This document shows, in pieces, positions 1-64,000 of a stretch of 64,000 nucleotides of DNA. The stretch is from contig NZ_KI911784.1 in the NCBI RefSeq assembly GCF_000516515.1, positions 2,264,881 to 2,328,880 on the forward strand, read 5' to 3'. Each line of letters opens with the position of its first letter. Position 1 is the first letter of the stretch. Under the pieces are notes generated by a model. It was not told where the DNA came from and searched no databases. It worked only from the letters and a program-made list of their open reading frames with translations. The position numbers were made by a program, and so were the translations under genes. The stretch is from Chloroflexus sp. Y-396-1. Lineage in GTDB: Bacteria > Chloroflexota > Chloroflexia > Chloroflexales > Chloroflexaceae.

Positions 1-1195
1 CCTTCTCGTACAGGAAGATTGCCCGCGGTCGAGTCCCATCGCTCTTGGTCTCGGCAATCCAACTCGCAGCCTGCTCGATCTGAGCGCGTGACAGACCGGT
101 GATCCGTTCGGCTTCGGCCAGTACCTCGTCGAGACTCTTACCAATCTGGAGGCTCTGCTCAAGGAAGGGCTGCACCGTTTCCGCTTCAACCCGGTTAGCG
201 ACAAAATCTTTATCATGCCACTGTCGTTCATAAACGACTCGTGCGATGGCATTGGCCAGCGCAATATCGGTGCCAGGGTTAAGTTGCAGGTGCAATACCC
301 GATCCTTTCCGGCAGCCTGCTCGCTGACGACCACTGTGGCCGTGCGTCGTGGATCGATAATGACAATCCGGCCTGGGCCAACCTGTTCGCCAGGACGCGC
401 ATCCTTTTTGGCGTTTACCGTTGTTCCCTGGATGTTCGGGAGCATGTGTACTAGGTAGAAGTTTGACTGGGTTTCGTAAGAATTGGCGCCCCACAGCACG
501 ATGGTATCGGCGAGTTCAGCATCGACGTAAGCGAAATTGAGTTCAGGAACTCCCATATCGCGCGAGGCATGCACCTCGGAATTGTACGCCGGACGATTGT
601 GGATCGAGCAGTTGATTGTCTGGACTGCGTTGAAGAAGAATTTCCCAACCGCCCAGTTGTTCTCAAACCCACCACCGCCGCCACCGTGGTCAAAGATTTT
701 CATAAAGATCGAATTGTTACCGTCGCGCTGTATACTGCCATAGATGACACGCGCTGTCAGATCGATCGCATCTTCCCACGTGGTGGGGACTTGCTCAGTA
801 GCACGGTAGACGAGAGGATGGGTCAACCGAACATGCGTTGGGCCGTCTGGCCGGTAGAGGCTGCTGCCGAGTGTACCCCCACGAGCTGAGTGATGTCCCT
901 TATTGACCACACACTCCTTATCGGGGACGATGGCAATGTGATAGCGACGACCATCACGCTCGGTAATGACCGAATGGTGGGCTGGTGCGATCCAATCACC
1001 GCTGAGCGGAGCGACCTGTTTGGTAAAATCTACTCCCAGCGCATTCTGATCGGGAAGCAGTCCTCCTGAACGTCCCTCTGGCCACTTATAAACGTGATAA
1101 CCGCAACCAACAATGCAGTAATGACATACCGTTTGATATTTTTCGGCATCGACTGGTGGTAACACCAGTCGATCAGATGGACGGTATACAGGCAT
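1..1195 (-). CDS. aioA: Arsenite oxidase large (molybdopterin) subunit AioA, 3' part outside window
   Basis: Catalytic subunit of arsenite oxidase: it oxidises arsenite to arsenate outside the cytoplasmic membrane and passes electrons through a [3Fe-4S] cluster to the Rieske subunit. I translated the reverse strand from the ATG at 1195, which follows the ribosome site TAGGAGGAAAAGACT. About 398 codons are present and the frame is open to base 1. Cys24, Cys27 and Cys31 (CHYCIVGC), with Ser103 in NKGHHSARGG where relatives carry a fourth Cys, give the C-x2-C-x3-C...S pattern known for AioA. There is no signal peptide of its own; AioA is known to be exported with the Tat-bearing AioB, which ends 12 bp upstream. 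Mo-bis-MGD binding stretches such as VLWGANSYETQ and IIDPRRTATV are readable. Family assignment is strong; activity is inferred. Confidence 0.93.
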   Translation of the reverse strand, partial: MPVYRPSDRLVLPPVDAEKYQTVCHYCIVGCGYHVYKWPEGRSGGLLPDQNALGVDFTKQVAPLSGDWIAPAHHSVITERDGRRYHIAIVPDKECVVNKGHHSARGGTLGSSLYRPDGPTHVRLTHPLVYRATEQVPTTWEDAIDLTARVIYGSIQRDGNNSIFMKIFDHGGGGGGFENNWAVGKFFFNAVQTINCSIHNRPAYNSEVHASRDMGVPELNFAYVDAELADTIVLWGANSYETQSNFYLVHMLPNIQGTTVNAKKDARPGEQVGPGRIVIIDPRRTATVVVSEQAAGKDRVLHLQLNPGTDIALANAIARVVYERQWHDKDFVANRVEAETVQPFLEQSLQIGKSLDEVLAEAERITGLSRAQIEQAASWIAETKSDGTRPRAIFLYEK

Positions 1196-1207
1196 AGTCT
1201 TTTCCTC

Positions 1208-1861
1208 CTATAGCTCAGTCAGGCTGAGATTATGCGGTCGTCCGTAGATCAATCCCTGCACCCCAACTGCGTAGATGTCCTGGCCCTCCACTTCCAGAAC
1301 GATCCGTGGCAGATTCTGAGTAGCCGGTCCATTGATAAGAATTGCATCGGCTTCGGCATCGAAGTGGCTGTAGTGGCATGGACACACAAAGATTTTGGTG
1401 GCAGGATCGTAATTCATCGGACATCCCATGTGGGTGCATAATCCGCTATACGCGACAATGTCTTCGTCTGGCCCCACGCCACCAGGGACTTTTTTCCCTA
1501 GCTTGAGTACCTGGATTGGTGAAAACTGATCAGGGTAAGTGGCGCCGAATACTCCATTTTTCAGATCGTTGAGAGTAGCGATCTTCAATCGTGGGTAGGG
1601 TAGAACCTCGCTGATCAGCGGGACTTCGACTTTCTCGGTAACGACAACCGGTGACGGGGCAGGAGCTGGTGTAGGAACCTGCGCTTGTGGAGCTGACGTT
1701 GGTGGAACAGCGGTTGGTGCGGGTGGCGGAGCAGCACACGCTGCCAGGATGGCAGCAGCGCCACTGACTGAGCCTAGTTTGAGAAAACTCCGTCGGTCGA
1801 GACGACCCTTCGTTGGGCGATCGGTCTCCTCTTCCGGGAGCCTGATCTCTTGATCTGACAT
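1208..1861 (-). CDS. aioB: Arsenite oxidase small (Rieske) subunit AioB
   Basis: Rieske [2Fe-2S] subunit that takes electrons from AioA. The chosen ATG (1861) has GAGGAGAGAGATCT just upstream; a longer frame to 1957 has no ribosome site. The protein has 217 residues. It begins with a Tat signal (DRRSFLKLG, residues 22-30), then a hydrophobic stretch ending LAAC (Cys42), which reads as a lipobox, then a Pro/Ala-rich linker (about 43-72). The cluster ligands are Cys142/His144 (CTHMGC) and Cys160/His163 (CPCH), with Cys147 and Cys162 placed for the usual Rieske disulfide. The end (NLPRIVLEVEGQ..GLIYGR) matches AioB closely. A Tat lipoprotein would hold the soluble complex to the membrane; that anchoring is inferred. 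It is co-transcribed with aioA. Confidence 0.93.
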   Translation of the reverse strand: MSDQEIRLPEEETDRPTKGRLDRRSFLKLGSVSGAAAILAACAAPPPAPTAVPPTSAPQAQVPTPAPAPSPVVVTEKVEVPLISEVLPYPRLKIATLNDLKNGVFGATYPDQFSPIQVLKLGKKVPGGVGPDEDIVAYSGLCTHMGCPMNYDPATKIFVCPCHYSHFDAEADAILINGPATQNLPRIVLEVEGQDIYAVGVQGLIYGRPHNLSLTEL

Positions 1862-2343
1862 AGATCTCTCTCCTCGTCTATAAGGAATTCTGATAGCTTT
1901 AGGGTATTCGTAGTATAGACTACTGATCTCAAAGGGGTGAAGATCCGAACTGGTCAAATTAGCGATCCAAAGGGGTCAATGAGTAGGTGTGGTGGAGACT
2001 AGCGCTTGGCACTAGCCCAGAGCGATGGCTATTTCGGCAGAGATGATGGCCTTCCGGTCAGGTTATCGCTGCAAATCGACTGCTCTCCTGGTTATGAAGG
2101 TGGCAAGACGTTCAATGTAAATACCGTTAGGATCGTTGAGAATGATAACGAGTGTTGATCTGTAACTACATTCATTTGTGGGGATTTTTCAGGTAACGCT
2201 TATTTAGGATACTTCACCGTACCTGCGATACAGGAACCGGTTGTACACTTCTTTGCACAAAAAGACTGGTGGGCCGGAGTCATGGTTGGGTGTTGTCGTC
2301 GTGCGCCGCAATTCCCTTCCTGATAACGGCCGGTGGGAAGCCC
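1862..2343. other. Intergenic, aioBA upstream region
   Basis: Gap of 482 bp between the aioB start and the stop of a response regulator on the same strand. The aioBA promoter must lie here, but I could not fix a convincing -35/-10 pair or a sigma-54 site on the minus strand. No gene or clear hairpin was seen. Confidence 0.5.
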
Positions 2344-2979
2344 TCAAATCCATCCACGACGTACTGCTTCGGCAACTAATTGGGTTCGATTCCTTACCCC
2401 AAGTAGTTTGATCAGTTCTTGAATTCTGCGTTTGACAGTCACTTCACTCATATGCAACATCAGCCCAATCTCGGCAGTGGTTGCGCCGTTCGCCAGTGCT
2501 CTCAGTAAGCGTAGGGCACTTTCATCATCCGCTAACGCCTGTCGTAAGCGTTCGCGCTGTAGCTCGGCGACATTGGTGAAGAGTACCCCAACCAAATGCG
2601 GTGAGATGATATATTCACCGTTAGCAACTGTGCGGATGGCATCAATAATGGTAGTGTACGCACTGTGTTTCAGGAGAAAACCACGTGCTCCAGCTTCAAT
2701 AGCCGCAATCACGTAATCGGGTTCGTTATAGTTGGAAAGCACCAGACAAGCTGGCGATGGCGATAGTTCGCGCATCTGGCGCAAGACCCCAATCCCGTCG
2801 ATGCTGGGCATGCGGAGATCGATAGTAATGACATCGGGTTTTAGGGTAGTTGCTAGCGAAACCACTTTAGTACCGTCATCGGCTTCCCCGACCAGTGTCA
2901 TGTCACTTTGCTGACGAATCAGACTGCGCAACCCTTCGCGCACAATCGGGTGATCATCTACGACGAGAACCCGAATCAC
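2344..2979 (-). CDS. NarL/FixJ-family response regulator
   Basis: Two-component response regulator of 211 residues. The receiver domain covers about 1-120, with the acidic pair Asp8/Asp9, phospho-acceptor Asp54 (ITIDLRMP), Ser82 and Lys104. The LuxR-type helix-turn-helix covers about 148-205 (TTAEIGLMLHMSEVTVKRRI). The start is GTG, preceded by AAAGGAGGAGAGC, so the GTG is well supported. No histidine kinase is adjacent. It sits upstream of aioBA on the same strand but 480 bp away, so a role in arsenite control is only a guess. DNA target and signal are unknown. Confidence 0.9.
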   Translation of the reverse strand: MIRVLVVDDHPIVREGLRSLIRQQSDMTLVGEADDGTKVVSLATTLKPDVITIDLRMPSIDGIGVLRQMRELSPSPACLVLSNYNEPDYVIAAIEAGARGFLLKHSAYTTIIDAIRTVANGEYIISPHLVGVLFTNVAELQRERLRQALADDESALRLLRALANGATTAEIGLMLHMSEVTVKRRIQELIKLLGVRNRTQLVAEAVRRGWI

Positions 2980-3509
2980 GCTCTCCTCCTTTGGTAGTCA
3001 TAGGACGACCAGATCTGTCTGGCCGATGGTTAGCTATCATTCTGCATCAGGTTGCCGATTGTGTTTCTCACTCTGAGCACCCTTGCGGCAGGTTTTTTAT
3101 ACGGTTGAAGTTAATTAATTATACCTGAAACTACCTCTTTTGTCGGCTGTGAGGGCTAGCGAGTAAGGTTTTGCAAAGTTCTCGGTCGTGTCTGCCAATG
3201 CACATCTCTCGCGCCTTCACAGCGCTCTCCGATCTGCGCCGTTTGCCTGGAAACGTGGGTCTCTGGCCCGCGTTCTGTAGTGCATCGGTGGAACCTGCGC
3301 ACTCTCCAATTCCCCGCTTTTTTGAGGGAGGAGCGAGATAGAACCCCCTTCTACCGCTTATACCTCTACTCTCTTTCAAATTCGGTTGTTGATTAGCAGA
3401 TCGACTCGCTGCGCTGATTGTATTGCTGGTGGCCGTATGCTATCCTCGAAGAAGGTGAAATTGTATGTGTTTATCGCCGACCTTGTCGCAACATATAAGG
3501 AGCAATCCC
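2980..3509. other. Intergenic with a degenerate copy of the dispersed GC palindrome repeat
   Basis: Gap of 530 bp between divergent genes. At about 3246-3302 the stretch reading TCTGGCCCGCGTTCTG followed by a GGTGGAACC-like run resembles the first third of the 228-bp unit found at 10.3-12.6 kb, in a diverged single copy. The small frames here (for example minus 3131-3379) look like repeat-derived noise. The ATPase promoter was not identified. Confidence 0.5.
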
Positions 3510-6224
3510 ATGGCAACAACTATCTCTGAGCGCACTCGATCTCAATCGCCCTGGCATACGCTCGACCTGGATACCGTATACACTGAACTATCCGCTTCAC
3601 CACAGGGCTTGACCGATGACGAAGCGGCGCGCCGATTAACGCTGTACGGTCCAAACGAACTGCAAGCGACAACTCGTATTTCACCCTGGACAATTCTGCT
3701 CAATCAATTCAAGAATATCCTGATCATTATCCTGCTCATCGCTACCGGCCTGTCACTACTCCTTGGGCACGGTATCGAATCGATTGCCATCATTGTTATT
3801 GTCCTCTTCGCCGTTTTGCTCGGTTTTATCCAGGAATACCGTGCTGAGCGAGCAATTGAAGCGCTCCGGCAGATGACAGCTCCTAACGCCACAGTCCTGC
3901 GTGATGGTCGTGAGCAGATTGTACCGGCTCGCACACTGGTGCCTGGCGACATCGTGCTCTTGCGCGCTGGTGATCGTGTACCGGCTGATCTGCGCCTGAT
4001 CGAGGCAGTTAATCTTCAGATCGAAGAAGCTGCGCTTACCGGCGAGTCACTTCCGGTTGAGAAGACTGCCGCGATAACCTTACCGCCATCAGTACCCGTC
4101 GCCGAGCGCAAGAATATGGTCTATGCTGGAACTTCGGTCAGTTACGGGCGTGGCCGTGGTATTGTCGTGGCAACCGGCATGCAGACGGAGTTTGGCACGA
4201 TTGCCACGATGTTGCAGACGATTGAAACCGGGCGAACACCGCTACAAGAGAATCTCGACCAGGTTGGTCATACGTTGGCGCGCGTCGCGTTGGTCATTGT
4301 GGCTGTTATTACTCTGCTCGGCTTCTGGCGTGGTCAGCCACTGGTCGAGATGATCATCTTTGGGATAGCCTTAGCCGTCGCCGTTGTTCCTGAAGCCTTA
4401 CCGGCAGTGGTGACTATCTCGCTGGCAATCGGAGTACAGCGCATGGCGAAGCGGAATGCGCTGATGCGACGCCTGCCAGCAGTGGAGACGTTAGGGAGTA
4501 CGTCGGTGATTTGTACCGACAAAACCGGTACGCTGACGAAAGACGAGATGACAGCCCGCCGGATGTTCGTTGCCGGTCGTTGGTGGGAAATTACCGGTTC
4601 CGGTTATGAGCCGGTTGGCGAGTTTCGCTGTGACGATCACCTCGTCCCGCCCGATGAGGCAGTTTGTCAGTTGTTGCGCGCTGCTACACTTGCTTCCGAT
4701 GCGCGGGTTGTCTACCGCGATCAGCGCTGGCAAGTACAGGGTGATCCGACCGAAGCGGCGCTGATCGTAGCTGCGATGAAAGCTGGTCTGGTTGTTGATG
4801 ACCTGGTTGCCAATGCGCCACGTGTGGCCGAGATTCCGTTTTCTTCGGAAACCAAACGCATGATCACCTTGCATCACGAACACGGTGAGACGGTTGCCTA
4901 TGCCAAAGGGGCACCAGAGGTCATGGTGGCCGCATGTCGTCATTGGCTGACACCGCACGGAGTCGCACCGCTGAGTCTGGCTGATCGGGAAACTATCTTA
5001 CAGGCAGCGCAAACGATGGCTGAGTCGGCTTTGCGGGTACTGGCAATTGCGACGAAAGCACCGGCTACCCTGAGCGATGCCGAGCACGATCTCACCTTCC
5101 TCGGTTTAGTCGGTATGATTGATCCACCTCGTCCCGAGGCGAAAACAGCTATTCAGACCTGTCAAGCAGCCGGTATTCGGGTCGTCATGATAACTGGTGA
5201 TCACCCGTTAACTGCGGCTGCGATTGCTCGTGAGCTGGGTTTGCTTGTCAATGGACGGGTAATCACCGGTAGTGAACTCGATACCTTAAGCGATGAGGAA
5301 TTTGCGCGCATAGTCGACACAATCGACGTGTACGCCAGAGTAGCGCCGGTGCATAAGCTGCGTGTGGTGACGACTCTCCAGCAAAAAGGGTATGTGGTGG
5401 CAATGACCGGTGACGGCGTGAATGATGCACCGGCGCTTAAAAAGGCCGACATTGGGATTGCAATGGGTATTACCGGTACCGATGTCACGAAAGAGGCAGC
5501 CGCAATGACCATCACTGACGACAATTTTGCCTCAATCGTGGCTGCGGTTGAAGAGGGACGACGAATCTTTGGCAATATCAAGAAGTACTTAATGTACCTG
5601 CTGTCATCGAATATTGGGGAAATTACCCTGATGGCCGGTGCTACCCTCGCTGGCTTGCCGTTGCCGTTAAGTGCCGTTCAAATCCTGTATGTGAATCTTG
5701 CAACCGATGGTCTACCGGCTCTGGCATTGGCAGTTGATCCACCCGACGACGATCTGATGCGCCAGCCGCCACGTGATCCGCGGCGTGGTATCTTCACTCA
5801 TCCCATTGTCGGCTTGATGATCGTCGGTGGTTTGTGGTCGGCATTGGTCAATATCGTCCTCTTTGTTTGGGCGTTGCAGAGTGGGCGTGCCATCGTTGAG
5901 GCGATGACGATGACCTTCGTCTCGTTGGTGTTGATTCAGTTCTTCAAAGCGTATAACTTTCGTTCCGATCACCTTTCTGTATTTCATCGCCCCTTTGCGA
6001 ACCGCTGGCTGAATCTGGCGATCCTTTGGGAAATGCTTTTGTTACTGGTCATCGTCTATCTACCTTTCTTGCACGAGCCATTTACTACCTTTCCGCTCTC
6101 GCTCATCGATTGGATGATCATTATTGGGGTTGCTCTGAGCATAGTTCCGGTGCTTGAGTTGGCAAAATGGGTATTGCGTCATCAGAAACCTGCCGAGACG
6201 GTGGTTAGGATGTCTGACGGTTAG
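3510..6224 (+). CDS. Cation-transporting P-type ATPase, P2A (Ca2+) type
   Basis: ATP-driven cation pump of the cytoplasmic membrane, 904 residues. The ATG at 3510 follows AAGGAGCAATCCC; an in-frame ATG at 3465 lacks such a site. Visible features are an N-terminal cation-ATPase domain, TGES (177-180) in the actuator domain, phosphorylated Asp337 in DKTGT, and GDGVND (634-639) at the hinge. The ion-binding residues known from SERCA are all present: Glu295 in PEALP (M4), Asn701 and Glu704 (SSNIGE, M5), and Asn729, Thr732 and Asp733 (NLATDG, M6). This supports Ca2+ rather than a heavy metal, and no N-terminal CxxC metal domain is seen. Na+ or Mn2+ transport cannot be excluded. It stands alone, divergent from the upstream regulator. 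Confidence 0.92.
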   Translation: MATTISERTRSQSPWHTLDLDTVYTELSASPQGLTDDEAARRLTLYGPNELQATTRISPWTILLNQFKNILIIILLIATGLSLLLGHGIESIAIIVIVLFAVLLGFIQEYRAERAIEALRQMTAPNATVLRDGREQIVPARTLVPGDIVLLRAGDRVPADLRLIEAVNLQIEEAALTGESLPVEKTAAITLPPSVPVAERKNMVYAGTSVSYGRGRGIVVATGMQTEFGTIATMLQTIETGRTPLQENLDQVGHTLARVALVIVAVITLLGFWRGQPLVEMIIFGIALAVAVVPEALPAVVTISLAIGVQRMAKRNALMRRLPAVETLGSTSVICTDKTGTLTKDEMTARRMFVAGRWWEITGSGYEPVGEFRCDDHLVPPDEAVCQLLRAATLASDARVVYRDQRWQVQGDPTEAALIVAAMKAGLVVDDLVANAPRVAEIPFSSETKRMITLHHEHGETVAYAKGAPEVMVAACRHWLTPHGVAPLSLADRETILQAAQTMAESALRVLAIATKAPATLSDAEHDLTFLGLVGMIDPPRPEAKTAIQTCQAAGIRVVMITGDHPLTAAAIARELGLLVNGRVITGSELDTLSDEEFARIVDTIDVYARVAPVHKLRVVTTLQQKGYVVAMTGDGVNDAPALKKADIGIAMGITGTDVTKEAAAMTITDDNFASIVAAVEEGRRIFGNIKKYLMYLLSSNIGEITLMAGATLAGLPLPLSAVQILYVNLATDGLPALALAVDPPDDDLMRQPPRDPRRGIFTHPIVGLMIVGGLWSALVNIVLFVWALQSGRAIVEAMTMTFVSLVLIQFFKAYNFRSDHLSVFHRPFANRWLNLAILWEMLLLLVIVYLPFLHEPFTTFPLSLIDWMIIIGVALSIVPVLELAKWVLRHQKPAETVVRMSDG

Positions 6225-6517
6225 GTAAACATCTGTCTATGTGTTATCTCGCCGATCATACCTGTCAGCCCATGGTAGGGGTGGGTTCTCTCCCTGCTCC
6301 TCGCTTGCAGTTGAAAGGTGGGATTTAGGGCGATTTGAGGCATTGGGACGAAGTTATAAAGCAGTACCCACGGTTTCTCATGAGCGGGCTGTGCAGAGTT
6401 GGGAACTGATAGGCAGTGAGAAGCGCTCCGCACGCATCTATACTGGGTGTGAAGAGGGTACCTGCACCGCATATAGAATCCGCTAACGATCCAGACTATT
6501 GAGAGGCCGTTTTGACT

Positions 6518-7415
6518 ATGGAAATGCAGCAACAGCTCCCATTGTTTCCTGAACAGGCCGAGGGTACACCGTTCCTGCGTCCGGTAAATGTTGCTTCTGT
6601 CCCTCAACGAAGTCCTTTCCGCTATCCCGGCGGAAAGACGTGGTTTGTGTCAACATTCCGACGCTGGATGAATAGTCTAAAGAATAAACCACGTGTGCTT
6701 ATTGAACCCTTCGTTGGCGGCGGTATTATTAGCCTTACCGCTCTCTTTGAACAGTGGGTTGAAATGGTCGTGATGGTGGAGTTAGACGATGAGGTTGCAT
6801 CGGTCTGGCAGACCATCGTGAGTGGTGACGCTGAGTGGTTAGTGCATCGCATTTTGACATTCCCAATGACGCGAGAAAACGTCGAAGAAGAACTTCAGCG
6901 GGTTCCGATATCGACAAGAGAGAAAGCCTTTCAAACGATTTTGAAGAACCGAACGTTACATGGAGGAATACTTGCTGAAGGCTCTCGTTTTTATCAGGCA
7001 TGGGGAGAATGGGAAAGGAATTGGCTCTCGATGGTATCCGAAGACCCTTGCGCAGAGAATTATTAATCTCAATCATGTTGTGAACAGGATTGACTTCCGT
7101 CACGGTAATGGATTGAACGTAATGATGGAGTTTGCTCATCGTGAGGATGCCATCTATTTTGTCGATCCGCCCTACACTGCTGGTGGGAAGCAGGCAGGTA
7201 AGCGACTCTATAAGCACCACCAGATCGATCATGAATTTCTGTTTTCAATATGCGGGTCACTTACGGGTGAGTTTCTCATGACATACGACGAGTCAGATGA
7301 AGTAAAAGAGATGGCCCGTAAGCACGGATTTCAAGTGCGTTGCATCCCGATGAAAAACACTCACCATACTACTATGAGGGAGTTAGTCATTGGGAGAAAT
7401 ATGGCCTGGTTATGA
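6518..7415 (+). pseudogene. Dam-type DNA adenine methyltransferase, frameshifted
   Basis: N6-adenine DNA methyltransferase of the D12 (Dam) class broken into two overlapping frames. The first frame holds FRYPGGK (34-40) and the SAM-binding motif EPFVGGG (63-69). The second holds GENGKGIGSRWYP and the catalytic DPPY followed by the C-terminal part, ending at 7415. The join falls at a run of five T at 6988-6992: removing one T makes a continuous protein reading GSRFIRHGENGKG, as in intact relatives. The start is ATG 6518 or TTG 6512, behind GAGAGG. No restriction endonuclease is adjacent, so this looks like an orphan methylase. It may be a true pseudogene, slippage-corrected expression, or a sequencing error in the homopolymer. 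Confidence 0.85.
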
Positions 7416-7618
7416 TCGTTCGTATCATCTGAAATCTGGGCTACCCATGCACACGATGATACGAGAAAGATGCTCTTTTGGGGTAGGTTAGGAATACCCT
7501 GGTGTATGCTCGCAAACAGGATGGTTCGTTTACATATACCTTCTCGCATAGCAATGCGCGATCTATCATTCTGTATGGGGTCGGTGCGGGAGGGCGCAGC
7601 AACGCTGCACCCTACTCC

Positions 7619-8563
7619 TCAACTTCCGGCAGGTGGTGCAGATCGAGGGATAGATGTGACTGCTGGTGGCACAATCTCGTGATCATTGATGGCCGATTGC
7701 AGGGTTTCCCCGGTGGATGAAGCGGATGATTTTGGCTGAGATGGTGAGGTTCCCGGAGGCGACGTCACTCTGCGCGTCGGCGCTATCGGATCAGGTTGTT
7801 TGAGAAAGTCAAGTAGGATTGCGTGGAACTGTTCCGCTTCATCGACGAAGGGGAAATGACGGCTGCGTTCCATACGTACCACTTGCGCCAGTGGAACATG
7901 CGTAAAAAGCTGAAGCTGGTTTGGATTGACAATCTCATCACGTGCGCCGTGTACCACTAACGCTGGTACCCGTAAGTTGTCTAACAGTGGGGTGAGATCG
8001 GTTCGCCACATTGAATGGATAGCTGCTCGAATGGTATCGGCTGTTGATTTGGTGCTATCTTCTAACACCTCGTTCACTTCTGGATCGAGCGAGTCGCCGA
8101 AGAAGAAACGGAAGAGCGACCGACGCAACCACGGTCGGCGGGCAAAGAATTCGGCAAAGAATGGGCGATCAACCAGTTTGAGCATCCAGGATAACGAGTT
8201 GCCGTTGATCGGTGCACCGACGGTCGCCACGCGAGTTATCCGCCCAGGATGCTCGATGGCGGTCTTCATTGCGACCATCCCACCCATTGAATGACCGACC
8301 AGCGCGGCACGCTCGATACCCATTGCATCGAGAAAGCGGATGACCTGGTTGGAATATCCCTGGATGGTAGGCATGTCGTTCGTGCGCGATTCGCCAAAAC
8401 CCCAAAAATCGAAGGAGTAGGCGCGGAACTGTTGCGCTACAATCTCCATCGTCGTGTACCAGTAGCGCCAGCTTCCTAGCCAGCCGTGCAGGAAGACGAC
8501 GGGCTTACCGCGTCCGAAGACTTCGTAATGCACCCGTTGATTGTCAATAACGATGATACTCAT
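7619..8563 (-). CDS. Alpha/beta hydrolase
   Basis: Hydrolase of the alpha/beta fold, 314 residues. The oxyanion motif HGWLGS (26-31), nucleophile elbow GHSMGG with Ser92, acid Asp209 (GARDE) and His236 (SRHFPF) make a complete triad. A Pro/Ser/Thr-rich tail (about 258-314) with no obvious fold follows the catalytic domain. The substrate is unknown; esterase, C-C hydrolase or lipase-like activity are all possible. Its start overlaps the stop of the upstream coiled-coil gene by four bases (ATGA), so the two are translationally coupled in one operon. Confidence 0.88.
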   Translation of the reverse strand: MSIIVIDNQRVHYEVFGRGKPVVFLHGWLGSWRYWYTTMEIVAQQFRAYSFDFWGFGESRTNDMPTIQGYSNQVIRFLDAMGIERAALVGHSMGGMVAMKTAIEHPGRITRVATVGAPINGNSLSWMLKLVDRPFFAEFFARRPWLRRSLFRFFFGDSLDPEVNEVLEDSTKSTADTIRAAIHSMWRTDLTPLLDNLRVPALVVHGARDEIVNPNQLQLFTHVPLAQVVRMERSRHFPFVDEAEQFHAILLDFLKQPDPIAPTRRVTSPPGTSPSQPKSSASSTGETLQSAINDHEIVPPAVTSIPRSAPPAGS

Positions 8564-9210
8564 GCTGGCCTCACCGTTGAGGAAGAACTTGCTGATCGCG
8601 CCCGCAGTTGCGCAACGTTGGTCTCACGTTCGTGAAGTGAGCGGCGTAATCGCCACTGTAACGTTGCAATATCTTCGGAAATGCTGCGTAAATGAGCCAT
8701 TTCCTGTTCTAGCTCTTCAAGTAGGGTACGAGCCTGTAGCCCCACCGAAAGGTTAATCCGTTCAACCGACAGTTGTGCTAATCGTTCCTGGATCGCAGCC
8801 AGGAGACTAAGCAGGTTAGCCCAAGATTCATTCTCGGAAATATCGCGGTGCCGTTGCTGTTGCCCGCGGTGCTCAATCCAGCGCTGTATCTGCTGGTGGA
8901 GCGCAGTGATGCGATCTTCCAACTGTCGTATTGATTGTACGTCAATATCACTCGCTACGGCCTGATTTTTTGATGCTGACATCAATTGCGCAAGTTGTTG
9001 TTGTAGGTTGGTTATCGCCGTGCTCAGTTGGGCCTGCCGTTGCATCACCGCTTCCTGTTCGTTGAGCATATCGAGTAACATATCGCGGAGTTGGGCAGCT
9101 TCGCGAGCGCTGCGACCGGCTTGTTGTTGAAAGAGATGTGGTACATACCAGAGCAGAATAAAGAGTAAGGTAATAATGGCAATCCCAAGTGCGATAAAGA
9201 ATGTTGTCAT
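8560..9210 (-). CDS. Membrane-anchored coiled-coil protein, unknown function
   Basis: Protein of 216 residues starting at the ATG at 9210, behind GGAGGATTACT; a longer frame to 9255 lacks support. One transmembrane helix lies at the N-terminus (about 3-25, FFIALGIAIITLLFILLWYV). After it, nearly the whole chain is charged and Gln-rich with heptad character (about 35-205), predicting long coiled coils. I do not recognise a family. It could be a scaffold or an RmuC/LapB-like anchored coiled coil, but no catalytic domain is visible. It lies 56 bp downstream of prmC and is coupled to the hydrolase. Confidence 0.72.
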   Translation of the reverse strand: MTTFFIALGIAIITLLFILLWYVPHLFQQQAGRSAREAAQLRDMLLDMLNEQEAVMQRQAQLSTAITNLQQQLAQLMSASKNQAVASDIDVQSIRQLEDRITALHQQIQRWIEHRGQQQRHRDISENESWANLLSLLAAIQERLAQLSVERINLSVGLQARTLLEELEQEMAHLRSISEDIATLQWRLRRSLHERETNVAQLRARSASSSSTVRPA

Positions 9211-9266
9211 AGTAATCCTCCTGCATCCGTCCACAGTATACGGTTCATCTGTCACTATGGACTAGA

Positions 9267-10127
9267 TCAGAGGATGACATCTCGATTACGCGCCCGTACA
9301 ACTCGATCGTAACCGGCCAGGTCGCGCTGCACCGTTATTTCAGCCTCTGGTAACACCTGGCGTAGCAAGTGTATCACAGATGACGCTTGCCAAGCGCCGA
9401 TTTCTAATAATATTGCACCACCGGGTTTCAGATAGGTCGGAGTTGCCGGGATCAATCGACGATAACAGTCGAGACCATCAACACCACCGTCAAGGGCAAG
9501 GTGCGGCTCGTACTGGTACACACCTTCGTCAATCTCAGCTAGTATCGTGTAAGGCGGATTGCTAACGATCAGATCGACGGGGCCGGGTAGAGGGTCAAGG
9601 AGATCACCCTGGAGTAGTATGACCCGTTCTTGCAAGTGATAGCGATTAACATTGATGGCTGCTACCTCCAACGCTGCGGCGCTCAGATCAACGCCGTAAA
9701 TGGTGGCCTGCGGCAGATGCTTGGCCAGCGCAATCGCGATAGCGCCACTACCAACACCAATATCGGCGATGGTGAGCGGTCTATTGCCGTAGCGTTGGGC
9801 CTCTTTGATGGTTAGTTCAACCAGTAATTCTGTTTCGGGACGTGGAACGAGGACGCGCCGATCAACGAAGAGGGTGAGACCAAAAAATTCACGCTGACCG
9901 ATCAGATAAGCTACCGGTTCCCGAGTGGCACGGCGCTCGATCAGGGCATCGAACATCGCCTGTTGTTCCGGGGTGAGACGCTGTTCCCGTTCGGCAACCA
10001 CTCTGGCGCGAGACCAGCCCAAAACGTGGGCGAGCAGGAGTTCAGCATCAAGCCGGGGTGTTGACGAGAGTGAATGGAGACGTCTGGTTGCCTGGTAGAG
10101 TGCCTGTTCAATCGTGAGATTCATCAT
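9267..10127 (-). CDS. prmC: Peptide chain release factor N5-glutamine methyltransferase PrmC (HemK)
   Basis: Methylates the glutamine of the GGQ loop in release factors RF1 and RF2, using SAM. The N-terminal helical domain covers about 1-75. The Rossmann methyltransferase domain has the SAM loop [10 protein letters not shown] and the catalytic NPPY. A PRPETE segment typical of PrmC comes just before the SAM loop. Length is about 286 residues, normal for the family. The ORF can be extended to a GTG at 10184, but alignment with the family favours ATG 10127 or 10124. No prfA gene is adjacent; upstream lies the 228-bp tandem array. Confidence 0.92.
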
Positions 10128-10272
10128 AGACAACCGCTGCTCGTGATAAGGTAGCTGATGTTCTTTTCCATCTGATATTACCACGAGTGTACGAAAGCAG
10201 CAGGAGATGCCTGCGCGGAGGTCTGAAACCAGCGATGTTCAACGTTGCCGGACATCCGTCACCTGGGAGACT

Positions 10273-12576
10273 GGAAGCGCGGGCCGCTGGCCCGCATTGT
10301 GTGGTGTGCAGGTGGAACCCATCGGTTGGTGCATCAGCACACCATAGTGGGGGCGGGTTTCAAACCCGCCCCCACCGTGCGGTGACGGGCATGATCGGTG
10401 CAACAACAGGGGGTGAACGTGTGCACATTTCTCCTGAGAGCGCGGGCATCTTGCCCTCGCAGACACGACGAGGGCGGGACGCCCTCACTCGTAGGCGCTT
10501 GGGAGCGCGGGCCGCTGGCCCGCATTGTGTGGTGTGCAGGTGGAACCCATCGGTTGGTGCATCAGCACACCATAGTGGGGGCGGGTTTCAAACCCGCCCC
10601 CACCGTGCGGTAACGGGCATGATCGGTGCAACAACAGGGGGTGAACGTGTGCACATTTCTCCTGAGAGCGCGGGCATCTTGCCCTCGCAGACACGACGAG
10701 GGCGGGACGCCCTCACTCGTAGGCGCTTGGGAGCGCGGGCCGCTGGCCCGCATTGTGTGGTGTGCAGGTGGAACCCATCGGTTGGTGCATCAGCACACCA
10801 TAGTGGGGGCGGGTTTCAAACCCGCCCCCACCGTGCGGTGACGGGCATGATCGGTGCAACAACAGGGGGTGAACGTGTGCACATTTCTCCTGAGAGTTCG
10901 GGCATCTTGCCCTCGCAGACACGACGAGGGCGGGACGCCCTCACTCGTAGGCGCTTGGAAGCGCGGGCCGCTGGCCCCGCATTGTGTGGTGTGCAGGTGA
11001 AACCCATCGGTTGGTGCATCAGCACACCATAGTGGGGGCGGGTTTCAAACCCGCCCCCACCGTGCGGTGACGGGCATGATCGGTGCAACAACAGGGGGTG
11101 AACGTGTGCACATTTCTCCTGAGAGCGCGGGCATCTTGCCCTCGCAGACACGACGAGGGCGGGACGCCCTCACTCGTAGGCGCTTGGGAGCGCGGGCCGC
11201 TGGCCCGCATTGTGTGGTGTGCAGGTGGAACCCATCGGTTGGTGCATCAGCACACCATAGTGGGGGCGGGTTTCAAACCCGCCCCCACCGTGCGGTAACG
11301 GGCATGATCGGTGCAACAACAGGGGGTGAACGTGTGCACATTTCTCCTGAGAGCGCGGGCATCTTGCCCTCGCAGACACGACGAGGGCGGGACGCCCTCA
11401 CTCGTAGGCGCTTGGGAGCGCGGGCCGCTGGCCCGCATTGTGTGGTGTGCAGGTGGAACCCATCGGTTGGTGCATCAGCACACCATAGTGGGGGCGGGTT
11501 TCAAACCCGCCCCCACCGTGCGGTGACGGGCATGATCGGTGCGACAACAGGGGGTGAACGTGTGCACATTTCTCCTGGGAGCGCGGGCATCTTGCCCTCG
11601 CAGACACGACGAGGGCGGGACGCCCTCACTCGTAGGCGCTTGGGAGCGCGGGCCGCTGGCCCGCATTGTGTGGTGTGCAGGTGGAACCCATCGGTTGGTG
11701 CATCAGCACACCATAGTGGGGGCGGGTTTCAAACCCGCCCCCACCGTGCGGTGACGGGCATGATCGGTGCAACAACAGGGGGTGAACGTGTGCACATTTC
11801 TCCTGAGAGTGCGGGCATCTTGCCCTCGCAGACACGACGAGGGCGGGACGCCCTCACTCGTAGGCGCTTGGGAGCGCGGGCCGCTGGCCCGCATTGTGTG
11901 GTGTGCAGGTGGAACCCATCGGTTGGTGCATCAGCATACCATAGTGGGGGCGGGTTTCAAACCCGCCCCCACCGTGCGGTGACGGGCATGATCGGTGCAA
12001 CAACAGGGGGTGAACGTGTGCACATTTCTCCTGAGAGTGCGGGCATCTTGCCCTCGCAGACACGACGAGGGCGGGACGCCCTCACTCGTAGGCGCTTGGG
12101 AGCGCGGGCCGCTGGCCCGCATTGTGTGGTGTGCAGGTGGAACCCATCGGTTGGTGCATCAGCACACCATAGTGGGGGCGGGTTTCAAACCCGCCCCCAC
12201 CGTGCGGTGACGGGCATGATCGGTGCGACAACAGGGGGTGAACGTGTGCACATTTCTCCTGGGAGCGCGGGCATCTTGCCCTCGCAGACACGACGAGGGC
12301 GGGACGCCCTCACTCGTAGGCGCTTGGGAGCGCGGGCCGCTGGCCCGCATTGTGTGGTGCGCAGGTGGAACCCATCGGTTGGTGCATCAGCATACCATAG
12401 TGGGGGCGGGTTTCAAACCCGCCCCCACCGTGCGGTGACGGGCATGATCGGTGCAACAACAGGGGGTGAACGTGTGCACATTTCTCCTGAGAGTTCGGGC
12501 ATCTTGCCCTCGCAGACACGACGAGGGCGGGACGCCCTCACTCGTAGGCGCTTGGGAGCGCGGGCCAGAGGCCCGC
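10273..12576. repeat. Tandem array of ten 228-bp hairpin-rich units
   Basis: Ten head-to-tail units start at 10273, 10501, 10729, 10957, 11186, 11414, 11642, 11870, 12098 and 12326; a broken eleventh (12554-12576) keeps only the first palindrome. Every unit is 228 bp except the fourth (229, one extra C). Each unit holds three inverted repeats: GCGGGCC-N3-GGCCCGC; a 29-bp palindrome with 14-bp arms (GTGGGGGCGGGTTT / AAACCCGCCCCCAC) around one base; and GAGGGCG-N3-CGCCCTC. Units differ by only a few substitutions. Because 228 is a multiple of three, several frames stay open (for example plus 11067-12653); these are artefacts and I do not call genes here. It sits between prmC and spoVR. Confidence 0.97.
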
Positions 12577-12859
12577 ATATAAATGCGAAGATACCATTGG
12601 TATGCGGTGTCAGGTTAAGGCGTTGCCGTGTCTGTGCTGCAGAACGCGCCTAGCATCCCTTATCATTTCCATACCGGGCGAGGAATTGGGAGTTTGTGCC
12701 TCTCACTCTTCTCACCACCTGCACTTATTATCGGCTGCGAAAGCTCAGGCTTCCGCAGCCTAATGAGGAAGTGGATAGGATCAATCGTAAACCATACTAG
12801 CACGTGCCGAGAGGCAAGAGAATGCACTGTAGTTTCTCAGACACTGCTCTGCTCAAATG
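12577..12859. other. Spacer between tandem array and spoVR stop
   Basis: Nothing recognisable apart from a short open frame (plus 12628-12882) without a supported start or family. The inverted segment GCTGCGAAAGC..GCTTCCGCAGC near 12735-12762 could act as a weak hairpin past spoVR, but it lacks a T run. Confidence 0.4.
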
Positions 12860-15181
12860 CTAATCTATGCGTCGCTCACTAAAATCGCGACCGTCAAACG
12901 ATAGTAAGCGTCGCTTCTCTTCAATGACCGTTTCCAGATGGACAGGCCGCGTCCAAATTTTATACAGGTTGCGCATCGTCTCACGGGCATAGTCCATCTT
13001 AAGGTCAACGCCTTCGTGGCGATGTCGTAAGTAGAGTTCACCGCGGTTGCCGTAGTTACCATCTTCGACGAAGATGACTGGCTGGCCGAAATTGGTGAGC
13101 CGGAAGAGCAATTTCTCTTTGACCTCTTTGAACTCACGCGAAGCAATCTCGTAGAGATCGGTATCGCGATTGTAGCGGAAGGTAAAGAGTTTCTGCTCCA
13201 TCACGAATTCTGGGGTGAGGAATTCGTCGATAAATGTCACGTCGTTGTACAGCCGGCGCACCTCGAAAATCTTCTGACGACCGAGACCGAGCTGTTTATC
13301 CCACGAGCGTTTGAGAGCGATGTCATCACACTCTTCGTATTCTTTGCCAAATTTACCCTTATTCCAGCGATCTTCAATATCACGCAGGAGTTCTAGCCCC
13401 AGTTTGTAGGGGTTAAGCCGACCGCCGCTAGTTGCGACGACACCTGAATGGAGATCGGCAAACGAGATGATTTCGGCAGCCGAAGCGACGCGCTGGGTCA
13501 TAATGGTACTATGCCAGTAACTGTTGTGGTTAATGAAGCCCTGAGCCGCGTAGCGATGCGTTTCGGTGACCGAAATATCGTACACATCGGCACGACCGTG
13601 TTCAATGGCAACAATCTCGTCCGTCCAGGTAACAGGGGGCGACGGTGTGGTGTAGGCACGTTCAAGAGCCGTAGGATCATCGATCTGCAACGTTGTCTCG
13701 ATCCGACGCGCCAGAACACCCAGGTTTGCCAACAGCAGTTGCACCGTCTGAGCAAGTTCGATACTGGCGCAGTGAATGGTTAGACCTTGCGAAGTACTGA
13801 CAGCGCTGGTGAAGAAGGCGCGCAGAAATGCGACGACCTGTGGTCGTGGTGAGCGGCGGATGGCGTCTAGCGCATGATGATCGGGATGAATCACACAGCG
13901 CTGGCCGATAGCCGTCGCCATAGCCTCATCAACAACATCTGTCGGAGCACAGTGATAACGATGGCGGCGCAACGGTAACGATGGACTGGTAGTAGCACCA
14001 ACGGTTGCCAGCACCTGCGGCAATGGCATGCGACGCCGCAATCGTGCCGGCTGCGTGGCCCATAGCTCTGTACCACCGGCAATACATACCCGATCACCAA
14101 CGCGAAGGGCATCGAGCCGACGCCACTCGCCAGAAGCCAGCATAATACGGTGATTGAACGATCCGGTCAGCGTAAAACCGGCACGGGTATGAATGGTTAC
14201 GGTCGGATAAGCGGTGAAACAATTCCAATCGTACACCGTCTGTTGCCGCTCGCTATCGCTTACCTGTGACCGATAACGGCGCGAGACCAGCTCACGCAAC
14301 GGGATAATGCCACGGTCGGTCGGAATCAGACTATCACCGTGGAGGCATGCCCACCCCTCGTTCAGAATTTTGGTCATGCCCTGTGGGGCGAAGTAATAGG
14401 CTTCATCGCGAATGATTTCGAGTACCGTATGCTGCCAGTTTTCGAGGGGGGCAAAATTCATCAAAAAGAGCAGGACATCACGTTGTGGATTCTCTGGAAA
14501 GCGACGCTGACGGGCACGCTCCTCCTCGAGTTTTCGGCGCTGGGCTTCAAGAAACTCTGGTGGATTGATGTAATCGCGCATGTACTCACGTTCGACCGGC
14601 AAGCCCTCGACGACCGGTGGCTCTTCGTCGTTCACGATAGGGCGCGGTGTTACCGCCTCAGGGCGCCGAATATACGGAGCGTGGTAGTCGATCAGGTTTT
14701 CCAGTGACAGACAGGTGTCGATGAAATCTTCCACCTGATCGTAGCCGATCCGGTCAATAATGCGCTGAATACGGGCGGCGTGGTTTGCCATCGTGTCGAG
14801 CATCTTGCGATTGGTGTGGGCAAACCACATATTGTTCTTAAAGAAATCGACGTGACCGGTGACGTGCGCCATCACCATCTTCTGCGTCACATCTTCGTTA
14901 CCCTCGAGTAGGTAAGCGTAAGCCGGGTTATTGTTGATCACCATCTCATAGATGGTACTCCCCGTCCAGACATGACCCTTGAGCAACTGATCGTACTCCA
15001 TACCGAATCGCCAATGGGGATAGCGCGTTGGGAAGCCGCCGAACGCCGCTACCTCATACAGGGTTCGGTAATCGAGCACTTCGTAGATAATGGGGAAGAA
15101 ATCAAGGCCATACTCACGGGCAATCTGCTCGATCTCCTGTCGCGCTTGTTCGAGATGAGCGGGAAGGCGGGTACTTTTCAT
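12860..15181 (-). CDS. spoVR: SpoVR family protein containing an intein
   Basis: SpoVR/YcgB-family protein, last gene of the prkA - DUF444 - spoVR module. This module is conserved widely and linked to stress, stationary phase or sporulation; its biochemistry is poorly known. From ATG 15181 (a GTG lies two codons upstream) the ORF has 773 residues. A 275-residue intein (Cys279-Asn553) splits the highly conserved segment NEGWA / SYWHS, and removing it leaves about 498 residues, the usual SpoVR length. N-terminal landmarks are [14 protein letters not shown] and [13 protein letters not shown]; after the intein come [10 protein letters not shown] and [15 protein letters not shown]. The stop is TAG at 12860. 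Only after splicing would the conserved core be rebuilt. Confidence 0.94.
13523..14347 (-). other. Intein in SpoVR with a degenerate LAGLIDADG endonuclease
   Basis: In-frame insertion of 825 bp. It begins with Cys ([10 protein letters not shown], block A) directly after Ala and ends with GFINHN followed by Ser, i.e. penultimate His, terminal Asn and a Ser +1 nucleophile, all needed for canonical protein splicing. Block B is recognisable around TGSFNHRIM and block F at [16 protein letters not shown]. Between them, [32 protein letters not shown] aligns by eye with a LAGLIDADG homing-endonuclease repeat, but the motif's acidic residues (usually FDADGS) are replaced, and only one such repeat is apparent. 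So splicing is probably active while homing is probably lost. Confidence 0.92.
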
Positions 15182-15207
15182 ACGCACACCAAATCGGGCT
15201 AGGGCGA

Positions 15208-16323
15208 TCAGCGGCCTTTGCCGAGGAAGGCGCGGATCGCATCGTAAATATCGTCACGATCGGCAATTTCGGCGATCACAATGCGGTCATCGCCGCGCAG
15301 GTATTCTTCAAGGTCATGGGCAAAACGCCCAGAGCCGTAGAGCGAACGGACCTGGCCGTAACAGAAGAGATTCACTTTAGGCAAGAGTTCACGCTTGAGC
15401 AGTTCCACACATTCACGTGTATCACCACCGCCCCAATTATCGCCATCGGAAAAGTGGAACGCATAAATATTCCATTCAGTCGCAGGATAGCGCTCGTCAA
15501 TCAGGCGATTGCAAAGTTTGTAGGCCGATGATATTTTCGTACCGCCACCTTCACGAATATGGTAGAAGGTCTGTTGATCAACCTCTTTGGCAGCAGCGTC
15601 ATGAACGATATAGCGAATTTCGATTGACTTATACTGTGAGCGCAGCCAGGTCTCGATCCAAAAGGCGGTCATCCGCACCAGCTCTTTTTGTTCGGTACCC
15701 ATTGAACCCGACACGTCCATCATGTAAATAATGACGGCGTTACTTTCGGGCATAAGGGTTTCTTTCCACGAACGATACCGCATATCATCAGGGATCGGAA
15801 TTACGACCGGATTGTTAATGTCATACTCACCAGAAGCAATCTGGCGGCGAAGTGCTTCGCGGTACGTTCGCTTGAAGTGACGGAGCGAATTTGGGCCGGT
15901 ACGTCGGATACCGCTATACTTGTCCTTCTCGCTAATCAGATTTTTCTTGCCCTTAGGCTGAATGTTGGGCAGTTGCAACTCTTCACCCAGGATTTGGGCC
16001 AGTTCCTCAATCGAGACATCAACTTCCAGAATGTGTTGACCAGGTTCAGCACCCGCCTGACCGGCGCCGGGTTGACCATCGCCCTGTGCTATCGGATCAC
16101 CGATGTTGCCATCACCTTGCCCAACACCACCAGCCTGTTTAGCACCATAGCGAAACTGAGGTATATCGATCTGCGGCATTGGGATACTGACAAAGCGCTT
16201 ACCCTGCCGTCCGATCAATTCACCTTGTGACATATATTTGCGCAGGTCTTTTTTGATCCGCCCGCGTACAATTTCACGGAAGCGGCTGAGATCGCGTTCA
16301 GCACGTTTCATTGACATCGCCAT
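15208..16323 (-). CDS. yhbH: DUF444 family protein (YhbH/YeaH), VWA-like
   Basis: Middle gene of the prkA - yhbH - spoVR module. From ATG 16323 (codons [12 protein letters not shown]) the protein has 371 residues; the frame extends to a TTG at 16401 without family support. The N-terminal half is basic and contains a Gly/Gln-rich linker ([16 protein letters not shown]). The C-terminal half has a von Willebrand A-like MIDAS, DVSGSMG, and later [12 protein letters not shown]. It is reported in other bacteria to work with the PrkA kinase; its exact activity is unknown. It ends 26 bp before the spoVR start and begins about 92 bp after prkA. Confidence 0.92.
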
Positions 16324-16415
16324 AGGAGCACCAATCCTGGTAGCGGAGGAGGGCGACACAGCGCCCTCCTCGATGCCGGTTGTCGGTTGAATGTTGAACA
16401 AGCTACTGCTGAGGC

Positions 16416-18500
16416 TTAGCGACGTGTATCACCACGGGCAAAGATCGAAGCCACGTAGTTGAGTACATCAGTCGCCGATTGCTCGTTGTAGCCGAAGTCA
16501 CGGATCAGGCGGGCCTTCACCACGTCAATCTTTTCCTGGGTATCACGGTCGATCACGCGCGAAACGAGCGATGTGAGCTTGATGCTATCTTTCTGATCTT
16601 CAAAGAGCTTCAGCTCAAGCGCCTTGTGGAGCCGCTCGTTCGTGCGGTAATCGAAGGTCTTTCCTTCGATCGCGAGGGCGCCGATGTAGTTCATAATCTC
16701 GCGGCGGAAGTCATCTTTACGCGACTCCGGAATATCGATCTTCTCCTCGATACTGCGCATGAGACGCTCATCAGGCTCTTCGTACTGGCCGGTATAGCGG
16801 TTGCGCACCTTCTCGCGCTGGGTGTAGGCCTTAATGTTATCGATGTAGTTTGCGCATAGGCGCTTGATCGCCTCTTCATCGGCTGAGATCGCCCGCTGGA
16901 CCTCATTTTTCACTATCTCCGTATACTCTTCGCGGACAATCGCTAGCAGGTCACGGTAGCGCTTACGCTGCTCTTCATCGGTAATGAGTGCGTGGTTCTT
17001 CAGCCCGCTCTCTAGCTCGTTGAGCACCATGAAGGGGTTGATGTAGCCTTCTTCCTGATTGCTCACCAGCGCGTTCGATATCTTATCCTGGATGTAGCGC
17101 GGTGAAATACCCTCCATCCCTTCACGTACCGCCTCTTTACGCAGCTCTTTGATGTTGTCTTCGGTAAAGCCGGGTAGAGTCTTCCCGTTGTAGAGCTTGA
17201 GTTTCTGCAAGAGGGTAAGGTTCGGCTTCTTCGGCTCTTCGAGTCGGGTCAGCACTGCCCACATTGCCGCCATTTCGAGCGTATGGGGAGCAATATGGAC
17301 ACGCACCTTCTTCTTGTTGAAGTCGCGCTCGTAGATGCGCACTTCGTCGCGCAGGCGCGTGACATACGGGATGTCGATGCGCACGGTGCGGTCTTTGAGC
17401 GCTTCCATAAACTCGTTGTTTTCCAGACGGCGGTACTCTGGCTCGTTGGTATGGCCGATAATGACCTCATCGATGTCGGTCTGCGCAAACTTCTTCGACT
17501 TGATCCGGTGCTCCTGAGATGCACCAAGCAGATCGTAGAGGAAGGCTACATCAAGCTTGAGCATCTCGACGAACTCGATAATGCCACGGTTGGCGATATT
17601 GAACTCACCGTCGAAGTTGAAGGCACGGGGATCAGAATCGGAACCGTAGATGGCGATCTTACGGTAGTTGATATCACCGGTTAGTTCGGTACTATCCTGG
17701 TTCTTCTCATCCTTGGGCTGGAAGGTACCGATCCCGATGCGATCCTGCTCGCTGAACACCAGCCGGCGTACCCGCACGTGGCTCATCACCTTCATCCAGT
17801 CGCCTTCGTAACGCTGCATGAGTTCGCGGAAGTGGAAGCGACAGACCGGGCAGAGATCACCTTCGATACGAATTTGCCGATCCGGGTCAAGACCTTCATT
17901 GATCCGCTCGATAAAAGTTGTCCGCAATTCACGAGGGATGAGGTGGAGCGGCTCTTCATGCATCGGACACTTTTCCCACTCCGATTCGGGAACTTTGCGC
18001 CAATCAAAGGTATCATGATTCTCGATGATACCTGTGTACCAGTCGTAGGTGTAGAGTGCGCCTTCCTCGGTGCGTGAGTAATGTTCGAGACCGCGCTTGA
18101 GACGGCGGACGATGGTTGACTTCGAGGAACCGACCGGCCCGTGCAGCAGGAGCACCCGTTTCTCAGTACCATACCCACGCGCAGCACCTTTAAAGAAGTT
18201 AACCAGCCGCATGAGCGGAATCTCCAAACCGAAGATCGCGTCGTCGCCATCAAACGATTCGTCGGAAAAGAACTTGTAACGAATCAAGCGCTTTTTGGCG
18301 TCGATGAACTCTTCGGTTCCATACGACATAATCATGTCGTAGACCCGCTGAAACGCATTACGGGCAACTTGCGGTTTGCGGGTGACAATATCAAGATAGT
18401 CAGCGAAGGTACCGCGCCAGTTGAGCTGTTGAAAGCGGCGACGATCCTGCTGCTCGCCGATCATCTTCATCAACTCAAAACCGGATAGAGTCATGTTCAT
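16416..18500 (-). CDS. prkA: PrkA family serine protein kinase / AAA+ protein
   Basis: First gene of the module, 694 residues. An AAA-type PrkA N-terminal domain carries the P-loop GPVGSSKST (121-129). A Cys/His pattern (CPMH .. CPVCRFHF) lies in the middle, where relatives have it. The C-terminal PrkA kinase-like region (about 430-680) follows. E. coli YeaG and B. subtilis PrkA are the reference proteins, with roles in starvation and sporulation signalling. The start ATG at 18500 sits behind GCAGGAGGATGT; a second ATG two codons later is equally placed. The gene is divergent from cvpA with a 300-bp intergenic region that must hold both promoters. Confidence 0.95.
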
Positions 18501-18800
18501 ACATCCTCCTGCTGAGGGATTACTCCACCGCCAATCCGGCGGAGTGTGTTATTTCGTCGCAGCATGCATCAACCATTCGGGTGATGCTGCTTCTACCGGG
18601 ATGCCAACGTGCAGGGTACAGACTGGCTTTTCTGCGGCGGTGTTGCCGCGTGCCAGTGAGCTCGCGCGCCGTATGGGACAGCTATGCGTGCTCTGGGAAG
18701 CGGTACGAGGAATCTTTCAAGTAAGGGTATTATATCAAGGTGTTTCGCGCCCGTCAAGGACTTTATGTCGTGTTGATCATTTGTTCAGAAAGGAACTTCG

Positions 18801-19316
18801 ATGACGGAAGTAGATCTGGTATTGTTTGTCATTCTTGGTCTATTTACTATTCTCGGTCTGTACTGGGGTATCATCCGACAAGTGCTGGCAGTGGTAGGAT
18901 TTATCGTTGGGTTTATGCTGGCTGGGCAGTACGGCAATGAGGTAGCAGTCTGGCTGGGTTCATTTATCACCGATCCCAATCTGGCGCAGGGATTGGGCTT
19001 TATTGCCGTGTTACTTCTGGTGAGCAGCATTGCCAGTTTGCTTGCGTCGTTGTTGCATTCACTGGCGGGGCTGGTCTTCTTGGGATGGCTCGATCATCTG
19101 TTGGGTGCGCTGCTAGGATTAGTGCAGGGATTGCTTGCTATTACAGCCTTGTTGATCGTGTTGGTGGTATTTCCTGTTGAGCCATGGAGCAATTTTGTTC
19201 GTAGTTCGCTGTTGGCAGGCTGGATGTTACGCTTCGGTGAACCACTCACGCTGTTGTTGCCTGAACTCTTTGCCACGGCGGTGCGCACGTTTAATGAGTT
19301 TGGGATTTTGCCGTAA
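18801..19316 (+). CDS. CvpA family membrane protein
   Basis: Integral membrane protein of 171 residues starting at ATG 18801 behind AGAAAGGAACTTCG. Four hydrophobic segments are visible (about 6-26, 30-48, 62-85 and 95-122), and the N-terminal part (DLVLFVILGLFTILGLYWGIIRQ) matches the CvpA family. E. coli CvpA is linked to colicin V production and to bile/envelope stress; here only the family is claimed. It is a single gene, divergent from prkA, followed by a repeat-filled gap. Confidence 0.82.
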   Translation: MTEVDLVLFVILGLFTILGLYWGIIRQVLAVVGFIVGFMLAGQYGNEVAVWLGSFITDPNLAQGLGFIAVLLLVSSIASLLASLLHSLAGLVFLGWLDHLLGALLGLVQGLLAITALLIVLVVFPVEPWSNFVRSSLLAGWMLRFGEPLTLLLPELFATAVRTFNEFGILP

Positions 19317-19625
19317 GGAGGCATTGGCAGGGGCCAATTCTGGACGACGTCGGATCACCTTTCTCCCCAGCCCACTCCTCATCCAATCAGATGAGTAGCA
19401 GGGGGAGGGTGAAGCTTGTAACAGTCCAGCGCACCGACAGATAGCCTGCTTCCAGCTACGCAAGAAGGTGACGACACGCACCAGCATGCAGACACACGAA
19501 TAGGGCAGCGTGGACAATGGCTACACGATGGACGGTGTTGCTTCACAGAATTGGTATAACGCCAGACCACGCATTGTTGCTCAGATGTTTTGGGTTATAG
19601 CATTGTACACTGCTGAAGTACACCT

Positions 19626-19803
19626 AGAGCCTATCCGAAGAATCATCTCACGTCGATGGATGTAGGGGCGGCATCGGCGCGGGTCGGATGAAACCCCAAC
19701 TCACGAAATCCGAAGAACCGTCTTACGCCGATGGATGTACGGGCGCAGCAGCGCTGCGCCCCAACCGATCTGCTGCTGCGACAGGATAGGTCGGATAGGC
19801 TCT
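19626..19803. mobile_element. MITE-like element with 13-bp perfect terminal inverted repeats
   Basis: Bounded by AGAGCCTATCCGA (19626-19638) and its exact reverse complement TCGGATAGGCTCT (19791-19803), total 178 bp, no coding capacity. Inside, a segment ATCCGAAGAA..GATGGATGTA is repeated directly, and the right half contains GGGCGCAGCAGCGCTGCGCCC, an inverted repeat. No clear target duplication is seen. Related ends occur at 24914, 45525, 53070 and 53628, supporting a dispersed family probably mobilised by a transposase elsewhere. Confidence 0.82.
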
Positions 19804-19862
19804 TCATCCCTCTGCACTCGGTAGAAACGGCGAAAGATGATTCCAGACGAGGTGCTCACTAT

Positions 19863-19879
19863 GCGGGCCAGAGGCCCGC
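19863..19879. repeat. Dispersed 17-bp palindrome GCGGGCC-N3-GGCCCGC
   Basis: The sequence GCGGGCCAGAGGCCCGC lies between two MITE-like copies. Other copies in the window: each 228-bp unit (10.3-12.6 kb), 12560-12576, 38711-38727 and 53991-54007, with a degenerate one near 21485. Flanks such as GCTCCCAG are often shared, so it is part of a longer REP-like element. Confidence 0.8.
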
Positions 19880-19970
19880 GTACCCAGGTAATATACTAAC
19901 GAAGTTTCTCACCCTTGTCTTTCCGTCCGTTTGCGATACTGCGACGACTCTGGAAACACTATGTCAACTG

Positions 19971-20089
19971 AGTGCCTATCAGAAGAATCGTTTCATGGTT
20001 CAACAGATCCATATGTATGGATGGATAGGCGCAGTGCCGCTGCGCCCCAACCGATCTGCTGCTGCGACAGGATAGGTCGGAGAGTCGCT
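19971..20089. repeat. Diverged second copy of the 178-bp MITE-like element
   Basis: The left end GTGCCTATCAGAAGAATC resembles AGAGCCTATCCGAAGAATC. The right part (GCTGCGCCCCAACCGATCTG to GACAGGATAGGTCGGA) is nearly identical to 19757-19795 of the neighbouring copy. The right terminus has decayed (TCGGAGAGTCGCT) and abuts the stop codon of the glycosyltransferase gene, so insertion there may have set that gene's end. Confidence 0.7.
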
Positions 20090-21363
20090 TATACTCTCGT
20101 GCGACAAAGTTCATTGTAGAGGGATTCGTAACGTGGCAGTAGACGGTCGGCGGCAAAGCGCTCAGTGGCAACCCGACGAGCGTTGGTACCTAATTGCCGT
20201 CGGGTATCCGGATCATTGAGCAAGCGCACAATCCACGCTACCATCGCCGGTACCGTGGGCACGAGAATACCGGTCTCGCCGTGGTTGACAATATCAGGTG
20301 TTCCGCCGGTCGGCATGGCAAGGATCGGTGCGCCGAGCGCGGCTGCTTCGATCAATGCCCGCGCCAGTGGTTCACCCCAATTTGATGGAAAGAGGAACAG
20401 ATCGCAGCGACCGGTTAGGCGTAAGAGTTCATCGTGATCAATCCAGTCTAGTACTCGGCCGGGTAAGCGGTAGGTGGTCAGGGTGTCGGCAATGGTCTGG
20501 CGCATGGCGCCATCACCTGCAATCAAGAGGGTAAAGGGTGGAAGCTGATGACGGTGCGCAGCCAGTGCTGCGATCAGATCGATCAGTAAACCGGCGCCTT
20601 TGTTCATCTCTAGTTTACCGGCGAACAGTAGAAGTGCCCCGCTCCAGTCGGTGCGGGGTGGGGTGGCCGCGATAGCATCAGTGGCGGCAGTGTCAACAAT
20701 GTTCGGCAACACGTGGATGCGGTGCGGTTCAACGATAGTGCGCAGGCGACGGGCAATGTACTGGCTGGGGGCAATCACCGCATCAGCGGCGGCCAGTAAC
20801 TTAGCCCGTCGGCGAAGATGGGCCAGCATGTACGGAATCGCAGGGATTGCCAGTGTCCCACGTAATGGGCCGAGGCGTGCAGGGAGATCAGTAGCTAACG
20901 CGGCCCACGAACTCCCAGGGTATGGGAGACGATTTCCATGGAGACCGGTGGCAAAGTAATCCCACGGCCAGTGATCACGTACCGTTACTACAACCGGTAC
21001 GTTGAGCGTTTCGCGGGCAAGGATTGCAGCGGCAGCAGCCTGTGTATGCTGGGCGTGAATGATGTCTACGCCCCCGCGATGATTAGCAGCCGCGATAATG
21101 GCCCGCGCCAGTTTTGGCCAGAAGCGCTCGTGACGAAAGTAGTTCTGGATAAATGGCAGCCTCGGCGCATAGTACGGGATGCGTTGTACCGGTATCCCGG
21201 CAAGTGACGCAATAAGCGGCGAACGACAGGGCTGGCGACAGGGAACAAGAACCTGTACGGTGTGCCCACGAGCGTGCAGGCCGGTGGCTAGAGCGTAACT
21301 GCTCCACGCTGCACCGCCGCGGCCATCAGGTGGGAATACGTCTGAAGGGATCAATATACGCAT
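20089..21363 (-). CDS. Glycosyltransferase family 4
   Basis: GT-B fold retaining glycosyltransferase, 424 residues, probably cytoplasmic and acting on surface polysaccharide or glycolipid. The N-terminal acceptor domain starts MRILIPSDVFPPDGRGGAAW. The nucleotide-sugar domain has GALLLFAGKLEMNKG and the E-x7-E signature in GEPLARALIEAAALG. The donor and acceptor are not predictable. It stands alone, with its 3' end touching a MITE-like copy and a 790-bp repeat-bearing gap upstream. The start ATG at 21363 has no strong ribosome site. Confidence 0.9.
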   Translation of the reverse strand: MRILIPSDVFPPDGRGGAAWSSYALATGLHARGHTVQVLVPCRQPCRSPLIASLAGIPVQRIPYYAPRLPFIQNYFRHERFWPKLARAIIAAANHRGGVDIIHAQHTQAAAAAILARETLNVPVVVTVRDHWPWDYFATGLHGNRLPYPGSSWAALATDLPARLGPLRGTLAIPAIPYMLAHLRRRAKLLAAADAVIAPSQYIARRLRTIVEPHRIHVLPNIVDTAATDAIAATPPRTDWSGALLLFAGKLEMNKGAGLLIDLIAALAAHRHQLPPFTLLIAGDGAMRQTIADTLTTYRLPGRVLDWIDHDELLRLTGRCDLFLFPSNWGEPLARALIEAAALGAPILAMPTGGTPDIVNHGETGILVPTVPAMVAWIVRLLNDPDTRRQLGTNARRVATERFAADRLLPRYESLYNELCRTRV

Positions 21364-21636
21364 ACAGTTTGGTAAGCACCGGATAAGATGGAACGCACGA
21401 TCACTATTCAGCTTGCTCTGTTCGCCCTGTCACAAGGAACCACTGAGAGCGTGTCTGAACAAGGCGGCCATAGCTTGGGAGTGCGGGCCTCTGGCTCGCA
21501 TCTGAGATGAGTGGACGAAACTCCGTCGAAGTTGTTGTTTGACCATGCTCGTGCAAATTGGCTTACGGTACAGTTGTTCCCTTTTTCACATGGGGAGAGT
21601 GACCAGAGACAAAAGGGTTTATTCAGAGACACTCTA

Positions 21637-22026
21637 AGAGCTTGATCAAAAACTCGAATTTTTCATGAGGCGCGTACCGTGCATCTGCGACCATTGCGTT
21701 CAGGGACCAACATTCTTTTCCGCCATCCGCCGCACGTTCCCGCTGCCGATCGGGCAGCGCCAGGCGCTGCGCGTGACGGCTTAGGTGAGTAAAGTTCACC
21801 CCACGCCGCATGTTCTCCCTTCCTCATTCCACAAAGGGAGAGGAAGGGGACGAAAGGGAAAGTGAGGACCGCCAGGCGTGCTTCGCAGCATAAGCACTGA
21901 AACCGTTGAAACCCTCTGCCATTGCATAGCGGAGACGCATGCGTTGTCTGCCAGCGTTCCTCGAAACACTCTATTTGTGTACCATTATCGAGCCTCATTA
22001 AAAGCCCGGGTTTCCAATCATACTCT
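21637..22026. mobile_element. Non-coding element, AGAGC-TGATC-AAAAAC family, copy A
   Basis: Length 390 bp. The left end AGAGCTTGATCAAAAAC and right end GGTTTCCAATCATACTCT are imperfect inverted repeats. Subterminal blocks shared with copies at 25014, 38806 and 58007 are GTACCGTGC..ACC, CCGCCATCCGCCGCACGTTCC on the left, and GAAACCGTTGAAACCC, GCGGAGACGCATGCGTTG and GTACCATT.TCGAG on the right. The centre carries a CCTTCCTC / GAGAGGAAGGGG hairpin. Small frames inside are not genes. Confidence 0.78.
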
Positions 22027-22150
22027 GAAAGTACAGCAGAGCCTAATGTGAATGGGTAGAACCATTGCTGTCCGTGTCAGTACACCCCTGGAGGGTGGGT
22101 TCCATACCCCGACCTCTGAAGTATCTCCCTGCTGCTATTGCGGGAACCTG

Positions 22151-23932
22151 CTACTCAACCTGCTTGCTAAACTTCTCGATAGCGACCATCAGGTCAGAAA
22201 AGGTGCGTTGTAACCCGATCAAATGCTCTTGCTGGGCACGGACAAAGCGCATAAATGGCGCATTCCGTTCACGAATCTGGTGCAGGGTTTGTTCGCTCTG
22301 GCGTTCGATCTGCTGGCGTAACTCAGCATGTAGCCGGGTGCGTACTTCATCAATCTTTTTGCGCAAACTCTCCTTGGCCTGCCGCCGTTTAGCCGGTAGA
22401 ATCGCCAGACCCAAACCGGCCACTGTCAAGGCAGCCAGAATACCGGTAATGTCGAGTAACACAGTATGAAACAGAGCAACTAGGGTTGCGCCCAAACCGA
22501 CAGCACCTACACCGGTAATGGCTGTTGCCGCGACCGATGACTGTATTTCACCGGCCAACTGCTGAGCTTCAGTTTCACGATTGTACCTCGCAATGGCTGT
22601 TTGAGCAGCCTGGCCGATATGTTCCAACAACGCCTGCCGATTGTAGGCAAAACTACCACCAACCTGCCCCAACATCTGGTCGCGATAGGCCAGAGCACGC
22701 TGTTGAATGAACTCGTCAATATTCTGTTGTAGACGGAGATTTTTTTCAACCAGCCAGTCGATTAACTTCTGGATCCGTTGATCGATCTGTTGATATATAT
22801 CACCGATGACCTCTTGCTCGAAAGCAGTGCGTAGCCGATTCCCATCAACCAGATCGCGAATCCGGCTTAGGCGGATTGTATCATCACAAAATTGTTCGCC
22901 CCGTTCTTGCATGGTTGTCAACACCCGATCAATTTCGCCGAGATGGTATTCAGCATCTTGTTTCAGTTCATCGTGAAAGAGAGTCAGTTGACGTTCGATC
23001 TGCTCAAGGGCGTACACATCATCACGGAGCGTTGCCAGACGGGATTCGGTAGCAGCGAGGTATTTTTCAGTTATCCGTCGTGCTACCCCTAGCGGCGAGA
23101 GTATCTTCAATCGAAAGCGGGTCTCTTCATCGAGGGTATCGACCACAAAGTGCTCAAAGGCTGCCATACCGCTGGCCTGCCATTGCTCAAGCTCGTGATC
23201 GGGCTGTTGACGTGCCTGTAATGCACGGCGTGCTGAGACCAGAAACAGCTCTGGCGATTGTTCCAGTACTCGATTGACATGTTCGCGCACAAATTGGGCG
23301 ACTTGCTCTTGCTCGGCAGGGGTTAGGATGTCAATCTTATTAATCACAACGACAACCTTCTTGCCCCAGTCTTTTATCAACTCAAGAAATGTCCGTTCGC
23401 TTTCAGTAAAGGGGCGGTCGGCAGAGGTAAGAAAGATCACCAGATCGGCGCGCGGAATAAAATCGCGGGTCAGGCGTTCGTGTTGCCGGATGACGGCATT
23501 GGTACCAGGCGTGTCAACAACGGTCAGTTGACGGAGCATTTCAGCAGGGTAGTGGTGAAGACGTAGACCGGGTTCAATGAGTTCATCAAATGGTTCATCA
23601 CCGTACTTCAGCAAGGTGATTGCATCGGTTGTTGGCGTCACGCCCTCAGGTAAGACCTGTGCGCCGAGCAGCGCATTGAGAAAGGTTGATTTACCAGAAT
23701 TAAACTCACCGGCCACGACAATCAGGAACAACTCGCGCAGACTGGCCCGACAACCGACCAGCGCATTGCGATCAGTTGCTTCAACATCAGGACCGAACTG
23801 ATCAAGTGCAGCATCGATCTGGTTTAACAAAGCTTCGAGATTGTTGAGCAACGTATCTTGCTGAGCGGTGGTCAAACGTCGCCGACGAAACAGGCCAAAG
23901 GGTAGCGAAATCACAGGTTCCTCACCAAACAT
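22151..23932 (-). CDS. Dynamin-like GTPase (bacterial dynamin family)
   Basis: Large membrane-remodelling GTPase, 593 residues. G1 is GEFNSGKST (75-83), the Thr101/Thr102 area gives G2, G3 is DTPG (140-143) and G4 is NKID (198-201). The middle and C-terminal parts are helical and Gln/Arg-rich, with a hydrophobic hairpin near 475-525 (ATAITGVGAVGLGATLVAL and ITGILAALTVAGLGLAI) that probably inserts into the membrane, as in bacterial dynamin-like proteins. Proposed roles for the family include membrane fusion and stress repair. Only one such gene is seen here, although these often come in pairs. The start ATG lies at 23932. Confidence 0.88.
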   Translation of the reverse strand: MFGEEPVISLPFGLFRRRRLTTAQQDTLLNNLEALLNQIDAALDQFGPDVEATDRNALVGCRASLRELFLIVVAGEFNSGKSTFLNALLGAQVLPEGVTPTTDAITLLKYGDEPFDELIEPGLRLHHYPAEMLRQLTVVDTPGTNAVIRQHERLTRDFIPRADLVIFLTSADRPFTESERTFLELIKDWGKKVVVVINKIDILTPAEQEQVAQFVREHVNRVLEQSPELFLVSARRALQARQQPDHELEQWQASGMAAFEHFVVDTLDEETRFRLKILSPLGVARRITEKYLAATESRLATLRDDVYALEQIERQLTLFHDELKQDAEYHLGEIDRVLTTMQERGEQFCDDTIRLSRIRDLVDGNRLRTAFEQEVIGDIYQQIDQRIQKLIDWLVEKNLRLQQNIDEFIQQRALAYRDQMLGQVGGSFAYNRQALLEHIGQAAQTAIARYNRETEAQQLAGEIQSSVAATAITGVGAVGLGATLVALFHTVLLDITGILAALTVAGLGLAILPAKRRQAKESLRKKIDEVRTRLHAELRQQIERQSEQTLHQIRERNAPFMRFVRAQQEHLIGLQRTFSDLMVAIEKFSKQVE

Positions 23933-23945
23933 TCAATTGTGCTGT

Positions 23946-24296
23946 TCACATGCCGAGGTTACGGGCGACAACTGCCAGGGCTGCCAGTGCCAATGCCAGA
24001 CCGGTGATGCCGTACAGGAGGCCAGGGACAAGATTTGTCCGATCCCAGAATGGACTCCGGCGTAAGGGGGTGTTGGTTTCGATCCGACGACCACGCCAGT
24101 ATGTGACCCTGGTCGTTGATTGTCGCATACCAGGAATCGATAGCCCAAGCATCTGTACAGACTGATAGAGCAACCAACCGCCCGGCAAAGCCAACGCCAA
24201 GGCAGTTATTGGCCACGGTAGACTACGAGCGTTTGCCAGGACAATGATAATAACAAAGAGCGCGATCCAGCGCCAATCAATGCGCAGCGCAGGCAC
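23946..24296 (-). CDS. Small membrane protein, unknown function
   Basis: About 116 residues with two or three hydrophobic segments: IALFVIIIVLANARSLPWPITALALALPGG near the N-terminus and LLYGITGLALALAALAVVA at the C-terminus. A polar loop lies between them (STTRVTYWRGRRIETNTPL). The ribosome site AAAGGAG directly abuts an ATG at 24302, leaving no spacing, while a GTG six bases further (24296) is ideally spaced, so I place the start at the GTG. No family is recognised. It lies 13 bp upstream of the dynamin gene on the same strand and is probably its operon partner. Confidence 0.65.
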   Translation of the reverse strand: MPALRIDWRWIALFVIIIVLANARSLPWPITALALALPGGWLLYQSVQMLGLSIPGMRQSTTRVTYWRGRRIETNTPLRRSPFWDRTNLVPGLLYGITGLALALAALAVVARNLGM

Positions 24297-24389
24297 AGAC
24301 ATCTCCTTTCGCGATATGTGACATGATAGCACATTTGGGGGATGAGGAAGGAGGGTCGTGAGGAGGACTGCCTGTGAAGGATATCCTGC

Positions 24390-24767
24390 CTACACGACCT
24401 GATGCAATGCCTGCATAACGAGCGGTGCCAGTTCACGCAATTCAATCGGCTTGGCGGCGTAGAGTTCAACACCTAGCGCCTGCATGCGGGCGCGTAAACC
24501 AGGTGTGTCATAGGCTGTCAGGGCCAAGATAGGGAGATACGGTCGATATGTGCGCACAGCTTTGATGAGTGCCGCTGCTGCACTATACGGACTGGGATCG
24601 ACAATCAGCAGATCGACATGACCATTGGCACACGCCAGCCAAGCCTCGTTCGCGTTAGTGGTTGCTTCGACAATGACTTCATCACCAAGCAAAGCTTGCA
24701 AGCCACGTTGCGTAACCAGCGCTGCTGTTGGATCGTCGTCGTAGATTTGAATACGATAAGCTGCCAT
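24390..24767 (-). CDS. Single-domain response regulator-like protein
   Basis: About 125 residues, one CheY-like receiver fold and no output domain. The N-terminal acidic cluster is YDDDP, the phospho-acceptor Asp lies in LLIVDPSPYS, and the conserved Lys is in AAKPIEL. Thr in LALTAYD fits the switch position. The start is placed at ATG 24767 (MAAYRIQIYDDDP); an ORF extension to 24815 is unsupported. The kinase partner is unknown. It is separated by roughly 90 bp from the small membrane protein gene downstream. Confidence 0.78.
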   Translation of the reverse strand: MAAYRIQIYDDDPTAALVTQRGLQALLGDEVIVEATTNANEAWLACANGHVDLLIVDPSPYSAAAALIKAVRTYRPYLPILALTAYDTPGLRARMQALGVELYAAKPIELRELAPLVMQALHQVV

Positions 24768-25013
24768 GGTATCAGCTTCCAGGTATGGGTTGGATCGGTG
24801 GTATCCGCATGCCATGTTCTCTTTTTTATCCTATGCTGTTATCACCTATCCGGCGAGACTTGAGGTAACAACGTGTAGTGGTAAACCAATAACAAATCGG
24901 CTCTCGTTTGCTTAGAGCCTATCCAACAAAATCATTCTGCGGCAGCCCTACGGTGTAGCTCTAACTTCTTGTCAAATCGTTACGCTTTAGTACACAGCCT
25001 ACCCCACAATCTG

Positions 25014-25889
25014 AGAGCATGATCAAAAACCCAGATTTCTTATTGGGAACGTACCGTGCTCGGGCAACCACTACGTTGGGGGTACCAACGTTCTGTTCCG
25101 CCATCCGCCGCACGTTCCCTTTACCGAGCGGGCAGCCCTCACCCCTAGCCCCTCTCCCACGCTGCGGGAGAGGGGTGAGCTAGTTGGTGGAACAGGCGCT
25201 GCGGGCAGCCCTCACCCCTGGCCCCTCTCCCACGCTGCGGGAGCGGGGTGAGTGGTTGGTGGAACAGGTGCTGCGGGCAGCCCTCACCCCCGGCCCCTCT
25301 CCCACGCTGCGGGAGCGGGGGAGCTGGTTGGTGGAACAGGTGCTGCGGGCAGCCCTCACCCCCGGCCCCTCTCCCACGCTGCGGGAGCGGGGGAGCTGGT
25401 TGGTGGAACAGGTGCTGCGGGCAGCCCTCACCCCTGGCCCCTCTCCCACGCTGCGGGAGCGGGGTGAGCTGGTTGGTGGAACAGGCGCTGCGGGCAGCCC
25501 TCACCCCCGGCCCCTCTCCCACGCTGCGGGAGCGGGGTGAGCTGGTTGGTGGAACAGGCGCTGCGGGCAGCCCTCACCCCTGGCCCCTCTCCCGCGCTGC
25601 GGGAGTGGGGGAGCTGGTTGGTGGAATCGGTATCGTTGACAGACGCCAACGCGGAATTGCCACTGCTATGCTCAACTTCCCCCTTCCTTTCCTCCACGGG
25701 GAGAGGAAGGGGGCTGGGGGGAAGGTGAGGGCCGCAAGGTGTACGCCGAAGCACCGGCCCTGAAACCGTCGAAAACCTTTTCCATCACGTTGCGGAGCCG
25801 CATGCGTTGCCCGCCAGCGTTTCCCGAAACACTCTATTGCGTACCATTGGCGAGACTCATCGAAAGCCCAGGTTTTTTGATTATGCTCT
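25014..25889. mobile_element. Non-coding element, AGAGC-TGATC-AAAAAC family, copy B
   Basis: Longest copy, 876 bp. It starts AGAGCATGATCAAAAACCC and ends GGTTTTTTGATTATGCTCT, an imperfect inverted pair. It shares with copy A the left block ending CCGCCATCCGCCGCACGTTCC and the right block from GAAACCGTCGAAAACC through GCGTACCATT. The extra length comes from a seven-fold internal tandem array (25132-25640). Just left of it (24914) is an AGAGCCTATCC end of the other element family. The overlapping frames on both strands are repeat artefacts. Confidence 0.82.
25132..25640. repeat. Seven tandem 72-73-bp units within copy B
   Basis: Units start at 25132, 25205, 25277, 25349, 25421, 25494 and 25567. 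Each begins GCAGCCCTCACCCC, contains GGCCCCTCTCCC-acgctgc-GGGAGCGGGG, an imperfect hairpin, and ends with GGTTGGTGGAACAGG-type sequence. Alternation between 72 and 73 bp comes from one extra base in the GGGG(T)GAGCTGG segment, so translation frames do not stay constant. This argues against coding. Confidence 0.93.
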
Positions 25890-26258
25890 GAGACCGGCTT
25901 CAGGTGACCATAGTCATGGTCATGATGCGGGCCAGGTAGCAACGTATCGGGGCACAGCGCCGTCGTGCCCCTGGTGGTACCAGGGCTGGGGCGATGGACG
26001 GTGAGCAGGGGGGCTAGGGGGAAGGTGGGGGTACGAGACGTGCTCGATGGAACAAGCCGCTGAGGCGTCAGGTTAAACAACTGCTCAGCGCGTGTCTCAC
26101 TCGCTTACCATAGGACACGGGCCAAAGGTTCGCGCTCTTAGGAAACGACATGGGCTAGGGATTACTGTGAGCGAGTGCATGACATTCATCGTAAGATCAA
26201 ACACGACTAAAAACTGGCAACTTTGAGAACTTCTGGCAATGCCACGCCGTTTCTAAAC

Positions 26259-26287
26259 TTGACTCCCAACGTACTTCGCGTTACCAT
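26259..26287 (+). promoter_or_regulatory. Candidate promoter for the T-box / thrS operon
   Basis: TTGACT at 26259-26264 and TACCAT at 26282-26287 with a 17-bp spacer. The predicted start of transcription near 26294 coincides with the first base of the T-box stem I helix, which supports the assignment. Confidence 0.55.
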
Positions 26288-26293
26288 GGCGAC

Positions 26294-26560
26294 AGCAGTA
26301 GTGCAAAGCGCCGACGAGGACGAGTAGCCCGATACTAACCACAGGGAGAGCGCGTCGTGACTGAGAGCGTGCTCGGTCGCAGATCGGGTGAAAACCCCCT
26401 CTGAGTGGCTCCCGGAACGCAGACTGCTAGTATGGGAGCACGGGATTCGCCCGTTATCGCGAGGAATGAGGCCGGACACAGGAGAGTGTTCGGTGAACAC
26501 AGGGTGGAACCACGAAGCAGCTCTTCGTCCCCGTGCGGACGAAGGGCTGTTTCCATTAGG
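26294..26560 (+). promoter_or_regulatory. T-box riboswitch (threonine) with intrinsic terminator
   Basis: Leader RNA that senses uncharged tRNA and controls the operon containing thrS. The T-box sequence AGGGTGGAACCACG is at 26501-26514. It is followed by a terminator hairpin, CAGCTCTTCGTCC (26518-26530) against GGACGAAGGGCTG (26537-26549), with a short T run, so control is by transcription termination. Stem I is closed by AGCAGT (26294-26299) and ACTGCT (26423-26428), with a GACGAGTAG segment near 26316 as usual. The Thr specifier is not settled: ACC near 26394 or ACG at 26417 are candidates. The downstream synthetase makes Thr the expected amino acid. Confidence 0.9.
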
Positions 26561-26582
26561 GTCGATCACGAAGGGGGAATCT

Positions 26583-27161
26583 ATGCGCGTATCCGCCCGT
26601 CGGCTTGCTGCCCGGCGGCGAGAAACAACCGGCTGTGCTGGTCATGTGATCCGCATTGGCCTGGGACTGGCGACCATCGCTCTTCTCTTCCTGTTGCTTG
26701 CTCGTCCGCAGATCAGCGCGGCGCTTGGTCGCAGTCTTGCCGATCTGCTCGCCCCTTCGGTGCCGACGGTTGACTCTGCCGATGCTCCGCTGCCTTCGTT
26801 GGTTGCAGCCCTACCAGCCGGCAGGGTAACAGTTAGTGAAGCCGAGGTTAACGGGTATCTAGCCGATATTAGCGCCACATTACCGGTAGAAGCAGTGCAT
26901 GTTCGCTTTCTGAGCGAACGTGCAGTGATAAGCGTCCGAGGTTATGGTATGACCGGAGTGATCAGTAGCGGGATGATCGTGCGTGATGGACGCATCGCTC
27001 TCCTCGATCCTCAGATTGAAGGGCCATTGGCGATGCTGCTCTCGGCGCCTGACCTCGCTGCCGTTCTGAACGAACGGCTCAACACTGAACTTCTTCGGCA
27101 AGATCGCCAGATCATTGAGGCTCGGATTACAGACGGTTATTTGACTATTGTTACAAGATAG
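26583..27161 (+). CDS. Membrane-anchored protein of unknown function, first gene of T-box operon
   Basis: 192 residues from ATG 26583, behind AAGGGGGAATCT. The N-terminus is Arg-rich (RVSARRLAARRRE), then one transmembrane helix (about 26-43, IRIGLGLATIALLFLLLA), then an extracytoplasmic domain of about 140 residues with beta-rich character (GRVTVSEAEVNGYLADISA, ending EARITDGYLTIVTR). It resembles small anchored lipid-binding-like domains (DUF2993/LmeA-type) only loosely; I do not assign a family. It ends 15 bp before thrS and lies between the T-box and thrS, so threonine starvation should induce it too. Confidence 0.75.
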   Translation: MRVSARRLAARRRETTGCAGHVIRIGLGLATIALLFLLLARPQISAALGRSLADLLAPSVPTVDSADAPLPSLVAALPAGRVTVSEAEVNGYLADISATLPVEAVHVRFLSERAVISVRGYGMTGVISSGMIVRDGRIALLDPQIEGPLAMLLSAPDLAAVLNERLNTELLRQDRQIIEARITDGYLTIVTR

Positions 27162-27176
27162 GAGGAGACACTCGGT

Positions 27177-28961
27177 ATGCCAGTCGATCCAAACAGCGAC
27201 CCCTATTATCGCTTGCGTCACTCGCTGGCCCATGTGATGGCACAGGCCGTGCTCGAAATCTTTCCTGATGCAAAAATTGCGATTGGGCCACCGATTGAAA
27301 ACGGCTTTTACTATGATTTTGATTTGCCGCGCCCGCTGACGCCTGAAGACCTGACCGAGATTGAAAAGCGGATGAAACGCATTATCGCTGGCAATCATCC
27401 ATTTATTTACCGTGAAGTCAGTGCGGAAGAAGCTCGCCAGATCTTTGCCAATCAACCGTATAAGCTGGAGCTGATCGAAGGTTTAGCTAAAGGGCTTGAC
27501 GAGTACGGAGAGACTCATCATGGCGATACCGTTATTTCAACGTACCGGCAAGATACCTTTGAAGATCTCTGCCGTGGTCCCCATCTCAACCACACCGGCG
27601 AGATCAATCCTGAAGCCTTCAAGTTGATGAGCATTGCCGGTGCTTACTGGCGCGGCGACGAAAAAAACCGTCAGTTGCAACGTATTTACGGAACAGGTTG
27701 GAATACCAAAGAAGAACTGGAAGCATACCTGCATCGGCTGGAAGAAGCGCGGAAACGTGACCATCGTCGGCTCGGTAAAGAGCTAGGTCTCTTTTTCTTC
27801 TCTGATGACATTGGTCCTGGTTTGCCGATTTTTACCCCCAAGGGCGAGATCATCCGGCACGAGATGGAAACGTATGTACGTGAAGTTCAGACACGCTATG
27901 GCTATCAACATGTCTGGACAGGTCACGTTGTGAAAGAACAGCTCTACCGTAAATCGGGACACTACGATAATTATCGCGATAGCATGTTCCCGCCGATGGT
28001 TGAAAGCGAAGACCTCATCTTTCGGCTTAAACCGATGAACTGTCCCAGTCACATGACTCTCTACAACCAGCTCGGTGTCATCAGCTACCGCGACCTTCCA
28101 ATTCGCTTTGCCGAATTCGCAACGCTCTACCGCTACGAAGATAGCGGTGCGTTGAGCGGATTAACCCGCGTGCGCGCATTGACGCAGGATGACTGCCATA
28201 TCTTCTGCCGCCCTGACCAAATCCAGGAGGAGTTCAGCCTCGCGTTGCAGGTCATTCGTGAGGTGTTGAGTACCTATAAGTTTACCGACTATAAAGTGCG
28301 CCTATCACTGCGTGGGAAAGAAGGAAAATACGTTCAGGACGATGAAAAGTGGGAATTAGCGACCGCAGCGCTACGCAGCGCCCTCGAAGCTAACGGCGTC
28401 GATTACTTTGAAGCTGAGGGTGAAGCCGCCTTCTATGGACCAAAAGCCGATTTTCTTGCGCGTGATGTGTTAGGGCGCGAATGGCAACTGAGCACGATCC
28501 AGGTCGATTTTATTCAACCCGCCCGTCTAGGCTGCGAATACATTGGGGAAGATGATAAACCTCACACCCCCGTTGTCTTACACCGCGCAGTCACCGGCAC
28601 GACCGAACGGTTTATGGGTATTTTGATTGAACATTACGGTGGGGCATTTCCGCTCTGGTTGGCACCTGTGCAGGCGGTGATCATCCCCATCACCGACAAA
28701 CAAATGGATTTTGCCCGTCAGGTACGTCAGCGGCTGTTTGCTGCCGGCCTGCGCGTTGAACTCGATGATAACCGCGACCGGATGCAGGGTAAGATTCGTC
28801 GTGCCCAGTTGCAGAAGATTCCGTATATGCTTATAATCGGCGCCAGAGAGGAAGCTGCTGATGCTGTTGCTGTACGCACCCGTAGCGGTGAGGACCTGGG
28901 TGCAATGGCCGTTGACGCATTCCTGGCCCGCGCCTTGGAAGAGATTCGCACCCGCAGTTGA
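27177..28961 (+). CDS. thrS: Threonyl-tRNA synthetase, lacking the N-terminal TGS domain
   Basis: Charges tRNA-Thr; class II synthetase of 594 residues. The protein starts directly at the editing domain (HSLAHVMAQAV with the HxxxH motif, then LCRGPH), so the roughly 60-residue TGS domain of E. coli ThrS is absent. The catalytic core shows MNCPSH with the zinc Cys, motif 2 RYEDSGALSGLTRVR and motif 3 GTTERFMGIL. The anticodon-binding domain covers about 490-594. The start ATG at 27177 follows AGGAGACACTCGGT. It is controlled by the upstream T-box together with the preceding membrane gene. Confidence 0.96.
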   Translation: MPVDPNSDPYYRLRHSLAHVMAQAVLEIFPDAKIAIGPPIENGFYYDFDLPRPLTPEDLTEIEKRMKRIIAGNHPFIYREVSAEEARQIFANQPYKLELIEGLAKGLDEYGETHHGDTVISTYRQDTFEDLCRGPHLNHTGEINPEAFKLMSIAGAYWRGDEKNRQLQRIYGTGWNTKEELEAYLHRLEEARKRDHRRLGKELGLFFFSDDIGPGLPIFTPKGEIIRHEMETYVREVQTRYGYQHVWTGHVVKEQLYRKSGHYDNYRDSMFPPMVESEDLIFRLKPMNCPSHMTLYNQLGVISYRDLPIRFAEFATLYRYEDSGALSGLTRVRALTQDDCHIFCRPDQIQEEFSLALQVIREVLSTYKFTDYKVRLSLRGKEGKYVQDDEKWELATAALRSALEANGVDYFEAEGEAAFYGPKADFLARDVLGREWQLSTIQVDFIQPARLGCEYIGEDDKPHTPVVLHRAVTGTTERFMGILIEHYGGAFPLWLAPVQAVIIPITDKQMDFARQVRQRLFAAGLRVELDDNRDRMQGKIRRAQLQKIPYMLIIGAREEAADAVAVRTRSGEDLGAMAVDAFLARALEEIRTRS

Positions 28962-28972
28962 GGAGTATCTAC

Positions 28973-29395
28973 ATGACCGTTGAGAACGACGCTATTGCCG
29001 AGGTAGCACGCCGATTTGCCGAGGCGATTCACGCCGAACGGACTGCAACGCTCGAAGCGCTGGCGGCTGAACGCGAAGCTGCCCAACGTTTACTGACCGC
29101 ACTGCGCCGCGAACACGAACGACGGATGGCGTCGGCGGCTGGCGCCTTTGTTACTGGGGTGGTGGTCGGAGCGGTGCTAGGCTTTGCAGCAGTTGCCCTG
29201 TTCAATCCGCGTTCAGGTCGTGAAACCCGTCAATATCTTGCCGCACGTGTTAGTGTGGTACGCCAATCGTTTGCTGAACGGTTACGGGCAGCCATTTCGG
29301 CCGGCCAGCGTGCTGCCGTCGAACGTGAGCAAGAGCTGTGGCGCGAATATCGCAAACGTATGAGTGAACAACCTCCCCAAGAGCCACTGGCGTGA
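28973..29395 (+). CDS. YtxH-like membrane protein
   Basis: 140 residues from ATG 28973, behind TTGAGGAGTATCTAC, 11 bp after the thrS stop. An N-terminal amphipathic helical part rich in Ala/Glu/Arg (about 5-50) comes before one hydrophobic segment (AAGAFVTGVVVGAVLGFAAVALF). That is followed by NPRSGRETRQYLAARV, the NPxSGxExR signature of YtxH-like proteins. The family is small and its role unclear, often general stress. Likely the last gene of the T-box operon. Confidence 0.75.
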   Translation: MTVENDAIAEVARRFAEAIHAERTATLEALAAEREAAQRLLTALRREHERRMASAAGAFVTGVVVGAVLGFAAVALFNPRSGRETRQYLAARVSVVRQSFAERLRAAISAGQRAAVEREQELWREYRKRMSEQPPQEPLA

Positions 29396-29445
29396 TCGAT
29401 CTAAGAACTATCACATCGATAGCGCTGTCTGGTCGGTCTTGAGGC

Positions 29446-29504
29446 GGAATGGTGGTTCGCCACCAGAATGGGGCGGGACCAGCACCCGCTTCTGCCACCA
29501 TTCC
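29446..29504. repeat. Inverted repeat GGAATGGTGG / CCACCATTCC
   Basis: Ten-base arms at 29446-29455 and 29495-29504 enclose 39 bp that contain a second pair (GCGGGACC..AGCACCCGC). It lies in the 294-bp gap between the YtxH-like gene and cinA. It may act as a transcriptional barrier after the thrS operon, but no T run follows. Confidence 0.6.
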
Positions 29505-29689
29505 ATGAAAATTGTATTTCGGCGAACCATCGCTATTGTAGGGCAGGAATGCGGTATACTGCATGAAAACAGTGATGGAGAACTTAGTCTCTCTATCCCA
29601 TCAGGAAACTTGATTGTCCTACCTAAGACCTGCCACATCGAATTGAAACACACTTCGGCTCGCCGGTAGCACATCACAACGAGGATTGC

Positions 29690-30877
29690 ATGGACGCTGA
29701 GATTATCGCAATTGGTTCAGAACTCCTGCTCGGTGTAACGGTTGATACCAACAGTGCCTATCTTGCTCGCCAACTAGCGGCTGCGGGCGTCAATGTCTAT
29801 CGCAAAATGGTCGTTGGCGACAATGTCGACCGCATCACTACCGCTGTTCGTGAGGCACTCAGCCGAGCCGATCTGGTGATCTGCACCGGTGGTCTCGGTC
29901 CAACTCTTGATGATGTTACTCGTGAAGCGGTAGCCGCCGCACTGGATCGGCCCTTGGAGTTCCATCCTGAACTCCTCGATCAGATTGCCGCCCGTTTTGC
30001 AGCGATGAACCGTCCGATGAGCGAGAGCAACCGCCGACAGGCGTATGTTCCTGCTGGAGCGCGGATCATTCCTAATCCACGTGGTACGGCCCCGGCCTTT
30101 CTGATCGAAGATGCGCGGGGAACTGTGGTAGTATTGCCTGGCGTGCCTGGTGAGATGCGTTACCTGTTTGAAACGGCGGTGTTACCGTATCTTCGTGAGG
30201 AACGCGGAATCACGACCGTGATTCTGGTGCGCACTCTACATGCGGTCGGCCTTGGTGAAAGTGTCATCGGCGAGCGGATTGCCGATCTGATGCAACAGAC
30301 TAACCCCACAGTTGGGATTTCAGCCAAACGTGCCCGCTACGAATTACGCATCGGTGCGCGTGCCGAAAGTCAGACTGAAGCCGAAGGGATGATTGCCCAT
30401 ACCGAGGCGATCATTCGAGAGCGTCTCGGTCAATACCTGCTGGGAGAAGAAGAGCTACCGACGGTGGTCGCTCGTCTTCTGCGAGAGCGCCATCAAACTC
30501 TAGCGCTCTACGAAGGGATTCTTCGTGCGCCGGTTTTGCAAGCTCTATTGTCGCTGCCCGATAATGATCAGTTGTTGCGTGGCGCTGAGATACATCCGCT
30601 CGATAGTCCGGCTGACGTTCAGGCGGCATCAGACCTGGCCGCTGCTGGTGCAGCCAATGTCGCCGAACGTTGGCAGAGTAGCATTGGTTTGGGCATCCAA
30701 CCGGCAAGTTGGTCAGATAGTAACGGCTTTACCAGCGTCTCGTTTGCCCTCGTCACCTCTGGTGGTGAACGACGGCTGAACCGTCCCTTTGATCTCCGTT
30801 CATCTGATGGCCTTGAGTTTATTGGGACAGCAGCTCTTGACCTCCTGCGTCGCTACCTAGCCGGGGAGCCGGAGTAG
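29690..30877 (+). CDS. cinA: CinA-family protein with degenerate C-terminal domain
   Basis: 395 residues. The N-terminal molybdopterin-binding-like (COG1058) domain is intact: IAIGSELLLG, CTGGLGPTLDD, NRRQAYVPAGA and LPGVPGEMRYLF. In other bacteria this half has ADP-ribose pyrophosphatase activity. The C-terminal half should be an NMN deamidase (PncC) with an ESCTGG motif after TLA; here the equivalent segment reads TLALYEGILRAP and no Ser-Cys-Thr-Gly-Gly is found, so the deamidase is probably inactive. The start ATG at 29690 lies behind CAACGAGGATTGC. Its stop overlaps the next start. Confidence 0.9.
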   Translation: MDAEIIAIGSELLLGVTVDTNSAYLARQLAAAGVNVYRKMVVGDNVDRITTAVREALSRADLVICTGGLGPTLDDVTREAVAAALDRPLEFHPELLDQIAARFAAMNRPMSESNRRQAYVPAGARIIPNPRGTAPAFLIEDARGTVVVLPGVPGEMRYLFETAVLPYLREERGITTVILVRTLHAVGLGESVIGERIADLMQQTNPTVGISAKRARYELRIGARAESQTEAEGMIAHTEAIIRERLGQYLLGEEELPTVVARLLRERHQTLALYEGILRAPVLQALLSLPDNDQLLRGAEIHPLDSPADVQAASDLAAAGAANVAERWQSSIGLGIQPASWSDSNGFTSVSFALVTSGGERRLNRPFDLRSSDGLEFIGTAALDLLRRYLAGEPE

Positions 30878-31599
30878 TGTACACTTCATCATCACCGACA
30901 ACGTTATCTGCTGCCATTGCCCTGATCTGCCGCGATCCTGCGTGGTGGCAGAAATGTCTACTCCACGGGGCGCTGGCAATGACGATCATCGGTCTGCCGC
31001 TGGCCGTTGGTTTCATTATGGAGAGCTACGACAATAGTCGCCGTGGCTTCCCCATCCCGTTACCACCATGGCGCGACTGGACATTACGGGCGATAACCGG
31101 TGTTTTGGCCCTGCTTATCGATCTGGTCTTCTTCGTTCTTCCACTTATGATCGGTATATTGTTGCTGACATGCAGCGGTTTAGCTCTCGTTTTGGCTGCC
31201 CGAACTGACCTGCTCGAACCGGTCATGCGTAGTATTTTGGGCCTGATAGGGTTGATTTGGGCAATTCTGTTTCTAATCGGGGTCGCTCCTATCGGTCGGC
31301 TTATCTTTGCCGAAGAAGGCAAGATTGAACAGGCCCTTAGCATGGAACCGGTGCGGCGGGCCTTCACACCACCATACCGTGCCTATTTTTGGCGGGCACG
31401 ACTGGTCAGTCTGGCAGCGTATGTACCAGCCGGGTTGTTGGTAGCGCTGATGGGATGGTTGCTGGTCGCCAATGCACCGCTGCTGCTGATCGTCCTGAAT
31501 GGGTGGTTACTGTGCAGCGCCGGAGTCTTTGCCCAGTTGGTTGGCGTTCAACTCTATGTGGCGGCTGAACGGCAGGCGCAATCGATGGCACGCACCTGA
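30877..31599 (+). CDS. DUF4013-like integral membrane protein
   Basis: 240 residues with four to six hydrophobic segments, including ALLIDLVFFVLPLMIGILLL, LGLIGLIWAILFLIGVAPI and LLVALMGWLLVANAPLLLIVLNGWLL. The segment RDPAWWQKCLLHGALAM, followed by PLPPWRDWT, is typical of DUF4013 proteins, whose function is unknown. Translation starts at GTG 30877, one base overlapping the TAG of cinA, so it is coupled to it. Confidence 0.75.
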   Translation: MYTSSSPTTLSAAIALICRDPAWWQKCLLHGALAMTIIGLPLAVGFIMESYDNSRRGFPIPLPPWRDWTLRAITGVLALLIDLVFFVLPLMIGILLLTCSGLALVLAARTDLLEPVMRSILGLIGLIWAILFLIGVAPIGRLIFAEEGKIEQALSMEPVRRAFTPPYRAYFWRARLVSLAAYVPAGLLVALMGWLLVANAPLLLIVLNGWLLCSAGVFAQLVGVQLYVAAERQAQSMART

Positions 31600-32255
31600 C
31601 GGTTATGACTTTGCTTTTAGAACGCTTCCGAACGAGACACATCCTACAATCTGAAGATCATGTTCGGGCAAAGATGGGTATCACGCAGTCCGTTCGGCAT
31701 TGTAGGGGCATAGCGGCACCGTGTTCATGATGGTGTCGGGACGATGGACGGTAGGGGCAAAAAATTTTTCGCCCCTACCATCGATACCGATGAAACCAGC
31801 GATCCCGATGATGCGTTCAACGTGGCGGTACGGTTGGTGCGGTTTGCATTGACGATGACGATACGGATATCGGCGGTGCCGTGCCCCATCCATACCACGA
31901 TGGGGGCGCAAACGATGTTATTATATTGCCATTCAACCTTATCACCCAACCGGCAATGCTGATCGGCATCGGGCGGTATGTGCAGATAGGCTCTGTAGAT
32001 AGGCTCGTTCAACGCAGCCTTACAGCCAGGAGCAATCTAGTGGTAGTTTCGCAATGATCCGGTAGAGTAGTTAGTCTTGTGGCGCGCTTTGGTATTGTGC
32101 TATTTCATTCCTAGCCCGTGAATCATCTTCTTTACAGCACCATCTTCAGCGCACCGTATGCAGCGTTCGTCTTTGGTCATCTACTTGGGCAAATAGTGCG
32201 ACAGTTAGCCACTACGCCTATGTCACCGTCGTTGTAGCTACAATAGGAGGACGCA
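31600..32255. other. Intergenic, 656 bp, mostly repeat-like
   Basis: Holds the 30-bp palindrome described separately and shorter TGTAGGGGC-type fragments (31702, 31905). No gene is supported. The plus-strand sequence just before pgsA (CAATAGGAGGACGCA) is its ribosome site. Confidence 0.5.
31750..31779. repeat. Near-perfect 30-bp palindrome
   Basis: GGTAGGGGC at 31750-31758 and GCCCCTACC at 31771-31779 flank AAAAAATTTTTC, so the whole is self-complementary except for one mismatched pair. With its A/T core it could form a strong hairpin and terminate transcription in either direction. Similar GTAGGGGCG fragments recur in the MITE-like elements. Confidence 0.85.
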
Positions 32256-32810
32256 ATGGCTTTTCGCGACCTCATTCAGCCACGAGAACTACTCTACCCA
32301 TCAAATCTGTTGACGATCAGCCGTTTGTTACTCTTGCCGGCAACGATTTACTACATGCAGCGCAATGACCGTCGTCAACGGGCGTTGGTCTTACTGGCGA
32401 TTACGATGATCACCGACGCACTCGATGGGCCAATTGCCCGTCGGCGTGGTGAAGTATCGAAGCTGGGCCAGATTCTCGACCCGATTGCCGATAAGGTATT
32501 GATCGACTCGGCAGCAGTGATGCTGTCTCGCACACGCGGGTTTCCGTGGTGGGCAACCGGCTTACTCATCTTCCGCGATATTGGGATTTTGCTGGCCGGA
32601 TTTATTGTCCTGCGTCGCAAAGCGCGTATTACTACGGCAGCCAGTAGTGGTAAGCTGACCACGCTGGCGATGACGCTGGTCGCGTTGCTTTATTTGTCCG
32701 GTGGCCCGCGCTGGGGGAAACCGGCCCTTTATGCTGCACTTATTCCATTTGGCCTTTCGTTTGTGGAATATGGTTGGCGCTTCTGGAAGATTATGTGCAA
32801 TGATGATTGA
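32256..32810 (+). CDS. pgsA: CDP-alcohol phosphatidyltransferase, PgsA-like
   Basis: Probably makes phosphatidylglycerol-phosphate from CDP-diacylglycerol and glycerol-3-phosphate in the membrane. 184 residues with about five hydrophobic segments. The CDP-OH-P signature is complete: DALDGPIARRRGEVSKLG followed by QILDPIADK, giving D-G-x2-A-R-x8-G-x3-D-x3-D. The start ATG at 32256 lies behind TAGGAGGACGCA. Other CDP-alcohol transferases (phosphatidylinositol-type) cannot be ruled out from the motif alone. It is followed by a terminator and convergent with the zinc-ribbon gene. Confidence 0.85.
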   Translation: MAFRDLIQPRELLYPSNLLTISRLLLLPATIYYMQRNDRRQRALVLLAITMITDALDGPIARRRGEVSKLGQILDPIADKVLIDSAAVMLSRTRGFPWWATGLLIFRDIGILLAGFIVLRRKARITTAASSGKLTTLAMTLVALLYLSGGPRWGKPALYAALIPFGLSFVEYGWRFWKIMCNDD

Positions 32811-32825
32811 TTGTACCAATTGCAG

Positions 32826-32848
32826 GGGCGGGGCGAAACCCGCCCTTT
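32826..32848 (+). terminator. Intrinsic terminator after pgsA
   Basis: GGGCGGG (32826-32832), six-base loop GCGAAA, CCCGCCC (32839-32845), then TTT. It lies between convergent genes and begins 15 bp after the pgsA stop. Confidence 0.65.
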
Positions 32849-32856
32849 GCGTTTCA

Positions 32857-34050
32857 TCACCTGCGTATGGTAATCTCATCGTAACGTACAATCGCGCCGG
32901 CTTTATCAAAACTGGTAACTGCCAGACCAATTTCTCCGCTGGTAAAGGTCGGATCACGGGTTTTTTCGACCTGACGGTCGTTAATAAAGAGGGTGATCTC
33001 GTCGCTGTTCAGTACCACTCGAATACGATTCTTCGCCGCATTGATCACATTATGCTTTGTCCAATCAATGAGTGTGACCCACCGATCGTCTTTTAACAGT
33101 TCGAGTGCGTAGTAGCCATCGTTGGATACACTGAACAAGTAGAAGTTGTTGGAATCCTGATAGTGGAAGATCAGCCCGGCAGCAACTTTTGCACTATTCT
33201 GTGGGACCGAATAGCTCGTCTCGATTACTACATCACGGTACGTTCCTTCCACCAATGCCCATGCCAGCGTCTCTGATTCTTTTACCTCGATGACGTAGCC
33301 ACCCTGTTCATAGGCGTAACGCGAGCTCCTGTCCTCACTCTCCCCCAAATCGCTCGCCTGCGGGTCTTCAAAATCGTCGCGAAACAAGACCTGACCTCCG
33401 GTAACCGGTGCAACAGCGCCGCCTCCACCAGTGGTTGCCGATGTCGGTACAGGGTTATTCGAAGCTGTGTCTAGTGTTGGGAAGATCGATATGAATACAA
33501 GTATACATGCAACAACGAACAGGAGGAGTAAACAGCCACCTCCACCAACCAATCCCCACACCAACCAGTTGTTTGTGCTTTTCGCTGTCATGTCGGTCGT
33601 CGCGGGGATTTGAAATGGATTGGGCGGAGTTGATGATCCGCTGTATGCAGGAGGGGGTGGTGGTAGAAACGGATCAGGAGGTGTTCCTACACTTTGTACG
33701 GGAGGAATAACGGGTGGTACTCCTGGTGGTGACTGGGGTGGTGGCGATCCGGCTGGCGGCAGCACGACCGTTGGTGGCGCGCCAGCTGGCGGCTGCGCTG
33801 GTGGCAGCACGACCGTTGGTGGCGCGCCGGCTGGCGGCTGCGCTGGTGGCAGCACGACCGTTGGTGGCGCGCCGGCTGGGGGTTGTCCGGGTGGCAACAC
33901 GACCGTTGGTGGTACTCCGGCTGGTGGTTTAGGTGGAGTTGCGGCTGACTTTTCAGGAACGCGCGCACCACACTCTGTACAAAAACGATCTTCGGGGGAC
34001 AACTTACTGCCACATTGAGCGCAGAAGGTAGGCGATTGTGGTTCACTCAT
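32857..34050 (-). CDS. Zinc-ribbon, Pro-repeat, single-TM protein with extracytoplasmic lectin-like domain
   Basis: 397 residues. A zinc ribbon (Cys10, Cys13, Cys24, Cys27) starts the protein, followed by four 15-residue repeats PPAGAPPTVVLPPAQ (about 42-101) and more Pro-rich linker. One transmembrane helix (about 162-190) leads to an outside domain of about 180 residues (LFRDDFEDP..WALVEGTYRDVVIETSY..AGLIFHYQDSNNFYLFSV..GEIGLAVTS) with the pattern of concanavalin/LamG-like or DUF1080-like beta-sandwich domains. Such a domain could bind sugar, but that is inference. The repeats are also near-identical at DNA level. It begins 11 bp after hisC on the same strand. Confidence 0.8.
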   Translation of the reverse strand: MSEPQSPTFCAQCGSKLSPEDRFCTECGARVPEKSAATPPKPPAGVPPTVVLPPGQPPAGAPPTVVLPPAQPPAGAPPTVVLPPAQPPAGAPPTVVLPPAGSPPPQSPPGVPPVIPPVQSVGTPPDPFLPPPPPAYSGSSTPPNPFQIPATTDMTAKSTNNWLVWGLVGGGGCLLLLFVVACILVFISIFPTLDTASNNPVPTSATTGGGGAVAPVTGGQVLFRDDFEDPQASDLGESEDRSSRYAYEQGGYVIEVKESETLAWALVEGTYRDVVIETSYSVPQNSAKVAAGLIFHYQDSNNFYLFSVSNDGYYALELLKDDRWVTLIDWTKHNVINAAKNRIRVVLNSDEITLFINDRQVEKTRDPTFTSGEIGLAVTSFDKAGAIVRYDEITIRR

Positions 34051-34061
34051 ATCATCTCCTC

Positions 34062-35168
34062 TTAGCGTGACGCACGATGCTCATCGGCAGTGTATGCGGC
34101 AGACAGCACCTCGCGCAATGCTGCAACAAACATCTCATTCTCTGCGTGAGTACCAAATGAAATCCGAATCCAACCTGGCAACCCCCAACTACTGAGCGGC
34201 GTTACCAACACCCCACGTTGGGCCAGCGCGGTTGCTACCGCCATATCATCCGAAACTGCCGCCACCACAAAGTTCGTCTCACCCGCAATAACGGTAATCC
34301 CCATCGCCCGCAATTGGGTTGTTAGGAACATACGACTGGCGACGGCATGAGTCAGTGAACGTTCAAGATGTTCAGCGTCATCGAGCGCTGCCAGACCAGC
34401 AATGTGAGCCAGTGTATTCACGTTGAACACCGGCCGTACTCGTTCGAGATAAGCGATCAAATCGGGGTTGCCGAAGGCGTAACCCAACCGGAGACCGGCC
34501 AACCCGTGAATCTTGGCAAAGGTACGTATCACCAACAGATTATCTTGTCCGGCTCGAATCAGCGGTAATAGATCGGGAAAATCAGGACGAGTGACAAATT
34601 CTCGATACGCCTCATCAACTACCACCAGCACATCTGTTGGTACCTGTTCAAGAAACGTCATCAGTTCCGCTGCGCCAACGGTCGTTCCGGTCGGATTATT
34701 TGGATTACAGACAAAGATCAGACGGGTTTGCGGGGTAATCGCGGCGGCCATTGCCGGTAGATCGTGCGTCATCTCACGCAGGGGAACCTGACGGGCAATT
34801 GCACCCTGGGCCTGAATACGTCGCGCATAGCTGATAAACGACCCCTGGGCCAGCACGGCTTCATCGCCTTCACCGAGCAGAGCATGGCAGACCAACATGA
34901 TCAACTCATCCGAACCATTTCCGAGCATCACCTGATCGGGTCGCACATCAAACCGCTCGGCGAGCGCATATTTCAGGGTCGTGCCGCTGGCATCAGGATA
35001 GCGATGGATATTGTTCAACGCAGCCTGAAGTGCAGCCAACGCCCGGGGTGAAGGACCTAACGGGTTTTCGTTCGCAGCCAACCGCACAGACACCACGTCG
35101 GATGCGGTGCGTTGCGGTGGTGGGGCGGGGGATAATGCCTGCACAAACGATTTCTTACGAACTGGCAC
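34062..35168 (-). CDS. hisC: Histidinol-phosphate aminotransferase
   Basis: PLP-dependent class I/II aminotransferase of histidine synthesis (imidazole-acetol phosphate to histidinol phosphate), 368 residues. Visible: LAANENPLGPSP at the N-terminus, GNGSDELI, CNPNNPTGT, VVDEAYREF, and the PLP-Lys in TFAKIHGLAGLRLGYAFG. The WIRISFGT segment carries the C-terminal Arg for the substrate carboxylate or phosphate. No other his gene is adjacent, so a related aromatic aminotransferase role is possible. The start ATG at 35168 follows GAGGAGGATTCACGTGCC-type sequence. It lies 14 bp downstream of the kinase gene. Confidence 0.92.
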   Translation of the reverse strand: MPVRKKSFVQALSPAPPPQRTASDVVSVRLAANENPLGPSPRALAALQAALNNIHRYPDASGTTLKYALAERFDVRPDQVMLGNGSDELIMLVCHALLGEGDEAVLAQGSFISYARRIQAQGAIARQVPLREMTHDLPAMAAAITPQTRLIFVCNPNNPTGTTVGAAELMTFLEQVPTDVLVVVDEAYREFVTRPDFPDLLPLIRAGQDNLLVIRTFAKIHGLAGLRLGYAFGNPDLIAYLERVRPVFNVNTLAHIAGLAALDDAEHLERSLTHAVASRMFLTTQLRAMGITVIAGETNFVVAAVSDDMAVATALAQRGVLVTPLSSWGLPGWIRISFGTHAENEMFVAALREVLSAAYTADEHRASR

Positions 35169-35182
35169 GTGAATCCTCCTCG

Positions 35183-37393
35183 TTAACGTAACTCTGAGAT
35201 GCGATCATTGGCCGAACGTTGCGGTTGTTCAACCGGTAAGAGCACCATAAAGGTACTGCCCTGACCTTCACGGCTTTCGATCCAGATCTGACCACCGTGC
35301 ATCTGGACGATTTCACGGCTCAGGTAGAGGCCCAACCCTAGCCCTTCGGCCTGTCGGCCTGGGGCACGGTAATAGCGCTGGAAGACGCGCTCCTGTTCTT
35401 CGGGTGGAATGCCTGGCCCTTGATCGCTGACACTAATCAGAACGGCAGGTACCTGACTGTTCAACAAGATCGCACTCCGGAGACGCACACCGATCACGCT
35501 CTCGGGGGGGCTGTACTTGATGGCATTGCTGATCAGATTGGTCAGAACCTGACGAATACGCATCGGATCGCAGGTGATGATCAATTCAGTCGTTTCACCT
35601 TCGAGCAGTAACTCTCGATTACCGGCGCTGGGCCGCTGCTGGTCGATTACCTGCTGGACTAAGGTCACCAGATTGATCTGCTGGTACTGCAAATCAAACT
35701 GACCGGCATCGAGACGAGAAACATCGAGCAAATTATCCACCAGGCGCAGCATGTGCGATACCTGTTGGGTCAGGATAGTCAACCCGTGCAGATCGCGGGG
35801 ATCACCCTCGCGCTGTTGTTCACGTCGTAGCAAGAGATCGGCATAACTGCGCACCGCTGCCAGTGGACTGCGCAATTCATGGGCAGCTACGGCTAGGAAT
35901 TCATCTTTCGCCCGTTGAACCTTCTGCGTTGCGGTAATATCACGGAATGTAATCACTGCGCCCTCAACCTCTCCCCGTTCATTGACTGCCGGTGCACCAC
36001 TGAAGCTAAAAAAGCGTTCGGTTTGATCGGGTAAGTGCCGCATCAACCGATAATCAGAGAATGTCTCACCGCGAAGCGCACGGGTAAACGGAAGCTCGTC
36101 GGGCGTTAGCGGATGACCATCGAGATCACGCAAATCGTAGAGTTCAGGAATGGTTGCCAGTGGGGTTTCAAAACTCAAATTGGCCTGGGGAAGCAGATCA
36201 TGGGCCGCCTGATTCGCCAGTGTCAGCCGACCATAGCGGTCGCAGAGTAATACCCCTTCGGCAATCGACTCGACGACCGTATGAAATTTCCGTCGCTCAC
36301 GTTGGCTGTCTTCGTACAAGCGAACGTTCGCAATCGCAAAGCCAACCTGATTACAGATTGGCATCAACATATCTTTATCAATAGCCCTGGTGAATTCGAG
36401 ATCGCCGAACAATGCCAGTACACCGGTAACCGTACCACCGGCCAGCAGCGGAAGATACGCTGCGGCCATCAGGCCAGCTTCCAGCAGCGGCGTTTCACCA
36501 CGTTCAGATAAGAGGGGACGAACGGCAGGCTGACCGTAACGCACAATCTCGGCGCAGGGGCTAGCATCAACCGCGACCTGGTCAAAACAGCTCAGCGCTG
36601 CCGGGTCGATATGAGACCAGGCACTGATCTGGAGCCGCTCTTGAGCCGGGTCGAACAGCAAAAGTGCACCACTCTGGGCTGGTGTGAGTTCGAGGACGAC
36701 GGTCAACACGCTCTGCACTAGGTCAGGTAGATCGGCGGCGGTGCTGATCGAGGTAACAACAGCATCAAACGCCTTCAACCGCTGATGACTACGGCGGAGT
36801 TCATCGTAGAGCTGGGCATTGCGAATCGCTGCCGCGACCATCCCGGCAATCATCTCGAGGTCAACTGTTGCTAGTCGGAAGGAATCGGTAGGGACACCGA
36901 TCAATTCCAGCACACCGACAAACGATGGTCCGGCTCGTAACGGGATGGCGGTTACTGTCAAGCTACGGGGCAACAGATCGCTGATGGCCTGAAACACCGC
37001 TTGCGCCTGGGGTGATGCAATGCCCTGGAGTTCGCGATAGCCGTGCTCGCCATGTTGTTGCACAAGAGCTTCGCGTTGCCAGGCTAATCCGGCTGCACCC
37101 TCACCGCTGCGTAACCTGAGCCGCAGCCATTGATCATGCGTAGCGGGGGGCATCGTCAAGCCGGCCTGTGCCACCGGTTGCAAACTGCTGCCCTTAACCA
37201 ACCAGAGAACCGCCGCCGTAACTGCCGGTAACATGTCAATCACACCCGTCACCAGCGCTGGAAAGAGGCGTTCTGGTTCTTGCAACGCTAGCCAGGTAAT
37301 ACCGGTCTGCAACCAATGTTGTACTCGTTCGGTGGGGATTGACCGTTCGTTTACCTGATCAGAAAGATGCAGCTCAGACTGGTGCTCCGTCAT
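35183..37393 (-). CDS. GAF-GAF-PAS sensor histidine kinase
   Basis: Cytoplasmic histidine kinase of 736 residues. Two GAF domains (about 30-195 and 210-365), one PAS domain (about 370-490), HisKA with phospho-acceptor His505 (AAHELRSPLAAVRSYADLLL) and HATPase (NLISNAIKYSPP, DQGPGIPP, GLGLGLYLSREIV). No transmembrane segment is seen, so it senses a soluble or internal signal through the GAF/PAS domains; no tetrapyrrole-binding Cys was identified. The start ATG at 37393 follows GGAGAGAAGACCGT and overlaps the epimerase stop (ATGA). No regulator is adjacent, so the partner is unknown. Confidence 0.92.
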   Translation of the reverse strand: MTEHQSELHLSDQVNERSIPTERVQHWLQTGITWLALQEPERLFPALVTGVIDMLPAVTAAVLWLVKGSSLQPVAQAGLTMPPATHDQWLRLRLRSGEGAAGLAWQREALVQQHGEHGYRELQGIASPQAQAVFQAISDLLPRSLTVTAIPLRAGPSFVGVLELIGVPTDSFRLATVDLEMIAGMVAAAIRNAQLYDELRRSHQRLKAFDAVVTSISTAADLPDLVQSVLTVVLELTPAQSGALLLFDPAQERLQISAWSHIDPAALSCFDQVAVDASPCAEIVRYGQPAVRPLLSERGETPLLEAGLMAAAYLPLLAGGTVTGVLALFGDLEFTRAIDKDMLMPICNQVGFAIANVRLYEDSQRERRKFHTVVESIAEGVLLCDRYGRLTLANQAAHDLLPQANLSFETPLATIPELYDLRDLDGHPLTPDELPFTRALRGETFSDYRLMRHLPDQTERFFSFSGAPAVNERGEVEGAVITFRDITATQKVQRAKDEFLAVAAHELRSPLAAVRSYADLLLRREQQREGDPRDLHGLTILTQQVSHMLRLVDNLLDVSRLDAGQFDLQYQQINLVTLVQQVIDQQRPSAGNRELLLEGETTELIITCDPMRIRQVLTNLISNAIKYSPPESVIGVRLRSAILLNSQVPAVLISVSDQGPGIPPEEQERVFQRYYRAPGRQAEGLGLGLYLSREIVQMHGGQIWIESREGQGSTFMVLLPVEQPQRSANDRISELR

Positions 37394-38334
37394 ACGGTCT
37401 TCTCTCCGTGCGACCATGCCACGGCACGGCGAATGCCTTCAGGTAACGGTACCTGCGGCTGAAAACCCAGCAATTCACGGGCCTGTCGAATATCGGCTAC
37501 GTAGTAGGTCACTTCGCCAACCCGCTTAGCCGGTTGGACGATAATCTCTGGCTGTCGACCTAAAGCCTGACCGATCAATTCGGCCACTCGAATCAGTGAA
37601 TTACCCTCGCCATAAGCCAGATTGATAGTACGATTGACAACTTCCCCTCTACATAAACGTGTGATACCGCGCATAATACCATCGATACAATCATCGATAT
37701 ACGTAAAATCGAGCACTTTATCACTACCGTACACTGTTACCGGTTCACCACGCCTGATCCGATGGATAAACAACGGAATCACCCGTTCCATGCGATTAAG
37801 ATCGTTATCAAAACGGCCATAAACATTGGAAAAGCGAAACACAATGTAGCGTAAGCCGTAACAACGTGCGTAGGCGTAGATCAACGCTTCGCCGGCAATT
37901 TTTGACGCCGAGTATGGACTTTCGGTAAAGCTAAAATCGGCGCGAGTCTCTTCCGTGATATACCGATGAATATCGCCGTATACCTCACGCGATGAGGCAA
38001 AGATGATTGGCAAGTCGTGTAGTCGGCAATATTCAAGCACATTATATGTAATGTTGATGTTTTCCAACGCTCGATGTGGCTCGGTTACCAGATCGTGGAC
38101 CTTAGCATTGGCTGCGAGATGCACCACTAGATCACACGGTGGATAAGGTGCACCGCCGATACCTGCACGAAAATCGCGCTGCGGAACAGCAAGGTCTTGT
38201 AGTAGCGTAGGGATGCGATCAGTCCATGTATTCACCCGTCGGTCAATCCCAAAAACGTCATGACCTGCCTCAAGTAACCGCAGGCCGAGATTGGTGCCAA
38301 TCATGCCAGAAGAACCGGTGATCAGGATGCGCAT
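37390..38334 (-). CDS. NAD-dependent epimerase/dehydratase (extended SDR)
   Basis: Nucleotide-sugar epimerase or dehydratase, 314 residues. NAD binding is shown by GSSGMIG (7-13) and the acidic residue in GIDRR. The active site has Ser/Thr in FASSREVYG and YSASK with the catalytic Tyr and Lys. SNVYGRFDNDLNRMERVIPLF and VLDFTYIDDCIDG are typical of UDP-glucose 4-epimerase-like members. The exact sugar is unknown. Translationally coupled to the downstream kinase, an unusual pair. Confidence 0.88.
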   Translation of the reverse strand: MRILITGSSGMIGTNLGLRLLEAGHDVFGIDRRVNTWTDRIPTLLQDLAVPQRDFRAGIGGAPYPPCDLVVHLAANAKVHDLVTEPHRALENINITYNVLEYCRLHDLPIIFASSREVYGDIHRYITEETRADFSFTESPYSASKIAGEALIYAYARCYGLRYIVFRFSNVYGRFDNDLNRMERVIPLFIHRIRRGEPVTVYGSDKVLDFTYIDDCIDGIMRGITRLCRGEVVNRTINLAYGEGNSLIRVAELIGQALGRQPEIIVQPAKRVGEVTYYVADIRQARELLGFQPQVPLPEGIRRAVAWSHGEKTV

Positions 38335-38664
38335 TGGTAGAACCGTATTGCCAATCGGTGAAAGGGCCTATGCACGTCACTCGATGCCCGTCCTTGTCTA
38401 ATACCTTCAGCGACGTGTGCTAACAGTATAGCATGCAACCAAAGGAGGGCTAATACAGGGATGTTGCCTTTTAAGGGGCAAAGCGCATTCTCTCGCCGAC
38501 AGTGACGATGGGGGGAAGAGAAAGGGTGAGCAACACCCTATCCACAGGGCCTGTGGAGGTAGCTCCCCGTTCCAACAGTGGTCTGTGACTATACTCGTTT
38601 CATTCCACTAATGAATGCCCGTCGCCGAATTGGGAGAGGCTCGTTCCAAACCCATCTCTGATGG

Positions 38665-38740
38665 TATACCGATGCGCCAAATGATAGTAGCGGGCCATGT
38701 ACGACGCGACGCGGGCCGGAGGCCCGCGCTCCCAGGGCAA
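38665..38740. repeat. Dispersed repeat, about 75 bp, including the GCGGGCC palindrome
   Basis: The stretch GTATACCGATGCGCCAAATG to GCGGGCCGGAGGCCCGCGCTCCC matches 53945-54015 (GTATGCAGATACGCCAAACG to GCGGGCCAGCGGCCCGTGCTTCC) with scattered differences. It also resembles part of the reverse complement of the 228-bp unit, so it may be the dispersed ancestor of the array. Confidence 0.7.
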
Positions 38741-38805
38741 GCGCACCGGTTGCGGATGGTCGGCGGGAGTGAACGACGTTCATTGGGGAACACAACTAAC
38801 AACGG

Positions 38806-39111
38806 AGAGCCTGATCAAAAACGTTTCATTAGGCACGTACCGCGCCCGGACGGCTATTGCGTAAGGGGGTTCGGGCGTTCTTTCTCTCAGCCCCATGTTC
38901 CCCCTTCCGCCACCCGTGAGGGAGAGAAAGGGGGCGCGGGGGAAGGTGAGGAAGCGCCAGGTTTACTCTGTAGCCCAGGCTCTGAAACCGTTAAAACCCT
39001 TTTCCATCGCGTAGCGGAAACGCATGCGTTGTCTGCCAGCGTTCACCTAAATACTCTATTGCGTACCATTGTCGAGCCTCATCAAAAGGCCAGGTTTTTG
39101 ATCACGCTGAG
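38806..39111. mobile_element. Non-coding element, AGAGC-TGATC-AAAAAC family, copy C
   Basis: Shortest copy, about 306 bp. The left end is AGAGCCTGATCAAAAACG; the right end CCAGGTTTTTGATCACGCT has a slightly decayed terminus. The core has one hairpin (CCCCCTTCCGCC / GAGAGAAAGGGGGC) and no tandem array. Right block GAAACCGTTAAAACCC, GCGGAAACGCATGCGTTG and GCGTACCATTGTCGAG is shared with the other copies. It ends about 80 bp before the MacB-like gene's stop. Confidence 0.78.
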
Positions 39112-39189
39112 AACTTGGAAACCTCCATTAGCAAAGCAGGGGCAGCGTCCAAATTTTATCGTGCAGAGGTGCTGCCCGTTGTTCCGGCA

Positions 39190-40440
39190 CTACTCATAAC
39201 GCAGCGCCGCGATTGGATCGAGGCGCGCCGCCCGGTCAGCCGGGTACAAACCAAAGAAGATTCCAACTGCAATCGAGGTTAATGTCGCCAGCAGAATTGC
39301 ATCAAGGCTCACTTCAGCCCGTGCGTTCGGTGAAAAATTCGCTAGCAGTGCCGTACCGATAGCTGCTAGCGCGTAGCCGAGGGCAATTCCCAGTACTCCA
39401 CCCATCAGACTGAGTACCGTTGCTTCAACCAGAAACTGGAGCCGAATATCATTGCGACGCGCACCAACGGCTTTGCGCAACCCAATCTCGCGGGTCCGTT
39501 CGGTCACGCTCACCAGCATGATATTCATAATCCCGATCCCCCCAACCACCAGGGAAATTGCGGCAATGGCGCCCAAGAAGATCGTAATTGCACCGGTAAT
39601 CGTCGCGAAGGAACTCACCAGGTCTTGCTGGGTCACAATGGTAAAGTTGTTGTCTTGATAGGTCAGACCATTCCGTTGGCGTAACAGCGCCGTCACCTGA
39701 TCGATCAGATCATCAATGCTATTTTCATCACGGGCCTGGATATAGACGACCGTTACATCAACGCGCCGTGTTACATTTTGTGGCGGTGGGAAGAGCCGGT
39801 CTTGAGCAGTAGTAAGCGGTACGAAAATTTGATCATCTTCATTTGACGCGAAACTTCCACCCCGTTCGGCCATCACGCCGATCACCTGAAAGCCAATCCC
39901 GTTGATCCGAATCCGCTGCCCGATGGGGTCGGCGCCATTGGGGAAGAGCCGTTGGGCAACCCGATGGCCCAAGACCGCCTCGCGTGAACGTAACTCAAGC
40001 GCTCGTTCATCGAAGAAGCTCCCTACTGCGACTCGTGCATTCCGTACCTGTAAATAATTGGCGCTTACACCGGCAATCAGGGCATCGTAGCTAGCGCCAC
40101 CATAGGTAGTCAGGGCACGCCGACTGAACTCAGCACAGACTGCGGCAACTGCCGGTACGTTCAGCGGATCGGCGATTGCGGCGATGTCTTCATTAGTCAG
40201 GCGTGGTGGTACGCGACGATTCGTTTCCGGATCGTTGGTACCGGCAAACAAGAAGACTAGATTGCTGCCCAACCCTTGTAACTCGCTGGTTACCAGGGTT
40301 TGAATCGCACCACCCAATGCTAGTAGGGCAATCACTGCACCAACCCCAATAATGATGCCAAGCATGGTCAGGATGGCGCGCAATTTATTGGCCAGCAGAC
40401 TATTAACAGCAATCCGTAGTGCTTCGATCAGATTTAGCAT
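39190..40440 (-). CDS. MacB-like ABC transporter permease (FtsX superfamily)
   Basis: 416 residues from the ATG at 40440, behind GGAGCAGGAT. One N-terminal transmembrane helix (about 20-45, LRAILTMLGIIIGVGAVIALLALGG) precedes a MacB periplasmic core domain (about 45-275). Three C-terminal helices with the FtsX cytoplasmic motif EIGLRKAVGARRNDIRLQFLVE complete the usual layout. Members export peptides, macrolides or lipoproteins by mechanotransmission and need a separate or fused ATPase. None is fused or adjacent, so the ATPase must be encoded elsewhere. It begins 17 bp after the adaptor gene. Confidence 0.9.
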   Translation of the reverse strand: MLNLIEALRIAVNSLLANKLRAILTMLGIIIGVGAVIALLALGGAIQTLVTSELQGLGSNLVFLFAGTNDPETNRRVPPRLTNEDIAAIADPLNVPAVAAVCAEFSRRALTTYGGASYDALIAGVSANYLQVRNARVAVGSFFDERALELRSREAVLGHRVAQRLFPNGADPIGQRIRINGIGFQVIGVMAERGGSFASNEDDQIFVPLTTAQDRLFPPPQNVTRRVDVTVVYIQARDENSIDDLIDQVTALLRQRNGLTYQDNNFTIVTQQDLVSSFATITGAITIFLGAIAAISLVVGGIGIMNIMLVSVTERTREIGLRKAVGARRNDIRLQFLVEATVLSLMGGVLGIALGYALAAIGTALLANFSPNARAEVSLDAILLATLTSIAVGIFFGLYPADRAARLDPIAALRYE

Positions 40441-40457
40441 ATCCTGCTCCATATATC

Positions 40458-42278
40458 TCAGCGATTGCGAACACCGGGAGGCGGGCCGCTGAAGAGATTA
40501 AAGCGCGCATCTACCCCTGGCACATAGATACAACTGTTTTCATCGATATTTCCTGCAATGATCTCGATGATCTGCTCGTTACTCAAGCCAGTTTGCACCG
40601 CCACTGCCTGTACTGCCGGTTGTAATGGGCGTTGGGTAATATCGAGATTACATAATGTTGGATCAATCGTCACATCAACAAAGAACTGCCCCCTTTCCAC
40701 ACGGATGGCCCGTCGAGGCACTACCAGCGCTTCGCTCTTTTCGGCCACGATAATATCGGCGCTGGCCGACATACCCGGTCGCACTGCCGTTGGCGGATTG
40801 TCGGTAACGATTCGTACCGTGTAAGCGGTTACCCCCGATTGCACGATTGAGAGCGGATTAATACGTGCGACAGTCCCGCGCAGATCGAGGTTAGGCAGAG
40901 CGTCGAGCACAAGTATGACCGGCTGACCAACGGTAATCTGAGCAACATCGATCTCGTCAACAGTAACATCAACATAATATCTACTGAGATCGGCCAGTAC
41001 CACCGCCGGTCGCGCTGCGTTGTACAATTCACCCACCTCAAGATTGACTTCGGCCACTACACCGGCAATTGGCGCGACCAGTGTCGCTCGCTCAAGAGCA
41101 AGCTGCGCTTGCGCCAGATTCGCTCGTGCGCTGGCGACTTGCGCCTCGGCGCTAGTCAAATCAGCTTCGCTTGGTGGTGCGGTAATTCGCTTGAGATTGG
41201 CCTGCGCACTGGCAACTGCGGCATTGGCGGCAGCCAGACTCCCAGCTCGTTGATCGCCAAGCAACTTGTTCAGGTTCGCTTCGGCTTGCGCCAATTGGGC
41301 CCGTGCCGCAGCTACTTGATCGGTGTCAGCACCGGCCAGTATGCGATCGAGATTAGCTTGAGCGCTGCGCAACTGCGCTTCAGCCTGAGCAATTCCGGTA
41401 ATTTCGGCCTGCACCGCCTGATCGTAAGCAATCTTTGCCTGTCGCATCTGCTCTTCAGCATTCTGTACTGCACGCAGCGCAGCCGCTTCGTTGTCAAGTG
41501 CAGATTGCGGCAGCGACTGGCCGAATCTTGCCAGTTGTTGCTCACGTTCACGATTATCGTTATAAATCCGACTGTACTCTGCCTGACGGTCGCGCAGGTT
41601 GTTTGCCGCCTGCAACAACTGCGACTCGGCCCGCGTCTTGGCCGCCGAGAGCGAGTCGCGCTGCGCTTGCAATGCTGCGGCTGCCTGGTCAACTTGGGCC
41701 TGAGCCTGCGCCACCTCGCTGGCCTTTGGCCCGCCCAACAAGCGTGCAAGATTAGCCCGGGCCTGCTCGACCTGGGCGCGGGCCGCTTCCAGGTCTTTCT
41801 CGGTTACATTACCGGTTGTCTGGCGCAATTGGGCCTGGGCCTGAGCCAGTTGTGCCTCAGCCGCAGCTACCTCGGCTTCACTCGGCCCGGCCAGCAATCG
41901 ATCGAGATTTGCCTGGGCCTGAGCCAGTTGTGCTGCCGCCTGTTCAACCCGCAGTTCGAGATCACGTGTATCGAGACGGGCTAACGCCTGACCGGCAGTG
42001 ACCTGATCACCGACTTGCACCAATACCTCTCTGATCAGGCCACTACTGGTAAATGCGAGATCGAGCACCTGTTGCGGTTGAATTGAACCACTAGCATTCA
42101 CCGTCGCTTGAATCGGACTACGCTGCGGACGAGTCAGTGCATAGTTAAGCCGCAGATTGGTCTGTTGACCACGATTAAACACAAACGTCCCGGCAACAAT
42201 ACCACCAATAATGAGGAGAATGCCAATACCCCACCAAAACCGCGATGTTCGACGACGAGGACGTGATGACTGAGCCAT
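40458..42278 (-). CDS. HlyD/MacA-type efflux adaptor with long coiled-coil hairpin
   Basis: Membrane-fusion protein partner of the MacB-like permease, 606 residues. An N-terminal transmembrane helix (about 14-36) leads to the first half of a biotinyl-lipoyl domain (VTAGQALARLDTRD). A very long Ala/Gln/Leu-rich coiled-coil hairpin (about 95-400) contains repeated modules such as RANLARLLGGP and QANLDRILAG. The second lipoyl half (ATLVAPIAGVVAEVNLEVGE), beta-barrel and membrane-proximal domains follow. Its hairpin is longer than typical MacA. With no outer membrane expected, a tunnel role to TolC is doubtful; no TolC gene is seen. Confidence 0.9.
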   Translation of the reverse strand: MAQSSRPRRRTSRFWWGIGILLIIGGIVAGTFVFNRGQQTNLRLNYALTRPQRSPIQATVNASGSIQPQQVLDLAFTSSGLIREVLVQVGDQVTAGQALARLDTRDLELRVEQAAAQLAQAQANLDRLLAGPSEAEVAAAEAQLAQAQAQLRQTTGNVTEKDLEAARAQVEQARANLARLLGGPKASEVAQAQAQVDQAAAALQAQRDSLSAAKTRAESQLLQAANNLRDRQAEYSRIYNDNREREQQLARFGQSLPQSALDNEAAALRAVQNAEEQMRQAKIAYDQAVQAEITGIAQAEAQLRSAQANLDRILAGADTDQVAAARAQLAQAEANLNKLLGDQRAGSLAAANAAVASAQANLKRITAPPSEADLTSAEAQVASARANLAQAQLALERATLVAPIAGVVAEVNLEVGELYNAARPAVVLADLSRYYVDVTVDEIDVAQITVGQPVILVLDALPNLDLRGTVARINPLSIVQSGVTAYTVRIVTDNPPTAVRPGMSASADIIVAEKSEALVVPRRAIRVERGQFFVDVTIDPTLCNLDITQRPLQPAVQAVAVQTGLSNEQIIEIIAGNIDENSCIYVPGVDARFNLFSGPPPGVRNR

Positions 42279-42397
42279 GATACAGCCTCAAATTGCTTTT
42301 ATCCACAACACAAACGACCCACCAGCAGTACGTTGTAATGCTGACGCTATCCATCATAATATGACGAAATAGAACATTGAAAGGTTGCCGGTGAAAA

Positions 42398-42916
42398 TTA
42401 CGTAGGACGGTTGAGTGATGAATTGACCTGCCCGTGCAGATGTTGTTCAGAGTCGCGGCTGCTGATCAACTCATTGATACCATCAAGAAGGAGTTGGAGC
42501 AGGTGTTCGAGGTCACGCAATTGCTCCAGGCTAAATCGAGATAGAATACGATCCATATCGGCACGTCGTGCCTCTTCAACCAACGCCAGCCGCTGTTCGC
42601 CCTGGCGTGTCAGCATTACCTGAACAACCCGTCGATCTTCGGCATCGCGCACGCGCCCAACCAGATGTTCATCAATCAAGCGATCAACGATACCGGTTAG
42701 CGTTCCCGCCGACTGCTGGGTAATCTCGGCCAGATCACTCATCCGACAAAGACCAGCTTCTCGAATTGCAAACAGTGTTACCATCTGTGGCAAAGTCAAG
42801 TTAATGTCAGGTCTGCTAAGCGTTTGCAACAACTGCTTCTGGCTCTGCCACGTGATCTGACGCACTATATCGTCAATAACATCAGCATGATGGGAACGGG
42901 CCGCTTGTTCATCCAT
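42398..42916 (-). CDS. MarR-family transcriptional regulator
   Basis: 172 residues with a winged helix-turn-helix: MSDLAEITQQSAGTLTGIVDRLI is the recognition region and RDAEDRRVVQVMLT the wing with its Asp/Arg pair. It probably represses the efflux operon directly downstream (gap 119 bp), as is usual for MarR proteins beside exporters; the ligand is unknown. The start is ATG 42916 with GTGAGGCGACGC. A TATAAT lies just upstream (minus strand, around 42935-42940), so transcription may start very close to the coding region; an in-frame GTG there is an alternative. Confidence 0.87.
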   Translation of the reverse strand: MDEQAARSHHADVIDDIVRQITWQSQKQLLQTLSRPDINLTLPQMVTLFAIREAGLCRMSDLAEITQQSAGTLTGIVDRLIDEHLVGRVRDAEDRRVVQVMLTRQGEQRLALVEEARRADMDRILSRFSLEQLRDLEHLLQLLLDGINELISSRDSEQHLHGQVNSSLNRPT

Positions 42917-43564
42917 GCGTCGCCTCACAAGCAATTATACCGAGAATGTGAATTATTTCAGCCACAAATATTTAAACCTCTGACAACCATCGTACCCGAT
43001 AGTTGCAAGAATGTCAATGTCTTGCACAGGCAATATCCTGATTTGTTGATAGTGTGTAGCTAGAAGAGTGAGGGGAGGGAGAGGCGCAACTTTCTTACGT
43101 TCCCCTTCCTCTCCCCTTGGGGGGGAGAGGAAGGGGTCAGAGGGAAGGTGAGGGCTGCCAGGTGTGCTCTGTAGTTCAGGTGCTGCAACCGTTGCGACTC
43201 GTGATGTGGTGGGCAACGCGAAGGCCTTGGCTCGCGTATAGGTGCACTATCAGGGGCAGGTTGAGGACCTGTCTCTCCTGTACACTGACGGATTCTATCA
43301 GCACACCTGCGAGGGGCCTGGCTACAGACCAAGGTCGGAACATAACCCTGCCGTTGCTGCGCATGTTTCTGCGCTCGTTTCGTGTTCCGATACCTGCTCT
43401 CCGAACCGCTGTTGGGTAATATGAAAATGTCGAAAAGCCTTATCTCACGCACTATGCGATTAGGTTTTCAGCCCTCGCTTACTGCTCCTTACCCCTCACT
43501 CACTCCGCCATTTCTGTGGTACCCTTCGTAACGGCAAGAGATTGTGCAAGACGGAGGATAATCA
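42917..43564. other. Intergenic, 648 bp, with a partial repeat-element core
   Basis: At about 43090-43200 the sequence CCCCTTCCTCTCCCC / GAGAGGAAGGGG plus GGGAAGGTGAGGGCTGCCAGG and GCTGCAACCGTTGC matches the centre of the copies at 21637, 38806 and 58007, but the AGAGC-type ends are missing. The rest shows no gene. The purB ribosome site GACGGAGGATAATCA closes the gap. Confidence 0.6.
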
Positions 43565-44971
43565 ATGACCACGAACGATATGGATATGACACAACTGGCA
43601 GCATTGGGACCGCTCGATGGTCGTTACCGCAATGATGTAGCAGCGCTGGCCAGCTTTTTCAGCGAAGCGGCTCTCTTTCGCTATCGGGTGCGGGTGGAAG
43701 TCGAATACCTGATCTTTCTCTCGCGTGCCCGCGGCATCCATTTCGTGCCACCGCTTACTCCGCCACAACAGGCTGCATTACGAGCGCTATACCGACAGTT
43801 CAGCGATGAAGATGCCCTGGCGATTGCAGCCTGGGATCGGCGAGTAAATCACGATGTGAAAGCGGTTGAATACTGGTTGCGAGAACGATTGACCGCCCTC
43901 GGTTTAACCGGTCATCTTGAGGCCGTTCACTTTGCGCTTACTTCAGAAGATGTCAACAATTTAGCATATTCATTGATGGTGAAAGAGGCGCGTGAGTTGG
44001 TCTTGCTGCCGGCCCTCGAAGCGTTGCGTGAACGAATACGGCAACTGGCCGACGAAGAGGCGGCGACCCCTATGCTGGCTCGTACCCATGGTCAACCGGC
44101 TACACCGACGACGTTTGGGAAAGAAATGAATGTCTTCTACATGCGATTACGGCGGGCGATCAACGATGTGATGTCGATTCGCATTACCGGCAAACTCAAC
44201 GGCGCCAGCGGTGTCTTCGCCGCGCATTATGCCGCGTTGCCCCAGATCGACTGGTTGAAATTTTCGCGGGCGTTTGTCCGCTCACTCGATCTGGAACCAA
44301 TCTTGCTGACCACGCAGATTGAACCGCACGATACAATCGCCGCGCTCTGTGATGCCCTCAAACGGGTAGGAGCCATTCTGACCGATCTGAGCCAGGATTG
44401 CTGGCGTTACATTAGTGATGGCTATCTGGTACAGGCTGCCCGCGCTGGTGAAGTAGGTTCTTCAACCATGCCGCACAAGGTAAACCCAATTGACTTCGAG
44501 AATGCGGAGGGCAATCTGGCCCTGGCCAGTGCACTGCTTGAGCTGTTCAGTCGCAAATTGCCGGTTTCACGGCTCCAGCGTGATCTTTCCGATAGTACCG
44601 TCTTACGAAATCTTGGCCTGGCCTTCGGTTACTGTCTGCTTGCCTATCAGCGGTTACTCCGCGGTCTGCAAAACATCGCCGTTGACCGTGACCGTCTACG
44701 CCGCGATCTCGATTCCCACCCGGAAGTGTTGGCCGAAGCGATTCAGACGATTTTGCGCCGTGAGGGTTTTGCTGAACCATACGAATTGTTGAAAGAGTTT
44801 TCACGTGGTCGTACTCTCACCGCCGATGAACTAAAACGCTTTATTGCCAGTCTTCCGGTCAGTGATGCGGTGCGCGCCGAGTTGCAGGCTCTTACTCCGG
44901 CAACGTATATCGGTCTGGCCGTCAAACTTGCCCAACTGCGCGATGAGGCGACGGTCGGCAACTGGATATAG
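43565..44971 (+). CDS. purB: Adenylosuccinate lyase
   Basis: Acts twice in purine synthesis, splitting fumarate from SAICAR and from adenylosuccinate. 468 residues, close to the E. coli-type enzyme. The family signature SSTMPHKVNPIDFEN is complete. Other conserved parts are LGPLDGRYR at the N-terminus, TSEDVNN, and ARTHGQPATPTTFGKE with the catalytic His. It stands alone behind GGAGGATAATCA and ends before a strong terminator. Unusual only in not being near other pur genes, although guaA lies 6 kb away on the other strand. Confidence 0.96.
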   Translation: MTTNDMDMTQLAALGPLDGRYRNDVAALASFFSEAALFRYRVRVEVEYLIFLSRARGIHFVPPLTPPQQAALRALYRQFSDEDALAIAAWDRRVNHDVKAVEYWLRERLTALGLTGHLEAVHFALTSEDVNNLAYSLMVKEARELVLLPALEALRERIRQLADEEAATPMLARTHGQPATPTTFGKEMNVFYMRLRRAINDVMSIRITGKLNGASGVFAAHYAALPQIDWLKFSRAFVRSLDLEPILLTTQIEPHDTIAALCDALKRVGAILTDLSQDCWRYISDGYLVQAARAGEVGSSTMPHKVNPIDFENAEGNLALASALLELFSRKLPVSRLQRDLSDSTVLRNLGLAFGYCLLAYQRLLRGLQNIAVDRDRLRRDLDSHPEVLAEAIQTILRREGFAEPYELLKEFSRGRTLTADELKRFIASLPVSDAVRAELQALTPATYIGLAVKLAQLRDEATVGNWI

Positions 44972-44989
44972 CGCTGATGCAAGATAATT

Positions 44990-45029
44990 CCACTGCCACG
45001 ATCAGCGTTGTCGTGGCAGTGGGGCTGAT
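44990..45029 (+). terminator. Intrinsic terminator after purB
   Basis: CCACTGCCACGA (44990-45001), nine-base loop, TCGTGGCAGTGG (45011-45022): a perfect 12-bp stem starting 18 bp after the purB stop, followed by GGCTGATTTT. It isolates the following small gene, which has its own promoter. Confidence 0.8.
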
Positions 45030-45039
45030 TTTGGTCATT

Positions 45040-45097
45040 GTGTACACGATTTCATGTTTGCAATCTATTGACAAAGAGTGTACACTACAAAAAGAAT
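45040..45097 (+). promoter_or_regulatory. Promoter with two GTGTACAC palindromic sites
   Basis: TTGACA at 45068-45073 and AAGAAT at 45092-45097 (18-bp spacer; the -10 is weak). The perfect 8-bp palindrome GTGTACAC occurs at 45040-45047 and at 45078-45085, 38 bp apart; the second lies inside the -35/-10 spacer, an ideal place for a repressor. The regulator is unknown. It is the only visible promoter for the small Cys-rich gene at 45231, leaving a leader of about 125 bases. Confidence 0.6.
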
Positions 45098-45230
45098 AGA
45101 TCACTGCAAGGCGGCATTCATATGTGTCACCGGTAGAAAGTTGCTGAAAGATCCGCACTATGATCGCATGCACATTACCCACACCGCTTGCCTTCAGATC
45201 AACTTTCAATTGTAGAAAGGTAGGCAGGGG

Positions 45231-45491
45231 ATGGCCGCTGTTGAATTAACCGTTTGTCGGCTCTGTGCACGCAGCCGTCCCGACATCTGGAAGACTCTGG
45301 CCCGTTTACGGGCTGAGTATCCTCATGAGCTGTGCATTGTGGAACTTGACTGTATGGCCGCCTGTGATGATGTACCGGCGATCATGATAGATTACGACTA
45401 TGTTCCACGCATTACCCCGCAGCAATTGATCGAACTGGTTGAAGCACGTCTGAATGGGAAAGAGGAAATCGGCAAGACGAGTCAAAGGTAG
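45231..45491 (+). CDS. Small thioredoxin-like [2Fe-2S] ferredoxin / DUF1450-type protein
   Basis: 86 residues with four Cys in the order CRLC (Cys9, Cys12) and CMAAC (Cys41, Cys45). The pattern, with an alpha/beta layout (ELCIVELDCMAACDDVPAIMI..ITPQQLIELVEARL), fits the thioredoxin-like ferredoxins and the related DUF1450 (YuzB) family. It probably binds a [2Fe-2S] cluster or another metal, but cluster binding is inferred. The start ATG at 45231 lies behind GGCAGGGG. A single-gene unit with a dedicated promoter carrying palindromic sites; partner unknown. Confidence 0.7.
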   Translation: MAAVELTVCRLCARSRPDIWKTLARLRAEYPHELCIVELDCMAACDDVPAIMIDYDYVPRITPQQLIELVEARLNGKEEIGKTSQR

Positions 45492-45805
45492 GGAAGGTTC
45501 CTGACCTTCCAGATCGCATACTAAGAGTCTATCCGAAAAATCCCGTTGCAGGGCGATACCGATCATCGCATATCGCCTCCTGATTAAGTTGCGTGCGTTT
45601 GAGGGCGTCATATCCTCCTATTATGGCTATGTTCGGGCGCTGATGGGCTTCTAGTGGGCTATGCGTCAATCGCTGGAGCTAATCAATGCTGTGCCCCAGC
45701 CTTACGTGATGCCGCGTCCTTAGCGATGTTGTATCTCAACATCTGATATGATTTCTGTCGGCATCAGATTGGTCGTAAGTCGCCACGAAGTTTTAATTCA
45801 GGTGC
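45492..45805. other. Intergenic with a degenerate AGAGnCTATCCGA element
   Basis: GGAAGGT / ACCTTCC (45492-45510) forms a small hairpin right after the ferredoxin-like gene. From 45525, AGAGTCTATCCGAAAAATC and a downstream GGCGTCATATCCTCC segment match 53628-53730, a diverged copy of the same dispersed element. No gene is seen. Confidence 0.6.
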
Positions 45806-46759
45806 TCAGGCTGAGGTATTGGCGCTCTGGGTAACTTGTAAGAAGACCTCTTCCAGATTGCTAGTTTGGGCAGTAAAGTGGATGATCTCGACCCCATGCC
45901 GTACTAGATGCGCTAGCAATGCACTAACCGCATGATCGTCGCCATCAATATCAATAATGAGACGTGGCGGTCCTTCATCTTGTACTGCACGCACGGCGAG
46001 GACATGATTCGCCGCAGTTGCCGCAGTAACCGCTTGTTCGAGATCGCTGATCACATGCACTTCAAACGTCCGGTGTGGCTGCAACGAGCGCATAATCGTC
46101 GTAACATCGCCTGAAGCCAGTAGGGTGCCACGCTCGATGATCCCGATGTGCGTACACATCTCGGCCAGCTCGGTCAGGATGTGGGAGCTGATCATGATCG
46201 TCTTGCCCATACGACGCAGCTCGCGAAGCAGTTCACGCAGCTCAACGCGCGCCCGTGGATCAAGGCCGCTAGCCGGTTCATCCAGGATCAGCAGTTGTGG
46301 GTCATGGATCAGCGTGCGGGCCAGACTGAGCCGCTGCTTCATACCACGTGAGAGTGACATTACATCACTATCGCGTTTGTGGCTTAGGTCGACCAGTACC
46401 AGCAGATCATCGATCAGCCTTGACCAACGTGATGGCGGTATCTGATACGCGGCGGCAAAAAATTCGAGGTATTCGGCTGCCGTCATGTTGTTGTAGAACC
46501 CAAATGAATCGGGCATGAAACCAACGACGCGACGGACTTCGCTGCGCTGGTGAGTGACCGAAAATCCGGCCACCCACGCCTCACCACCCGAAGGCTTGAG
46601 CAGGGTGGTCAAAATACGCATCGTTGTTGTTTTGCCGGCACCGTTGGGGCCGATAAAACCGTAGATAGCTCCCGCCGGAATGCGTAGGTTGAGATGATTA
46701 AGGGCCAGCATCTCACCGTAGTAGCGGGTAAGCTGTTTGGTTTCGACAATTGCTGTCAT
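45806..46759 (-). CDS. ABC transporter ATP-binding protein (ABC-2/CcmA type)
   Basis: Nucleotide-binding subunit, 317 residues. Walker A is GPNGAGKTTT, the Q-loop lies around VVGFMPDSFGFYNNMT, the signature is LSRGMKQRLSLART and Walker B LLILDEPASGLDP. The C-terminal extension (about 225-310) is typical of exporters of the ABC-2 class and gliding/GldA-type systems. It is the third gene of an operon with two large membrane proteins, but no ABC-2 permease with six helices is visible next to it. Start ATG at 46759. Confidence 0.92.
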   Translation of the reverse strand: MTAIVETKQLTRYYGEMLALNHLNLRIPAGAIYGFIGPNGAGKTTTMRILTTLLKPSGGEAWVAGFSVTHQRSEVRRVVGFMPDSFGFYNNMTAAEYLEFFAAAYQIPPSRWSRLIDDLLVLVDLSHKRDSDVMSLSRGMKQRLSLARTLIHDPQLLILDEPASGLDPRARVELRELLRELRRMGKTIMISSHILTELAEMCTHIGIIERGTLLASGDVTTIMRSLQPHRTFEVHVISDLEQAVTAATAANHVLAVRAVQDEGPPRLIIDIDGDDHAVSALLAHLVRHGVEIIHFTAQTSNLEEVFLQVTQSANTSA

Positions 46760-46786
46760 ATCACTGATTATTCAATGCTATAAAGC

Positions 46787-48661
46787 TTAGCGCAGCTCGA
46801 TAATGTAAAGCGTTTCACCACGCAACGCGGTTGCGCCACTATTCACCTGCATAACCGGCGATGCCTCGTTACTCCAACCAATCAGATACACCTGATCACC
46901 GGGAAATCGCGGGCCGTTTATCTGAAATGGAACATCGCTACTGTTGGGGCGGAAAATAGACCAAAACATATTTTCTATGATCCCCGTATGGTAGAAGAGT
47001 GTTCCGTCAACGCCGGGCATGAAATCGCGCAAGAAATTATCGTTACCGTCCTGCAGATTGATGGTTACTTCAGCACCAGGCGCGAGTCGTCCAATCCACT
47101 GCATCTCATTCTGCCATACCAGCATGGCATCGTACAAGTCGGTTGAACCGGTATTGGTCAGGGTACCGCGCCAACCCTGGTTATCCCTTTCTAGGCGATG
47201 GCTGAGTTGGATCGGATTAGTTGTACTCTGTTCAACAATCAAGGTACGAAAGTCAGATGCATCGAGGACAAGATCAGGAATGGTAACGCCAGTATCGCTA
47301 TACTCGGTACTTAATGTGCTCTCGTCGAAACGACGAGCAGCCGAGACGAATGCCGATTCTGCAAAGGTGAACGTATAACTCCGTCGTTGGGGGGCAAAGA
47401 CACCTACCAGGGTTGTAGTAAGCGCCGATGTATTCCCATTCGCTGTCTGTATTATCGACAACTGAACCATTTGCACTTGCGAACCACGGAGGAGATAACC
47501 CATCGCAAAGGTACCGCCGAGGAAGGTAACGATGAGTAACGGTGTAGAGATCCAGGCCCATTCCAGACGCCGCCAGCGGCGCAGGATCAAGAACTGGATC
47601 GGCCCGATCACAACAATGTAGGCGCCAATAAGGAGCAGGAGCGTTGTAGTTGAAGGGTGCTGGAACAGTGGGACATTCAACTGATCCCAGGGCAAATTGG
47701 TGAATACCTTGCGCAGGCCAGGGCCTATGGCGATACGTGGCTGAACCGACAGGACGTTTGTCCACAGGTTGCGCTCAGCCGGTGACGCACGGAGTGCTCC
47801 TAGATCAAACGCGGCAAAGATGATAGTACCAGCACCAACTTCTCGCCGACTGACCAGACTATCATCGGTCACAGGCCGGGCATTAGGGCGTAATGTGACC
47901 ATATTGGCGGTCAGGTTGGGGACGAAGTTCGTTAAACCGTTCAAACCGCTTAATCGCTCTAACGCAGCTACCGAGACCCCTCTTTGCAAGGGACCTACCG
48001 TGACCGGCAACACATCGGCAAAGGCCCGGATTGCTGTTTCACCTGCTGTCCCACCACCGACCAGGAGTGTTCCCCCCTGTTGTACCCAGTTCAGAAGGGC
48101 TGCCCGCTGTTCGAGGCGCAAGTCGGTGGTCAGATCACGTACCGCGATCACGTCAAATGCCGCTAACAAGAGTGGATCATCCGCAATCAACGCAGGGTCG
48201 AGCGGGATCACTGCAAAGTTGGCAGTTGAAAGGCTGCTCAGTACTGCCGGATCGCTGCTGAGCAAGCCGAGCGTGTGCAGATCATCACGCAGTGGATTCA
48301 GGGGAACACGTTGCCGTTCTACTTCAACCCCATCGGCAGTCGTTACGAGCAAAGCCTGACGGGTTTCTGTGTGTACTACCGGGAAGACAATCCGCTTACG
48401 GGCGCCGCCGGGTAAATCAATGCGATAGTGTTGATGAGACCCCTGATCACCAAAACCACGCCACTCAATCAGGACCTGACGATCAGCGCCATCATTCGCC
48501 AGCGTAATCCAGACCGGAAACCAGTAGCCGGGGCGATATGTTCCCTCGCCATCAATCCCGGCCTGCACGGCAATGGTTATGGGTGATGGTTGTTGCGCAG
48601 TGACAGGGATAGGAGCCAGCACCAGTGCCAGCAGGCAAATCAGGATGATACCACGTCTCAT
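46787..48661 (-). CDS. Large exported membrane protein, operon partner of the ABC ATPase
   Basis: 624 residues. The signal peptide is MRRGIILICLLALVLAPIPVTAQ. An extracytoplasmic beta-rich domain (about 28-110) is followed by a region resembling the type 1 glutamine-amidotransferase-like fold (about 115-225, TLGLLSSDPAVLSSL..LLNWVQQGGTLLVGGGT), with no catalytic Cys. Two transmembrane helices follow near 350-405 (TTLLLLIGAYIVVIGPIQFLI and LLIVTFLGGTFAMGYLL), then a C-terminal domain of about 220 residues outside. I do not assign a function. Its start overlaps the upstream PH-domain gene's stop by four bases. The pairing with an ABC ATPase recalls Gld-type gliding or exopolysaccharide systems, an inference only. 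Confidence 0.75.
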   Translation of the reverse strand: MRRGIILICLLALVLAPIPVTAQQPSPITIAVQAGIDGEGTYRPGYWFPVWITLANDGADRQVLIEWRGFGDQGSHQHYRIDLPGGARKRIVFPVVHTETRQALLVTTADGVEVERQRVPLNPLRDDLHTLGLLSSDPAVLSSLSTANFAVIPLDPALIADDPLLLAAFDVIAVRDLTTDLRLEQRAALLNWVQQGGTLLVGGGTAGETAIRAFADVLPVTVGPLQRGVSVAALERLSGLNGLTNFVPNLTANMVTLRPNARPVTDDSLVSRREVGAGTIIFAAFDLGALRASPAERNLWTNVLSVQPRIAIGPGLRKVFTNLPWDQLNVPLFQHPSTTTLLLLIGAYIVVIGPIQFLILRRWRRLEWAWISTPLLIVTFLGGTFAMGYLLRGSQVQMVQLSIIQTANGNTSALTTTLVGVFAPQRRSYTFTFAESAFVSAARRFDESTLSTEYSDTGVTIPDLVLDASDFRTLIVEQSTTNPIQLSHRLERDNQGWRGTLTNTGSTDLYDAMLVWQNEMQWIGRLAPGAEVTINLQDGNDNFLRDFMPGVDGTLFYHTGIIENMFWSIFRPNSSDVPFQINGPRFPGDQVYLIGWSNEASPVMQVNSGATALRGETLYIIELR

Positions 48662-50208
48662 GCAGATGGTTGCTCCTTCGTTGCAGCCGGTTGCTGTTCT
48701 TCCAGACGGATCGTTGTGCCATTGGCCGGCATCAACTCGTTGTGTCGTTGTTGGGCGAGATGGTAGTGGCGCAGCAGTTCCAACATATCGTTGAGTGAAC
48801 GCTCTTTATCAACACGCTTAAACATCACGTAATAGTCATTGATCATCGCCACCACATCTCGCGGCTTTGGTACGTGCGAAAAGGTAAACTTCCCACCGCT
48901 ACCGGCTGTCTCGACCACCACATCACCGTAGCCAAGAAAGTTACTGATAAACGTTGTCTCAAAAGAGACATTCGTGATAGCGCCAAGGCTGGCGGCACGG
49001 CGATCCTCTGGCCCAAACGGTTTCTTCTCAATATCGATGATGTTCGTCGGGGTGAGGATGTACATATCGTTCCGAAAATCTTCAATTTCCCAGGCCGACC
49101 AGGCCAGAAATGCGATGAGAATCGCGATAATCAACACCGTCAGCCACGGTCCTGGCAATAAGCCCCAGCTTCCCACCAAAACCACGATAATCCATCCCAC
49201 GAAGAGCATGGTGAACGGGGGCATAAGTCCCTGTAGCAAAAACAACCAGTGTTTCCGCCAGATAATAGTCTCTTTTTCCGGTTGCACTTCAGGGTTTGGC
49301 GGTAACAACCAACTGAGCCACGGCCAACGTGGTGGATTTGACGGGAGTTGACGCTTCGTACGTGGTGGTGGCTCATTGTAGACCTTTGTCTCTATCAATG
49401 TTGCTAAGTCTTGTTCGCCGCGTTTGCGGCGATTTTCGTTAACCTGGGCCATAATCCGGCGCTGCATCTCCTTGGGGTTCCGCGCACCGTGAAAGACAAT
49501 GTTGCCTCCGATCCGCGCCGATTTCACTTCAATGGTACCGTACTGAAACCAGTGTTGGGGATAGGTCTTGGTGGCGGCAACAACATCTTGAATTTCATCA
49601 ATAAAAATCTGTTGTTGAACACGCTGTTCGAGCAAACGCGGGATGAAGACTTGATCGTTATCGTAGACCACCCGGCGATTAGTGAGGATCAGCTCGTCGT
49701 TTAACCAGTCGTACACGACAAAGAAGATCGAAAAGAGGCTCACGGTTGTCAGGCCGATCAAAAGCAGGTTAAGCGGATCGAACGCCTGGCCAAAAAACCG
49801 ACCGGGATCAATATAAAAGATACGTCCCCCGTTGTACCGAAACCAGATCAAGGCCAGGACGGCCAGGTTAGCGGCTAACAACACGCGCCCCGGATTCGGG
49901 TCTTTACCTCCGCGCACCCACAACGCGACCCAGAAGAGGAGCAATACAGCCTCGATCAGCGCCAGCAGGATGTTGAACAGATCAAAACCAGTTGGCTCAC
50001 CGGTGTTAGACACCAGAAACCCACCACCGATAGCGCGATAGAGAGCAATTCCACCGAAGAAGCAAATGCCGAGCAGGGGAATGATGAGCCGTGATAAGAG
50101 GATGATCCAGTGTCGACCGGTAACGTAGAGAATCTCTTCGTTTTCTGCCAGGTCAAGTGCACTGTCAGCATCTTCGTAGAGTAACCGGTCAATAATGTTT
50201 CCCGCCAT
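48658..50208 (-). CDS. Bacterial PH-domain membrane protein (YdbT-like)
   Basis: 516 residues, first gene of the three-gene operon. Two modules each combine transmembrane helices (IILLSRLIIPLLGICFFGGIALY; LALIEAVLLLFWVALWV; LTTVSLFSIFFVVYDWL; LLPGPWLTVLIIAILIAFLAW) with a bPH_2 domain (WLNDELILTNRRVVYDND and NDMYILTPTNIIDIEKKPFG). PH-like proteins of this sort sit in the membrane and may bind lipid or other membrane proteins; their function is mostly unknown. Coupled to the next gene by ATGA. Confidence 0.83.
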   Translation of the reverse strand: MAGNIIDRLLYEDADSALDLAENEEILYVTGRHWIILLSRLIIPLLGICFFGGIALYRAIGGGFLVSNTGEPTGFDLFNILLALIEAVLLLFWVALWVRGGKDPNPGRVLLAANLAVLALIWFRYNGGRIFYIDPGRFFGQAFDPLNLLLIGLTTVSLFSIFFVVYDWLNDELILTNRRVVYDNDQVFIPRLLEQRVQQQIFIDEIQDVVAATKTYPQHWFQYGTIEVKSARIGGNIVFHGARNPKEMQRRIMAQVNENRRKRGEQDLATLIETKVYNEPPPRTKRQLPSNPPRWPWLSWLLPPNPEVQPEKETIIWRKHWLFLLQGLMPPFTMLFVGWIIVVLVGSWGLLPGPWLTVLIIAILIAFLAWSAWEIEDFRNDMYILTPTNIIDIEKKPFGPEDRRAASLGAITNVSFETTFISNFLGYGDVVVETAGSGGKFTFSHVPKPRDVVAMINDYYVMFKRVDKERSLNDMLELLRHYHLAQQRHNELMPANGTTIRLEEQQPAATKEQPSA

Positions 50209-50386
50209 ACCCTAGTCTCCCTCACTGGCTGTCGGCTGCCATAGTGCGCGTGAGCAGTGGATTGAGGCGTGATTGGTGAGTAAAAGGGATCACCGCTCTG
50301 AAGACATATCAGTAACCGTCTGCATCAGAAACCCGCTGTTTTTCCCTGCCGGTGCGGAGCAACACAGCGTTTTCCCGGCACACTCC

Positions 50387-51082
50387 TCACTCTGCGTGCT
50401 TATTTCTCTCCTCAACACCGTTCACCAACTGATGCAACACCCATTCTACCTCTTCGGCTGGTGTAAGTCCATCGTTCACCAGGATAATAGCATCGGCAGC
50501 CGGTTGCGAAACGTGCGCGTCAAGAGCATCACGTTCGGCCAGGGCAGCGGCAACCTGTTCCAGCGATGTGTCGATATTGCGGCTACGCAGCTCGGCTAGT
50601 CGTCGTCGGGCACGTTCAGTTAATGAGGCCTGCAAGTAGATTTTGAGATCGGCATCAGGCATTACCACCGTGCCAATATCGCGGCCTACCATGACAACCC
50701 GCCCTCGCCGACCAATCGCCTGTTGCTGACGGATCATCTCGCGTCGCACAGCCGGAAAACGTGCTGTACGGGAGACGATCCGCTCGACCTCAGGCGTGCG
50801 AATGGCCCAGGTTACGTCTTCCCCATCAACCAGAACGGTATACTGCCGACCATCGTCAACGGTAGGCGCTGTGACATCAATCGTGAGGCGGTGGGCCAGT
50901 GTGGAAAGGGCAGTTTCATCGTCGGGATCGATACCGGCCCGTAGTGCGGCCAGCGCCAGGGCACGGTACATCACACCGGTATCGAAATAAAGATAACCCA
51001 GTTCAGCCGCCAGTAAGGCGCCTAATGTGCTCTTACCAGCAGCCGACTGACCGTCAATTGCGATTGTTCGTGGTAGGCGCAT
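50387..51082 (-). CDS. cmk: Cytidylate kinase
   Basis: Phosphorylates CMP and dCMP with ATP. 231 residues. P-loop GQSAAGKST (11-19), DTGVMYRALA, GRDIGTVVMPDADLKIYL and the lid segment ERARRR are the family landmarks. The start ATG at 51082 has no ribosome site; instead an extended -10 (TGCTACAAT, TACAAT at 51089-51094) lies six bases before it, placing the predicted transcript start on the ATG itself. It follows guaA by 33 bp, so readthrough from guaA is also possible. Confidence 0.95.
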   Translation of the reverse strand: MRLPRTIAIDGQSAAGKSTLGALLAAELGYLYFDTGVMYRALALAALRAGIDPDDETALSTLAHRLTIDVTAPTVDDGRQYTVLVDGEDVTWAIRTPEVERIVSRTARFPAVRREMIRQQQAIGRRGRVVMVGRDIGTVVMPDADLKIYLQASLTERARRRLAELRSRNIDTSLEQVAAALAERDALDAHVSQPAADAIILVNDGLTPAEEVEWVLHQLVNGVEERNKHAE

Positions 51083-51088
51083 AATTTT

Positions 51089-51097
51089 ATTGTAGCA
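51089..51097 (-). promoter_or_regulatory. Extended -10 promoter giving a leaderless cmk transcript
   Basis: Minus-strand TGC-TACAAT ends six bases before the cmk ATG. No -35 match is needed for an extended -10. The same spacing occurs at 54840-54848. Confidence 0.5.
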
Positions 51098-51115
51098 TGG
51101 GGCTGCCGTTGGTGG

Positions 51116-52657
51116 CTACTCCCACTCAATCGTTGCCGGTGGCTTCGACGAAATATCGTACACGACCCGATTGACGCCTTCGACTTCGTTAACAATACGG
51201 CTACTGACGTGAGCAAGTAATTCGTAGGGTAAACGAGCCCAGTCAGCAGTCATGTAGTCCTCGGTGGTAATCGCTCGCAAGGCAATTGTGACTCCATACG
51301 ATCGCCCATCTCCCATGACACCAACGCTCTGCACCGGCAGGAGTACTGCGAAGGCCTGCTGGGTAGCCCGATAATAGCCACTGGCACGTAGCTCTTCCAG
51401 AAAGATTTTATCGGCCTGACGCAACGTTTCAAGGCGTTCCCAGGTTACTGCGCCGATGATGCGCACGGCCAGCCCCGGCCCAGGGAAGGGATGCCGCCAG
51501 ACCCACTCTTCAGGCAGGCCGAGCTGCAAACCGGCGGCACGTACTTCATCCTTGAACAGGTAACGGAGTGGTTCAACCAGCTTGAGTTGCATGTCTGCCG
51601 GTAAGCCTCCCACGTTGTGATGAGTTTTAATTTTGGCTGCCTTTGGCCGGTCAGGAGCGGTTGATTCGATCACATCGGGATAGAGTGTACCCTGGGCCAG
51701 AAATTCAACTCCTTGCAAGGCGCGTGCTTCTCGCTCGAAGATGCGAATAAACTTCTCACCGATAATTTTTCGTTTTTGTTCAGGATCAACAACCCCTTCG
51801 AGCGCAGATAAAAACTCTTCGCGCGCATCAACGGCGATGAGTGGCACGTGAAAGTGCTCGCGGAAGGTAGTAATTACCTGGTCTGCCTCTCCGGCACGTA
51901 ACAGACCGTTATCGACAAAGACGCAGGTTAGCCGATCACCAATTGCCCGATGGATAATTAGCGCAGCCACTGCCGAATCGACTCCGCCGGAGAGTGCGCA
52001 GATAACTCGCCCTTCATCACCAACCTGCGCCCGGACACGCTCGATAGCTTCGGCCACGAAGTTGCCCGGTTGCCATTCCGGTCGGGCGCCGCACAGTCGG
52101 GCAAAATTGTTCAAGATCGCCCGTCCGTAGACGGTGTGTACTACTTCCGGGTGGAATTGCACTCCATACCAGCGCCGCTGATCGTCGGCGATTGCTGCGA
52201 AGGGGGTGGCCGGATTGGCAGCGATGGCTTCAAAGCCGACCGGCAATCGCTCAATCCGATCTCCATGGCTCATCCAAACCGGTTGCTCGGTCGGCGTATC
52301 TGCGAAGAGCGGATGTGGGCGGGTAATGGTGATCATCGCCGGGCCGTATTCGCGTCCGGTCGGGCGCGTGACGATTCCGCCGAGGGTGTGGCTGATCAAC
52401 TGCATACCGTAGCAAATACCGAGCACCGGCAGGTCGCTCGCTACCAACCAGGTCGGTAAGACAGGCGCGCCCGGCTCGTAAACACTGGCCGGCCCACCGC
52501 TCAACACGATCCCTACCGGCGATAGAGCACGCACCTGTGACTCTGGCGCGTCGTGGGGAAGGAGTTCGCTGTAATATCCCAATTCACGCAGCCGTCGCAC
52601 AATGAGCTGAGCGGTCTGCGAACCAAAATCGAGCACGGGTATACTGTGTGTTGTCAT
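51116..52657 (-). CDS. guaA: GMP synthase (glutamine-hydrolysing)
   Basis: Converts XMP to GMP. 513 residues from ATG 52657, which has CAGGAACG upstream; the ORF reaches 52708 without support. The class I amidotransferase domain has LSGGPASVY, catalytic Cys in GICYGMQLI, and His/Glu in QFHPEV. The ATP-pyrophosphatase domain has [12 protein letters not shown] (SGGxDS loop). The C-terminal dimerisation domain ends [18 protein letters not shown], the standard GuaA ending. It is preceded by a structured leader of about 130 bases. Confidence 0.97.
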
Positions 52658-52799
52658 GGAACGTTCCTGATAAAGGGAAGGGTTCTTGCCCTCCTTGAGA
52701 ACCAGCAAGCCTCAGCGAGGCTTTTGCGCGTCGTTACTTTCTACCGATAGCGCTTCGTGAGAACTTTCGCTCTAGCGCGTTGCTATCGGCATTATAACA
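52658..52799 (-). promoter_or_regulatory. guaA promoter and structured 5' leader
   Basis: Minus strand: an extended -10 (TGTTATAAT, TATAAT at 52791-52796) predicts transcription start near 52785. The leader then holds CCGATAGC (52782-52789) pairing with GCTATCGG (52744-52751), a second hairpin AAGCCTC / GAGGCTT (about 52707-52723), and GGTTCT / AGAACC (about 52681-52703) close to the start codon. I could not match it to a known riboswitch such as the purine class. It may be an unrecognised cis-acting RNA or simply a stable leader. Confidence 0.5.
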
Positions 52800-52968
52800 A
52801 ATTTTATCTAAGGAGTTTACCCCTTTCGTCAAGCAGGCAGGGGAGAGGAGAGAGGAAAGAGCTAAAGAGAAAAGTGATCAGAAAGGGATGGAGACCAACC
52901 CGTTCGCACCATGCAGGTCGGCTGCTCGCACACCTAGGTGAGCACGAGGGTCAGGAGCCGATTGTGGA

Positions 52969-52991
52969 GGAGCAAGGCGAAGCCTTGCTCC
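52969..52991. repeat. Hairpin GGAGCAAGGC / GCCTTGCTCC
   Basis: Perfect 10-bp stem with a GAA loop, in the gap between guaA's promoter and the CBM48 gene stop. No T run on either strand. It could end transcription of the CBM48 gene weakly. Confidence 0.55.
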
Positions 52992-53079
52992 GTCATGTGA
53001 TACCGTCGTTATCATACCGGTTGTCAGTCGTGTTACGTCTATCCGTCGAGAAATGACGACGGGTTACACAGATAGGCTC

Positions 53080-53469
53080 TTACCCGTTTGAGACTAGGCG
53101 CAGCCGTGGCGGGAATGACATAAGCGCTGGTTTTTGACCGACAGCACGCTCAGTTGTCGGTTCAGAATCGGCAAAGATGGTTGTGTCTACGATTGAATTG
53201 TCGCCACCGTAAGGATTGGGAATATAGCCGTCGGCGTTCCAGTCGTTGTGCCATTCGTTGTCATTGACGAGGTAGCGGTATTGGTAGATGCGACCAGCGT
53301 CGAGGTCAAGCGTAACCATCCAGCCGTGTTCGGTGGCGCGCAAGGGGGTGGCGCGTGGATTCCAGCCGTTAAAGTCGCCGACGAGGTGAATGGTATCAGC
53401 CCATATCGCGGCGGGGAGCGAGAAGGTTACACGCACTTTACCGGCAGGGCCGATCTGCTTCGTTATCAT
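53080..53469 (-). CDS. CBM48 / isoamylase N-terminal-like protein
   Basis: 129 residues, essentially one immunoglobulin-like glycogen-binding domain: VRVTFSLPA..TIHLVGDFNGWNP..TPLRATEHGWMVTLDLDAGRIYQYRYLVNDNEWHNDWNAD. The DFNGW motif is the family hallmark. Stand-alone versions are known and are thought to bind alpha-glucans or regulate partners, as in AMPK beta. A C-terminal tail of about 30 residues has no visible fold. The ATG at 53469 lies behind AAAGGAGTTTGGC. No glycogen gene is adjacent. Confidence 0.85.
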   Translation of the reverse strand: MITKQIGPAGKVRVTFSLPAAIWADTIHLVGDFNGWNPRATPLRATEHGWMVTLDLDAGRIYQYRYLVNDNEWHNDWNADGYIPNPYGGDNSIVDTTIFADSEPTTERAVGQKPALMSFPPRLRLVSNG

Positions 53470-54092
53470 GCCAAACTCCTTTGTTGGGCTGATTGTTTGA
53501 CAACGCTGTCTCTGTGTTTATTTGCAATTATAGCATGCGCCAGAATAGCATGTCGATACCTAATGAGTGGTATTTTGGCTATTGATGTTTGAGTTTCTTG
53601 CAAAAACGAACGCAGCAATCCCTGAAGAGCCTATCCGAGAAATGGAAATGCTGTTGCGGGCAATGAAAGTCGTCGCTTTGTCAGACCGGTGAGACCCAAA
53701 GGCGTCATATTCCACCATCTATGACCATGTGTGGGTGACGACAGTAGAGGTGCGGCGTCGTTAACGTTATGGCGCCTATGCCCGTCAATTGGGGGTTAGC
53801 CGTGGGGCAGAGCGGCGCCGTGTCCCTACACAGTGCGTGGATCTTTCCTCCAAGGCTAGCGTCTTCTGGTTATCATACCCGCTACTGCAACAGTCGTGGT
53901 GAATTCCCAAGCCGCTCCCTCGCGGGTGGGGGCTTGGGGGAGAGTATGCAGATACGCCAAACGATGATTTCCGGCCATAAACTGCAAGACGCGGGCCAGC
54001 GGCCCGTGCTTCCAGATATTCAGATGCACACTAGAACAACACAACAACTTACTGTGACGCAGACGGCGGTAGAGCGTTTGCGGGGAGGATTC
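53470..54092. repeat. Intergenic, 623 bp, with two dispersed repeat families
   Basis: AGAGCCTATCCGAGAAATG at 53628 begins a diverged element copy (compare 45525). Then 53945-54015 repeats the 38665-38740 element, including GCGGGCCAGCGGCCCGT at 53991-54007. No gene is supported; the open frame on plus 53769-54239 runs over repeats and the regulator's end. Confidence 0.7.
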
Positions 54093-54833
54093 TTAAACCG
54101 GCACATCGCCAGTGTTTATGCGACGGGCGCCGGGGAAGTCAACGAAGCGATACCCTACTCCTCGCTCGGTCAGAATATAGCGTGGATTGGAAGGGTCTTC
54201 TTCAATCTTCTGGCGCAGATAGGTAATGTACAATCGTAGGTAGTGACTCTCATCACGGTATTCCGGACCCCATACCTTGCTCAGCAGCATTTCATGGGTC
54301 AGGACATACCCAGCATTCTGTACCAGGTGATACAGCAGCCGATATTCGGTTGGTCGCAAATTGACTCGTTTCCCATCAACTAACACTTCGCGACGGGCAA
54401 AATCGATGCTTAGCCGATCATCAACTTTAACCAGCGTCTGGGGAATTGGCGGTTGCGTGTAGTGACGGCGCAATACGGCTCGAATACGACTCACCAGCTC
54501 GCGCTGGCTGAACGGTTTGCCAACGTAATCATCGGCGCCAAGCTCTAGCCCGCGTACCCGATCTTCTTCCTCATCTTTGGCGGTGAGAATAATGACCGGC
54601 ACCTGCGAGAAGCTCCGAATCCGACGCAGTGCCTCAAATCCGTCCATTACCGGCATCATGACATCGAGCAAGACGATATCGGGCATCTCCTCGCGCACCT
54701 TTTCGACCGCTTCACGGCCATTGGTGGCAGTTGTTACCCGCATACCTTCTAGCTCGAGATTCATGCGCATGAAGGTTATCATACGCGGCTCGTCATCAAC
54801 GACGAGTACCAGTTTGTCTTTGAGTTCGCTCAT
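54093..54833 (-). CDS. OmpR/PhoB-family response regulator
   Basis: 246 residues. Receiver domain about 1-125 with the acidic pair in VVDDEP, phospho-acceptor Asp in [11 protein letters not shown], Thr in ILTAKDE and Lys in GKPFSQRE. The winged-helix output domain (about 140-235) has [14 protein letters not shown] and [26 protein letters not shown], as in KdpE/PhoB. The start ATG (54833) lies inside the end of msrQ (38-bp overlap) and has no ribosome site. TGG-TACAAT six bases upstream suggests its own leaderless transcript. A role with msrPQ is possible but unproven. No kinase is adjacent. Confidence 0.92.
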
Positions 54834-55461
54834 ATTGCCATTGTACCACACGCTGCCAGGTTTGCCTAGCTGGAATACGGGCGAACAGCAGGATTGCGAG
54901 GAGAGTTCCGGCAATGAGCGCCGGACGCGGATCTTTGCTTAGCCACAGGTAGTGTATCACGGCCAGTATTGCGGCCAGGTAGACGAGCCGATGCAGACGG
55001 CGCCAGCTCTGCTTGAGCCGTCGTTGCCAGCCGGTCGTTGAGGTTATGGCCAGGGGCACTAACAGCATAAAGGCCAGCAGCCCAGCAATGATGTAACGCT
55101 TTTCAGTAATCACCTGGAGTATCAGACTCAGGTTAAGACCGTAGTCTATCCCGACAAACATGGCAACGTGCAGGCTGGCGTAGCCAAAACTGTAGAGACC
55201 GAGTGGCCGCCGCCAACGCATCACCTGCTTCCAACCCAACCAACGATTCAGCGGTGTGCAGGCGAGCGACATCAACAACAAGATCAGTGCAAACCAGCCG
55301 GTGCGTTGCGTGAGGTATTGGATCGGATTCACCGTTAATCGTCCGCCAAGGGCATCGCCGATGATAAACCCCAGAGGGAGCAAACCGATCATGTGGGGAA
55401 ACAAGTGGATGATGTACGCTGTACGGGTAGCAATCCATTGATAGTAGAAGCGAAGAGACAT
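54796..55461 (-). CDS. msrQ: MsrQ-like heme-binding membrane subunit
   Basis: Ferric-reductase-like membrane cytochrome that feeds electrons to MsrP for repair of oxidised methionine in exported proteins. 221 residues from ATG 55461; five to six transmembrane helices. Conserved His residues lie in [19 protein letters not shown] and AVIHYLWL, and [11 protein letters not shown] is typical of the family. It follows msrP by about 246 bp on the same strand, and the gap has no clear promoter. Its 3' end overlaps the response regulator. Confidence 0.88.
54840..54848 (-). promoter_or_regulatory. Extended -10 promoter giving a leaderless regulator transcript
   Basis: Minus-strand TGG-TACAAT ends six bases before the ATG at 54833. 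A TAGGCA 17 bp upstream of the hexamer is a moderate -35 (4 of 6). It lies within the msrQ coding end. Confidence 0.5.
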
Positions 55462-55707
55462 TCGAAATGCTCCAAGTTTTTTGTTCGTCAGTCGTTCGTT
55501 CTGTCGCAACCATCACCGATGAGTAGGTGCCGCATCCGCAGTGCTCGCAAATGGGAAGCAACGACCAATCTCCTTCGCCCTGTGCGCCAATCGCAATCTA
55601 GCGCAACCGGCACTGCACAGATGTTTACAATGCCTGCTTTTTTTTGTACCCAGAGCGACAGACGGTACCGTCAGCACAACCGATGACAGGCATCACCCGC
55701 GATCAGA

Positions 55708-56649
55708 TCAATAGTTCTGACGCAAATCCATACCGGCGTAGAGTGCGGCTACCTGTTCGGCATACCCATTAAACGGTAACGTCTTACGTCGTCCCAGTTC
55801 ACCGATCCGCCGCTCAGTTGCTTGCGACCAGCGCGGATGCGGAACGTCGGGATTGACGTTGGCGTAGAAACCGTATTCGTGCGGTGCGACCGCCATCCAT
55901 AACGATACTGGCATTGTGTCGGTTAGTTCAATTTTAACGATGGATTTGATGCTCTTGAAGCCATATTTCCACGGTACCACTAGCCGGAGCGGCGCCCCGT
56001 TTTGCGGTAAAAGCGTGCGTCCGTAGAGACCGGTACTCAGTAACGTTAGATCGTGCATTGCTTCATCGAGACGTAAACCCTCAACATAAGGCCAAGGAAA
56101 ATAACGGTCGCGCTGGCCCGGCATCTGGTCAGGATCGTAGAGTGTTTCAAAACGAACATATTTGGCCTGTGCTGTTGGTTCGACAATGGCAAGCAGTTTG
56201 TGCAACGGAAACCCCTGCCATGGAATAACCATCGACCATCCTTCGACACAGCGCAAACGATAGACACGCTCCTCCTGATCGAACATGGTCAGAATATCTT
56301 CGATGGCAAATATGCGTGGTTTGTGCACCAACCCTGTCACTTCGACCGTCCACGGTTGAGTAACAAAATTCGCAGCCCGTCGGGCGACATCTTCCTTGTT
56401 TGTACTGAATTCATAGAAATTGTTGTAATTCGTAATCTGCTCGAAGCTATTGGCCGGATCACCAAATTCATCACGGCGCTCATTCCCATCAACGATAGCC
56501 TGTTGGCGCTCCTGGCCGCCAGAAATGCCACATGCACTCAGCACCGCACCCACACCTAGCGTACCTAATCCGCGCAAGAACGCACGTCGGTTAAGATACA
56601 CCGTTTCTGGGGTAATTTCGGAAGAGCGAATGGTTGGATCGCGATACAT
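55708..56649 (-). CDS. msrP: MsrP-like methionine sulfoxide reductase, molybdopterin subunit
   Basis: Sulfite-oxidase-fold molybdoenzyme (YedY/MsrP) that reduces methionine sulfoxide in exported proteins. 313 residues from ATG 56649, behind AAAGGATATTTGT. A Tat signal ([10 protein letters not shown], 20-29) leads to LSAC, a probable lipobox with Cys40. The Mo ligand is Cys134 in [14 protein letters not shown]. Other landmarks are [14 protein letters not shown] and [17 protein letters not shown]. Like AioB, it may be a Tat lipoprotein, which would place it next to the MsrQ membrane subunit encoded downstream. Confidence 0.92.
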
Positions 56650-57346
56650 ACAAATATCCTTTGCCAAAATCGGGTTTGGATAGGCCGCAGCACTGCGAGT
56701 AAGGAAATCTCCTGTACTAGCAGAAAATGTTACTTTAAAAAGAATTCACTATTGATATTATACGTCTCCCCGTGAAGATTGGGAGATTTTCTTACTCATT
56801 CCTCATCTTTGCACGTGCCTGACCATCAACGGGCAACGCTATCGCAATCATCGTTGCGAGGCTGAATGATCTCTGCTGTCACATGGAACGTTTGCCACCA
56901 TACACTATCGTAGGAGGGCGGTGATGCCTGGCCCGTATACCAATCCTGTCTGTGACAACCGTGTATCATCCTGCCAGCCTGGTATGGCATACCGGTTCTG
57001 TCAAGAGAACTATGGATTAGCGAAGAAGTTGCAGCGTTTGCTGCGTTGTGGTGCCGATGTAACGACCGAGGGATACCGAAAACGCTCCCGTCTCTACTGC
57101 TGATGCCTCTTGCCACACACGGTTACTTGGGTGTGCGGGATACCCCCTACTTCCCCTCCGCTTGCGGGGGGTACTTGCGGAGGCAGGGGGAGTGGGAGGA
57201 GCCAGCGGAACGCACCATCGTTCGTCTACACAGTGGAGAATGTGAACCAGAGGACTGCAAACCAGGATACACGGTTGTTGCGAACAGATTGGTATTAGAT
57301 CACGTGGGGCGATCACCCCCGCCTGCCTACAAGCTGAGAATAGAAC
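56650..57346. other. Intergenic, 697 bp
   Basis: Upstream region of msrP. AT-rich near 56720-56780, where a promoter could lie, but no clear -35/-10 pair was fixed. At 57143-57191 CCCCCTACTTCC / GGAGGCAGGGGG forms an imperfect hairpin. No gene is seen; short frames on both strands lack support. Confidence 0.45.
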
Positions 57347-57931
57347 TCATTCATCAACCAACGCCAGTATCAAACGCCGTACCTGCCACAGACGTCGGTC
57401 AGCACCTTCAGGTCTGACACCGAGATCATCTCGAATCTGGCTGATCTGGAGCCGAATAGCGTCGATGGGACCTTTTTGAGGTTCGGTGCTCAGGTTGTAG
57501 GCCCGATCAAGCGCACGGCGTGCCATCATCAAGGCCCGGTCAGCCTCGGCGAAGTCGTTGCGCTGGAGCGCATTGAGTGCCTCATCAAGGGTGATTGCGG
57601 CGCGCAAGAGGTGGGTTATCGTGCGTAATTGGGCGTTTTCAGCCTGGAGATCGAGGATGGTCAGACGTAGTAACCCTTCGCTCAGTGGTGCAGAAGGTGG
57701 AGTAGGTTGCGGGGTTAGGATTGGTGTGGGAGGAATGGTCGGAACAGGGGTGACGGTTGCGATCTGCGGTGTGACCGGTGGCGGTACTGCCCAGAACCAG
57801 TGGTGAAGGAGGGAGAACAGCAACAGACTGATCGCGATCGTTAGGACGTGCGGTATCGCGAATCGGGCATACCGTTGCCAGCGTGCCGATTGCGCTGCTG
57901 AGACGGATGAAGTTGGTTCAGAAGATGCCAT
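57347..57931 (-). CDS. Single-TM protein with extracytoplasmic helical domain, unknown function
   Basis: 194 residues from ATG 57931 (MASSEPTSSVSAAQ); the ORF runs to 58060, into a repeat element, and that part is not believed. One transmembrane helix (about 27-47, IPHVLTIAISLLLFSLLHHWF), a Pro/Thr-rich linker (about 50-80), then a helical domain with LRAAITLDEALNALQRNDFAEADRALMMARRALDRAYNLS, resembling TPR-like or coiled-coil helices. No family is assigned. Its 5' end lies only 75 bp from a non-coding element (58007), which may supply or disrupt its promoter. Confidence 0.65.
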   Translation of the reverse strand: MASSEPTSSVSAAQSARWQRYARFAIPHVLTIAISLLLFSLLHHWFWAVPPPVTPQIATVTPVPTIPPTPILTPQPTPPSAPLSEGLLRLTILDLQAENAQLRTITHLLRAAITLDEALNALQRNDFAEADRALMMARRALDRAYNLSTEPQKGPIDAIRLQISQIRDDLGVRPEGADRRLWQVRRLILALVDE

Positions 57932-58006
57932 GACGACAAGAATACCGTAACTGCCGCAATATACTATCGTGAGAGCAATTAATACGAGAACACAAAGCAG
58001 GACCTT

Positions 58007-58738
58007 AGAGCATGATCGAAAACCCGGATTTCTTATTAGGAATATACCGTGCCTGTGCAACCACTGCGTTAGGGGACTAACGTTCTGTTCTGCTATCCGC
58101 GCTGTGGGATGCCCTCACCCCCAGCCCCTCTCCCGCAGCGCGGGAGAGGGGTGATCGTGGCTGCGGCATCATTGCAAGACGCAGGCACAGAATCGCCTCT
58201 TCTACGCTAACCGCCCCCTTCCTCTCCCGCAGCGTGGGAGAGGAAGGGGGCTAGGGGGAAGGTGAGGGTGTCCCTCCCCCCGGCCCCGCTCTCGCGCTGC
58301 GGGAGGGGGGTGATCGTGGCTGCGGCGTCATTGCAAGACGCAGGCACAGAATTGCCTCTTCTACGCTAACCTCCTCCTTCCTCTCCCGCAGCGTGGGAGA
58401 GGAAGGGGGCTGGGGGGAAGGTGAGGGTGGCCCTCTTCCCAGCCCCGCTCCCGTGCTGCGGGAGGGGGTGATCGTGGCTGCGGCATCGTTGCAAGACGCA
58501 GGCGCAGAATCGCCTCTTCTGCGCTAACCGCCCCCTTCCTCTCCCGCAGCGTGGGAGAGGAAGGGGGTTGGGGGGAAGGTGAGGGCCGCCAGGCGTTGCC
58601 GAAGCACCAGCGCTGAAATCGTTGCAACCCTGTTCCAGTGCGTTGCGGAGCCGCATACGTTGCCCGCCACCGTTTCCCCGACCATTATGTCGATGTCATG
58701 GTCGAGACTCATCAACAGCCTAAGTTTTTGATCACGTA
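58007..58738. mobile_element. Non-coding element, AGAGC-TGATC-AAAAAC family, copy D
   Basis: About 732 bp. The left end AGAGCATGATCGAAAACCC resembles copy B; the right end is AGTTTTTGATCACGTATC, with decayed last bases. The left subterminal block (GAATATACCGTGC.. CAACCACTGCGTTAGGGG) and right block (GCGGAGCCGCATACGTTGCC) match the other copies. The internal array differs from copy B: three units of about 160 bp starting near 58112, 58272 and 58432, each with two hairpins, CCCCTCTCCC/GGGAGAGGGG-like and CTTCCTCTCCC/GGGAGAGGAAG. Confidence 0.82.
58112..58590. repeat. Three tandem units of about 160 bp within copy D
   Basis: Each unit has a CAGCCCC or GGCCCCGCTC-type hairpin, then GGTGATCGTGGCTGCGGC, GCAAGACGCAGGC, GCCTCTTCT, and a CTTCCTCTCCCGCAGCGTGG hairpin. 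The units are about 90% alike by eye. The frames they open are not genes. Confidence 0.85.
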
Positions 58739-58795
58739 TCAGGCACCCACTTTGCGTTGTTCGTGAAGCGGGTGAAGCCAGCCGATCCGTGCACG

Positions 58796-59371
58796 TTAAA
58801 TCTCGTGTGCCAGCAAGATCGCCTGCGCAATCTCCTTCATCGACTTGCGGGTATTCATCGAGAGTTGCTGAATTTTACGGAACGCTTCAGCCTCCTTCAA
58901 GCCCTGGGTGTCCATCAAGATACCTTTGGCTCGCTCAACCAGTTTGCGCGTCTCGAGTGTCTCTTTCAGGTCGGCAACCTGGCGATCCATCTCCAGGAAT
59001 TCTTGATAACGGGCAATGGCAATCTCGATAGCCGGCAGTAATTCGGCTTCACGGAACGGCTTGACAATATAGTTCACTACACCGGCTTCTTTTGCCCGCT
59101 CAACCAGATCGCGATCCGAGTATGCGGTCAGTAACAACACTGGCGCAATCTTCTCTTCAGTGAGGATGCGAGCAGCCTGGATACCGTCGAGTTTCGGCAT
59201 TTTGATGTCCATGAGTACCAGGTCAGGACGCAACTCACGTGCAAGGTTGATAACGCTCACACCATCGCCGGCTTCGCCGACGACCAGATAGCCGAGACTG
59301 ACAAGCGTCTCTTTCAGGTTCATACGGATGATCGACTCATCATCGGCGATTACCAGTCGCGTCTGCGGCAT
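58796..59371 (-). CDS. Response regulator with ANTAR RNA-binding output domain
   Basis: 191 residues. Receiver domain with the acidic pair in IADDES, phospho-acceptor Asp in LVLMDIKMPKLDG, Thr in LLTAYSD and Lys in IVKPFREAE. An ANTAR domain (about 125-188, ADLKETLETRKLVERAKGILMDTQGLKEAEAFRKIQQLSM) follows. ANTAR proteins bind tandem-hexaloop RNA hairpins and prevent termination. The start ATG at 59371 lies behind GGAGAAGAGCAT. Neither a kinase nor the RNA targets are visible nearby. Stand-alone transcript. Confidence 0.93.
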   Translation of the reverse strand: MPQTRLVIADDESIIRMNLKETLVSLGYLVVGEAGDGVSVINLARELRPDLVLMDIKMPKLDGIQAARILTEEKIAPVLLLTAYSDRDLVERAKEAGVVNYIVKPFREAELLPAIEIAIARYQEFLEMDRQVADLKETLETRKLVERAKGILMDTQGLKEAEAFRKIQQLSMNTRKSMKEIAQAILLAHEI

Positions 59372-59507
59372 ATGCTCTTCTCCTCTATATTGACTGACAA
59401 CCTGTCACAGGCCGTAAAGTACATTGATCGGGGTTGATGCGTGCAGTATATCATCCAATTGTTTGCCGATCAACTATCTGGCCCAATTTTGTGCCTAACC
59501 GACACTA

Positions 59508-62219
59508 TTATATCCCAAGCAGTTCCCGTAGCAGGTCATCGTCGTTGGTTGGGCGTGCCGATTTTGCGCCAGACAACACACGCTCATCAAGACGGCTCTC
59601 TACCCGCCGCTCCTGATCAGGCGTCGGCTCGGCCAGAACACGCTCATCAAGACGGCGTGTTGCCCGCCGATCATCCTTGTGATGTGCCTGACCTGCTGGC
59701 CACGTTGCAGGAGATTGATCCGACGCTGAAGCGGTCCCGGCCCCGGCCAACTCACTCTGCCAGCGGGCACGCTCAGTTGGCGGGACATCGGTGGCAGTGT
59801 CATCTTCTAGCGGGCCAAGCTCAGCCAGCCAGCGTTCGCGTTCGGCAGCGGGCAGATCGCCCCAATCTACCGGCTGTTCAGTGCTATACCCCGTCTGCTG
59901 TCGTCCGGTAGTTGGCCCATTATCGGGTTCGTCGAACCATTCCGCCAATTCGTAGTCCATCGGCGACGGCTCTTCAGGCGACTGCCGGACAGCACCTTGC
60001 GGTATGGTCGGTAGTTCCTGATCCTGAGTTGGCTCTGTGGGCGCAAGATGCTGGGCTGGCGGTGCCGATACTACCGGCGTAGCTTGAGCAGATGAGAGGG
60101 TGCGCACAGGACGGCGCCATGTCGGACCTTTCGAGGTCGTCGTGCGACCAGCGTTATTGCGCTTGAAGAAGCGACTCAGCCACGAACGTTGATCCTTCAT
60201 CGGCGGCGAAACCTCGTCTTCAGCAGCATGTGATGAGACAGCAGGGGATCGCCGCACAAAACCCTGTAGTTGCTCGCGCCATGCCTCAAAGCGATTGGCT
60301 GCTGCTTCCGATGGCGAGGATCGGGTGCTATCGGCGGTGCGGTATCCGCTGCGGCGGTTGGTTAAACTGGTCAGATGCGCGTAGTGCTCGCTGAAACGGT
60401 AAAGATCGTAGATAGCGTACAGTATCAGAGCGATCAACAAGATTACCAGGACAATAATCCATAGTAAAGTCCAGGAAAAACCATCACCGCTGCTCTGCGC
60501 CGCCCTATTGAGCGCAGTTGACACATCTGTTGGTACCGCAGTTGTCAGCAAGGTATTTGTCGTCGGGGCCACAGCAGCCGGACACAGTACACGCACCGCC
60601 TGGGCGCCAACTTCCCGCCCAAGCAATCCTAATCGCACCTGCCAGAGCGGATCGTCAGGAAGCGGAGCCGCCGGATCAAGCTCAAAACGAGCACGCTCAA
60701 AGTACTGAACGACAATATCTCGCCCCGTGTTGGGGTCACGTTCGCTCAATGCCCCACTGATCGGGTAACCAAAGACACTCACCCCGCCGTACCGTTCATG
60801 AAAACTCCGAAAACGAGGATCGGCAAACGCCTGCGGATCGTTCAGGTCGGTGCGTGGCACAACCGGCTGATCAGGATAGTTAAGACGCAATGCCACAACA
60901 CCCAAATGTGAACCGAGTACCCGATTCGGCCAATCGTTGTTCAAGTGCAACTCCAATCGCTGACGTTCCGTGTAGAGCACCGCTACCTCTTGCCGACAAT
61001 CTCCGGCCAGTTCGCGGGTCACGGCACCCAATGGTAGGCCAAGTAACGCGATACCTTCGATCAGCGAACGGGTCTGCTCGCCGCCGAAGGTCTGGTAAAA
61101 GCGGGCAAAATCACCGCTGATCGGGGTTTGCGGAGCTTCCGGCAATACCAGTGACGGGCAAACCTCAATCTTCCCGGTTGGTGGTATGGGTTGCACGAGG
61201 TGCAATTGCCCTGGATCGCCCAAGCGGATCGACAATTCACGGGGTACCGTTGATAACGGCGTCGGTCCGCGATTCCCCTGACCGGGCGTGATAGGCAAAT
61301 AGCGTATACCGGTTAGCCGGGCGGTACCATCTTCATCGCGTGTCACACCGACGTAAATCAATGCAGCCGATGTCGCCGTTGCGCTTACCAGATCGCCCGC
61401 CGAGAAAATCACCAGGCCTTCGCGATCAGCGGCGCGCACCCAATCAACCGTTGCCAGCTCACCGGGAATACTGCCGATCACCAAATCTGCGCCGCTTGCA
61501 ATTAAATAACGTGCCGCATTGACACGGGCCTGCACCGGATTAGGATCGAGCGGCTGACCCCATGCCGCCATCACCACCACCAGATCGGTTTCGCGGCGCG
61601 CCTGTTCAATCGCAGTGACAATCGTCGGCAGCACACCTGCGGAATCGGCTAACAGGTTGAGCTGGCCCTGCGGATCGGCATTCCCATCGAGGCCCCAGGT
61701 AGCACTCAGGAAACCAATCGTTAATGGCGATTGTGGGTGGGGAATCGTTACTTTCAAAAATGGCGGTTTCGTTTCGCCAGTGCCAGCGGCACCATGTTGA
61801 AAAATGCCGTAACGCGCTAGCGTTTGCAAGGTAGCATCAACTCCTGATGGCCCACGATCTAACAGACGAGGATGTGCGGCGCCCAGCAACAACAGGTTGT
61901 GCTCGGCCAGAGCTGCGGCCAATGCCGGGAGCGGCCCACCGGCCAGTGGCCCAGCCAGGGTTGCCATGCCCAAATCAGCAGCCGTGAAAAACGGTCGCAG
62001 CGGCGCAAATGCCTCGGCATAGCTGGGTGTTTCAATCCCACCAGGGATCAGGGCGTCGGGAACAATTGATCCGGCAATGGCCAGCGTGTATTGAATGGTA
62101 TCGCCAGAGCCACAGCGGTTAAGCGCAGACCGTGGCCCTTCCGGCGGCTGCGCAGCGACAACCGGAGACCCAAGAACCGTCAATAGCACCAGTGCAAGAA
62201 GCGCCAGCCGACCTGTCAT
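59508..62219 (-). CDS. CapA-like exported protein with LGFP-like repeats and long cytoplasmic tail
   Basis: 903 residues. Signal peptide MTGRLALLALVLLTVLGSPVVAAQ. A CapA/PGA-cap-type metallophosphoesterase-like domain spans about 40-330 (YTLAIAGSIVPDALI.., GADLVIGSIPGELATVDW, GLVIFSAGDLV), though several metal ligands expected in the family are not obvious. Two diverged modules of about 100 residues follow (FARFYQTFGG..VLYTERQRLELH and FRSFHERYGGVSVFGYPI..VQYFERARFELD), a type common in Chloroflexi exported proteins. One transmembrane helix (SWTLLWIIVLVILLIALILYAI) precedes a low-complexity tail ending in RRLDERVL and SRLDERVL repeats. Function unknown; a sugar or peptide surface role is inferred. 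Confidence 0.8.
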   Translation of the reverse strand: MTGRLALLALVLLTVLGSPVVAAQPPEGPRSALNRCGSGDTIQYTLAIAGSIVPDALIPGGIETPSYAEAFAPLRPFFTAADLGMATLAGPLAGGPLPALAAALAEHNLLLLGAAHPRLLDRGPSGVDATLQTLARYGIFQHGAAGTGETKPPFLKVTIPHPQSPLTIGFLSATWGLDGNADPQGQLNLLADSAGVLPTIVTAIEQARRETDLVVVMAAWGQPLDPNPVQARVNAARYLIASGADLVIGSIPGELATVDWVRAADREGLVIFSAGDLVSATATSAALIYVGVTRDEDGTARLTGIRYLPITPGQGNRGPTPLSTVPRELSIRLGDPGQLHLVQPIPPTGKIEVCPSLVLPEAPQTPISGDFARFYQTFGGEQTRSLIEGIALLGLPLGAVTRELAGDCRQEVAVLYTERQRLELHLNNDWPNRVLGSHLGVVALRLNYPDQPVVPRTDLNDPQAFADPRFRSFHERYGGVSVFGYPISGALSERDPNTGRDIVVQYFERARFELDPAAPLPDDPLWQVRLGLLGREVGAQAVRVLCPAAVAPTTNTLLTTAVPTDVSTALNRAAQSSGDGFSWTLLWIIVLVILLIALILYAIYDLYRFSEHYAHLTSLTNRRSGYRTADSTRSSPSEAAANRFEAWREQLQGFVRRSPAVSSHAAEDEVSPPMKDQRSWLSRFFKRNNAGRTTTSKGPTWRRPVRTLSSAQATPVVSAPPAQHLAPTEPTQDQELPTIPQGAVRQSPEEPSPMDYELAEWFDEPDNGPTTGRQQTGYSTEQPVDWGDLPAAERERWLAELGPLEDDTATDVPPTERARWQSELAGAGTASASDQSPATWPAGQAHHKDDRRATRRLDERVLAEPTPDQERRVESRLDERVLSGAKSARPTNDDDLLRELLGI

Positions 62220-62305
62220 TGTTACCTCACCCCCGCCGGTACACCTATCGGCAGAGATCTCTGTCAGGCAATAAGGGCACTGACTGCAACAATTGTACTA
62301 CAGGA

Positions 62306-63142
62306 TCAGCCATTCTGGCGAAGCAGGCGCGAACTGGCCCAAGCAAGGATGAAGATGATAGTACTGATAAGCACAATCGCAGCGCCCGAAGCAATACTGA
62401 AGTAATATGAAGCGTACAGCCCCACGACACCGGCTAGCATCGCCAGCAATGCTGCCATAATCATCATAGAGTGCATGCGATGGGTAAAAAGTGCTGCTGT
62501 GGCCGGTGGGGTAACGAGCACTGCCAACGTCAGCGCCACTCCAACCGTCTGGATCGCAACCACAATCGCGATGGCAAGCAGGATCAGCAAAAGCAGATCG
62601 AAGGCCTGTACCGGCAAGCGCAAAGTCGCGGCTAACACCGGATCGAAGGTCACAACCATCAACTCCTTGTAAAAGAGGACTATCGCAGCGATCACAACCG
62701 TACCAAACAGCGCAATGCGCCAGAGATCATACTCGCTCACGCCTAAAATATTGCCAAAAAGAAAGTGCGAGAGATCAACAGCCGAGTTCCGCACGGTTGA
62801 GATCAACGCTACCCCCAGCGCAAACATCGCAGCAAAGACAATACCAATTGCTGTATCCTCACGAATTCGGGCAGCGCGACTGACGACCCCTATCGAGAGC
62901 GAACTGATTATCGCCGCCCCCAATGCCCACCAGAAGAGTGCTCCTCGATCGGCACCATTGACCAGGTAACCCACGGCAATGCCGGGCAAAATGGTATGGG
63001 CCAGCGCATCACCCAGGAAGGCCATTCCACGCAACACGACATACACGCCGACCACGGCACAGACGGTTCCAACCAACAGCGCTGCGATTAGACCACGCTG
63101 CATAAACGCATAATTGAGGGGAGCAGTCAAAACATCGATCAT
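62306..63142 (-). CDS. Zn/Mn-type ABC transporter permease (ZnuB/MntB family)
   Basis: Membrane subunit of an ABC importer for zinc, manganese or a related ion, 278 residues with about eight hydrophobic helices. The family-3 ABC permease pattern is clear: MAFLGDALAHTILPGIAVGYL near the N-terminus and LLVTPPATAALFTHRM-type sequence later. It cannot be decided between Zn and Mn. Its start overlaps the stop of the upstream ATPase gene by four bases. The solute-binding protein is not in the window and may lie just upstream. Confidence 0.92.
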   Translation of the reverse strand: MIDVLTAPLNYAFMQRGLIAALLVGTVCAVVGVYVVLRGMAFLGDALAHTILPGIAVGYLVNGADRGALFWWALGAAIISSLSIGVVSRAARIREDTAIGIVFAAMFALGVALISTVRNSAVDLSHFLFGNILGVSEYDLWRIALFGTVVIAAIVLFYKELMVVTFDPVLAATLRLPVQAFDLLLLILLAIAIVVAIQTVGVALTLAVLVTPPATAALFTHRMHSMMIMAALLAMLAGVVGLYASYYFSIASGAAIVLISTIIFILAWASSRLLRQNG

Positions 63143-63972
63143 AGGGTGTTGTCCAGAGAAGGATTACAGCAACTATCGGCCACAGTGAGCAGACCATCAC
63201 CACTGCTTAGGAGATGCAAATGACCACCGTAGGTAGCAACTAGATTGGCAGCGGTAAATGCCTCGCGAGCTGGCGCAAACGCGATTAGAGTGCGATTGAG
63301 CAACATCACCCGATCAAAATAGCGAGCCGCCTGTTGTAAGTCGTGCAACGCTGTCAAGACCGTAACATCCTCTTGCCGCAACGTGGCCAACGCCCGAAAT
63401 ATCTCGTCTTGCGATGGAATATCTAACCCGACCAGCGGTTCATCCATCAATAACAACCGTGCTTCTTGAGCCAGGGCACGCGCCAGAAAGACCCGTTGCT
63501 GTTGACCACCCGACAACTGCCCGATCTGCCGGTTGGCAAAGGCGGCCAACCCGACTCGCTCAAGCGCCCGCTGCACCATTAACCGATCATGACGTGAAGG
63601 ACGACGAAACAGCCCAATTCGCCCAACACGCCCCATCAAGACCACATCATAGACCGAGACAGGAAAGCGCCAGTCGATCTGTAGACGTTGCGGCACATAA
63701 GCTATCTCATTTGGCGCAATGCGCTCAACACCGAAATAGCGGACAGTACCAGACGAAATTGGCTGAAGACCGGCAATTGCCTTAAGCAACGTGCTCTTTC
63801 CGGCACCGTTTGGCCCCACGATGGCCACCTGTTCACCAACATTGATAGTGGCAGAAATATCGTGCAGGGCCTCGTGCTGGCGATAACGCACGGTCACTTG
63901 ATGCAGGCTCAGAGCCGGCACTGCCGTTACCGGAGCAACATCTCTCACAACAGAAACAGACGGCTCCACCAT
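63139..63972 (-). CDS. Zn/Mn-type ABC transporter ATPase (ZnuC/MntA family)
   Basis: ATP-binding subunit, 277 residues from ATG 63972, behind GGAGAAACTCATTT; an ORF-level GTG is at 63990. Walker A GPNGAGKST, Q-loop VPQRLQIDW, signature LSGGQQQRVFLARALA, Walker B LLLMDEP, and the switch His in LTALHDLQQAARYFDRVMLL. The ZnuC/TroB group is recognised by AYVPQR and DVVLMGR. Only about 28 bp separate it from the window edge, so a binding-protein gene may precede it. Confidence 0.93.
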   Translation of the reverse strand: MVEPSVSVVRDVAPVTAVPALSLHQVTVRYRQHEALHDISATINVGEQVAIVGPNGAGKSTLLKAIAGLQPISSGTVRYFGVERIAPNEIAYVPQRLQIDWRFPVSVYDVVLMGRVGRIGLFRRPSRHDRLMVQRALERVGLAAFANRQIGQLSGGQQQRVFLARALAQEARLLLMDEPLVGLDIPSQDEIFRALATLRQEDVTVLTALHDLQQAARYFDRVMLLNRTLIAFAPAREAFTAANLVATYGGHLHLLSSGDGLLTVADSCCNPSLDNTL

Positions 63973-64000
63973 AAATGAGTTTCTCCGCACTTAATGTAGC

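Follow-up and report, generated by a model that had tools for sequence, protein, structure and literature searches.

Splicing by class 1 inteins begins with an N-S shift at Cys1 and a transesterification to Ser+1, which are followed by Asn cyclisation, aided by the penultimate His, and an O-N shift. Block B of inteins usually has the form TxxH, and a minimal mini-intein is made of the Hint domain only, with about 130-170 aa. The gene for SpoVR is usually accompanied by those for a DUF444 protein and PrkA. In Bacillus subtilis, the absence of SpoVR reduces the heat resistance of spores, and the protein binds RNA in vivo, as reported in PMC12456014. SpoVR, a protein of a stress module, lies outside the replication, recombination and repair proteins which inteins favour as hosts according to PMC10663303.

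The window analysed here is a stretch of 64,000 nucleotides from Chloroflexus sp. Y-396-1 (RefSeq assembly GCF_000516515.1, contig NZ_KI911784.1), and it contains a spoVR gene with an in-frame insert. The features of the locus, in window coordinates, are the following.

16416..18500, (-) strand: prkA (AAA_PrkA and PrkA C-terminal, Pfam 321.6 and 309.5 bits), first gene of a prkA-DUF444-spoVR run
15208..16401, (-) strand: DUF444 (YeaH-like) gene, upstream neighbour of spoVR (Pfam DUF444, 315.3 bits)
12860..15181, (-) strand: spoVR interrupted in frame by the intein, 773 codons counted from the ATG (Pfam: SpoVR matched in two stretches, 414.7 bits, and SpoVR_C)
14348..15181, (-) strand: N-extein of SpoVR, ending in ...ILNEGWA (NEGWAS in most alleles of the order that have an empty site)
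13523..14347, (-) strand: SpoVR intein, 275 aa, from Cys1 to His274-Asn275 (in-frame reading, profile matches and alignment)
14057..14347, (-) strand: Hint N-half, intein aa 1-97, with blocks A and B (GSFNHR; His66 invariant in 32/32)
13631..14056, (-) strand: remnant of the homing endonuclease, intein aa 98-239 (linker degenerate, block C cut short, acids of block E lost)
13796..13828, (-) strand: decayed LAGLIDADG block, intein aa 174-184 (reading of the block E motif)
13523..13630, (-) strand: Hint C-half, intein aa 240-275 (TIGR01443 above cut-off)
13520..13522, (-) strand: Ser+1 codon AGT, acceptor nucleophile (DNA read at the junction)
12860..13522, (-) strand: C-extein of SpoVR, starting with SYWHS, with stop (ORF translation)

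The open reading frame of 775 aa (12860-15187, minus strand) begins with GTG at 15187 and has ATG as codon 3; counted from this ATG, the joined SpoVR extein has 498 aa, the length that the preliminary description had predicted for the spliced product. The limits which it had given for the intein, 13523-14347 on the minus strand, proved exact to the base. The insertion point within NEGWA/SYWHS and the canonical ends (Cys1, His-Asn and Ser+1) were likewise borne out by the reading of the frame and, for the site, by its identity in relatives. Indeed, Cys stands directly after NEGWA and INHN directly before SYWHS, and the SpoVR profile covers both flanks and halts at the insert. Between spoVR and a gene resembling prmC (judged by eye) lies a tandem array (window 10272-12578; 10.1 copies of a 228-bp unit with 98% matches), and the long ORFs which run across it are likely spurious.

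The insert alone is matched by the Pfam model Intein_splicing (39.6 bits, cut-off 35.8) and by TIGR01443, intein_Cterm (19.7, cut-off 15.6); TIGR01445, intein_Nterm (16.3, cut-off 24.5), and LAGLIDADG_3 (21.5, cut-off 22.5) stay under their thresholds. When the genome, one contig of 4,890,986 bp, is searched in six frames with E up to 1, the spoVR insert is the sole place matched by Intein_splicing or LAGLIDADG_3; the former match (21.5 bits) is below the cut-off and covers only the C-terminal part, and the latter (23.6 bits) is just above it. The match to inteins is not due to chance, because 31 relatives, 30 from the same order (Chloroflexales) and one from an archaeon, carry an insert at the identical site, and the alignment of these with the window intein has 35 invariant columns. 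Cys1, H66, H274 and N275 are invariant in all 32 rows, and block B of this family is mostly SxxH. Ser+1 is kept in 31/31 carriers of the order, in 12/12 sequences from two other families of Chloroflexota, f24 and f43, and in 16/16 halobacterial carriers with complete inteins. Judged by these residues, the SpoVR insert is an intein of the class 1 type: it has the Cys1, the block B His, the end with penultimate His and terminal Asn, and the Ser+1, and its insertion is exact and in frame, with empty alleles. An AlphaFold2 prediction of the intein from an alignment of two rows (the window copy and L003) has a mean pLDDT of 38.6 and was set aside; a Hint fold is suggested by the profile match.

The distribution of this intein is much wider than the window's genus. 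SpoVR is present in 65/82 genomes of the order, and the intein occupies the SpoVR site in 32 of these, the window's included (31 complete inteins and one split over two contigs). The remaining 33 are without intein; the locus was read in 30 of them and also in G055, and two (G001 and G020) were assigned from unbroken SpoVR matches. Junctions at base level and reads of empty sites confirm an exact insertion, with empty alleles in related genera. Inteinless SpoVR alleles, which had been proposed for comparison, thus exist in these genera; within Chloroflexus itself none is found, since SpoVR is matched in 7/8 genomes and all 7 carry the insert (0/7 empty). The eighth genome, 82% complete, has no SpoVR match. 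At one locus (L046, G018:C312), which has a long branch, the SpoVR frame goes wrong downstream of the intein near the contig edge and its C-terminal part sits on another contig, C28 (L047), which indicates an assembly edge or a broken gene.

In the phylum sample, SpoVR occurs in 114/400 genomes. Beyond the order, SpoVR is interrupted at the same point in at least 14 genomes belonging to families f24 and f43 (loci were obtained for 13, with 12 inteins read from end to end, whereas G383 is assigned from its matches); in other members of these families SpoVR is unbroken. Among Halobacteria, SpoVR is present in 306/341 genomes and the SpoVR-site intein in at least 17/341, 16 of which were read through at the site and one at its start only. 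Both counts are lower bounds, as the best 4-5 candidates per genome were scored. A same-site SpoVR intein family, in which many members have an intact endonuclease, therefore spans Chloroflexota and Halobacteria, and it had been overlooked in the preliminary description. A contig scan with the window intein as single query, which reaches close relatives only, found one locus, in a MAG of Halobacteriales. A viral vector was considered and rejected: the three viral-contig matches are distant (24-25% identity), two being in terminase-like frames and none in SpoVR, as judged by eye. A plasmid or phage carrier was discarded as well, the matches being to a single plasmid record (25.8%) and to 13 records of phages (22.7-33.7%). 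The features under these matches are terminase, DNA polymerase, DNA helicase, LAGLIDADG endonuclease or hypothetical proteins, and three phage records are unannotated. Two viral contigs (L103 and L104) have terminase-like frames, again by eye, broken by LAGLIDADG-bearing, intein-like inserts which resemble the SpoVR intein only distantly.

The homing endonuclease of the window intein is decayed, as had been proposed. Block E, which reads FLRALYDCDGY in intact relatives, has lost its acids; block C is truncated before its GDG; and the intein is 125 aa shorter than relatives of 400 aa. The two LAGLIDADG motifs with catalytic acids, which mark a mobile homing intein, are thus lacking in this copy. 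Scored by eye from the motif letters (GYLCGDGH and RALYDCDGY), the 31 complete inteins of the order keep both catalytic Asp in 10 cases, one in 4 and none in 17, and both are kept in 16/16 halobacterial and 11/12 f24/f43 sequences. All 7 Chloroflexus inteins are of one architecture: they are 274-279 aa long, lack both acids and have block C cut off at a common point. This shared structure points to a single loss of the nuclease before the seven species split. In the inteins of about 400 aa, a helix-turn-helix-like stretch is seen by eye in the linker between Hint and LAGLIDADG (L053, aa about 105-165; L003), in bacterial and archaeal copies alike; the LacI family is matched by 2/14 members (best E 1.4e-4). 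Such a stretch might possibly be an extra DNA-recognition module of the nuclease.

Carriage seems to follow the state of the nuclease, with exceptions. It is patchy in four genera with an intact or half-intact nuclease (g11 1/5, g16 3/6, g32 4/6, g25 1/4) and complete in three where the nuclease is dead (g1, the window's genus, 7/7; g4 3/3; g10 2/2). The rule is not clean, because g18 has 2/2 with a half-intact nuclease and g2 has one dead copy, one intact and one empty site. Moreover, complete carriage in three genera may represent only three events, as the states of decay cluster by genus. On a SpoVR tree of 58 rows, from which L045, L046 and L048 (whose exteins are partial, frame-broken or very long) as well as G001, G020, G054 and G055 were left out, presence and absence need 11 changes, and intact versus not-intact nuclease needs 7 among carriers. 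The grouping of decayed inteins on the intein tree has long branches and is probably an artefact; it was not used for counting losses.

Selection on the parts of the gene is uneven. Among the 7 Chloroflexus species (21 pairs), the median dN/dS is lowest in SpoVR itself (0.014) and rises through Hint-C (0.086) and Hint-N (0.142) to the remnant (0.256), values which are rough at a mean dS of 0.97-1.6. The frames of the insert-bearing SpoVR have no stops, and all 7 species retain Cys1, His66, His274, Asn275 and Ser+1. The splicing module and SpoVR are maintained; the remnant is less so, though not neutrally, and may not be functionless because it is still constrained (0.256, not near 1). Outside Chloroflexus, SpoVR has a dN/dS of 0.035-0.112 in three other carrier sets and of 0.017-0.032 in three non-carrier sets (3-6 pairs each); if anything, it is slightly less constrained in these carriers. 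Mosaic inteins are observed in genus g16 (L053, L054 and L055). L053 and L054 differ little at synonymous sites of Hint-N and the nuclease (dS 0.11-0.18), but dS reaches 1.6 in the linker and saturation in the first 33 codons, which suggests that diverged inteins have exchanged blocks by recombination. Diversifying selection on the N-block was discarded; recombination is the better explanation, as saturation there extends to synonymous sites.

The insertion site has features which may be traces of homing. Carriers of the order encode Ser+1 by AGC or AGT in 31/31 cases, whereas the +1 codon of non-carriers is AGC/AGT in 17/30, TCN in 11 and ACG (Thr) in 2 (Fisher p 1.8e-5 for AGY). AGY is used at 29-33% of other SpoVR serines, and the nearby +5 serine has it in 13/31 carriers versus 14/30 non-carriers. 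On independent tree pairs, which are few, the link does not reach significance (median p of 0.25 in a sign test, with a range of 0.0625-0.5), though its sign is never reversed; it is thus suggestive. The codon is AGC in 12/12 f24/f43 carriers and TCC or TCG in 16/16 halobacterial ones, so that no single codon rule holds everywhere. In the 30 best-scoring intein-free halobacterial SpoVR loci (L127-L156), the +1 residue is Ala in 23 and Ser in 7. Ala at this position would block splicing, and it may reflect either an ancestral condition or resistance to the intein. In one case, L055, the 30 bases that follow the site have 1 difference from the carriers L053/L054 and 5-6 from its closest sisters, the intein-free L022 and L030, which is what co-conversion during homing would give; on the upstream side, L055 shows no greater closeness to the carriers.

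Taken together, the insert is probably a splicing-competent, immobile relic of a homing cycle. An intein lineage would have invaded spoVR by homing, at the conserved site NEGWA|S(Y/F)WHS, and its LAGLIDADG nuclease would have been cut down and mutated before the seven examined Chloroflexus species diverged; thereafter, it would have been inherited in this state. On the evidence of sequence comparison, the insert should splice in the cell without an obligatory signal, giving SpoVR of 498 aa with the native motif NEGWASYWHS. It should no longer move, and it would persist since only exact deletion or working splicing spares SpoVR. Against this account stand the N-terminal intein model under its cut-off, the clustering of decay states by genus, the remnant dN/dS of 0.256 (a rough ratio, with dS near or above 1), the exceptions g18 and g2, and the weaker SpoVR constraint in the other carrier genera, seen in few pairs. 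The first of them would suit an insert that is dead for splicing, with SpoVR either working as an uncleaved precursor or inactive, but this is very improbable: the five splicing residues are conserved in all 7 species, the Hint halves evolve more slowly than the remnant in a gene whose SpoVR part has a dN/dS of 0.014, and 275 aa inserted into a strongly conserved motif would hardly be tolerable. The shortened intein might still be mobile through a nuclease acting in trans, as some mobile elements are known to borrow one; the genome has no other LAGLIDADG_3 match with E up to 1, this being the one nuclease family searched, and such mobility appears very improbable.

The preliminary description raised the idea that splicing controls SpoVR activity, and it has accordingly been considered that the relic was domesticated as a switch, splicing only, or faster, under stress or in a certain redox state and so gating SpoVR post-translationally. 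The insert is present in 7/7 SpoVR-matching Chloroflexus genomes despite a dead nuclease, the dN/dS of the remnant is below 1, the host gene belongs to the prkA-DUF444-spoVR run, and conditional splicing is known for other inteins, as described in PMC10663303. Within the remnant, Cys151 and Cys193 are kept in 7/7 species, Cys179 in 6/7 and Cys164 in 5/7. However, 40/142 remnant positions are invariant, so that two conserved cysteines are unremarkable as putative sensor residues, and the window's own species is without Cys164 and Cys179. SpoVR is uninterrupted in 33/65 genomes of the order, and retention without benefit is expected because loss must be exact. A fixed relic that splices constitutively explains the data no less well; control of SpoVR by splicing is so far unsupported, and a switch is unlikely. 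Its particular form, in which the remnant with its conserved cysteines would be a redox or metal sensor gating splicing in Chloroflexus, is unlikely too; if true, the genus would make active SpoVR only when conditions demand.

The relic is one member of a family whose kinship crosses domains. In plain MAFFT alignments with trimmed exteins, full-length inteins of the order and of Halobacteria have a mean identity of 44.8%, as compared to 36.4% for the exteins, whereas within the order the values are 62.6% and 79.6%. The intein is thus faster than its host within the order and yet more alike across domains, which points to a transfer of the SpoVR-site intein between Chloroflexota and haloarchaea. 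Two comparisons tell against a simple reading: within Halobacteria the intein is not faster (67.6% versus 63.6% for the host), and intein and host are equally similar when the order is set against f24/f43 (39.6% and 39.0%). On the intein tree, built by a quick method and with long branches, the order, f24/f43 and Halobacteria form three separate groups.

A first report of the SpoVR intein allele is not claimed. InBase may list a Chloroflexus SpoVR intein, which would be the same allele; such an entry is not known to cover distribution, decay or archaeal kinship. A search of main texts found no paper naming both SpoVR and intein, or intein and "sporulation protein R", and none stating a Chloroflexus SpoVR intein, which the preliminary description had believed to be noted already, a belief that agrees with the sequences. 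The main text of PMC7090010 has no word beginning with SpoV, that of PMC4071816, a survey of 118 halobacterial genomes, does not name SpoVR, and the inteins discussed in passages of PMC6390638 are in GyrB and DnaE. The locus is of value since one site in a non-replication protein displays the homing cycle, with alleles that are empty, intact, half-broken, or broken and complete within a genus. These natural SpoVR alleles make the persistence of dead inteins testable across Chloroflexota and haloarchaea, and the site points to gene transfer between bacteria and archaea. Annotators should be aware that SpoVR in groups of Chloroflexota and haloarchaea can be split by an intein.

Among solved structures, the best matches to the window protein are DnaB-type mini-inteins (PDB 4o1r, with E 5e-5, 6frg, 6frh and 1mi8), which are matched by the Hint N-half; no PDB chain matched the SpoVR part in this search. 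Those chains have 142-169 aa, whereas the SpoVR intein keeps a nuclease remnant of ~140 aa and, at 275 aa with a middle part of 142 aa, is not minimal. The family profile matches chains 7qsu, 7qss and 7qst (V-ATPase), 2cw7 (PI-PkoII) and 1dq3 (endonuclease/intein). With LAGLIDADG-bearing inteins (PF14890 and PF14528), the SpoVR intein shares Cys1, the block B His, the His-Asn end and Ser+1, and both Pfam models are matched by 14/14 full-length relatives scanned; it differs from them in that the window copy is without the acids of both motifs and the host is SpoVR. Halobacterial inteins (PMC4071816) likewise have patchy carriage and kinship with bacterial inteins.
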